A stretch of 40,103 bases of DNA, from NCBI GenBank assembly GCA_025458035.1, contig JALOTH010000028.1, positions 1-40,103 of the forward strand, in the 5' to 3' direction. Numbering within the stretch: the stretch's first letter is position 1; the number at the start of each line of letters is the position of its first letter. Below, piece after piece: positions 1 to 40,103 of this stretch. The notes under the pieces were generated by a model, which saw nothing but the letters and a program-made list of their open reading frames with translations, had not been told where the DNA came from and searched no databases. Made by a program: the position numbers and the translations under genes. The stretch is from Rhodospirillales bacterium (lineage in GTDB: Bacteria; Pseudomonadota; Alphaproteobacteria; Rhodospirillales; Defluviicoccaceae).

Positions 1-434
1 GCCGAGGCGAAGCTGACACGCTGGCCGCCCTCGTCGAGGATTTCCAGTTGGCCATCGACGGTGATGGTGTACCGATACTCCGGCTCGACGGTGAACGCGC
101 CCTGGAAACCTTGTTTTTTCGGCAGCGCTTCCTCGGTCACCGGCGCATTCATCACCGAGAAGCGGCCGATCCCGCTGATGCCGGTGGCGCGCAGCCGGTC
201 ATGGGCCCACCGCTGCATCACGCTGCTCGGCGGCGAGGCGAAACGGGTTTCGACGTTGGGCGGCGTCGTTGCGTCCTGATAGACCGACACCACCTCGATG
301 GTGCGAACCTGCAGGCTGATGGGGGGCAGGTGGGCGAAGGTGACGTCGGGTGGGCGTTCCGCCACCGGCGACGCGCAGCCGCCGCCAATCGCCGCCAGAA
401 AGATCGCAAGCGTCACGTACCGTGCCATTGCCAT
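1..434 (-). CDS. Putative lipoprotein, partial (3' end outside window)
   Basis: The gene reads leftwards off the window edge, so only about 144 N-terminal residues are visible and the stop is missing. It is absent from the ORF track for that reason. The start ATG at 434 has an AAGGGG ribosome site 8 nt upstream; a second in-frame ATG follows two codons later. The protein opens with a short hydrophobic segment ending in IGGGC, a lipobox, so it is probably lipid-anchored after cleavage before Cys15. The rest is soluble, with no motif I recognise. It lies 55 bp downstream of hslO on the same strand and may be the last gene of the argD-argF-hslO unit. Function unknown. Confidence 0.75.
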   Translation of the reverse strand, partial: MAMARYVTLAIFLAAIGGGCASPVAERPPDVTFAHLPPISLQVRTIEVVSVYQDATTPPNVETRFASPPSSVMQRWAHDRLRATGISGIGRFSVMNAPVTEEALPKKQGFQGAFTVEPEYRYTITVDGQLEILDEGGQRVSFAS

Positions 435-489
435 TGGCTGCACCCCTTCAAACGCGCGGCGCCGCTGCGGGTGGGACAGCCGCCCGTGA

Positions 490-1419
490 TCAGCCGTCAC
501 CGTCGGTATCGCCGGCCAGCTCGCCGAGGGTCAATTCATATCGTGCCTTGCAGAATTCGCACACGACAACGATCAGCCCCGGTTCCGTCGTTTCCGCCAT
601 TTCCGCCAGTTCGTCCAGCGGAAAGGCGCTGAGCGTGCGTCGAACCCGTTCGGGCGAGCACCGGCAGCGGTGGCGAAGCGCCCGCTGTCGATAGACGCGA
701 ACGCCGTCCTCGTGGAACAACCGGTACAGGAGTTGCGCCGACGGCGGCGCCGGCGCCAGCAATTCCCGCGGGGTTGCGCTGCTCATCAGCAGGACGGCCC
801 GGCGCCAGTCGTCTTCCGCGAACGGGTCGGCCGCCGATGACGGCGGCAGGCGTTGCAGCATCAGCGCCGCCGCGCGGGGCGGCTCGGCGCCGCGAGTGAA
901 GTCGGTCGTGCACAGATGGAGTGCCGTATCCAACTGTTCCGACTGGCGGAAATAGGCATGGGCGCAATCGCCGAGGCTCGCCCCCTCCAACGCGGTGACA
1001 CCCTGATAACGCTCGGTCGACGGTCCCTGATCGACGGTAAAGGCCATGACGCCGGTCCCGAACAGGCGCGGCAGCGGCACCTCACCGAGGCCAAATCCGC
1101 CCAATGCGTCGCTGTCGAATCGCGCACAGGCGCGCAGCTCGCCGCCGCTGGTGACATCGGCGACGACGAGCCGGACCGGTCCCTGTCCCTGCAATTGCAG
1201 ACTGAATACGCCGTCGTATTTCAGGCTGCTGGCGAGCACGACGCTCAGCGCCACGGCCTCGGCGACGATGGTCGCGATCGGCGGCGGGTAGGCGTGCGGC
1301 CGGACGATCGCTTCGACGGCCGGACCAAGGCGCACGAGGCGCCCGCGAACGCCGACGTTCTCGATCTGAAACGGCAGGACGTGATCAGCGGCGGAACAGC
1401 TGCCGTCGGCGGCCGTCAT
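490..1419 (-). CDS. hslO: Hsp33 redox-regulated chaperone
   Basis: Cytoplasmic holdase that is switched on when its zinc-bound cysteines are oxidised and protects unfolding proteins during oxidative stress. The 309 residues match the family length. The N-terminal domain carries the typical run with VASSLKYDG and LQLQGQGPVRL. The C-terminal redox switch is intact: CRC near residue 230 and CEFC about 35 residues later, the CxC...CxxC zinc site. The ATG start gives the expected N-terminus. It lies 61 bp downstream of argF on the same strand, an order found in other alphaproteobacteria, so it is probably cotranscribed with the arginine genes. Confidence in the family is high. Confidence 0.95.
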   Translation of the reverse strand: MTAADGSCSAADHVLPFQIENVGVRGRLVRLGPAVEAIVRPHAYPPPIATIVAEAVALSVVLASSLKYDGVFSLQLQGQGPVRLVVADVTSGGELRACARFDSDALGGFGLGEVPLPRLFGTGVMAFTVDQGPSTERYQGVTALEGASLGDCAHAYFRQSEQLDTALHLCTTDFTRGAEPPRAAALMLQRLPPSSAADPFAEDDWRRAVLLMSSATPRELLAPAPPSAQLLYRLFHEDGVRVYRQRALRHRCRCSPERVRRTLSAFPLDELAEMAETTEPGLIVVVCEFCKARYELTLGELAGDTDGDG

Positions 1420-1480
1420 CGCCGGTCAGTGGCTGCGGCGGTTCGCGCCCGCGGCCCGCGAGCGCCGGCCATCTGCGCGT

Positions 1481-2401
1481 TCAACCCATGCACCACGCGA
1501 GGATACCCTTTTGTGCGTGCAGCCGGTTCTCCGCCTCGTCCCAGACCACCGACTGCGGCCCATCGATCACATCGGCGGTCACCTCCTGGCCACGGTGCGC
1601 CGGCAGGCAGTGCATGAACAAGGCATCGGCCTTGGCCCTCGCCATCAGTTTGGCGTCGACGCGATAGGGGGCGAGTTCGTTGTGGCGCTTTTCGGCTTCC
1701 TTCATGCCCATGGAAAACCACGTGTCGGTCACGACGAGGTCCGCGCCTTCGACCGCCTGCTCGGCGCGATCGGTCAGCATGAGATCGCCGCCCTCGGCGC
1801 GAACCCAGTCAAGCCAGCGAAACGGCAGCAGCGCCGGCGGGCAGGCCAGCCGTAGCCGAAAGCCGAAGCGGATCGATGCGTGAACCCACGATCGGGCGAC
1901 GTTGTTGGCGTCGCCGGTCCAGGCGACCGTCCGCCCGGCGATGCTGCCGCGATGTTCCTCGAAGGTCATCACATCGGCCATGAGTTGGCAGGGATGGGAA
2001 GTGTCGGTCAGACCGTTGATCACCGGCACCGCCGCGTGCTGGGCCAGATCCAACAGCTTCTGCGGGTCGTTGGTGCGGATCATGATGGCGTCGACGTAGC
2101 GCGACAGGACGCGGGCGGTGTCGGCCATGCTCTCTCCCCGCCCCAGTTGCGAGTCGCTATCGGTCAGCACGACGACGTGGCCACCCAGTTGCTTCATGCC
2201 GACCTCGAAAGAAACCCGCGTGCGTGTCGACGGCTTCTCGAAGATCATCGCCAGCGTCCGGCCGCGCATCAGTGTCGCTGTCTTGGGCCGCTTGCGCCCG
2301 TTGGCGCGCTCACTCTTGATGGTTCCGGCAAGGTCGAGGATGCGCCGCAGGGTCGTCAGATCGAAGCGGTCGATATCCAGGAAGTGGCGCGGTTGAGGCA
2401 T
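1481..2401 (-). CDS. argF: Ornithine carbamoyltransferase
   Basis: Joins ornithine and carbamoyl phosphate to give citrulline in cytoplasmic arginine synthesis. Motifs visible are STRTR (carbamoyl phosphate binding), HPCQ, and HCLPAHRG near the C-terminus with the catalytic Cys. The ORF track begins 12 codons earlier at 2437, inside argD. I chose the ATG at 2401 because it gives MPQPRHFL and a usual length of 306 residues, and it leaves a 5-bp gap after the argD stop. Close spacing to argD suggests one transcript. It could only be confused with aspartate carbamoyltransferase, but the motifs are those of OTCase. Confidence 0.96.
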
Positions 2402-2406
2402 GATCC

Positions 2407-3588
2407 TTAGGCAGCCTTGTTGGCAAGTTCCAGGCAACTGCGGTCAATGATCTCCAGCGCGGCATCCACTTCCGCGTCGTCGATGATCAGCGGCGGTAGC
2501 AGTCGAACAACGTTGTCGGCGGCGGGGACGCTGAGCAGGCCGTTGGCGAGCAACTGATGGACGAGGGCGGTGTTGGCAACCCGGCATTGCAGGCCCAGCA
2601 TCAGGCCGAGGCCGCGAACCTCCGCCAGCACGTCGGAACGCCGGGCGATGACACCTTCCAGGCCGTGGCGCAAGCGTTCGCCAATGGCGATGACGTGGGG
2701 CAGAAAATCGCCGGCAAGAACGACATCGAGCACGGCGTTGGCCACGGCGGTGGCCAACGGATTGCCGCCGAAGGTGGATCCGTGGCTGCCGGGGGAAAAC
2801 GCGGCGGCGACGGCATCGGTGGCAAGGCACGCGCCAATGGGGAAGCCGCCGCCCAAGCCCTTGGCAATCGCCATGATGTCGGGGGTGACGCCGGCCCATT
2901 CGTGGGCGAACAGACGCCCCGTCCGGCCCATGCCGCATTGCACCTCGTCAAAAACCAGGAGCAAGCCGTGCGCATCGGCGATCGCGCGCAGTTCGCGCAG
3001 GAACGCCGGCGGCACCGGGCGCACGCCGCCTTCGCCCTGCACCGGTTCGATCAGCACGGCCGCTGTCGTCGGACCGATCGCGGCGCGAACGGCGGCTGCA
3101 TCGCCGAGGGGCAGATGGTCGAACCCATCCACTGGCGGATCGAACCCCGCCAGATGCTTGGCGGAGCCGCCGGCGGCGATGGTGGCGAGGGTGCGGCCGT
3201 GGAAGGCGCCGTTGAAGGCGATGATCCGGTAGCGCTCCGGGTGGCCGGTCATATCGTGAAATTTGCGAACGAGTTTGATCGCGCACTCCAGTGCCTCGGC
3301 GCCGGAATTGCAGAAAAATGCGCGGTCGGCGAAGGTGTGAGCGATCAGGCGCGCCGCCAGCCGTTCCTGCTCGGGCACCCGGTACAGGTTCGAACAGTGC
3401 CATAGCCTGCGTGCCTGCGCCTCGAGCGCTGCGACGAGGTGCGGATGACAGTGGCCGAGGAGATCGACGGCCACGCCGGCCGCGAAATCGAGGTACCGCC
3501 GCCCGTTCGTTCCGTAGAGATAGGCGCCCTCGCCGCGCTCAAAGGCAACATCATGACGGTCGTACGTCGCCATCAGCGGCGAAGACAT
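2407..3588 (-). CDS. argD: Acetylornithine aminotransferase
   Basis: PLP-dependent class III aminotransferase that converts N-acetylglutamate semialdehyde to N-acetylornithine; family members often also act on succinyl-diaminopimelate. The 393 residues are of full length. Visible are the N-terminal [15 protein letters not shown], the FCNSGAEA phosphate-binding turn, [12 protein letters not shown] with the PLP-contacting Asp, and [12 protein letters not shown] with the Schiff-base Lys. A promoter-like pair with a perfect TTGACA lies 60-90 bp upstream. It heads the argD-argF-hslO block. The ABC-2 permease gene upstream is on the same strand but 119 bp away. Confidence 0.95.
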
Positions 3589-3648
3589 GGCACACCCCTA
3601 AAACAAATCGGGCCGATGCCAGGCACCGGCCGCCGATCGGAAATCTCA

Positions 3649-3678
3649 AATTTATGGGCGTGAACTTGCCCCTGTCAA
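3649..3678 (-). promoter_or_regulatory. Probable sigma70 promoter of argD
   Basis: On the minus strand, TTGACA (3678-3673) is followed after 18 bp by TAAATT (3654-3649), about 60 bp before the argD start. The surrounding bases are poorer in GC than the coding sequence. No ARG box or other operator was recognised. Confidence 0.55.
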
Positions 3679-3707
3679 CGCCGCCTTTTCAGGCCCGCTG
3701 GCCAGGG

Positions 3708-4529
3708 TCAGGCCTTCAACTTGTAGCCGCGCGCGAACATTCGCCAGCACAGCCACATCAATCCCGCGTTGGTGACGGCCAGCACGATGACGCCGATGGC
3801 CGGATCGGTGTCGGACCGGCCATTACAGGCGAAACGGAAGCCATCGATCATGTAGAAGAACGGATTGACATGGGCGAGCGTCCGCAACCCTTCGGGCAGC
3901 CGCTCGATCGAGTAGAAGGTGCCGGACAGAAACGACAGCGGCGTGACGATGAAGTTGGTGACGGCGGCAATGTGATCGAACTTTTCCGCCCAGATGCCGC
4001 CGGCAATGCCGAGGAGGGCCAGCATCAGCGCGGCCGACAGTGCGAAATAGGCGAGCAGCCATGGATCATGGATGCGCAGCGCCACGAACGGCAGCATCGC
4101 CACGGCGACCGCGGCGCCGACGACCAAGCCGCGCGTCACGCCGCCCAGAGCCATCGCCGTCGTCAATTCCCCCGGCGACAGCGGCGCCATCAGCACGTCG
4201 ACGATGGTTCCCTGGATCTTGGCGATCATCAGCGACGACGACGAGTTGGCGAACGCGTTCTGCGTGATCGCCATTACGATGAGGCCGGGGGCGAGAAAGA
4301 CGAGGTACGGGACGCCGCCAATACTCTCCTTAACCGGGCCGAGTGCGAGAGCGAAAATCGCCAGGTAGAGGAGAGTCGTCACCACCGGCGCCACGACGGT
4401 CTGGTTGTAAACTTTGGCGAAGCGCAACACTTCGCGACTGTAGAGCGTCCACCATCCCACGGCGTTCCACCGTCGGTGCGGCGCGCTGGAGACGGCGGGG
4501 GGCAGGCTGCTTGCGGACATTGTCGACAC
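3708..4529 (-). CDS. ABC-2 type transporter permease
   Basis: Inner-membrane permease of the ABC-2 family (YadH/DrrB/NodJ group), which exports drugs, polysaccharides or other substrates together with a separate ATPase. The 273 residues hold about six hydrophobic segments, starting with VVAPVVTTLLYLAIFALAL near residue 45. The conserved loop FAPG-like (FLAPGLIVMAITQNAF), SSSLMIAKIQGTIVDVLMAPLSP, and FLSGTFYSIERLP are typical. A ribosome site AAAGGTG precedes the ATG at 4529. The usual ATPase gene is not adjacent on either side, so the partner must lie elsewhere. Substrate cannot be told from the sequence. Confidence 0.9.
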   Translation of the reverse strand: MSTMSASSLPPAVSSAPHRRWNAVGWWTLYSREVLRFAKVYNQTVVAPVVTTLLYLAIFALALGPVKESIGGVPYLVFLAPGLIVMAITQNAFANSSSSLMIAKIQGTIVDVLMAPLSPGELTTAMALGGVTRGLVVGAAVAVAMLPFVALRIHDPWLLAYFALSAALMLALLGIAGGIWAEKFDHIAAVTNFIVTPLSFLSGTFYSIERLPEGLRTLAHVNPFFYMIDGFRFACNGRSDTDPAIGVIVLAVTNAGLMWLCWRMFARGYKLKA

Positions 4530-4600
4530 CTTTAGGTTTTAGCGGGCTCGGTGTTGGTAGAAATTCTGCGGTGCAGCGGGCGTTCTAGCTAACGTAAGGA

Positions 4601-4629
4601 TTGTCAAACCGTAAAAAATTTCTTAGAAT
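4601..4629 (+). promoter_or_regulatory. Strong sigma70-like promoter
   Basis: TTGTCA (4601-4606) and TAGAAT (4624-4629) are separated by exactly 17 bp, in an A/T-rich stretch. Transcription would begin near 4635-4637, heading towards the terminator at 4753-4788. On the opposite strand a TTGACA overlaps the same site, but without a good -10 for the permease gene. Confidence 0.65.
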
Positions 4630-4635
4630 GTGAGA

Positions 4636-4788
4636 GAAATCGGCGGCAAAAGGCTCTTTCGGTTGTAGCCAGTCGCCGAAAAGCGTGAGCTGGATAGGGG
4701 CGCACCGAGGCTGAAATCAAGGCCCGGTTATCAAAAAGCGGAGGCGATGGAGAGCAGCGCCGCTCGGCGGCAGCTGCTTTCTTTTTTT
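4636..4788 (+). ncRNA. Candidate small RNA or attenuated leader, about 150 nt
   Basis: Bounded by the promoter at 4601-4629 and an intrinsic terminator ending in a T run. The 5' part can fold: CGGCGGC (4641-4647) pairs with GTCGCCG (4672-4678), enclosing GGCT/AGCC (4652-4655 and 4667-4670) with an 11-nt loop CTTTCGGTTGT. I did not match it to 6S RNA, SRP RNA or any riboswitch that I can recognise. It may be a free-standing regulatory RNA, or an attenuator for the dioxygenase gene that starts 50 bp beyond. Existence is inferred from the signals; function is unknown. Confidence 0.5.
4753..4788 (+). terminator. Rho-independent terminator
   Basis: AGCAGCGCCGC (4753-4763) pairs with GCGGC-a-GCTGCT (4767-4778) around a TCG loop, with one bulged A. 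The stem is 11 bp and is followed by TTCTTTTTTT. It is the clearest intrinsic terminator in the window and stands just upstream of the dioxygenase start. Confidence 0.8.
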
Positions 4789-4837
4789 GACCCGCTCACG
4801 CATTGAACGCCACCGTTGCATACGCCACCTCTCCGCT

Positions 4838-5530
4838 ATGCCGATTCATACGCCCACTGCGGCGCGGCGCCGCGAGGACAACGACGATCCACTGCGCCAG
4901 TGGCGACGCCGTGATCTGCTCGCCGCGGGCGCGCTGGCGGCCGCGCTGATGCCGTGGCGGGCGCTCGCGGCGACGCCGGGACCAGCGTTACCGCCGACCC
5001 CCGCTCAGACCGCCGGGCCGTTCTATCCGCAAACGCCGCCCGCCGACAGCGATGCCGACTTGACCCGCGCCGCGGGGCGGTCGGATACCGCCCGTGGCGT
5101 GCCAGTGGCGATTGCCGGCCGCATCCTTGACCGCTCGGCGGTGCCGGTCGCCGGCGCGCTGGTTGAAATCTGGCAGTGCGATGCGTTCGGCCGCTACCAC
5201 CATCCGCTCGACGGCGGTGGTGCCGATCCCGGTTTTCAAGGCTATGGCCGCTGCCTGTCCGCCGCCGACGGCAGCTACCAGTTTCGCACCATCAAACCCG
5301 TCGCCTATGGCCCGCGAACGCCGCACATCCACTTCCGGATCAGCGCCAGGGGCTTGCCGCCGTTGATCACGCAGATGTACATCGCCGGTGAACCCGGCAA
5401 CGACCGCGACTTCGTGCTGGCGGCGATCCGCGATCCGGCCGCCCGCGACCGCGTCATCGTGCCGCTGACGGCGGCGTCGGTGGCGGACGCCAAGCTGGCC
5501 GGCACCTTCGACATCGTCCTCGCCGGGTGA
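4838..5530 (+). CDS. Exported intradiol ring-cleavage dioxygenase-like protein
   Basis: Belongs to the protocatechuate 3,4-dioxygenase beta / intradiol family, non-haem Fe(III) enzymes that open catechol rings between the hydroxyls. The expected two-Tyr, two-His iron ligands are present in GRYHH and in YGPRTPHIHF. The N-terminus holds a twin-arginine-like signal (RRRDLLAAGALAAALMPW), so it is probably exported folded. That differs from the cytoplasmic catabolic enzymes and fits the secreted subgroup. The ORF track starts at a TTG at 4787; I prefer the ATG at 4838, since 4787 lies in the terminator T run. No aromatic-degradation genes are adjacent, so the substrate is unknown. Confidence 0.85.
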   Translation: MPIHTPTAARRREDNDDPLRQWRRRDLLAAGALAAALMPWRALAATPGPALPPTPAQTAGPFYPQTPPADSDADLTRAAGRSDTARGVPVAIAGRILDRSAVPVAGALVEIWQCDAFGRYHHPLDGGGADPGFQGYGRCLSAADGSYQFRTIKPVAYGPRTPHIHFRISARGLPPLITQMYIAGEPGNDRDFVLAAIRDPAARDRVIVPLTAASVADAKLAGTFDIVLAG

Positions 5531-5594
5531 ATCGCGCCGCCCATGGGCGTGGGCGGCGACAGCAGCGGGCGGCGGCGCCAGCCGTGCGGCGATC

Positions 5595-6635
5595 TCAGGC
5601 CGCCCGCTTCAGCACCGACGCGATTCGGCTGAGGGCGACGTCCACATCGGCCGCCGAGATATCGCGGTGGAGAACGGCGCGAACGCCATCGCCGCCGCTC
5701 GGCAACAGATAGACGCCTGCCGCAAAACACTGCTGGACAAAATCGGCCGACGAAAGCCGCTCCAATCGGAAGCGAACGATGTTGGTGGCGACCGTCGCCG
5801 CGTCGATGACGACACCGCGAACGTCCGTCAGCCCCTCGGCGAGGCGGCGCGCGTTGGCGTGATCTTCCGCCAGACGCTCGCGGTGGTAACGCAACGCGTG
5901 CAGCGCGCCGGCGGCGACGATGCCGGCCTGCCGCACGCCGCCGCCGAACAACGCCTTGAAACGGCGCGCGCGCCGCACGAACGCTTTCGAGCCGGCGAGG
6001 GCTGAGCCCATCGGCGCGCCGAGACCTTTGGAAAAGCAGACGCTGATGCTGTCGAAGGGTTTGGCGTAGGCCGCTTCGGCGACGCCGGTGGCGATGGCCG
6101 CGTTCCACAGCCGCGCCCCATCCAAGTGCACGGCCAGGTGATGACGGCGCGCCACCTCGGCGACGGCCTCGATCGCGGACAGCGGCCAGATCGTGCCGCC
6201 GCCGACGTTATGGGTGTTTTCGAGGCAGACCAGCTTTTGCGGCGGCTGCACGAGGGGCACGAACGGCAGCGGCTGGCGGATGGCCGCCGCCACGTCGGCT
6301 GCGGAAAACACGCCGCTGCGGCCGGGGAGCGCGCGCACCGTCAGACCGGAGAGCGCCGCCGGCGCGCCCCGTTCGAGCACGGCGATGTGGGCAAGCTGGT
6401 CGGCGAGGATCTCGTCCCCCGCTTCGGTATGCACCCGCAGCGCCACCTGATTCGTCATCGTGCCGCTGACCATGAACACCGCATCCTCCGTGCCGAGGAG
6501 GCTCGCGGTCATCTCCTCCAGCGCCCGCACCGTCGGATCGTCCCCGTAAACGTCGTCGCCGACCTCGGCGCTGGCCATCGCCTGCCGCATCTCGGCCGTG
6601 GGCTTCGTTACCGTATCGCTTCTGAGATCGATCAT
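5595..6635 (-). CDS. ltaE: Low-specificity L-threonine aldolase
   Basis: PLP enzyme that cleaves threonine or allo-threonine to glycine and acetaldehyde. The 346 residues match the family length. It begins IDLRSDTVTKPT, carries GDDVYGDDP, HLDGARLWNA with the PLP-binding Asp and Arg, and SVCFSKGLGAPMGS with the Schiff-base Lys. It is a single gene, divergent from the SLC13 transporter, with a well-formed promoter 60-95 bp upstream. The dioxygenase gene converges on it 64 bp away. The ATG at 6635 gives the canonical N-terminus. Confidence 0.93.
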   Translation of the reverse strand: MIDLRSDTVTKPTAEMRQAMASAEVGDDVYGDDPTVRALEEMTASLLGTEDAVFMVSGTMTNQVALRVHTEAGDEILADQLAHIAVLERGAPAALSGLTVRALPGRSGVFSAADVAAAIRQPLPFVPLVQPPQKLVCLENTHNVGGGTIWPLSAIEAVAEVARRHHLAVHLDGARLWNAAIATGVAEAAYAKPFDSISVCFSKGLGAPMGSALAGSKAFVRRARRFKALFGGGVRQAGIVAAGALHALRYHRERLAEDHANARRLAEGLTDVRGVVIDAATVATNIVRFRLERLSSADFVQQCFAAGVYLLPSGGDGVRAVLHRDISAADVDVALSRIASVLKRAA

Positions 6636-6702
6636 GGCAGGGGGTTCCGTAGCCGGGCAGCGCCCACCGGCAGGACGCTGAACCCTGTGGGGACGTGCGC
6701 GG

Positions 6703-6731
6703 ATAGTAGGTGTTTTTTCCTAAAATTGCAA
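6703..6731 (-). promoter_or_regulatory. Probable sigma70 promoter of ltaE
   Basis: On the minus strand TTGCAA (6731-6726), a 17-bp spacer and TACTAT (6708-6703). It predicts a 5' leader of about 60 nt before the ltaE ATG. The stretch is AT-rich relative to both flanks. Confidence 0.6.
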
Positions 6732-6787
6732 GCGGCTCCACCGGAGAGGGTTCGTTCGCCGGAGCGCGCTAAGGGTTTACCAACGGG

Positions 6788-8671
6788 ATGCGCGTCCGCT
6801 ACGCTGCGCGGCGCAGCGCGATCAAGGCCATTGAAGAGCATTCGTCGGGAGCCGTTCACTCAAGCGCGAGTTCCGCATTGACCTGGGAAACCCTGCAGAT
6901 CGTCATCGTTCTCGTTCTGGTGGCGGTCGTTTTTTTTGGCATGATCAAGGAGTACGTCACGCCGGATGTGCTGGCGATGGCGGCGGTGTCGTTGCTGCTC
7001 GTCTGCGGCATCCTGTCGACCCGGGATGTGCTGCAGGTTTTCAGCAACAGTGCGCCGATCGCCGTCGGCTGTCTGTTCGTGCTGTCCGCCGCGCTGGAAC
7101 GAACCGGCGTGATCGCTCGGATGGGGCAGGCGATCACCCGGGTGTCCTGGAAGTCACCGGCGCGTGCGTTTGTGGCGATGATGATCTCGGTCGCCGTCGT
7201 CTCGGCGTTCGTCAACAACACGCCCATCGTCGTCATCTTCACGCCGGTGGCCATCCAGCTTGCGCATTCGCTGTCGATCGCTCCGTCACGCTTGCTGATG
7301 CCGCTGTCGTTCGCGGCGATTTTGGGCGGCACCTGCACCCTGATTGGCACATCGACCAACATCATCGCCGATGGCGTCGCCCAGAAGCATGGTGTCGCGC
7401 CCATCGGCCTGTTCGAGATCACGATCCCCGGGGCGATCATGGCGCTCGCCGGCATCGCCTACATGAGCCTGATCGGCCGCCACCTGCTGCCTGATCGGCA
7501 GACGCTGTCGGAAACGCTGATCGACCTGCCGCAGCGCAAATTTCTCACCGAAGTTCTGGTGCCGCAGGGCTCCCCGTTGATTGGCAAGACGCCAACCGAG
7601 GCGGGGCTGACCCGCAAGCGCGGCTTCCATGTCATCGATATCATCCGCGGCGAGGGAACCTTTGACCCAGAGCACGGCGAACCGAAGCTGCGAGCGGGGG
7701 ATCGCATCGTCATTCGCACCAGCGCGGCGGAGTTCATGGGGTTGCGCAACGGCGGCGACGTGACCTTCAACAGTCAACAGCCACACGATCTTGAGCCGAT
7801 CGCCACCCGCGGCGTGCGCATGATGGAGGGCATCGTTGGGCCGAGCTCAACCTTCGTGGGTCAAAGGGTGCGCGACCTGAACCTGCGGCAGTTGTATGAC
7901 ACGCACATCCTCGCCATCCATCGGCAAAACGAGAACCTCTACCGCGACTTCACCGAATTGCGCCTGCAGTTTGGCGACACGCTGTTGCTCGAAGGGCCGC
8001 AGGACGGGCTGAAGCGCCTGTTCGAGCGGCAGGAACTGATCAACCTGACGGAAGTCACGCACCGGCCGTTCCGCGATGAAAAGGCCTGGATCGCCATTGC
8101 CGCCGTCGTCCTGGTGATCGTGCTGTCCGCCTTCAATGCGCTGCCGATTGCGGCGACGGCGCTGATCGCTGCCACGACCGTGATTGCGCTCGGCTGTCTC
8201 GACGCCGAGGAAGCGTATCGCGCCATTCACTGGCCGATCCTGATCTTGATCTTCGGCATGCTGGCGATCGGCACGGCGATGGAAACGACGGGCGCGGCGA
8301 ATCTCATCGTGCAGGGGGTCGTTGCCGTGATCGGTCATTGGGGCCCCGTCTACGTGCTATCGGCGATCTATTTCGTCACTTCGGCCCTCAATGCGTTTAT
8401 CAGCAACAACGCCGCCGCCATCCTGTTCACGCCAATCGCCATCGGCCTCGCCGAACAACTGGGGTGCGATCCGCGCCCGTTCGTCATCGCCATCATGTTC
8501 GCGTCCAGTGCCGATTTCTGTACGCCGGTCGGCTATCAGACCAATACCTTTGTCTTTGCCGCCGGGGGCTATAAGTTTCTCGACTTCACCAAGGTCGGAC
8601 TGCCGCTCAATATTCTGGTCTGGCTGATGGCGAGCGTCCTCATCCCGATCTTCTGGCCGCTGTACGGCTGA
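6788..8671 (+). CDS. SLC13-family transporter with two TrkA-C domains
   Basis: Inner-membrane secondary transporter of the DASS/ArsB-NhaD superfamily, often annotated as a sodium-coupled sulfate or dicarboxylate permease. Hydrophobic segments occupy about residues 35-240 and 440-627. Between them are two RCK_C/TrkA-C regulatory domains, about 250-325 and 340-425. Family signatures include SAFVNNTPIVVIF and GGTCTLIGTSTNII, and the second half repeats them as SALNAFISNNAAAILF and TPVGYQTNTFVF. The listed ATG adds about 30 polar residues; an in-frame TTG at 6878 is a plausible alternative start right before the first membrane segment. Substrate not determinable. Confidence 0.88.
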   Translation: MRVRYAARRSAIKAIEEHSSGAVHSSASSALTWETLQIVIVLVLVAVVFFGMIKEYVTPDVLAMAAVSLLLVCGILSTRDVLQVFSNSAPIAVGCLFVLSAALERTGVIARMGQAITRVSWKSPARAFVAMMISVAVVSAFVNNTPIVVIFTPVAIQLAHSLSIAPSRLLMPLSFAAILGGTCTLIGTSTNIIADGVAQKHGVAPIGLFEITIPGAIMALAGIAYMSLIGRHLLPDRQTLSETLIDLPQRKFLTEVLVPQGSPLIGKTPTEAGLTRKRGFHVIDIIRGEGTFDPEHGEPKLRAGDRIVIRTSAAEFMGLRNGGDVTFNSQQPHDLEPIATRGVRMMEGIVGPSSTFVGQRVRDLNLRQLYDTHILAIHRQNENLYRDFTELRLQFGDTLLLEGPQDGLKRLFERQELINLTEVTHRPFRDEKAWIAIAAVVLVIVLSAFNALPIAATALIAATTVIALGCLDAEEAYRAIHWPILILIFGMLAIGTAMETTGAANLIVQGVVAVIGHWGPVYVLSAIYFVTSALNAFISNNAAAILFTPIAIGLAEQLGCDPRPFVIAIMFASSADFCTPVGYQTNTFVFAAGGYKFLDFTKVGLPLNILVWLMASVLIPIFWPLYG

Positions 8672-8749
8672 CCGCCGGCCGCCCTCGACGGCGCCACGCT
8701 TGCCCCGGCCTCGGCGTCGCGACATGTTATCGCGTATGCAGATCCAGCG

Positions 8750-9469
8750 GTGACACGTGCCTTGAGCGAGCCCGATGCGACGGCGACCGACGTGCTCGCC
8801 GCTGGCCAGCCCCGCGCGACGGACGGGGGGGAGGATCTGGAACCGCTGAACGGGCTGAGCGCATCGGTGGCGTTGACGCGCCTGGCGAACGAGGTCGGCC
8901 CCGAGCGGATCACCTTCGATCACATCATCGCCCGGCTGCAGGACCGCGCTTTCGGCATCGTCATGATCATCCTCGCCGTGCCGAACTGCCTGCCGATGCC
9001 GCCCGGTGGTTCGACGGTCTTTGGCGTCGCGCTGATGCTGGTGGCGCTGCAGATGATGCTCGGCAGGCACGAACTGTGGCTGCCGCCGGTGCTCCGCCGC
9101 CGCAGTCTCGCGCGCAGCGATTTTCAGAAGGTGGTGGCGCGGCTGGCGCCCCTTCTCGCACGCATGGAGCGGCTATGCCGGCCCCGCGCCACCTGGATCG
9201 CCACCGGTCCCTTCGAGCGGCTGGCGGGCTTCGTTGCTTTCGTGCTCGCCTTTGTCGTCTCGCTGCCGATCCCGATCATCGGCAACATGCCGCCGGCCGT
9301 CGTCATCGCCGTGCTGTCCATCAGCATGATCGAACGGGATGGGCTGGCCGTGATCGTTGCCCTCGTCCTGGCGATCGCCGTTGTTGCCCTGAATTTCGGC
9401 GTCATCACCGCCGCCGTCCTCGCCGCTATCCACGCGCTGGGCGCCCTTTTTGGCATCCAGGCCATCTGA
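8750..9469 (+). CDS. ExoD-family membrane protein
   Basis: The family is named after rhizobial ExoD, which affects exopolysaccharide production and alkali tolerance; the biochemical activity is unknown. The hallmark block IIARLQDRAFGIVMIILAVPN followed by PMPPGG sits near residues 63-90. Hydrophobic segments follow at the middle and at the C-terminus (VSLPIPIIGNMPPAVVIAVL, then AVVALNFGVITAAVLAAI). The 239 residues are slightly longer than usual because of a polar N-terminal tail. The start is a GTG at 8750; no ATG gives this frame nearby. It follows the SLC13 gene by 78 bp. Confidence 0.85.
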   Translation: MTRALSEPDATATDVLAAGQPRATDGGEDLEPLNGLSASVALTRLANEVGPERITFDHIIARLQDRAFGIVMIILAVPNCLPMPPGGSTVFGVALMLVALQMMLGRHELWLPPVLRRRSLARSDFQKVVARLAPLLARMERLCRPRATWIATGPFERLAGFVAFVLAFVVSLPIPIIGNMPPAVVIAVLSISMIERDGLAVIVALVLAIAVVALNFGVITAAVLAAIHALGALFGIQAI

Positions 9470-9555
9470 TCTGCGCTGCCGCGCCGGCTGGACAACGTGC
9501 GTGCCGGCGCTACCTCTTGAGCAGTGACGAAAAAGGCGTCTGGAGCATTCAGGGT

Positions 9556-10158
9556 ATGGCAGGCTGGCGAAATTCGGCGTCCCGCTACGGCATGGTCGCC
9601 ATCGGCTTCCATTGGCTGATCGCTGCCGCCATCCTCGGCATGCTGGTGCTGGGCACGATCATGGTCGAGATCAGTCCCGCATCGCCGCTGAAGTTCGCCC
9701 TCTATCAGTGGCACAAGTCGATCGGCATCAGCATCCTCGTGCTCAGCCTGCTGCGTCTCGCTTGGCGGTTCGCCAACCCGGTGCCGCCGCTGCCGGCGGG
9801 CATGCAATGGTGGGAAATCGCTGCCGCCCGCGGCACCCACGTCGGCTTTTACGCCCTGATGATCCTGCTGCCGGTGAGCGGCTGGGCAATGGTATCCGTA
9901 TCCCCGTGGAACATTCCGACGATCCTTTACGGGATCGTCGAGCTGCCGCACCTGCCACTGCGCGGCATGATTGAGGATCACAAGGGCGCCGAGAGCGCTT
10001 TGAAGGAGGTTCACGAATGGTTGGGCTGGGGCGTTGTCGCCTTGCTCGTGCTGCACGTCGCCGGCGCGCTCAAGCATCACTTCGTGATGCGCGACGACAC
10101 GCTGCTGCGCATGTTGCCCGGGCGGACCCGCCGCGCGGCGACTGGCGGCGGCCGGTGA
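9556..10158 (+). CDS. Cytochrome b561
   Basis: Di-haem b-type cytochrome of the inner membrane, probably oxidising ubiquinol (CybB-like). The 200 residues form four membrane helices. Candidate haem ligands are the His in AIGFHWLIAAAI, QWHKSIGI, and two His in the last helix pair (LLVLHVAGALKHHF). The ORF track begins far upstream at 9076 in a shadow of exoD; the ATG at 9556 opens the family N-terminus RYGMVAIGFHW. Its stop overlaps the yceI start as GTGA, so the two are translationally coupled, a pairing seen in many bacteria. Confidence 0.92.
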   Translation: MAGWRNSASRYGMVAIGFHWLIAAAILGMLVLGTIMVEISPASPLKFALYQWHKSIGISILVLSLLRLAWRFANPVPPLPAGMQWWEIAAARGTHVGFYALMILLPVSGWAMVSVSPWNIPTILYGIVELPHLPLRGMIEDHKGAESALKEVHEWLGWGVVALLVLHVAGALKHHFVMRDDTLLRMLPGRTRRAATGGGR

Positions 10159-10733
10159 CTGCCTTGCGCGCGGCGCTCGCCGTCGTCGCGCTGGTTGTCG
10201 GCACGATTTCACTTCCGCCGCCGGCTGCGGCCGCTCCCGCATGGATCGTCGATCCGGCGGAGAGCCGCCTCGGCTTTGTCGGCACGCAGATGGGGGCTCC
10301 CTTCGAGGGGCGGTTTGGGCGCTTCGACAGTGACATCACCTTCGCGCCGGAGGAGCTGGCGGCCAGCCGCGTCGTTGTCATCATCGACATGGCCAGCGCC
10401 GAAACCGGCAGTCGCGAACGGGACGGGCTGCTGCCCGGACGGGCCTGGTTCGACGTCGCCGGCTCGCCGCAGGCACGCTTTGCCGCCAAGTCCTTCCGCC
10501 ACCTCGGCGGCAACCGCTATGAGGCGCTCGCCGACTTGACCATTCGCGGCAACTCAAAGACGGTGGTGGTGCCGGTGACCATCGACATCGCCGGCACGAC
10601 GGCGAAGGTCGAGGGCGCGACCCGCATCAATCGCATCGATTTCGGTGTCGGCGAGGGCGAGTGGGCGAGTGCGGCGGTGGTCGGGCACGAGGTGGAGGTG
10701 CGGTTTGCGCTGACGGCGCGGCGGGCGCCGTGA
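10155..10733 (+). CDS. YceI-family periplasmic lipid-binding protein
   Basis: YceI proteins are periplasmic lipocalin-like barrels that bind isoprenoid quinones or related lipids. The start is a GTG at 10155 that overlaps the cytochrome b561 stop by 4 bp. The ORF track start at 10017 lies inside that gene. A Sec signal peptide (ALAVVALVVGTISL, cleaved after AAAA) is followed by WIVDPAESRLGFVGTQMG and SFRHLGGNRYEALADLTIRG, both typical. Length after cleavage is about 165 residues, normal for the family. The b561-YceI coupling suggests a membrane redox or quinone role, which is inferred. Confidence 0.92.
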   Translation: MTALRAALAVVALVVGTISLPPPAAAAPAWIVDPAESRLGFVGTQMGAPFEGRFGRFDSDITFAPEELAASRVVVIIDMASAETGSRERDGLLPGRAWFDVAGSPQARFAAKSFRHLGGNRYEALADLTIRGNSKTVVVPVTIDIAGTTAKVEGATRINRIDFGVGEGEWASAAVVGHEVEVRFALTARRAP

Positions 10734-10762
10734 TCCGCGGACGATGAGGGGCTGAGGCGACG

Positions 10763-11467
10763 ATGATCGAGCTGTTTTACTGGACCACGCCCAATGGCCA
10801 TAAGGTCACCATTTTCCTTGAAGAGGCGGAGGTCGAGTATCGCATCACCCCGGTCAACATCAGCGAGGGCGCGCAGTTCGCGCCGGCGTTCCTCGCCATC
10901 TCGCCCAACAACCGCATCCCGGCGATCATCGACCATGCGCCGGCGGATGGCGGTGCGCCCGTGTCCGTCTTTGAGTCCGGTGCGATCCTGCTCTACCTCG
11001 CCGAGAAGACCGGCCGCTTCCTGCCGGCGGGCCTCCGCGATCGCGTCGAGGTGCTGCAATGGCTGTTCTGGCAGATGGGCGGTCTCGGCCCGATGGCCGG
11101 TCAGAACCATCACTTCAAGCAGTACGCGCCGGAGAAGCTGCCCTACGCCATCGACCGCTACGTCAAGGAAACGGCGCGCCTCTATGGCGTCCTCGACCGC
11201 CGGCTGGCGGGCCGCGAGTTCATCGCCGGCGACTATTCGATCGCCGACATGGCGTCGTATCCCTGGATCGTGCCGCACCGTCGCCAGGGCTTGCGGCTCG
11301 AAGACTTTCCCAATGTCGCCCGGTGGTTCGCGGCGATCCGGGCGCGGCCGGCGGTACAGCGCGCCTACGCCCGCGCCGACGAGATCAACCGCGTGCCGAC
11401 GGTGACCGAACGCTCGGCGGCAATTCTCTTCGGTCAAGGGCCCGACCTTCCTCCGACCGGGACCTGA
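10763..11467 (+). CDS. Nu-class glutathione S-transferase, YfcG-like
   Basis: Cytoplasmic thioredoxin-fold enzyme; E. coli YfcG is a disulfide-bond reductase that uses glutathione. The N-terminal domain has YWTTPNGHKVTIFLEEAE, SPNNRIPAI with the cis-proline, and FESGAILLYLAEK. The all-helical C-terminal domain has LQWLFWQMGGLGPMAGQNHHF, a signature of the YfcG/YghU group. The 234 residues are of full length. It lies 29 bp after yceI and 3 bp before the M48 protease, so it is in the same plus-strand run. Confidence 0.92.
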   Translation: MIELFYWTTPNGHKVTIFLEEAEVEYRITPVNISEGAQFAPAFLAISPNNRIPAIIDHAPADGGAPVSVFESGAILLYLAEKTGRFLPAGLRDRVEVLQWLFWQMGGLGPMAGQNHHFKQYAPEKLPYAIDRYVKETARLYGVLDRRLAGREFIAGDYSIADMASYPWIVPHRRQGLRLEDFPNVARWFAAIRARPAVQRAYARADEINRVPTVTERSAAILFGQGPDLPPTGT

Positions 11468-11470
11468 CCG

Positions 11471-12271
11471 ATGCCGGCTCCGCCGCTCAAGGCGCGGCAG
11501 ACGCCCCGCCGCCACGTGCTTCTTGCCCTCGTCGGCGCGGCGGGAGTGGTTCTCGTCGGCTGCGAGCAGCAGGACCTGGCAAAGGTCGCGCTGAAGATCG
11601 TGCCGCCGGAAACGATGAACGAGCTGGGCCTGAAGACCTGGGCGCGCATCCGCCAGCAGTTTCCGCCCTCGCCCGATCGCGCCCTGCAGGCACGGCTGAA
11701 GGCGATCGGCGCGCGCATCGTCGCCGCCAGCCATCCGGACGAGGCGCACTGGGAGTTCGTTGTCTTTCGCGCCGACGAAATCAACGCGTTTGCCCTGCCG
11801 GGAGGGCGGATCGGGTTTTTCGAGGGGATGTTCGAGGTGGCGCGCAACGACGCCCAGATCGCCGCCGTCGTTGGCCATGAAGTCGGCCACATCAACGCCC
11901 ATCACGGCGCTCAGCGCCTCGCCGCCGGTCTGGTGAAGGAGATCGGGCTCAAGGCGCTGCTGACCGCGCTGAACGCCGGCGACGTTGCCTATGCCAATCA
12001 GATTGCCGCCGTTCTCGGTGCCGGCATCGAATATGGCCTGATCCTGCCCTATTCCCGCCGCCAGGAGTTCGAGGCCGACGCCCTCGGTGTCGGTTACATG
12101 CAGCGGGCCGGCTATGCGCCGCGGGAAGCGGTGGCCTTCTGGCGGCAGCTGATGGCGCTGAGCGAGGGGCGGCCGCGGCCCCTGGAATTCCTGTCGACGC
12201 ATCCGTCCGATGACAAGCGGGTCGAGGCTCTGGAAGCGCTGATCGCCGCGCCGCTGCCGCACCGCCCGTAG
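11471..12271 (+). CDS. M48-family metalloprotease lipoprotein
   Basis: Zinc protease of the BepA/LoiP/Oma1 type, likely attached to a membrane facing the periplasm and involved in envelope protein quality control. A positively charged start, hydrophobic core and lipobox LVGC (Cys near residue 28) mark it as a lipoprotein. The zinc site is VVGHEVGHINAHH, near residue 138, and the third ligand is the Glu in EFEADALGVGYM. The C-terminal STHPSDDKR is typical. It starts 3 bp after the GST stop. There are no TPR repeats, so it is the short form. Confidence 0.92.
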   Translation: MPAPPLKARQTPRRHVLLALVGAAGVVLVGCEQQDLAKVALKIVPPETMNELGLKTWARIRQQFPPSPDRALQARLKAIGARIVAASHPDEAHWEFVVFRADEINAFALPGGRIGFFEGMFEVARNDAQIAAVVGHEVGHINAHHGAQRLAAGLVKEIGLKALLTALNAGDVAYANQIAAVLGAGIEYGLILPYSRRQEFEADALGVGYMQRAGYAPREAVAFWRQLMALSEGRPRPLEFLSTHPSDDKRVEALEALIAAPLPHRP

Positions 12272-12294
12272 TCGATCGCCGCGGCGGCGTGGGC

Positions 12295-12717
12295 TCAGAA
12301 GCTGGCGTACTCGACGATTTCCTGGCCCACCAGCGGGCATTGTCCCGGCACCTGCGCGTATAGTAACCGCATGCGATACTGCGCTTTCTCGACGTAGCCC
12401 CAAACCTCCAGCACATCGAGCCGCTGCGCGGGGTTGGCCGGGTTGGGCAGCGGCGCGATCACGTGCACGGCCGTCTCCAGGTCGATGACGCCCTCGCTCT
12501 CGCCCGCCGGCGGCACCGCCACATGCCAGGCGAGCAGGCGCCGGGCTTGCTCCCGCGCTTCGGCGGCGCAGGCGTGCCCCGGGTCCGCCGCTGCCGGTGC
12601 GCCTGCCGGTGCGCCGCCAGCGGCGAGCAGGGTGATGCTGGCGGCGATGGCGAGACCGCCCCTGCGGCGCGGTGTCCGCCGGCCGCCGAGACGCGTCGCG
12701 GCCGTCATTACCGCCAT
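12295..12717 (-). CDS. Small secreted protein coupled to the GH19 gene
   Basis: Unrecognised protein of 140 residues. It starts with an Arg-rich stretch and a hydrophobic core (GLAIAASITLLAAGGAP) ending in AAA, a likely signal peptide. The mature part is about 90 residues with two cysteines (HACAAE and GQCPLV), which could form a disulfide in the periplasm. I chose the ATG at 12717, which overlaps the TAA stop of the GH19 gene; a second ATG at 12708 is also possible. The ORF track start at 12870 lies within GH19. The coupling suggests a joint role with the hydrolase, see findings. Confidence 0.65.
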   Translation of the reverse strand: MAVMTAATRLGGRRTPRRRGGLAIAASITLLAAGGAPAGAPAAADPGHACAAEAREQARRLLAWHVAVPPAGESEGVIDLETAVHVIAPLPNPANPAQRLDVLEVWGYVEKAQYRMRLLYAQVPGQCPLVGQEIVEYASF

Positions 12718-13349
12718 ATCGCCTTGGTTTTGCGCAGCCAGTCGGTGCGGTCGCCGATCCCGATCTGGCCGCCGTTGATCGCCCGCGTCACCCGCGTGAT
12801 GCTGTCGGCGTCGGCGAGCGGGTTGCAGCCTTTCGCCGCCCACAGCGAGGCGGCAACCGCCAGGCACCATTGCGCGCTGATCACCTCGTCGGGCGCGGCG
12901 ACGAAGTCGGGAGCCGTCGGGTCGTCCTGGCGCAGGGTTTGCGTCGTCTGCTCGTAGCTGAACTTGCCGGTGAGCTGCAGCAGCCCGCGGCCGCGATAGG
13001 TGAAGCCGTCATTGGGTCCGGTGTTGCCCATGCGCCCGCCATAGACTTCGTTGGCCAGCTTCTGCGGGTTGTTGGCGTAGTCCGCCGGGTTGAGCGGCCC
13101 CTTCGGTTTAAAACGGCTCGGCCAGACCTGCGGCAGCCGCTTGGCACTGTAGTTCAGGTTTTCGAACTGGATGGTGAGCCCGCCACATTCGTGCAGCACC
13201 TGCGCCATGAAATGGGCGACGCGAAGGTTCGAGGCGGAGATGCCATAGCGATCGAGGATGTCCTGGCCGTTGGCGAACGCTTCCCGGTAGCTGGACCGTG
13301 CACTGGGGGCGAGGCGCTGCAGGTCGTCTTGGGTGATGGTCACGGTCAT
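12708..13349 (-). CDS. Glycoside hydrolase family 19 (chitinase/endolysin-type)
   Basis: GH19 enzymes cut chitin or, in phage-type short members, peptidoglycan. The 213 residues consist of the catalytic domain only, without a signal peptide or binding domain, as in endolysins. The catalytic Glu is probably in VLHECGGLTIQFENLNYS, with a second acid in NEVYGGRMGN; YRGRGLLQLTGKFSYE and TRAINGG are family motifs. The ATG at 13349 has an excellent GGAGG site upstream; the ORF track start at 13523 is too far out. No holin or other phage gene is seen nearby. It may be a prophage relic, a domesticated lysin, or a toxin. Confidence 0.85.
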   Translation of the reverse strand: MTVTITQDDLQRLAPSARSSYREAFANGQDILDRYGISASNLRVAHFMAQVLHECGGLTIQFENLNYSAKRLPQVWPSRFKPKGPLNPADYANNPQKLANEVYGGRMGNTGPNDGFTYRGRGLLQLTGKFSYEQTTQTLRQDDPTAPDFVAAPDEVISAQWCLAVAASLWAAKGCNPLADADSITRVTRAINGGQIGIGDRTDWLRKTKAIWR

Positions 13350-13446
13350 GGCTGTCTTTCCTCCCGTTGCAAATCTGCGGTCACGGCCAGCGCACCACGG
13401 ATCGCCTTCGGCCGCGCCGATAGCGAACGGGTGCGCGTCATGGAGG

Positions 13447-13623
13447 TCACCACGGTGTAGGCGATGCGCGAAGGCCGGCGCTCCGGAAGCGGTTGAGGAA
13501 GCCAGCGATGCCGCCCGGCTCACGGCTCATCAGGCGGATCACTTCGGCGATCAACGAGCCGGCTTTGGCTCCGAGCCCGAATCTGCTGCCGAACTCGGCG
13601 ATCACGCTGTCAAAAAGTGCCAT
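13447..13623 (-). pseudogene. Short YidB/DUF937-like N-terminal fragment
   Basis: A 58-codon ORF too short for the track. It reads MALFDSVIAEFGSRFGLG, then about 30 further residues ending FLNRFRSAGL before a divergent tail and a TGA. As I recall, the YidB/DUF937-type family begins in the same way and goes on for at least 60 more residues after the AGL block. Here no frame downstream restores that continuation convincingly. It may therefore be a truncated remnant, or a functional short protein. A GAGGG sequence lies about 10 nt before the ATG. Recognition is by eye only. Confidence 0.5.
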
Positions 13624-13718
13624 GGCGCGGGGTCCCTCGTGCGGCGAGCGTCTCGGGGATTTGGACGCTTGGTTTCCCCATTAGGGGTTTAGTGTGCACG
13701 ATCGGCCGGCGCGGGGCA

Positions 13719-13749
13719 ACCGGAGGCGGCGGGCTGCGCCGCCTCCGGT
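13719..13749 (-). terminator. Strong hairpin after eno
   Basis: A perfect 12-bp inverted repeat, ACCGGAGGCGGC and its complement, with a 7-nt loop. It begins 10 bp past the eno stop. There is no T run on the minus strand, so it is either a weak intrinsic terminator or a 3' end stabiliser. Confidence 0.5.
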
Positions 13750-13759
13750 GTCATCGCAT

Positions 13760-15064
<1,305 letters not shown>

Positions 15065-15149
15065 TCACGGAATGGGCGGCGATCCCGATGACGCGGTGCG
15101 GAACGGCGGGTGCCGACCGATTGAACGCCCCGAGCATTAAGGGTTTGTC

Positions 15150-15218
15150 GGGCGGGTGGCAAGCCGGCCTTCCCGCCCGGGCTAGTCCGTTGGCGGAGCG
15201 CGATAATTCCGCTCCGCC
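15150..15218 (-). terminator. Two hairpins between kdsA and eno
   Basis: Just past the kdsA stop, GGCGGAGCG and CGCTCCGCC (15192-15218) form a 9-bp stem with a 9-nt loop. A second stem, GGGCGGG with CCCGCCC (15150-15178), encloses a palindromic AAGCCGGCCTT-like core. Neither has a clear T run. They may end kdsA transcription or lower eno readthrough. Confidence 0.45.
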
Positions 15219-15224
15219 GGGGCC

Positions 15225-16079
15225 TCAGCCGATGGTGATGGGGTGGCTTTTCGCCAGCCGGTCGAGGTCGACGAGCAGCGACAGCACATCCGGCATCTGC
15301 CGCATCGGGATCATGTTCGGTCCGTCGGAGGGGGCGTGGTCCGGGTCGGGGTGGGTCTCGATGAACACCGCGGCGACGCCAACGGCGACGGCGGCGCGGG
15401 CCAGCACCGGCGCGAACTCCCGCTGGCCGCCGGAGGCCGTCCCCTTGCCCCCCGGCTGCTGCACCGAGTGGGTGGCGTCGAAAACGACCGGGCAGCCGGT
15501 CGCGGCCAGGATCGGCAGCGCCCGCATGTCGGAGATCAGCGTGTTGTAGCCGAAGCTGGCGCCCCGCTCGCAGACCATGACGTTGTCGTTGCCGGCGCCG
15601 CGGATCTTGGCGACGACGTTGGCCATGTCCCAGGGGGCGAGGAACTGCCCCTTCTTGACGTTGATCGGCTTGCCGGTGCGGGCGGCGGCGAGCAGCAGGT
15701 CGGTCTGCCGGCAGAGGAACGCCGGGATCTGCAACACGTCCACGGCCTCGGCGACGGCGGCGCACTGATCGGCCTCGTGCACGTCGGTGATCACCGGCAC
15801 GCCGAGGCTTTCGCGGATCTCGGCGAAGACGGGGATGGCGCCGGCGAGGCCGATGCCGCGCTCGGCGCTCAAGCTGGTTCGGTTCGCCTTGTCGAACGAG
15901 GTCTTGTAGATCAGGCCGAGGCCCAGCGCCGCCGTCATTGCCTTCAGTGCCGCCGCCGTTTCCAGGGCATGCGCCCGGCTTTCCATCTGGCACGGGCCGG
16001 CGATCAGGGCGAGCGGCAGATCGTTGCCGAGGACGAGGTCGCGGACGGCGACGTGGTGGGGCTGAGCCATGGCATCCAT
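15225..16079 (-). CDS. kdsA: 3-deoxy-8-phosphooctulonate synthase
   Basis: Condenses arabinose 5-phosphate with phosphoenolpyruvate to give KDO-8-phosphate for lipopolysaccharide core synthesis in the cytoplasm. The family motifs [33 protein letters not shown]-like ([14 protein letters not shown]) and [10 protein letters not shown] are visible. It has 284 residues. Start is ATG 16079 or the in-frame ATG at 16070 (MAQPHHV); both are possible. KDO implies a Gram-negative outer membrane. The gap to pyrG holds the 26-bp tandem repeat. Confidence 0.97.
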
Positions 16080-16130
16080 TCAACTCTGGCGATGGGGCGT
16101 CGGCAAAGATGGTAACGGCAGTGGCCCCGC

Positions 16131-17828
<1,698 letters not shown>

Positions 17829-18176
17829 TCAGCGGGCGAGCGGCGGTTGCGGTTCGTTGCTGGGCGGCGTCGCCGGGCCGGCCGCCGGCGGCACCGGCAG
17901 CAGCTCGCCGCTCGCCGGCGCCTCGATCGGAATGACCACCCGCTCCGGCCGCGCCGACAGCTTCGTCAGTGTCAGCGAGGTGATGATGAACACGGTGGCG
18001 AGAATGGCGGTGGTCCGCGTCAGCAGGTTGGCGGTGCTGCGGCCGCTGAGAAAGCCGCCCATGCCGCCGCCGGAACCGCCGATGCCGAGAGCGCCGCCCT
18101 CGCTCCGCTGCAACAGGACGACGGCGACGAGGGCGATGGCGACGAACAGGTGGATGACGAGCAGAACGTTGATCAT
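17829..18176 (-). CDS. secG: Preprotein translocase subunit SecG
   Basis: Small membrane subunit of the SecYEG channel that aids SecA-driven export. Two hydrophobic segments flank the conserved QRSEGGALGIGGSGGGMGGFLSGR loop. The second segment ends near residue 68, and a Pro-rich cytoplasmic or periplasmic tail follows to residue 115, as in other alphaproteobacteria. It lies between tpiA (67 bp) and pyrG (21 bp) on one strand, the standard alphaproteobacterial order. Confidence 0.95.
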   Translation of the reverse strand: MINVLLVIHLFVAIALVAVVLLQRSEGGALGIGGSGGGMGGFLSGRSTANLLTRTTAILATVFIITSLTLTKLSARPERVVIPIEAPASGELLPVPPAAGPATPPSNEPQPPLAR

Positions 18177-18243
18177 CGGCGGACAGCGGCCTTATTGATG
18201 ACGGCGATCGGGGCGGCGGGCGCGCGGGGCGGCGGGCGCGGGC

Positions 18244-19005
18244 TTAGCGGGGCGAGTGCTCCGCCAGCGTCCAGAAGTCGTCCACCTTCAGCGCGGCGCC
18301 GCCGATCAGGCCGCCGTCGATGTCGGTCTGGGCGAGCAGCTCGGCCGCGTTGCCGGGGTTCATCGAGCCGCCGTAGAGGATGCGCAGGGCGTTGCCCTCA
18401 CCGTCGCCGAGGCGGCCGACCAGTTCGGCGCGGATCATCGCGTGCACCTCCTGCGCCTGCGCCGGCGTCGCCGTGCGGCCGGTGCCGATCGCCCAGACGG
18501 GCTCGTAGGCGATGACCACCTTGTCCGCCGTGGTGCCGTCGGGCAGCGAGCCGTGCAGTTGCCGGCGGTTGACTTCGAGGGTCTGGCCGGCGTCCCGCTC
18601 CTCGAGCGTCTCGCCGATGCAGACGATCGGCTTCAGGCCCGCGGCGAGCGCCGCTTGCGCCTTCGCCTTGATGTCGGCGTCGCTTTCCTTGTGATAGGTG
18701 CGCCGTTCCGAGTGGCCGACGATGACGTAGGCGCAGCCGAGGTCCTTCAGCATCCAGGCGCTGGTATCGCCGGTGAACGCGCCCTTTTCCTTGGCGTGGC
18801 AGTCCTGGCCGCCGACGGCGATGGCGGAACCGGCAACGGCGGCGAGCACGGTGGACAGCAGCGGGAACGGCGGGCAGATCGCCATGTCGAAGCGCGCCGC
18901 GCCGGCCGCCTTCATCTTCGCGGCGAGGCCGGCGGCGAGCGCTTGGCCATCGGCGCTCAGGCAGTTCATTTTCCAGTTTCCGGCGATCAGTTTGCGTCGC
19001 GCCAT
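18244..19005 (-). CDS. tpiA: Triosephosphate isomerase
   Basis: Interconverts dihydroxyacetone phosphate and glyceraldehyde 3-phosphate in glycolysis. The 253 residues carry LIAGNWKMN (Lys of the active site), VGHSERR (His electrophile), AYEPVWAIGTG (catalytic Glu) and ILYGGSMNPGNA (phosphate binding). It is the first gene of the minus-strand block that ends with eno. The sequence upstream of it switches abruptly to repeat elements and the accessory region. Confidence 0.98.
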   Translation of the reverse strand: MARRKLIAGNWKMNCLSADGQALAAGLAAKMKAAGAARFDMAICPPFPLLSTVLAAVAGSAIAVGGQDCHAKEKGAFTGDTSAWMLKDLGCAYVIVGHSERRTYHKESDADIKAKAQAALAAGLKPIVCIGETLEERDAGQTLEVNRRQLHGSLPDGTTADKVVIAYEPVWAIGTGRTATPAQAQEVHAMIRAELVGRLGDGEGNALRILYGGSMNPGNAAELLAQTDIDGGLIGGAALKVDDFWTLAEHSPR

Positions 19006-19265
19006 CGTCGTCTCCGCAGCCAGCGTTCAAACGGGGGTCGAAAGGGAAAGCGCTGTTGTGTAGCACACGGACCCGACCGCACCAAGGGCCAGCGACGGCG
19101 GCGAGGGGCGGGCCGGCCGCCTTTCCCCGCGGTACCCCCGGACGATCCGCCGCCTAAGCCGGCATTGTGACGCACCGCTTGATCCCAATTTCCGCGATTC
19201 GCGGCTTGGTTACGCAAGCGTCCGATTTGATGCGCAAAGCGACCCATGCGCTGCCGGACGCCACC

Positions 19266-19372
19266 GTCATCGCGAGGAGCGCAGCGACGCGGCGATCCAG
19301 GCAATCCTGCCCCTGCGCAAACCCTCGGGCGGTGATTCTGGATTGCTTCGTCGCTCCGCTCCTCGCAACGAC
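19266..19372. repeat. Palindromic interspersed element 1
   Basis: Inverted repeat with 35-bp imperfect arms: GTCATCGCGAGGAGCGCAGC (19266 on) and, at the other end, CTCCGCTCCTCGCAACGAC (ending 19372). The core spans about 37 bp. It resembles the GTCATTGCGAGGAGCG type of repeat I have seen between genes in many alphaproteobacterial genomes. The RNA would form a long hairpin. Confidence 0.75.
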
Positions 19373-19440
19373 GAGCATATCCCAGAAGCGTCGATTTGGC
19401 CTGAATCGCGGTGACGTCCGCAATTGTCCACATCCCGACA

Positions 19441-19527
19441 CGTAGCCCGTCATGGAGCGGAGCGGAATGCGGGGGATCCGTCGCGGCATCAAAACCTGGA
19501 TTTCGCTCACGCTCCATCCAGGCTACG
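19441..19527. repeat. Palindromic interspersed element 2
   Basis: Arms CGTAGCCCGTCATGGAGCGG (from 19441) and CTCCATCCAGGCTACG (ending 19527), about 33 bp each, imperfectly complementary. This is a different repeat type from element 1 but has the same hairpin design. A degenerate relative occurs at about 22030-22123. Confidence 0.7.
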
Positions 19528-19730
19528 CTTGCTGGATCCGCTCGCGGCTCGCCGGTGCCGTCACGGTGGCGGCCGCTTTCCGCCAGGAGGAGACATCAAA
19601 GCCAGTGTCGCCGTAGGGTCCGCTTTGCCTTCGAGAGCAACCGAGAATATCAAGTATCGGAACGGCATGCTTCCCGAACCCGTTGAACCATGCCGACGAA
19701 GAATCCTCGACCGCGGATTCGGCGAAGTGC

Positions 19731-20351
19731 TTACGTCGTGGCCTCCAGAATCGCATCACAGAATAGGACGAAGCTGTGCGAGTTCGAGCGCTGCCGCTCG
19801 ACCAAGGCCCCCAGCGTCCGGCCCGCCTCTACCTTGCGCAAACCCGTTTCAAAGTAGCCGTGCCGTTTGAGCACGCGTTCAAACGCCTCCCAGGTTCCGC
19901 CTTTGATCGCATCTGGATCGAGGAAACCTCGTTTGCGCACGATGCCTTGCGGCACATTCGGGTACGCGGCGCATACCGCCTGCCAATCGCCAAAGTACCA
20001 GGACTCGAGTTCCTCGATCGCGATGCGGTTGACCAACTGCCAAGCGAGATGTTTGCTGTGCGCGCGACTGACGAGTCCTGACCGCTGGGCCGTCGCCTCC
20101 AGACGCCGCTTCAGGTCATGGCAGTCTTGATCGTCGCGATCGACCACGACAACGATCCGCCAGTCCTCAGGAAGCCACGTCGCGTAAGCCCTGAGGCGCG
20201 CCTCCAGTTTATCGAATAAGTCATCCCTGCCCTGAAACGGGTGGACTTCGAAGGTGCGCTCGTCGGTTAACAGGCGCGGCAAGAGACCACGAAGGAAGGC
20301 CTCCATGGATGGCTCCTCGACAAGCAGTTCAAGATGCGTGGCTGGGATCAT
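19731..20351 (-). CDS. DUF4276 family, Toprim-like nuclease candidate
   Basis: Protein of 206 residues with the layout of DUF4276. The first strand [19 protein letters not shown] supplies a conserved Glu, and [15 protein letters not shown] supplies the acidic DxD-like pair near residue 70. Together these resemble the metal site of Toprim/OLD nucleases. [10 protein letters not shown] and KRGF follow, also recurrent in the family. Its start overlaps the stop of the upstream ATPase gene by 4 bp (ATGA), so the two are translationally coupled. The likely role is the effector nuclease of an ATPase-gated two-gene defence module; activity is inferred, not shown. Confidence 0.75.
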
Positions 20352-21559
20352 GAGCGGCCTGCGCGCGGCCGTGTCGGCGCACCCTGGTTAACCAGTGGGT
20401 CGCCCACCCCCAGTTGGCCTTCCATCCAAAGGTGGCCCAAGAGGGCGCCATGCTCAACGAACTCGCACACACCGGGAAGGTCAGCCGCGCGCTGCGTCTG
20501 GGTATAGCCCTGTTCGTCCCGCCAGAGCACACGTACTTCCTTCGGTTTCAGGGCGTTGAGAAAGAACGGGGAATGGGTCGTTACTAGAAGCTGCGTTCGC
20601 TCGATGGCCGCGCGGCATTCTTCGGCGAGTTCCGGTAGCAAGCGCGGGTGCAGGAAGTTCTCCGGCTCCTCAATTCCGATGAAGTGAGGCGGCGCTGGAT
20701 CGTAAAGGAGAACCAAATAGGCTAGGATCTTCAGCGTGCCGTCTGAGGCGAAGCGCGCGAGAACCGGATTACTGAAGGGCGCGTCCTTGATCTGCAGGAG
20801 CAGGCGCCCGTCTGGCATGGTATCCGCCAGAACCTTCTCAATACGTGGCACCCGGTGTCGCAAGACATCAAATATCTTGTTCAGATGGTCCTCGTGACTT
20901 TCAGCCAAGTACTGGATGACGTTGGCCAAGTTATCGCCGCTCTTTGTCAGCCGCTCCTGTGGTCCGGCCTCCGGCTGGCCACGCGCGCTGTCTGCCGAAA
21001 GATAGGAAACGTACCATCCCGTGATGAAGTCGCGCAGGGCCGCCACTCGCGGATGTTCCGCGAACTGGCCCAGTGCATTCACCGCCAGCAGGTCGGCACT
21101 CTTGAGTGGAGTGTCAACGCGCTTATCCTCGGCATCGGGCTGATCGCCGCTCACCGCCTTGCCTTCCCCCTCGCGGTAATCAAGAAAACGGAACGGTCTT
21201 CCGTGCGAGCCGCGCTTCCATTGCAACCACTCCTCGACGACCACAGGCGCGTTGTTGCGTTCGTCTACTGTCAGGTGATAGGTGATCAGCGGGTATTCGG
21301 GCTCGCGGTACTTGATCTCGATGAGCACCGGCCCGTCGCCGCCTCGGGTTTTGAGCTCCTTCGCCCGGCCGCGCTTGTCCCAGGCGCGACGCAGACCCAG
21401 TTCGAAGCACTCGGCCAGGAAGGCGAAAACGTCAAACACCGTGGATTTGCCGCTGCCGTTAGGCCCGAGCAATACGGTCAGTGGCGTTAGCTCCTTGAGT
21501 TCTACATCGCGCAAGGCGCGGAAGTTTCTAACCTTGAGATATTCAATACGTGGTGGCAT
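20348..21559 (-). CDS. AAA/ABC-type ATPase (COG4637-like)
   Basis: Soluble 403-residue SMC/OLD-type ATPase. N-terminal [17 protein letters not shown] leads to the Walker [10 protein letters not shown] at residues 32-40. The lid holds an ABC-signature-like [11 protein letters not shown]; Walker [14 protein letters not shown] is near residue 295 and the switch His is in [11 protein letters not shown]. This is the AAA_21 layout. It precedes and overlaps the DUF4276 gene. Such ATPase plus Toprim-like pairs are comparable to split forms of OLD/Gabija or to PARIS. Composition is visibly less GC-rich than neighbouring core genes, which suggests acquisition by transfer. Confidence 0.85.
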
Positions 21560-22176
21560 GTGCTGGCCCCGGTCGCGTTGGATTCATGCTTACTTCTCTG
21601 ACAAAGTCATTGCCGCGTCATTTAAAGGACCTTGCCCTAGACCAGCTTGGGCAGCAGCTCGCGTAATGCGTAATAGCGACAGGTCATTGGGCCACATGGT
21701 TTCATGCGCGCATATTCAACCACCAAGGAATACATCTTAGCTCAATCCGCTATGATGTCTAATTATACTCCGATACCGGACCCTGAGTGGGTTCGCAATG
21801 GTCCACCCACCGAGCCCGCAACTGGGATTTCTCGTCAAGCGGCCAAGGTTGGCGGGTTGCGGCGGCGGCGGCGATCGGCCAGCCTTACCCGCGGCGGCCC
21901 ATCGCCGCGCGGTGATCGGGCGCTCCGACGCGGTACGGCCAGCGCGCGGCTGCCCCGGCGATGACGACAAATGATGACAGATGACGACACAATCGCCCGG
22001 ACTGGAACATCTTGTGTCTGTTTTCAATGGGTTAGCGAGCGTAGCGAGCGTAGCGAAATCCGGGTTTACCTGCCGCGGAGGTTCCCGCATTCCGCTGCGC
22101 TTCATGCTGGATACAGGTTACCGTGCGCAGCAAACCGGACATAATCACGGCGGCACCACCATGTCTGTTCCTGTGA
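21560..22176. other. Gene-free stretch upstream of the ATPase, with repeat copy A
   Basis: About 617 bp. The first 260 bp (to about 21820) are the most AT-rich stretch of the island and should hold the ATPase promoter, but I could not fix one. The rest is repeat copy A and a degenerate palindromic element at 22030-22123 related to the one at 19441. No convincing ORF. Confidence 0.6.
21824..22033 (+). repeat. 210-bp direct repeat, copy A
   Basis: Aligns without gaps to copy B (22787-22996). The first 175 bp are close to identical, running from GGGATTTCTCGTCAAGC to the end of GACGACACAATCGCCC; the last 35 bp are more diverged. It contains three TGACGACA-like octamers at 21962, 21972 and 21982, exactly 10 bp apart. 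The copies flank the HicAB pair in the same orientation. Confidence 0.9.
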
Positions 22177-22407
22177 TCATCGGTCTGTGGCCAGGAACTG
22201 CGCTACCGATACTCCCGCTTGCTTTAGGATGGCACGTAGAGTTCCCTGCGGTATGTCGCCGGGGTGGTTGGGGATCGTCGTATATCGCTTCGTTTCTGGG
22301 TTGTACCAGGTCTCATGACTGCCGGCCGCTTGCCGATCGAAGCGAAACCCAAGTTGTCTCAGCCGCCGAACGACATCGCGATAGCGATAGCCGGCAAGTG
22401 TCCCCAT
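22177..22407 (-). CDS. hicA: HicA-family mRNA interferase toxin
   Basis: Small (76 residues) double-stranded-RNA-binding-fold toxin that cuts mRNA when free. The motif sequence is typical: RYRDVVRRLRQLGF, then GSHETWYNP with the catalytic His, IPNHPGDIPQGTLRAILKQAG. The ATG overlaps the stop of the upstream antitoxin gene by one base (TGATG). It sits between two direct repeats, as part of a compact cassette. Some HicA homologues start a few residues later, which does not alter the call. Confidence 0.9.
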   Translation of the reverse strand: MGTLAGYRYRDVVRRLRQLGFRFDRQAAGSHETWYNPETKRYTTIPNHPGDIPQGTLRAILKQAGVSVAQFLATDR

Positions 22408-22673
22408 CAGTCGCTGACGACGAGGGGATAGTCGAACGCCTCGGCCGCTATCGGCGGCGCAGCAGTTGGTTCGCGCTCCGCCTGCGCTTCCAGCAGGCGC
22501 CGGGCCACATCACGGGCGATTTCGAGCGTCTCGGTGATGGTTCGACCTTGAGCGACCAGGCCTTGCACCTCGTCCGACGTTGCCAGGTAGACCCCTTCCG
22601 GCAGTTTCTCGACTCGAACGTTGACGATCCGCTCCATTGGGGCTGCCCGCTCCGAAGTTGTACGCACGCTCAT
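22407..22673 (-). CDS. hicB: HicB-like antitoxin
   Basis: Partner of HicA, which it neutralises by binding and usually autoregulates. The partial RNase-H-like HicB fold shows in MERIVNVRVEKLPEGVYLAT and VQGLVAQGRTITETLEIARDVARRLLE. The last 25 residues are Ala/Pro-rich and no DNA-binding domain is evident, so it is of the short DUF1902-like type. The antitoxin comes first and the toxin second. An in-frame ATG at 22637 (MERIVNV) has a GGAGCGGG site and could be the true start rather than 22673. Confidence 0.82.
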   Translation of the reverse strand: MSVRTTSERAAPMERIVNVRVEKLPEGVYLATSDEVQGLVAQGRTITETLEIARDVARRLLEAQAEREPTAAPPIAAEAFDYPLVVSD

Positions 22674-22786
22674 CCTAGCCGGCGCGAGGCATTGCTGCCA
22701 GCCTAACCAATCGGCGGCTGGCCCCGTTTCGACGATGTGGGATCGAGAGCCGACAAGCCCGCGCGCGAGCCAAAGCCGACGTTGAT

Positions 22787-22996
22787 GGGATTTCTCGTCA
22801 AGCCGCCGGGGTTGGCGGGTTGCGGCGGCGGCGCCGATCGGCCAGCCTTACCCGTGGCGGCCCATCGCCGGGCGGTGATCGGGCGGCCCGTCGCGGCGCG
22901 GCCAGCGGGCGGCTGCCCCGGCGATGACGACAAATGATGACAGATGACGACACAATCGCCCAGCCCGGAAAATATTATGTTTTTTTTCAACGCGTT
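22787..22996 (+). repeat. 210-bp direct repeat, copy B
   Basis: Second copy of the element at 21824-22033, same orientation and same length over the aligned part. It contains octamers at 22925, 22935 and 22945. No terminal inverted repeats or target duplications were seen, so it is not an obvious insertion sequence. Confidence 0.9.
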
Positions 22997-23093
22997 GTGC
23001 ATTCGACATGACGACATTTGACGACATCGTGACGACACCGGTGACGACATCGGCCCGTAGAACTGACGACATCGTGACGACAGGCTGACGACA
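22925..23093 (+). repeat. Phased TGACGACA octamer array
   Basis: Ten copies of TGACGACA, nine exact and one TGATGACA, start at 22925, 22935, 22945, 23009, 23019, 23030, 23042, 23064, 23075 and 23086. Spacings are mostly 10-12 bp or 22 bp, so nearly all lie on one face of the helix. This looks like an iteron or operator array. It ends 114 bp before the gamma-glutamyltransferase start. Confidence 0.85.
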
Positions 23094-23206
23094 GCGGCGG
23101 CGGCAGCGCCGAGCCGGGCGGCGCGGCGGCGCCAACGCGCCGGTTGACAGGATCATCGCCATACCGTTAACGGGGCGGGAATGGGTGCCCCTGTTCCCGC
23201 CTCGCC

Positions 23207-24778
23207 ATGACCGTCCCCGGCGCCGTCGCCGCCGGCCACCCGGAAACCTGCCGGGCCGCCGTCGACATCCTTAACGCCGGCGGCAACGCCGTCGACGCGG
23301 CGCTGGCGGCGATGGCGGTCGCCTGCATCGCCGAGCCGGCGCTCGCCTCGCTGGGTGGCGGCGGCTTCCTTCTGTCGGCGATGGCCAGCGGCCGCCATGC
23401 GGGGACCCGCGTCGTCCACGACTTCTTCGTCAACACCCCCGGACAGCGGCCGCCGCGCCCCGACGCCATCGACTTCCGCCCCGTGCACGCCGAGTTCGGC
23501 GCCACCCGCCAGGAGTTCCACATCGGCCGCGCCGCCATCGCCGTGCCGGGGATCGTCCGCGGCCTGTTCGCCGCCCACCGCGACCTCGGGCGGATGCCGA
23601 TCGCCGCCGTCGTCGAGCCGGCGGTCCGCTGCGCCCGCGACGGCGTGCCGCTGGCGCCGGCGCAGGCCGACATCCTCGCCATCATCGATGCCATCATCGG
23701 CGCGACGCCGGCCGCCCGCGCCCTGTTCGCCAGCCCCGACCGTCCGGGCGCGCGCATCGGCGCCGGCGAGCGGCTGCGCTGGCCCCGCCTCGCCGACGTG
23801 CTGGAGACGCTGGCGATCGAGGGCGATGAGCTGTTCTACCGCGGCGAGATCGCCAGACAGATCGTCGCCGACGCCAGCGCCGGCGGCGCGACGCTGAGCC
23901 TCGACGATTTCGCCCGCTACCGGGTCGAACACCGCCCGCCGCTGACGCGCCGCGCCTGCGGCGCCGAGATCCTGCTCAACCCGCCGCCGGCGAGCGGCGG
24001 CGTGCTGCTGGCGCTGGCGCTGGCGCTGATCGATGACCGCCGCCTCGCCGGCCACGGCTTCGCGACGGCGGCGGCGCTGGACGAGACGATCGCGGTGATG
24101 GCGGCGGCCCAGCAGGCGCGCCTGGACGCCGGCGAGGGTGGCGACGAGGAAGCGGCGGCGCTCGACCGGCTGTGCGATCCGGCGCTGATCGCGCTGTGGC
24201 GGCGGCGCATCGCCGGCCGGCCGCGGGCGCTGCGCGGCACCACCCACATCAGCGTCGTCGACGGCGAGGGCAATGCCGCCGCGCTGTCGCTGTCCAACGG
24301 CGAAGGCTCCGCCTATGTCGTCCCCGGCACCGACATCATGATGAACAACATGCTGGGCGAGGACGACCTGGCGCCCCGCGGCTTTCACCGCTGGCAGCCG
24401 GCGACGCGGATGACGTCGATGATGGCGCCGACGCTGGTGACGACGGCGGCGGGCGAGCGCATCGCCCTCGGCTCCGGCGGTTCCAACCGCATCCGCACGG
24501 CGATGCTGCAGGTGCTGGTCAATCACCTCGTCTTCGGCCTGCCGCTCGCCGACGCCATCGCCGCGCCGCGCCTGCACTACGAAGCGGACGCGCTGTCGAT
24601 CGAACCGGGCTTTGCCGAAGCCGAGCTGGCGCGCCTTCTCGCCGCCCATCCATCCGCCGTCGTCTGGCCGGCGCTCAGCATGTTCTTCGGCGGCGTTCAT
24701 GCGGCGGCACGCAGCGGCGCCGGCCGCTTCATCGCGGCGGCGGACGCACGCCGTGGCGGTGCTGCCCATGCCGGCTGA
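23207..24778 (+). CDS. Gamma-glutamyltransferase family protein
   Basis: Ntn-hydrolase that transfers or hydrolyses gamma-glutamyl groups from glutathione-like substrates, after self-cleavage into two subunits. The catalytic Thr is in GTTHISVVDGEGNAAALS near residue 345. Other family blocks are GGNAVDAALAAMA, SLGGGGFLL, LNPPPASGG and GSGGSNRIRTAM. The 523 residues start directly with the enzyme domain, so no export signal is evident, unlike classic periplasmic GGT. It may be a cytoplasmic family member with a different substrate. It is followed 49 bp later by purU. Confidence 0.9.
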   Translation: MTVPGAVAAGHPETCRAAVDILNAGGNAVDAALAAMAVACIAEPALASLGGGGFLLSAMASGRHAGTRVVHDFFVNTPGQRPPRPDAIDFRPVHAEFGATRQEFHIGRAAIAVPGIVRGLFAAHRDLGRMPIAAVVEPAVRCARDGVPLAPAQADILAIIDAIIGATPAARALFASPDRPGARIGAGERLRWPRLADVLETLAIEGDELFYRGEIARQIVADASAGGATLSLDDFARYRVEHRPPLTRRACGAEILLNPPPASGGVLLALALALIDDRRLAGHGFATAAALDETIAVMAAAQQARLDAGEGGDEEAAALDRLCDPALIALWRRRIAGRPRALRGTTHISVVDGEGNAAALSLSNGEGSAYVVPGTDIMMNNMLGEDDLAPRGFHRWQPATRMTSMMAPTLVTTAAGERIALGSGGSNRIRTAMLQVLVNHLVFGLPLADAIAAPRLHYEADALSIEPGFAEAELARLLAAHPSAVVWPALSMFFGGVHAAARSGAGRFIAAADARRGGAAHAG

Positions 24779-24827
24779 GAATGCGGACGTGGCCGCTTTC
24801 CAACCCAAGCAGATTTGAGATGACGCC

Positions 24828-25694
24828 GTGACCATCGACGACGATCCCTTGTATATCTTCACCATCACCTGCGCCGACCGCAAGGGCATCGTTGCCGCCG
24901 TCGCCGGCTTCCTTGCCGATCACGATTGTTTCATTACGGAATCAACCCATTTCGGCGACCCGATCAGCCACCGCTTCTTCATGCGCACGGTGTTCCGGCC
25001 GGGTCCGCTGACGCCGTCCATCGCCGAGGCGACACAGCGCTTTTCGCGGCTGGCCGAGCGCTTCGAGATGGTCTGGGGCATCCATGACGCCCGCCGCAAG
25101 GAGCGCGTGCTGATCATGGTCTCGCGCTTCGACCATTGCCTGAACGACCTGCTGTACCGCTATCGTACCGGCGACCTGCGCATCGACATTCCGGCGATCG
25201 TCTCCAATCACCCGGACCTGGCGCCCCTCGCCGAGTGGCACGGCGTGCCCTTCCACCACCTTCCCGTCACCCCCGAAAGCAAGGGCGAGCAGGAACAGCG
25301 GCTGCTGCGGCTGGTGGACGAGCTGTCCGTCGACCTCGTCGTCCTCGCCCGCTACATGCAGATCCTGAGCCCGCGCACCTGCGACCGGTTGAGCGGGCGC
25401 TGCATCAACATCCACCACTCCTTCCTGCCGGGGTTCAAGGGCTCGCGTCCCTACCAGCGGGCGCACGCCCACGGCGTCAAGCTGATCGGCGCCACCGCCC
25501 ATTACGTCGTCGCCGACCTCGATGCGGGGCCGATCATCGAGCAGGAGGTGCAGCGGGTCGACCACACCTTCGCGCCGGAGGACTTGGCGCGGGTCGGCCG
25601 CGATATCGAAAACGCCGTCCTCGCGCGGGCGGTGCGCCTGCACATCGAGCACCGCGTGCTGCTCAACAACGGGCGGACCGTCATCCTGCGCTGA
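24828..25694 (+). CDS. purU: Formyltetrahydrofolate deformylase
   Basis: Hydrolyses 10-formyl-THF to THF and formate, which balances one-carbon pools. An N-terminal ACT domain (about 1-85, YIFTITCADRKGIVAAVAGFLAD) is joined to a formyltransferase-fold domain with SNHPDLAPLAEWHGVPF, INIHHSFLPGFKGSRPYQRA (catalytic His) and GATAHYVVADLDAGPIIEQ (catalytic Asp). The 288 residues are of full length. The start is a GTG at 24828; no nearby ATG suits the ACT domain. Same strand as the preceding gene. Confidence 0.95.
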   Translation: MTIDDDPLYIFTITCADRKGIVAAVAGFLADHDCFITESTHFGDPISHRFFMRTVFRPGPLTPSIAEATQRFSRLAERFEMVWGIHDARRKERVLIMVSRFDHCLNDLLYRYRTGDLRIDIPAIVSNHPDLAPLAEWHGVPFHHLPVTPESKGEQEQRLLRLVDELSVDLVVLARYMQILSPRTCDRLSGRCINIHHSFLPGFKGSRPYQRAHAHGVKLIGATAHYVVADLDAGPIIEQEVQRVDHTFAPEDLARVGRDIENAVLARAVRLHIEHRVLLNNGRTVILR

Positions 25695-25771
25695 CGCGGC
25701 CCTGGCCGGCCGCCCATCGGCGTTCCCCGCCATCGGCGAAAACGCCAACAAAATGCCGGTAAATACAACTT

Positions 25772-25800
25772 TTGCGCGCGTCATTGCTTCGTGTTATGGT
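25772..25800 (+). promoter_or_regulatory. Candidate promoter of the Crp/Fnr regulator
   Basis: TTGCGC (25772-25777), a 17-bp spacer, TATGGT (25795-25800), within an AT-richer stretch about 45 bp before the ATG. A moderate match only; no FNR/CRP-type palindrome was seen. Confidence 0.4.
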
Positions 25801-25845
25801 TGCAGACAAGCTCGTCCCCACTCCCATTCGACGGATTGTCCCGCC

Positions 25846-26577
25846 ATGGCCGAAGGCAAGCTCTCCCGGGACGCCGTCCCGCCGCCCACCGACTACAGCC
25901 TGCTGTCCAACATCCGGCTGTTTCGCGATCTGACGCCGCTGGACCTCAACGCCATCGAGCAGGCCTGCCGCTATCGGCGGTTCTCGGCCCACGAACTGAT
26001 CCTCGACCGCGACAGCCCGACGGCGGACGTGTTCTTCGTCGTCCGCGGCCGCGTGCGCATCGTCAACTATTCCGTCGCCGGCCGCGAGGTCGCGTTCGAC
26101 GATCTCGGCGAGGGCAGCTACTTCGGCGAGCTGTCCGCCATCGACAACGACCACCCGCGCTCGGCGAGCGTCGTCGCGGTCACCGACACCCTGATCGTCG
26201 CGCTGGCGGGAAAAACCTTCCTGGAGGTGGCCCTGGCCCGCCCGTCGGTGGGCCTGAAGGTGATGCAGCGGCTGGCCCAGATCATCCGCACCGGCAACGA
26301 GCGGATCATGGACTTGAGCACCCTCGGCGCCAACAGCCGCGTGCACGCCGAGGTCCTGCGCCAGGCGCGACGCCACGGCGTGAACGGCAATCATGCGGTG
26401 ATCGAGCCGATCCCGATCCACAGCGATATCGCCAGCCGCGCCAGCACCACACGGGAAACGGTGGCGCGGGTGCTCGGCGATCTGGCGCGCCAGGGCATCC
26501 TCGAGCGCACGCGCGACGGGCTGGTGATCCGCGACCTGCGGCGGCTCGACGACCTGGTCAACGACATTCGGGGCTGA
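25846..26577 (+). CDS. Crp/Fnr-family transcriptional regulator
   Basis: Cyclic-nucleotide-binding-domain regulator of 243 residues. The beta-roll domain (about 20-140) contains FFVVRGRVRIVNYS and EGSYFGELSAID, the phosphate-binding-cassette region. A winged helix-turn-helix follows with SDIASRASTTRETVARVLGDLARQGILER. There is no cysteine cluster as in Fnr, so it is not an oxygen-sensing Fe-S protein; a cAMP-type or other ligand is possible. The ORF track start (25522) lies in a purU shadow; ATG 25846 gives the normal N-terminus. Targets unknown. Confidence 0.92.
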   Translation: MAEGKLSRDAVPPPTDYSLLSNIRLFRDLTPLDLNAIEQACRYRRFSAHELILDRDSPTADVFFVVRGRVRIVNYSVAGREVAFDDLGEGSYFGELSAIDNDHPRSASVVAVTDTLIVALAGKTFLEVALARPSVGLKVMQRLAQIIRTGNERIMDLSTLGANSRVHAEVLRQARRHGVNGNHAVIEPIPIHSDIASRASTTRETVARVLGDLARQGILERTRDGLVIRDLRRLDDLVNDIRG

Positions 26578-26607
26578 TGCGCGCGGCCGCTGCCGGCGCG
26601 CTGCCCG

Positions 26608-26625
26608 GCCGCCGCCGGTGGCGGC
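26608..26625. terminator. GC hairpin between convergent genes
   Basis: GCCGCC and GGCGGC (26608-26613, 26620-26625) form a short stem between the convergent regulator and rpmG genes. No T run. It may act as a bidirectional stop, but the evidence is weak. Confidence 0.3.
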
Positions 26626-26634
26626 GCGACCGGA

Positions 26635-26802
26635 CTATTTGATCTTCGCTTCCTTGAACGGAACGTGCTTGCGCACGATCGGATCGTACTTGCGGAACTC
26701 CAGCTTTTCCGTCGCCTTGCGCGGGTTCTTTTTGGCGACATAGAAATAGCCGGTGCCAGCCGAGCTCAGCAGCTTGATCAGCACCGTGGTCGGCTTTGCC
26801 AT
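26635..26802 (-). CDS. rpmG: 50S ribosomal protein L33
   Basis: Not in the ORF track because it is only 55 residues. The sequence [20 protein letters not shown], then [20 protein letters not shown] and a Lys-rich end, is that of the zinc-free (no CxxC) proteobacterial L33. Length matches exactly. ATG at 26802, TAG at 26635-26637. A promoter with TTGACT and TATTGT precedes it by about 45 bp. It sits alone on the minus strand between the regulator and the diguanylate cyclase. Confidence 0.96.
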
Positions 26803-26844
26803 CCCGAGACTCTCGTGCAGTATTGAACGCCAGCGAAGCCGCGT

Positions 26845-26872
26845 ACAATACGCAGGCGCCGCCCGAAGTCAA
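26845..26872 (-). promoter_or_regulatory. Probable promoter of rpmG
   Basis: On the minus strand TTGACT (26872-26867), a 16-bp spacer, TATTGT (26850-26845). Transcription would start near 26838, giving a leader of about 35 nt. Confidence 0.55.
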
Positions 26873-26922
26873 GCGCGACGCCGGCGCCGATTGCCCGCGT
26901 TCGCTCGCGCAGATCGCCGGCC

Positions 26923-26976
26923 GGGCCAGGGTTTGTTGGGCCAGGGGGGTTGCCAGGCCAGGGTTTGCTGGCCAGC
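26923..26976 (+). repeat. Short direct repeat GGCCAGGGTTTG
   Basis: Two copies of GGCCAGGGTTTG followed by T/C-TGG and CCAG, 33 bp apart, in the 270-bp gap between rpmG and the cyclase gene. No known element; may be a simple local duplication. Confidence 0.5.
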
Positions 26977-27022
26977 GGCGATGAAAAGTTCCGGGCGCGA
27001 CGGCGAGGCGGCGGCAGAAGGG

Positions 27023-27050
27023 TTCACCGCCGCGGCATGTGCGATATGAT
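27023..27050 (+). promoter_or_regulatory. Candidate promoter of the diguanylate cyclase
   Basis: TTCACC (27023-27028), 16-bp spacer, TATGAT (27045-27050). The predicted leader is about 25 nt. The -10 is good, the -35 fair. Confidence 0.45.
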
Positions 27051-27079
27051 GAACGCCCGTTTCGACGTCGCCACGTGCC

Positions 27080-28039
27080 ATGAGCAAGCCCGCCGCCGAA
27101 AGCCTGCCGCCGCCATCATCCGCCGAAGCGTCTGCGGCGCCAGCGAGCACCGCACCGCCCATGGGCCTGCGCGAAGCGGAAGCGCTGGTCCGCCGCCTGA
27201 TGCCGGCGCTGCAGCGCCACGGCCAGTGGATCACCCACATCCACACCACGCTGATCTGCCGCACGCCGCCGCGGCCGGAGGACCTCGCCGTCAACAGCCA
27301 TCTGCAGACGGAGATGGGCCGCTGGTTCGCGGAGGAGGATGAGAAGTACATCCTCCGTCATCCGCAGCACCGCGTCGCCTACGAAAGCTGGCTGGAGCAG
27401 CACGCGCGGGCGCGCGCCCTCTGCCGCGCCGTTGCCGCCAACGAACCGATCCCTCCCGCCGACTACGAAGCCTTCGCCGACAGCATCCGCCGCTTCGATG
27501 ATACGATGGAGGTGCTCGTGCGGGAGTTGTGGGATCTTTTGCTGCACACCGACCCGCTCACCGGCATTGCCACCCGTACCGGCATGCTCCCCCACCTGCG
27601 CGCCGCCCACGAGCGCACCCGCCACGCCGGTCACGCCTGCTCCATCTGCATGATCGATCTCGATCATTTCAAGTCGATCAACGACGCCTACGGCCATGCC
27701 GCCGGCGACCGGGTGCTGTCCGCGGTCTCCGCGTTCCTGGTCCGCAACCTGCGCCATAACGATCACGTCTGCCGCTACGGTGGCGAGGAATTCGTCCTCA
27801 TGCTGCCGAACACCGATCCGCCGCAGGCCCTCGAACTGGTCGAGCGCCTGCGCCGCGAACTCACCGAGCTGCCGGTCGTCCTCGACGACGGCCGCATCCT
27901 GCACGTGACGGCATCGTTCGGCATCGCGCCGATGACGCCGGAGCACTCGGTGCGGGAAACCATCGCCATGGCGGATCAGGCGATGTACGCCGCCAAGCAG
28001 GCCGGGCGCAACCAGGTCTGCGTCTGGCAGGACGCGTAG
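27080..28039 (+). CDS. DgcZ-like diguanylate cyclase with CZB-type N-domain
   Basis: Makes cyclic di-GMP from two GTP. The C-terminal GGDEF domain (about 155-319) has DPLTGIATRTGM, DLDHFKSINDAYGHAAGD and an active-type RYGGEEF near residue 235. RHND, five residues before it, fits the inhibitory I-site RxxD. The N-terminal region aligns without gaps to the zinc-binding CZB domain of E. coli DgcZ from my memory of that sequence (RHGQWITHIH..., MGRW). Only His equivalents of H22 and H83 are kept; C52 is Thr and H79 is Trp or Leu. It is probably soluble, since no membrane segment is seen. Confidence 0.88.
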   Translation: MSKPAAESLPPPSSAEASAAPASTAPPMGLREAEALVRRLMPALQRHGQWITHIHTTLICRTPPRPEDLAVNSHLQTEMGRWFAEEDEKYILRHPQHRVAYESWLEQHARARALCRAVAANEPIPPADYEAFADSIRRFDDTMEVLVRELWDLLLHTDPLTGIATRTGMLPHLRAAHERTRHAGHACSICMIDLDHFKSINDAYGHAAGDRVLSAVSAFLVRNLRHNDHVCRYGGEEFVLMLPNTDPPQALELVERLRRELTELPVVLDDGRILHVTASFGIAPMTPEHSVRETIAMADQAMYAAKQAGRNQVCVWQDA

Positions 28040-28233
28040 GCGGCGAACCCGGCCCGCACCGTTAGCACCGCTTTAACCGCCGCTGTCACAGTGTGCGGCG
28101 AAAGTATGCGGCCGGCCTTCGCGGCACGGTGCGGCAGCTGTCTTCACATCGCTGGCAAGAACGGGCCGGCAACAATGGGCCGACAAGAACGGAAATTCCG
28201 CACGGCACCGCTGACACTCGGAGGCTGACGTCC

Positions 28234-29982
28234 ATGCGTTCACTGAAACTATGGCACCAACTCATGCTGTTTCCGGCCGGGCTGCTGATCGCGCTGGCCA
28301 TCGTGTTCACCCTGTCGGTGGTCACCGTGCGCGGCACCATGCTCGATGACCGGCAGGTCAAGACCCGCAACCTGGTGGAAACCGCTTACGGGCTGATCGA
28401 ACACTTCGCCGCCGAGGCAAAAGCCGGCCGCCTATCGACCGAGGACGCGAAGGCGCAAGCGATCGCCGCCATCAAGGCGCTGCGCTACAACACCGATGAC
28501 TATTTCTGGATCAACGACATGCATCCCAGAATGGTCATGCACCCGTTCAAGCCGGCCCTCGACGGCACCGACCTGTCCGGCTTCGCCGATCCCAGCGGCA
28601 AGAAGCTGTTCGTTGCCTTCGTCGACGAAGTGAAGGCCAACGGCGCCGGCTTCGTGCCCTACCTGTGGCCGAAGCCCGGCCTCACGGAACCGGTCGAGAA
28701 GATTTCCTATGTCAAGGGCTACGCGCCGTGGGGGTGGATCGTCGGCTCCGGCATCTACATCGACGATGTCGAACAGGCGATCTTCGAGGACTTCATCATG
28801 GACAAGGGCGGCATCGCCCTCGCCGTCGTCGTCGTTGCCGGCATCGCCGCCTGGCTGATGGCGCGCAGCCTGTCGCGTCCCCTGCAGCGGGTCACCGCGG
28901 TGATGGACGCGGTCACCCGCGGCGACCTGGACATCACCGTGCCGACGACGCAGCGCCGCGACGAAATCGGCGCCATCGTCCGCGCCGTCGGCGTGTTCCA
29001 CGCCAACGCCTGCGCGCTGAAGCGCATCGAGAGCGAGCAGCACGAAGCGGCGGCGGCGGCGGCGGCACAGCGCGCGGAGGAAACGCTGCGTCTCGCCCGC
29101 ACCTTCGAGCAGTCGATCGCTCCCGTCGTCGATGCGGTGGCCACCGCTTCCGGCGAAATGCGGGGCGAAGCCGAGGCCATGTCGACGCTGTTCGGCGAGA
29201 CGGAGAGCCAGACCAGCACGGTCACCGCCGCCGTCGGCCGTGCTTCCGCCAATGTCGAGGCGGTAGCGGCAACCTCGGAGGAGCTGTCGGCGTCGATCGC
29301 CGAGATCGGCCGCCAGGTCGCGCACGCGTCGAAGATCACCGGCGATGCCGTCAACGAGGCGAGCGTTGCCAACGACCGCGTGCAAGGCCTTGCCGACGCG
29401 GCGCAACGCATCGGCGAGATCGTCGACCTGATCAACCGCATCGCCAGCCAGACCAACCTGCTCGCCCTCAACGCGACGATCGAGGCCGCCCGCGCCGGCG
29501 AGGCGGGCAAGGGCTTCGCGGTGGTGGCCGGCGAGGTCAAGGGACTGGCCAACCAGACGGCGACGGCGACGCAAGATATCGCGCGGCAGATCGACGCCGT
29601 ACAGGGAGCCAGCCGCGAAGCGGTGCAGGCGATCGGCGGCATCGCCAGTACCATCCGGCAGATCCACGAGATTGCCTCGACCATCGCCGCCGCGGTCGAG
29701 GAGCAGTCGGCAGCGACCCGCGAAATCGCCGCCAGCGCCGAGAATGCGGCGGCGGGAACTCAGGAGATGACGCAGGCGATGGACATGGTCTCCGTCTCGA
29801 CGACGGAGGCGAGCCACGCCGCCGGCAAGGTCCTTGCCGCATCCAGCGGCCTGATGCAGCGTGCCGACGACCTTCACGCGGCGGTCGATCGCCTGCTCAG
29901 CAGCATCCGCGAGAGCGCCATCGCCACCCCCGACGCCAGCGAACCGGCGGCCGCCGCCGCACCGCACCGGCTGGCGGCCTGA
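28234..29982 (+). CDS. Methyl-accepting chemotaxis protein with a single Cache domain
   Basis: Membrane chemoreceptor of 582 residues. First membrane helix at about 10-31, periplasmic sCache_2-type sensor at about 35-185 ([33 protein letters not shown]), second helix at about 190-212, HAMP to about 265, then the signalling coiled coil with [20 protein letters not shown] at about 400-425. sCache_2 sensors often bind small organic acids; the ligand here is unknown. ATG 28234 has GGAGG upstream; the track start at 28093 is earlier and lacks such support. No C-terminal CheR-binding pentapeptide. The T2SS genes converge on it. Confidence 0.93.
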
Positions 29983-30015
29983 TCACCGGCTGCCAGGTCG
30001 ACGGATCGGCGCCGG

Positions 30016-30738
30016 TCAGCGCGGCGGTCCGTCGGCGGCATCCGGCGCCAGGGTCGCAGCCGGCGGCGCGAAGCCCGGCCGCGTCGGCTGGCCGGCGCCC
30101 GGCGGCACGCGGGCCGGCGCCGCTCCCCTCGGCGGCTGCTGGCCCGGCCGGCCCATCCCCCGCTCCGGCGCCCCCGGCGGTTTCCTGCTGGTGGGCCGAG
30201 CCTCGCCGGCCATCGCCGCGATCGCCTTGAGCCGCTCGCTGAGGGTGATTTCCCGCGTCGTCTCGCCGGACCGCAGCACGACGGCTTCGGCACCGATCGA
30301 TTCCACCTTCCAGCCCCCCACCGTGTTGCCGACCTCGACGCTGACCGGCCGCGGCACGCCTTCCAGCTGGATCAGCGCCACGCGCCGGCCGCCACTGAGG
30401 ATGACCCCGGCGAGCTGAATCGACGTATCCAGCACCTGCGGCGTCGCCGGGCCGTCGCTGACCACGGCGGCGGCCGGGCGGCGCGTCGCGGTGAACAGCG
30501 GCCGTTCGGTGATGTTGACGAAGCTGTCCAGGGGGCTGGGAACGAACTCCGGCATCGAGCCGTCGTCCGCCGCCACCGCCGGCACCCGCAGCGCGGCCGG
30601 CGACGGTCTCGCCACCTCCGCCTCCCCGGGATCGGGTGCCATGCCCACCTCGGCCGCCACCAGCGCCGCCAATCCGGCGCAACCCGCCGCCAGCAGCGCC
30701 GGCAGCCGCCAGTGGGCGGGGATCCCCTTGCCTGTCAT
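30016..30738 (-). CDS. GspC-like T2SS inner-membrane protein
   Basis: The 240 residues comprise one N-terminal membrane helix (WRLPALLAAGCAGLAALVAA), a linker, and a beta-rich domain at about 85-165 (LAGVILSGGRRVALIQLEG, VGNTVGGWKVESIGAEAVVL) that resembles the GspC/PilP homology region. That region normally contacts the secretin. A Pro/Gly/Arg-rich tail of about 65 residues ends the protein; there is no PDZ domain. The start ATG 30738 overlaps the gspM stop by 4 bp. It takes the position that other clusters give to gspN, so naming is uncertain. Confidence 0.65.
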   Translation of the reverse strand: MTGKGIPAHWRLPALLAAGCAGLAALVAAEVGMAPDPGEAEVARPSPAALRVPAVAADDGSMPEFVPSPLDSFVNITERPLFTATRRPAAAVVSDGPATPQVLDTSIQLAGVILSGGRRVALIQLEGVPRPVSVEVGNTVGGWKVESIGAEAVVLRSGETTREITLSERLKAIAAMAGEARPTSRKPPGAPERGMGRPGQQPPRGAAPARVPPGAGQPTRPGFAPPAATLAPDAADGPPR

Positions 30739-31313
30739 GGCGTTGGCCTCATGAATCCATAAACGTCGAAGGTGACCGTCAGATCGGGATCGGTCTCCCG
30801 TTCGCCGGCCCGCCGCCGGTCTTGCCGGCTCGAAACATCGAGATTGTCGATAAACATCAGCGGCCGGCCCGCCTCCAGCTCGTAAAGGACGCGGCGCAGG
30901 CCCTCGATGCCGGCGTTGAGCCGCACACGAATGGTGATCTGGCGAAAGCCCGCCTCCTCCGTCGTCGCCAGAACCTGCGTACTGGCGAGCTTGCCATCGG
31001 CACCGGCGATCACGGTTTTCAGCCGGTTCTGCAATTCCGCGGCGACGATCGCTTCCGAATTGCCGACGAGATAGTCGTCGGCGCTGCCGCCGTCGCGCTT
31101 GATGGCGGCGAGGCGGCTTTCGAGGGTGCCGAGCCGTCCGGCGATGCTCCCGTAGCGCTGCAGCATGTCCTGCTGTTCGGCGATCTCCGTATCGACAGCC
31201 GCAAAGCGGTCGAGCACGGGCCGCACGATCAGCCAATAGGGCAGCGCGACGACGATGACGAGGATGCCGAGCGCCAGGACCCGCCGGGCCGGCGGCGACA
31301 GCGTCGTCGTCAT
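30735..31313 (-). CDS. gspM: Type II secretion protein M, subtype b-like
   Basis: Bitopic inner-membrane assembly protein that pairs with GspL. One membrane helix (VLALGILVIVVALPYWLIV, about 12-31) is followed by a coiled coil (AVDTEIAEQQDMLQRYG) and a ferredoxin-like domain ending in TFDVYGFM. The 192 residues match the short GspM type. It overlaps gspL by 4 bp on one side and the GspC-like gene by 4 bp on the other, so all three are translationally coupled. Confidence 0.82.
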   Translation of the reverse strand: MTTTLSPPARRVLALGILVIVVALPYWLIVRPVLDRFAAVDTEIAEQQDMLQRYGSIAGRLGTLESRLAAIKRDGGSADDYLVGNSEAIVAAELQNRLKTVIAGADGKLASTQVLATTEEAGFRQITIRVRLNAGIEGLRRVLYELEAGRPLMFIDNLDVSSRQDRRRAGERETDPDLTVTFDVYGFMRPTP

Positions 31314-32419
31314 GATCCGGCCCGGTCCAGGAAGCGGAAGCCGATGTGCAGGCGCTCCGCATCGGTGCGGGCATCGCGCGTCAGCGGTGCGCGGAACTGC
31401 GCGTCCTCGAACAGCGGCGCCTGCTCGATGAGGCCGATCAACGCCGTCGCCGACGCGGAATAGCCGAAGATCTGGACCTCACGATCGGCCGTGCGCAGAC
31501 GAAACAGCCACGTGTCGTCGGGCACCACGCTGGTCAGCTCGTCCAGCACCTCGACGGTCAGCGGCCGCGCCGCCCGGCGGGCGACGAGGAACCGCCGCTG
31601 CGAGCTGAGCTGCTCGATTTCCGTTTCCAGCCGTTGCACCGCCTCGGCGCGCTTGCGCTGCTCCGCCACCTGCTCGCGCAAGGCTTCGGCGACGGCGCCC
31701 CTCTGCCGCAGCGGCACGGCGACGGCGGCGACGGCGAGGCCAACCGCCAGCGCCGCCAAGGCGACGGTCAGCGGGCGCAGGAACGCCGGGCCGCCGGCTT
31801 CCCGCGTGCGCGGCATCAGGTTGACGCGGGGACCATCGCCGCCGGGCCAGGCAACCTCGACGAAGCGCGGAACGAGGCCGAGTTCGCGGGCGATCGCCGT
31901 CGCCCCGTCGACGAGTTCGCGGGGGGCGGCGACCAGTTCGACCAGCACCCGCCCTTCCTTGCGGTCGATCTCCCGCGCCACGTGGTCGAAGTAGACCTGC
32001 TCGGCGGTGAACGGCGTCTGCCGATCGATATCGATGGCCAGCACCTCGGCCAGGTTTTCGCTCGCCGCCGCCGGCAGGTCGATGGTGCGCCGCAGCACAC
32101 GCGCCGCCGGCAGCCGCACCGCCGCGTCCCGCGACGCCTTCGTTTCGCTGCCCGGCAGCAGCGTCGCCAACTGCGCCCGCCGAGCTTCGGCGGACAGGCC
32201 GGCGATGATCAGCTGAGCCAGCTCCCGCCGCTCGCCGTCCTGCCCGTGGCGGACGATGACCCGGTCGTCGGCGACATCGACGATGAGATCCGGTCCCGGC
32301 TTGGTCATCAGCTGGCGCAGGCGCGCCGGCAGCATGCCGCGGAGTTCGCCGATCCACCAGTCGACGCCACGCCGGAACACATCGAGGGCGGGGCCGAGGC
32401 TGCGCATCATGGTTGTCAA
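31310..32419 (-). CDS. gspL: Type II secretion protein L (PilM/PilN-like fusion)
   Basis: Links the GspE ATPase to the membrane platform. The cytoplasmic actin-like part (about 40-215) has LPAARVLRRTIDLPAAASENL and IDIDRQTPFTAEQVYFD. A membrane helix follows (TVALAALAVGLAVAAVAVPL, about 223-243), then a coiled coil and a PilN-like ferredoxin domain (VVPDDTWLFRLRTADREVQI). The 369 residues are normal. It starts 48 bp after gspJ, where gspK would be expected. ATG 32419 or the Met at codon 4 could be used. Confidence 0.88.
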   Translation of the reverse strand: MTTMMRSLGPALDVFRRGVDWWIGELRGMLPARLRQLMTKPGPDLIVDVADDRVIVRHGQDGERRELAQLIIAGLSAEARRAQLATLLPGSETKASRDAAVRLPAARVLRRTIDLPAAASENLAEVLAIDIDRQTPFTAEQVYFDHVAREIDRKEGRVLVELVAAPRELVDGATAIARELGLVPRFVEVAWPGGDGPRVNLMPRTREAGGPAFLRPLTVALAALAVGLAVAAVAVPLRQRGAVAEALREQVAEQRKRAEAVQRLETEIEQLSSQRRFLVARRAARPLTVEVLDELTSVVPDDTWLFRLRTADREVQIFGYSASATALIGLIEQAPLFEDAQFRAPLTRDARTDAERLHIGFRFLDRAGS

Positions 32420-32467
32420 ACCTTCAACGTCCTCCGACGATCGCGCGAATGCTCCATCCTCATTCGA

Positions 32468-33139
32468 CTATTGTAAAGGCATGCCGAGCATCGGCGCCAC
32501 CAGCAATTGCGGCCATACCCGGCGGTCACCGGGCTGAAACTCCACCTGTACCGACACGATCATCGGCAGCGTCGGCTGATTTTGCCAGCGATCGTGCCAT
32601 TGCGCAGCGTCATCGTCGCGCGCGGTGCCGAAGTAGGCGAAACGCGCCCTGGCGATGCCGTCCAGCAGCACCCGCGATGTCGCCGCCTCGGGATCCCGCT
32701 CGGCTTCCGGGGTCTGCGGCTGCCAGGCGAAGATCAGCTGGCCCACGCCGTCCTGCCCGATCACCCCGAACGCCAGCCGGTACAGGCCGCCACCGAGGAC
32801 CGCCGCCGGCGCCGGTCCGACGAAGCGGACACCATCGGGCAACCCCTCGAAGTCGACCGCCGGCTCGCCATCGCTGCGCCGATGGCCAGCCCTGCGGTCC
32901 TGCCCGGTGCGGGCTTCGAACACCAGCTTCGGCGAGGCCGCCATCATCGTCCGCCGCATCAGCGCGAAGGCGGTGTCCGTTCGCGCAAACCGCTCCAGTT
33001 CGGCATCGCCCACCTTCCAGACGCGGGTGCCGAACTCCAGGCCACCGAACAGCAGCGCCGTCAGCAGCGCCAGCACCGTCATCGCGACAAGCAACTCGAG
33101 CAAGGTGAACCCGGCGTCGCCCTCAGCGCACCGCGTCAA
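32468..33139 (-). CDS. gspJ: Minor pseudopilin GspJ
   Basis: A prepilin of 223 residues. The short leader ends in G just before FTLLELLVAMTVLALLTALL, the N-terminal helix with the conserved Glu at position 5 after cleavage. The large globular part has the GspJ-like VSVQVEFQPGDRRVWPQLLV end. GspJ caps the pseudopilus with I, H and K. It overlaps gspI by 4 bp. Its processing would need the peptidase encoded at the front of the cluster. Confidence 0.87.
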   Translation of the reverse strand: MTRCAEGDAGFTLLELLVAMTVLALLTALLFGGLEFGTRVWKVGDAELERFARTDTAFALMRRTMMAASPKLVFEARTGQDRRAGHRRSDGEPAVDFEGLPDGVRFVGPAPAAVLGGGLYRLAFGVIGQDGVGQLIFAWQPQTPEAERDPEAATSRVLLDGIARARFAYFGTARDDDAAQWHDRWQNQPTLPMIVSVQVEFQPGDRRVWPQLLVAPMLGMPLQ

Positions 33140-33603
33140 CGGGGAAACTCCTCGCCACTGTCGCCGGCGATGCGCAGCGTCGACAGCACGACCCCCTCGT
33201 CAGCCTCGGTGCCGGGCCAGCCGACGACGACGACGATGCGATAGGCAAAGACGCCGGCATCGTCGGCGAACAGGCTCTCGGCGGCATAGGGTTCGATCCA
33301 CCGCCGCCAGCGATAGCCATTGGCAAACACGCCCTCGGCGAAACCGGCGACGAGCGGCTGCTCGCGTCCCGTCGCCGCCAGCACCGACGTGGCGATGAGC
33401 GCCGCCGTCGCCCGCTCATCGGCGCTTTTCGCGGCGCCGAGACCGCCGGAAAAGATCGCGAGGACGATCGACAGCACGAGTGAGGTGATGACGAGGGCGG
33501 CGAGCACCTCGATCAGGGTGAAGCCGCCGCTGGCGGGCGGCGGCGCCGGCGGCCGGCTAGCGGCGCGGACGGTCGGGCGGCGGCGCACGGACGATCTCGA
33601 CAT
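33136..33603 (-). CDS. gspI: Minor pseudopilin GspI
   Basis: The 155-residue prepilin has a Pro-rich leader of about 26 residues, then G|FTLIEVLAALVITSLVLSIVL with the peptidase site and Glu5. The C-terminal part (YRIVVVVGWPG..., LSTLRIAG) fits GspI. The track start at 33603 overlaps gspH by 47 bp; the long overlap is unusual but no later ATG before the prepilin motif was seen. The stop overlaps the gspJ start. Confidence 0.82.
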   Translation of the reverse strand: MSRSSVRRRPTVRAASRPPAPPPASGGFTLIEVLAALVITSLVLSIVLAIFSGGLGAAKSADERATAALIATSVLAATGREQPLVAGFAEGVFANGYRWRRWIEPYAAESLFADDAGVFAYRIVVVVGWPGTEADEGVVLSTLRIAGDSGEEFPR

Positions 33604-34084
33604 CGCCGGTCAGCCACTCGACGCGGACGATGAAGGCTTGCGTGGCATCGGCGACGGCAATCTCGCCACCGGTCGAGCTGCCGTCGGGGTAAAAGCGGAT
33701 GCTGCCGACGTTGCGCGCCTGCCGCTCGCTCGTCGCCGTCAGCAGATCGAGATCGAGGCGCGCCGGCAGCGGCCGGGGGGTGTCGCCGTCGACGCGAAGC
33801 TGCTTGGCCTCGACGTCGACGTAAAGGGCGCGGTCGATATTGTCGGCGATGGCGCGCGAGCGGGCGCGGCGCAGGTGCTGGGCGATATCCTGCGCGACCA
33901 CCTCCGGCTTGTCGGTGCCCAGCGAGCGCCCGCCGACCGCCAGCGAAATGCCCGCAACCACCGCCATGATCGCCATCACGATCAGCAGTTCGAGAAGGGT
34001 GAACCCTGCCGGGTGGCGCCCGGTCGGCGCCGCGATGCTAATAATTGGTGATGTCTCGGTTCTCACCGTCGCCGCCGACGGCAT
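33557..34084 (-). CDS. gspH: Minor pseudopilin GspH
   Basis: A 175-residue prepilin with the cleavage context HPAG|FTLLELLIVMAIMAVVAGIS and a GspH-like body (LRRARSRAIADNIDRALYVDV, IRFYPDGSSTGG, VEWLTGDVEI). The ATG at 34084 overlaps gspG by 47 bp; a GTG at 34066 is an alternative and cuts the overlap to 29 bp. It follows gspG as is usual. Confidence 0.85.
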   Translation of the reverse strand: MPSAATVRTETSPIISIAAPTGRHPAGFTLLELLIVMAIMAVVAGISLAVGGRSLGTDKPEVVAQDIAQHLRRARSRAIADNIDRALYVDVEAKQLRVDGDTPRPLPARLDLDLLTATSERQARNVGSIRFYPDGSSTGGEIAVADATQAFIVRVEWLTGDVEIVRAPPPDRPRR

Positions 34085-34532
34085 TATCCGCGCCCAGGGT
34101 ATAGAGGTCGTACTCTCCGTACTGGCCGGGGATGCGATAGTTCAGCGGGCGGCCCCACGGATCGATGATCGCTTCCCGCTTCTTCAGGTAGGGGCCATTC
34201 CAGTTCGGCAGCCCCGCCGGCGGATCGACGAGAGCGGTCAGGCTTTCCTGCTGCGAGGGATAGCGGCCGACCTCGAGGCGGTAGAGATCAAGGGCGCCGG
34301 CAACCCGTTCAAGCTGCACCTTCGCCGCCTCGCTCTTGGCCGTGCCGAGGTACTTGAACACCTGCGGGCCGGCGACGACGGCGGCCACCAGCCCGAGGAT
34401 GACCAGCACGATGAGGATCTCAAGGAGCGTGAAGCCCGCCTGCGCGCATCGCGCGTGGGCGGTGCGGCGAGGCGCGGCAAGCTCCCGCGTCACCGGCAAC
34501 CGCGCGAAAAACCAGTCAGAATACGAGTTCAT
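34038..34532 (-). CDS. gspG: Major pseudopilin GspG
   Basis: Main subunit of the pseudopilus. A 32-residue leader is followed by G|FTLLEILIVLVILGLVAAVV, then the body with LDLYRLEVGRYPSQQESLTALV, WNGPYLKK, DPWGRPLNYRIPGQYGEYDLYTLGADN. The aspartate-rich C-terminal loop GGDGENRDI is the calcium site of the family. The leader is longer than usual. The ATG overlaps the gspF stop by 17 bp. Confidence 0.95.
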   Translation of the reverse strand: MNSYSDWFFARLPVTRELAAPRRTAHARCAQAGFTLLEILIVLVILGLVAAVVAGPQVFKYLGTAKSEAAKVQLERVAGALDLYRLEVGRYPSQQESLTALVDPPAGLPNWNGPYLKKREAIIDPWGRPLNYRIPGQYGEYDLYTLGADNAVGGDGENRDITNY

Positions 34533-35733
34533 GGATGCTCAACATGGGTATGAGAATGGAGATGATGATACCGGCGATCAGCAGGGCGATGACAACGGTG
34601 AGGATCGGCACGAGAAGGGTAAGCCCCCGCTGAATCCCGCGCAATACTTCCTGCTCATAGGTTTCGGCAACCTTAAACAGCATGTCTTCGAGGCGGCCGC
34701 TTTCCTCGCCGATGCGCAAAAGGCGCGTCGCCAAGCTGGGAAACAGCCCCGTGCGCTCCAGCGGCGCGGCGAGCGTCTTGCCTTCCTTGACATCCTTCGA
34801 GACATCGCCAAGGGCGCTGCCGATGGCCGCATTGCCGACCGTATCGCGGGCAACGCCCAGCGCCGCCATCATCGGCACGCCGTTGGTCAGCAGCATGCCG
34901 AGCGTGTAGGTAAAGCGGGCCACCTCGATCTTGGTCATCAGGTCGCCGAACAGGGGCAGCCGCAGCAGCCGCAAGTCGGTGGCGCGCCGGCCTTCGCTGG
35001 TGGCGCGCACCCGCATCCACCACAGCAGCGCCAGCAGGGCGAGCAGCGGCGGCAGCCACCAGAAATTCTGCGCGGTGGTGCCGACGGCCATGACGATGCG
35101 CGTCGCCAGCGGCAACTCGTAGCCCGCCTGGGTGAACACGTCCTCGAAGCTGGGAATGACGACGGTGACGATCACCGCCACCGACAGCATCGCGGTGACG
35201 AGCAGAATGCATGGATAGATCAACGCCGATTTCAAATCCTGCTTGGTCTTGTCGGCCCGCTCCATGAACTCCGCCGTCTTCGTCAGCACCGTATCGAGCG
35301 AGCCACCCGCCTCGCCGGCGCGCACCATGCCGATGGAGAAGCGATCGAACACGCCCGGCTGCTTGGCGAAGGCATCGGCCAGCGACGCGCCGCCACGCAC
35401 CGCCTCCAGCACCTTCGCCACCATCCGCGCGATCGACGGCTTGGCGGCATAGGCCGCCATCACGTCGAGCGCCTGGTCGAGCGGCAAGCCGGCCTTGAGC
35501 AGCGTCGCCAGCTCGCGGATCATCATCGTCAGATCGGCGCGGGACGCGCGGCCGCGCCCGACCTCGCGATTCAGCCAGTCGGTGAGCCGCGGCCGGGAAC
35601 TCTCCTCGGCGCGGATCGGCAGGAACCCCTGCGCCCGCAGCGACTCGATGACGGCGGCGCGCGACGGCGCCTCGATCGTCCCTTCCAGCAACTCACCCGG
35701 CTGATTGACGGCCTTGTATCGGTACAGCGGCAT
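34516..35733 (-). CDS. gspF: Type II secretion inner-membrane platform GspF
   Basis: Polytopic membrane protein on which the pseudopilus is built. The two tandem T2SSF domains are seen, with MIRELATLLKAGLPLDQALDVM near the start of the first and FTYTLGMLLTNGVPMMAALGVA in the second. Three membrane segments are visible, at about 170-190, 215-240 and 375-400 (ILTVVIALLIAGIIISILIP). The 405 residues are of full length. It starts 14 bp after the gspE stop. Confidence 0.96.
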   Translation of the reverse strand: MPLYRYKAVNQPGELLEGTIEAPSRAAVIESLRAQGFLPIRAEESSRPRLTDWLNREVGRGRASRADLTMMIRELATLLKAGLPLDQALDVMAAYAAKPSIARMVAKVLEAVRGGASLADAFAKQPGVFDRFSIGMVRAGEAGGSLDTVLTKTAEFMERADKTKQDLKSALIYPCILLVTAMLSVAVIVTVVIPSFEDVFTQAGYELPLATRIVMAVGTTAQNFWWLPPLLALLALLWWMRVRATSEGRRATDLRLLRLPLFGDLMTKIEVARFTYTLGMLLTNGVPMMAALGVARDTVGNAAIGSALGDVSKDVKEGKTLAAPLERTGLFPSLATRLLRIGEESGRLEDMLFKVAETYEQEVLRGIQRGLTLLVPILTVVIALLIAGIIISILIPMLSIHELVF

Positions 35734-35747
35734 TGCGGCGGGCTTTT

Positions 35748-37463
35748 TCAGGTATCGCGGGTCACGCGCAGCACCTCCTCGACGGAGGTCAGGCCCGACA
35801 CCACCTTGCGCAGGCCATCCTCATACAGCGTGCGCATGCCCATCTCCACCGCCGCCCGCTGGATCTCGCCGGCCTCGGCGCGCTTGAGCGTCAGCCGGCG
35901 CACCGCCTCCGACATCACCAGGATCTCGGCGATCGCCGTCCGGCCGTAATAGCCGGTGCCGCTGCACGCAGCGCAGCCGACGGGCTTATAGAGGCTGATC
36001 GGCTGGCCGCGGGCAACGCGCTCCAGTTCGAACTCGGCGATCAATTCGGCGGCGGCCGGATGCGGCACCCGGCATTCCGGACACAGGGAGCGGACCAGTC
36101 GCTGCGCCGCGATGCCGTTGATGGTGGACGCCATCAGGTAGTCCTCGAGGCCCATGTCGAGCAGGCGGGTGATCGTTGCCGCCGCTGAGTTGGTATGCAG
36201 CGTTGACAGCACAAGGTGGCCGGTGAGCGCCGCCTGCGCCGCAATCTGTGCCGTTTCGAGGTCGCGGATTTCGCCGATCATCACGATGTCCGGGTCCTGG
36301 CGCAGGATCGCGCGCAAGACGTGGGCGAAGGTCAAGCCGATCTGCGCCTTGACCTGCACCTGGTTGACGCCCTCCAGCTGGTATTCGACCGGGTCTTCGA
36401 CGGTCAGGATCTTCTTGTCCGGCGTATTGATGCGCAGCAGGGATGTATAAAGCGTTGTCGTCTTGCCGCTGCCGGTGGGGCCGGTGACCAGCAGGATGCC
36501 GTTGGGCCGCTCCAGCACGTCGAGAAAGGCCGTCAGCGTGTGCTGGCCGAAGCCGAGCACCGAGAAGTCGAAGATGTTGCTGCTTTTGTCGAGGATGCGC
36601 ATGACGACGCTCTCGCCGTACATCGTCGGCAGCGTCGAAATGCGAAAGTCGATCTCCTTGCCGCGGATGGCGAGCTTGATGCGGCCGTCCTGCGGCAGCC
36701 GCCGTTCGGCGATGTTCAGCTTGGCCATGATCTTGACGCGGGAGACGATCGCCGACTTCAGGCCAAGGGGCGGCGTTTCCACCTCCTGCAGCACGCCGTC
36801 GATGCGATAGCGGATGCGCAGCGAGTTCTCGAACGGCTCGATGTGGATATCGGAGGCGCGGGCGTCGACGGCGCGGCTGATCAGGTGATTGACGAGGCGG
36901 ATCACCGGCGCCTCGCTGGCGAGGTCCTTCAGCCGTTCGGCGTCCTCGTCGGCGCCATCGATGACCGCATCGCCCATCCCCTCGACGATCTGGCGAATGC
37001 CACCGGCGTTGCCGCCACCGCCGTAGAGGCGCTCGAAGGCGCGCTCGATTTCCGCCGGCACGCCGACGCGGCAGACCACCGGCCGGCCGACGGCGAGGGC
37101 GAGGGCGTCGGTGACATAGGTATCGAGCGGGTCGGCGAGGGCGACCACCAGGCCTTCGTCGCTGTCGGCGATGGGCAGCGCCCGCGCTTCCTTCAGGAAC
37201 TTCAGGCTGACGGCGTTGTCGAGAACCGGCTCCTCGGGAAAATCGGCGGCGGCGACGAGCGGCAGATGAAGGACCTGGGCAAGGGCCTCGGCAACGTCCT
37301 TCTCGTCCACCAGTCCCAGCTTGACGAGGATGAGATGCAAGGCCTGCCGCTCGCCGGCCACCCGGCGCGCCCGATCGACCGCCGCCGCGTCCACCTTGCC
37401 GCGCTCGACCAGGCGCTCGATGACTGCGGCCGCCGCTGGGCGATCGACAACAGGAGCGTCCAT
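35748..37463 (-). CDS. gspE: Type II secretion ATPase GspE
   Basis: Cytoplasmic hexameric ATPase that drives the pseudopilus. The N-terminal T2SSE_N domain (about 1-190) binds GspL. The ATPase core has GPTGSGKTTT (Walker A, about 325-334), ILTVEDPVEYQLEG (Asp box), IGEIRDLETAQIA (Walker B) and GHLVLSTLHTNSA (His box). The zinc-finger region has CPEC and CAACSGTGYYGR. It has 571 residues. The ATG has a GAGGAAAG site upstream. A 100-bp gap separates it from gspO, the largest gap in the cluster, and may hold a promoter. Confidence 0.96.
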   Translation of the reverse strand: MDAPVVDRPAAAAVIERLVERGKVDAAAVDRARRVAGERQALHLILVKLGLVDEKDVAEALAQVLHLPLVAAADFPEEPVLDNAVSLKFLKEARALPIADSDEGLVVALADPLDTYVTDALALAVGRPVVCRVGVPAEIERAFERLYGGGGNAGGIRQIVEGMGDAVIDGADEDAERLKDLASEAPVIRLVNHLISRAVDARASDIHIEPFENSLRIRYRIDGVLQEVETPPLGLKSAIVSRVKIMAKLNIAERRLPQDGRIKLAIRGKEIDFRISTLPTMYGESVVMRILDKSSNIFDFSVLGFGQHTLTAFLDVLERPNGILLVTGPTGSGKTTTLYTSLLRINTPDKKILTVEDPVEYQLEGVNQVQVKAQIGLTFAHVLRAILRQDPDIVMIGEIRDLETAQIAAQAALTGHLVLSTLHTNSAAATITRLLDMGLEDYLMASTINGIAAQRLVRSLCPECRVPHPAAAELIAEFELERVARGQPISLYKPVGCAACSGTGYYGRTAIAEILVMSEAVRRLTLKRAEAGEIQRAAVEMGMRTLYEDGLRKVVSGLTSVEEVLRVTRDT

Positions 37464-37563
37464 GCTTTCCTCACCAAGAGTTGCAAATTACCGGGATGGC
37501 AATCCGTCGGACTGGCGACCTATCGGCATGATTGTCGCACGGACCGCCCTGCCGTGAAAACCC

Positions 37564-38337
37564 TCAACCTCCGGCGGCAGACAGCGGGCCATAGAGCCAG
37601 ACCAGCCAGATGGCGGCGCACAGGTAGGGACCGAAAGCCAGCCGCTGATCGGCGGCCAGCGGCGGTGCCGATGCGCCACCGAGGGCCGCCAGCGCGCGGG
37701 CGGCGAGGGCGACGGCGAGCGCCAGTCCGGCGGCGCCCGCAACCACCGTCGGCAGCGCCTGCCAGCCGAGCCAGGCGCCGCCGGCGGCGAGCAGCTTGGC
37801 ATCGCCAAGGCCGAGGCCCTCGCGCCCGCGGACGCGGCGATAGGCGGCGGCGATCAGCGCGAACGCGGCAAAGCCGGCGGCGGCGCCGATGGCGTGGTCG
37901 CCCAGACGATCGGGGGCGAGGACGGCGGCGACGGCAAGGCCGAGGCCGAGCAGCGGCAGCGTCAGCATGTCGGGCAGGATGAAATGGGCACGGTCAATGG
38001 CGGCCAGCGTCAGCAGCAGCCAGCCGAGGAGGCTCGTCGGCCACACCGGCCAGCCAGGCACGACGAGCGCCGCCCACAGCGCCACGGCGATGCAGGCCAG
38101 CTCGAAACGGGGATAAAACGCTGAGATCGGCGCCCGGCAGTGGCGGCAGCGGCCGCCGAGCAGCAGCCAGCCGACGATCGGCACCAGGTCCGTAACGCCG
38201 AGGGTGGCACCGCAGCTTCGGCACCGCGACCGGCCGCGAACGACCCCCTCCCCCGCCGGCAGCCGCACCGCCAGATTGGCGAGGAAGCTGCCGGCGAACG
38301 GCGAGAGTACCAGGGCGCTCAGCGCCGGCGACGCCAT
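37564..38337 (-). CDS. gspO: Prepilin peptidase GspO/PilD
   Basis: Inner-membrane aspartyl protease that cuts and N-methylates pseudopilins. The N-terminal methyltransferase domain has the zinc cysteines CRSC and CRHC. The protease half has its two aspartates in AAIDRAHFILPD and GLGLGDAKLLAAGGAWLGW. About seven membrane segments in 257 residues. It is the first gene of the cluster, divergent from the SNase-like gene. It may serve any type IV pilus as well. Confidence 0.94.
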   Translation of the reverse strand: MASPALSALVLSPFAGSFLANLAVRLPAGEGVVRGRSRCRSCGATLGVTDLVPIVGWLLLGGRCRHCRAPISAFYPRFELACIAVALWAALVVPGWPVWPTSLLGWLLLTLAAIDRAHFILPDMLTLPLLGLGLAVAAVLAPDRLGDHAIGAAAGFAAFALIAAAYRRVRGREGLGLGDAKLLAAGGAWLGWQALPTVVAGAAGLALAVALAARALAALGGASAPPLAADQRLAFGPYLCAAIWLVWLYGPLSAAGG

Positions 38338-38468
38338 CAGTGTCTCGAAGGTGGCCAGGGGTCGTCACCGCCCAAGAAAAGCCAGGGTCTTTGTGATAGA
38401 CTTCATAGGCGTTTGGCGGACGCGCGGCGAGCCTGTTTGCCGCATGCCTTCGCCACGAGGAGACCCGC

Positions 38469-38993
38469 GTGTCCGTGCCACACCATCGCCACACCGTCCG
38501 CCGCGTCCTCTGGCCGGTTCTGGTGATCGCCGCCTGGCTGGGATTTGCCCATGGCAGCCACGCCGCAGCCGAGATCCTCCACAGCTACGCCATCATCAAC
38601 GGCGATGCGACGATGCTGGTGCGCGGCAAGCTGGTTCGCCTTTACGGCATCTTCGTGCCGGAGGACGACCGGCTGTGCAGCCGCATCATGCGGCCGGCGA
38701 TGTGTGGCACGCGGGCGGCGGTCGCGCTGGATCTCAAGGTGCGCCAGTTCGTCCGCTGCGAGATCGTTGCCGAATACGACGACGGCAGCGTCGGCGCCTA
38801 CTGCGCCGTCGGCGCCGGGCGTTTCAGCGACGGCGAAGATCTCGGCGCCTTCCTGATCCGCCAGGGGCTGGCGATGGCCGGCCCCGATGCGCCGTTCGAG
38901 TATCAGGCGCTGGAGCGGATCGCCGCCGCCAACGGGCGGGGCGTGTGGGGTTTTCAGGCGGACTCGATCCGCCTGCGCCCCCGCTACAACTGA
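38469..38993 (+). CDS. Exported SNase-fold protein, probably not catalytic
   Basis: 174 residues with a signal peptide (VLWPVLVIAAWLGFAHGSHA). The mature part follows the staphylococcal nuclease layout: LVRGKLVRLYGIFVPEDDRL, CGTRAAVALDLKVRQFVRCE, DLGAFLIRQGLAMA and NGRGVWGF near the end. In thermonucleases the first block reads RLxGIDAPE with a calcium-binding Asp; here that Asp is replaced (IFVPE). The second catalytic Arg (in YGR) is also replaced (DGSVGAY). Several Cys could form disulfides. GTG start at 38469 after GAGGAG. Function unknown. Confidence 0.7.
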   Translation: MSVPHHRHTVRRVLWPVLVIAAWLGFAHGSHAAAEILHSYAIINGDATMLVRGKLVRLYGIFVPEDDRLCSRIMRPAMCGTRAAVALDLKVRQFVRCEIVAEYDDGSVGAYCAVGAGRFSDGEDLGAFLIRQGLAMAGPDAPFEYQALERIAAANGRGVWGFQADSIRLRPRYN

Positions 38994-39144
38994 CGCCGCT
39001 CAGCCGTCCGACGCCGGCGCCGCTGGCGATCGGGAACCCGCTGCCCGCCGTCACCAAAGCTTCTCGTGCTTGATCATCCCCGCTGGCGAAGATGCCGGCG
39101 TAAGGCGTTGCGTCAGCGCCGAGACGACGATGGGAGCGCGGGTG

Positions 39145-40103
39145 ATGCTGAGACGATTTTTCATGGTGATGATGGTGGCCGCGGTCGGCCTCGCGCTGAG
39201 CCACGGGCCGGCGGACGCGCAACGGCGGCGCGAGCGCGACGTCCGCATCACCGGCCAGGGGGCGAGCTTTCCGGCTCCCCTTTATTTCGCCTGGTTCCGC
39301 GAATTCAACCGGGAGATGGACGGCGTCCGCATCACCTATCAGTCCACGGGCAGCGGTGCCGGCATCCGCGCTTTCATCGATCGCATCGTCGACTTTGCGG
39401 CGAGCGATGCGGCGATGACCGACGAGGACATCGCCCGGGTCGACGGCGGCGCGGTGGTGCTGCCGATGACCGCCGGCGAGGTCGTCATCGCCTACAACGT
39501 CGCCGGCGTCGATGCCCTGAAGCTGCCGCGCGATGTCTATCCGCTGATCTTCAGCGGCGCGGTGACCCGCTGGAACGATCCGCGCATCGCCAAGGCCAAC
39601 CCGGGCGTGCCGCTGCCCGATCAACCGATCACCGTCGTCGTTCGTTCCGACAGCGCCGGCACCACGTTCGTCTTCACCAAGCACCTCAGTGCGATCAACG
39701 CGTCGTTTCGCGAGACCATCGGCACCGGCACGACGGTGCCGTGGCCGCGCCGGCCCAATGTCATCGCCGCGCCGCGCAACGACGGCGTGGCCGCCACGAT
39801 CAATCAGACGCCGGGGTCCATCGGTTTCATGGAGTTCTTTTTCGCCTCCTCCACCGGCCTGCCGATGGCGCTGCTTGAGAATGCCGCCGGCAACTTCGTC
39901 GCGGCCGGCGAGGGCGGCGGCCAAGCGGCCCTCGCCAGCGCCGACCTGAAGGGCGAGGACCTGCGAATCTGGGTGCCGGACCCCAGCCATCCGGAAGCCT
40001 ATCCGATCACGACGTTGACGTGGATGCTGTTCTTCCGCCGTCACGGTAACGAACAGGTTGCCGCCGGCCTGCGCACATTCGTCGATTGGGCGATGGGCAA
40101 GGG
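39145..40103 (+). CDS. pstS: Phosphate ABC transporter substrate-binding protein, partial
   Basis: Periplasmic phosphate-binding protein of the Pst system; the C-terminus lies outside the window, so the ORF track misses it. A signal peptide (FFMVMMVAAVGLALSHG...ADA) is followed by ITGQGASFPAPLYFAWFREF, YQSTGSGAGIRAFI (phosphate contacts), FAASDAAMTDEDI, VIAYNVAGV, FSGAVTRWNDPRI and RSDSAGTTFVFTKHLS, all typical. ATG 39145 has a GGGAG site 8 nt upstream; an in-frame ATG at 39130 is less well supported. pstC would be expected next. I did not find a convincing Pho box upstream. Confidence 0.95.
   Translation, partial: MLRRFFMVMMVAAVGLALSHGPADAQRRRERDVRITGQGASFPAPLYFAWFREFNREMDGVRITYQSTGSGAGIRAFIDRIVDFAASDAAMTDEDIARVDGGAVVLPMTAGEVVIAYNVAGVDALKLPRDVYPLIFSGAVTRWNDPRIAKANPGVPLPDQPITVVVRSDSAGTTFVFTKHLSAINASFRETIGTGTTVPWPRRPNVIAAPRNDGVAATINQTPGSIGFMEFFFASSTGLPMALLENAAGNFVAAGEGGGQAALASADLKGEDLRIWVPDPSHPEAYPITTLTWMLFFRRHGNEQVAAGLRTFVDWAMGK

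Follow-up and report, generated by a model that had tools for sequence, protein, structure and literature searches.

A phased octamer array beside hicAB is one copy of a dispersed element with an IHF-type site in two Defluviicoccus genomes

What is the run of near-identical octamers that lies between a hicB-like antitoxin gene and a gamma-glutamyltransferase gene in a Rhodospirillales genome, and does it serve either neighbour? The window analysed here is a stretch of 40,103 nucleotides from a Defluviicoccus MAG (3.1 Mb, 96% complete), hereafter G000. An earlier note, made from the sequence alone, had described ten phased octamers there, nine of them exact, and three more in a second repeat copy, all of which are present at the positions and spacings it gave. 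In copy B, the octamers start at 22925, 22935 (TGATGACA), 22945, 23009, 23019, 23030, 23042, 23064, 23075 and 23086, at start-to-start distances of 10, 10, 64, 10, 11, 12, 22, 11 and 11 bp, nine of the ten being exact TGACGACA; in copy A, they start at 21962, 21972 (TGATGACA) and 21982. The array also stands above background: the window holds 12 exact TGACGACA against 1.08 expected from dinucleotide shuffles (0 of 100 shuffles with at least 12, maximum 4), and a pattern of three close octamers finds 42 matches across G000 where the same pattern read backward, as a control, finds 0. In TRF, the array scored as a weak tandem repeat with a unit of 11-12 bp. The 64-bp gap of copy B is occupied by an IHF-type site, TCAACGCGTTG, at 22987-22997, 42 bp past octamer 22945, and hicAB is placed between copies A and B. 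The features are as follows.

21824..22033, + strand: copy A, a partial element that ends at its IHF-type site; identity to copy B 90% (repeat search, genome self-search)
21833..21862, + strand: CGTC-tagged imperfect palindrome of copy A, CGTCAAGCGGCCAAGGTTGGCGGGTTGCGG (PWM 45.5; predicted hairpin z = -3.0)
21962..21989, + strand: three octamers of copy A at 10-bp spacing, the middle one TGATGACA
22024..22034, + strand: IHF-type site of copy A, TCAATGGGTTA, 42 bp past the start of octamer 21982, the offset found at other loci
22210..22383, - strand: hicA toxin gene, a neighbour outside the element (PF07927, 75.8 bits)
22407..22673, - strand: hicB-like antitoxin ORF, a neighbour (borderline DUF1902 match, at the cut-off)
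22796..22825, + strand: CGTC-tagged imperfect palindrome of copy B, CGTCAAGCCGCCGGGGTTGGCGGGTTGCGG (PWM 38.5; predicted hairpin -11.2 kcal/mol, z = -4.1)
22925..22952, + strand: first arm of copy B, octamers 22925, 22935 (TGATGACA) and 22945 at 10-bp spacing, conserved in the element alignment
22987..22997, + strand: IHF-type site of copy B, TCAACGCGTTG, with core TCAANNNNTTR, offset 42 from octamer 22945
23009..23093, + strand: second arm of copy B, seven exact TGACGACA at spacings of 10, 11, 12, 22, 11 and 11 bp
23207..24778, + strand: gamma-glutamyltransferase gene, right-hand neighbour (codon-based gene call, 523 aa; name from the earlier note)

Copy A thus covers part of the element, from the palindrome to the IHF-type site. 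The gamma-glutamyltransferase gene begins 113 bp after the last octamer and has homologues of 50-59% amino acid identity in relatives. The window holds other features as well. A separate dispersed repeat, GCGTAGCGAAATCCGGG...GCATTCCGCTGCGCTTCATGC, lies at 22046-22118 and at 19451-19514 (- strand) and resembles a GTAG-type REP; further copies occur in contigs C134 and C108, at three places in contig C15 of the congener G004 and once in Defluviicoccus sp. SSA4. An AAA ATPase and DUF4276 (TOPRIM-like) gene pair (19731-21559, - strand), between a tpiA-like gene and the hicAB region, is weakly similar to defence ATPases and has a homologous pair in contig 6 of the congener G003. Finally, a perfect tandem repeat at 16130-16228 (26-bp unit CGCGCAAGCGCCGAAACAGATCAAGC, 3.8 copies) overlaps the 3' end of a pyrG-like gene.

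The window array belongs to a dispersed element of about 230 bp that is present in about 20 copies in each of two Defluviicoccus genomes, and what the earlier note had seen is a single copy of this larger unit. The octamer pattern, a DNA self-search and a looser pattern that added contig C151 together gave 21 element loci in G000, the window counted; several lie at contig ends of the MAG, and two (L059 and L071) are 92% identical. Pattern searches gave 20 loci in the complete genome of Defluviicoccus sp. SSA4 (CP058705), which is placed in the same genus and whose sequence carries frameshifts and Ns. Three further congeners (G002-G004) have 0 or 1 element each and no amplified family; the single copies in G003 and G004 consist of an arm of three octamers (the 3x arm) with an IHF-type site, in the geometry seen in G000, and precede an aldo/keto reductase gene. 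G019, a genome of another family in the same order, carries four copies in which a 3x-type arm is followed by an IHF core after about 43 bp. From these single and outlying copies, we conclude that the 3x arm with its IHF-type site predates the genus and underwent separate amplification in two species. Related elements at three G019 loci (L293-L295) are followed on the right by another phased repeat, GTTAAAACGTCAT, and two of them have an extra IHF-type site left of the octamers. The array-plus-core pattern had 0 matches in a sample of 384 other alphaproteobacteria, Rfam gave no match to an RNA family, and the papers listed for TGACGACA concern primers or oligos in unrelated settings. The Defluviicoccus genome paper mentions repeats solely as CRISPR-associated.

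The copies share a common anatomy. The order in G000 is hairpin, 3x octamers, IHF-type site and long array, and in SSA4 long array, inverted octamer, IHF-type site and 3x octamers. With the copies anchored on their octamers, an 11-mer TCAA-NNNN-TTR lies between the two arms, which is the core of the strict IHF consensus WATCAANNNNTTR used in PMC10380432. In G000, the core was sought at a fixed position, 42 bp past the start of the last 3x-arm octamer, in every element with a 3x arm (18 elements). It is exact at 42-43 bp in 14 of 17 and has one mismatch in two (L065, L067), with no match at the 42-bp offset in L063; this count omits L066, where the core is absent at 42 and found at +53 owing to an extra degenerate octamer, and with L066 it becomes 15/18. 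The inner four bases vary (TGGG, CGCG, TCCG, TACG, TGTG, TAGG, TATG, GGTG) between constant flanks. In SSA4, the core is present in 18/20 elements, and an A at its -1 position in 17/18, compared with only 6/15 in G000. Genes for both IHF subunits are encoded in G000, with alpha (NF001401/TIGR00987) and beta (TIGR00988) above cut-off.

Within the arms of both genomes, 195 of 196 spacings fall at 10-12, 20-23, 32-34 or 45-46 bp. The octamers are near-exact and the linkers variable in the element alignment, and the octamers of G000 all share one orientation. The one-face phasing proposed in the earlier note is partly borne out: the spacings do cluster helically, but the phasing is only rough, as the period that fits best is near 11.25 bp and the octamer sites therefore drift slowly round the helix, and the phase across the IHF-type site would be set by the bend. 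What does stand is the appearance of a cooperatively bound protein array, given the near-exact octamers, the varying linkers, the helical spacing and an IHF-type site that, in two genomes, is well placed and separates the two arms. Accumulation of octamers as a neutral, expanding minisatellite, which the earlier note had named as its own refutation, would suit the octamer number per arm, which differs among copies. Against this, the arm-to-IHF distance is fixed at 42-43 bp, the TCAA and TTR are invariant round a variable N4, the linkers are interrupted and varied, and one unit recurs both at loci with nothing else in common and in a second family. Since neither the fixed geometry nor the recurrence at about 20 unrelated loci is expected of slippage, we regard the minisatellite as very improbable.

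Most G000 loci have an imperfect palindrome, CGTCAAGCSGCCRAGGTTGGCGGGTTGCGG, on the left, at a distance of 92-137 bp from the 3x arm. CGTC-tagged REPs of alphaproteobacteria carry a CGTC tag, an 8-9 bp stem and a 4-5 nt loop (PMC3733652), a description that most G000 palindromes fit, several with mismatched stems; four of the five copies folded gave predicted hairpins with 4-nt loops. The likeness extends to a stem of 8-9 bp starting with two A-T pairs (PMC3733652). The G000 module differs in being one part of a longer element, in a tail that is not CCA and in some copies that read GGTC or TGTC, and most SSA4 elements showed no such hairpin. The G000 hairpin is better read as a CGTC-type REP. 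A role for it as recombinase core was considered and dropped, as it fits the published CGTC-REP description and toxin-antitoxin genes lie on both its sides.

The genes that flank the elements, called by a codon-usage caller trained on the window and checked against the window's known genes, bear directly on the suggestion that hicB or the gamma-glutamyltransferase gene is the target. An operator or enhancer for one of them would explain why the array sits between both, and antitoxins often bind phased operators, which also speaks for it. However, twenty other loci carry the element without these genes, beside unrelated neighbours with five antitoxin types or none, and the hicB relatives of SSA4, at 138.5 kb, have no element. 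The orientation of flanking genes in G000 is random (4 divergent, 4 convergent, 8 tandem), which makes an operator for either gene unlikely. Taken together, this reading is strongly disfavoured, and we give it hardly any weight.

Toxin-antitoxin modules are unevenly placed around the G000 elements: they occupy the left side at 8 of 17 assessable loci and the right side, where called genes were inspected, at 0 of 20 (p = 6e-4). Of the six HicA matches in G000, four have an element at a distance of about 1 kb or less (p = 8e-7). The p-values treat the loci as more independent than warranted, as the copies are related by descent. The left-side modules are HicAB at the window and L059, a HicB-type gene with a nearby HicA match at L061 and L065, Phd/PIN at L066, VapBC at L072, MntA/HepT at L077 and MbcA/RES at L060; ordinary chromosomal genes lie on the right. 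hicAB is absent at most element copies. The side of the hairpin on which the modules lie differs (L059 compared with other loci), so there is no single insertion point. Four SSA4 loci carry a joint duplication of a TPR gene and the element, and these copies share a right boundary some 30 bp beyond the last octamer. No gene family is common to all element neighbours; there are only the TPR duplicates and scattered toxin-antitoxin genes. The flanks are not syntenic in the relatives compared, which are too diverged for filled and empty pairs.

Other genes were seen near elements. TIR/SEFIR-domain genes lie near SSA4 elements at L203, L209, L211 and L212, and REP-associated tyrosine transposase genes or fragments near elements of SSA4 and G000 at L213, L059, L072 and L206. 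PF01797 had no match in G000 and SSA4. Relatives of the REP transposase number two in about 227 kb of element loci, the query's own locus included, and none in a 400 kb sample of SSA4, numbers too small to establish an association.

A clue to the octamer-binding protein comes from other bacteria. A collection-wide search with the octamer pattern, together with a viral scan, listed 68 matches outside Defluviicoccus with 12-bp spacing, which is expected in coding sequence, and 34 others, mostly phased at 10-11 bp; all counts here refer to the matches listed. A tRNA gene lies within 700 bp of 12 of these 34 listed matches and of 1 of the 68 spaced at 12 bp (p = 4e-6). Among the matches listed, phased TGACGACA triplets in four contigs sit next to a tyrosine integrase gene, at its 3' end, and one of the four integrases has a Tn916-type arm-binding domain. 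Such positions, beside tRNA and integrase genes, are where attachment-site arms lie. The recurrence of phased triplets at tRNA and integrase loci elsewhere is our main ground for preferring a recombinase to a regulator as octamer binder. The link of the elements to integrase arm sites, one of motif and position only, may be convergent. As an observation of its own, the arrays at L110, L114, L145 and L194 (Clostridia/Firmicutes and a viral contig), about 40-120 bp from tyrosine integrase 3' ends, might represent an arm-site motif common to unrelated integrases. Within G000 and SSA4, the integrase genes checked had no octamer array in the surrounding 1.5 kb or so, the arm domains of the classified integrases are of other types, and no conserved crossover core was shared by the two genomes. 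A tyrosine recombinase encoded beside the element arrays was looked for; none was found.

These results lead us to favour, tentatively and at somewhat less than even odds, an IHF-bent assembly in which the octamers serve as arm-type sites of a candidate recombinase acting in trans. Mechanistically, IHF would bind the central TCAANNNNTTR and bend the DNA sharply, and the bend would bring the two phased TGACGACA arms together, where the octamers of both would be bound by one sequence-specific protein. This binder would most likely be the arm-binding part of a tyrosine-recombinase-type system, supplied in trans, and the element would correspond in its working to that half of a phage or ICE attachment site which holds the arms and IHF. 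Recombination, in turn, could account for the dispersal of element-plus-neighbour units, namely toxin-antitoxin modules and, in SSA4, TPR genes. The anatomy, copy number, fixed geometry, IHF genes, toxin-antitoxin association, TPR co-duplication and arm-like arrays elsewhere were computed directly; from them we infer protein binding, bending and recombination. Several results weigh against the recombination role: the integrase genes checked have no array nearby and the classified ones carry other arm domains, the two genomes share no crossover core, the hairpin reads better as a REP, toxin-antitoxin genes lie on both its sides, and the G000 octamers all point one way. The protein-assembly layer by itself, an IHF-centred complex with two octamer arms, we consider highly probable.

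Close behind comes an interspersed architectural or regulatory repeat, which we hold to be a real though slightly weaker possibility: IHF and a host DNA-binding protein would bend or loop the DNA, insulating or organising the chromosome, the repeat having been dispersed either as a MITE or along with REP-type hairpins, while the toxin-antitoxin association would reflect shared permissive sites. The intergenic copies in random orientation, their spread round the SSA4 chromosome, the CGTC-tagged hairpin at one end, typical of alphaproteobacterial REPs, the REP-associated transposase genes near two element loci and the IHF sites already known in dispersed elements are all consistent with it. It does not, however, predict the one-sided toxin-antitoxin association or the co-duplication of gene and element, long double octamer arms are absent from described REP/BIME and Correia elements, and TGACGACA recurs at integrase and tRNA loci in other bacteria. 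A bolder version of the recombinase reading, in which attP-like docking sites form an integron-like cassette system, with a trans recombinase, TGACGACA arms and IHF placing the cargo, seems rather unlikely; its cargo, with the same low likelihood, would be the toxin-antitoxin pairs and TIR/TPR genes beside about 20 dispersed sites.

In P1 parS and plasmid parC, repeated protein sites fall into two groups with IHF or a bend in the middle, and the iterons measure about 11 bp. A centromere-like or initiator-titration site, comparable to parC, P1 parS or datA and bound by a ParR/ParB/Rep-like protein, would account for two same-orientation arrays of about 11 bp round a central bend and for about 20 copies round the chromosome. 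The SSA4 copies, however, are spread in a way compatible with random, with one gap of about 900 kb, plasmid, phage and viral-contig records gave no match to the element, and it is not amplified in the three congeners; we judge this explanation improbable.

The element has a readable layout, two near-exact octamer arms at a fixed helical distance from an IHF-type site; most dispersed repeats of bacteria are hairpins whose interior shows little logic. It was amplified separately in two species, in one of which it is associated with toxin-antitoxin genes. Should it be a docking site for recombination, it would illustrate a non-integron way of scattering gene cassettes; if architectural, it would be a defined IHF-centred complex built twenty times in one chromosome. 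In either reading, about 230 bp of defined DNA can serve as bait for the octamer-binding protein.

Among known systems, P1 parS and parC share with the element a centre formed by IHF or a bend, flanked by two groups of sites of about 11-bp period, and differ from its roughly 20 chromosomal copies; no par genes were seen adjoining the copies examined. Correia/NEMIS repeats of Neisseria are likewise dispersed and intergenic, about 150 bp long in Correia, with an internal IHF site, but those of the Correia type end in 24-bp inverted repeats and show target duplications, and no inverted repeats bounding the present element were found. The BIME-1/RIB/RIP composites of E. coli, with IHF sites between REP palindromes, resemble it as dispersed intergenic composites with an IHF-type site and a REP-type hairpin; the element has octamer arms, only about 20 copies and, in G000 only, one hairpin on one side, in place of inverted palindromes flanking the IHF-type site. 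The lambda-type intasome, assembled on about 240 bp of DNA, has arm-type repeats of about 10 bp close to IHF sites (PMC4880445). The element departs from it in its roughly 20 dispersed copies, with no adjacent integrase or common crossover core found, and in G000 arms that all share one orientation, unlike those of lambda attP. It resembles a lambda-type att site in its arrays of about 10-bp repeats near an IHF-type site (PMC4880445), and in that phased TGACGACA triplets adjoin integrase and tRNA genes in other bacteria.
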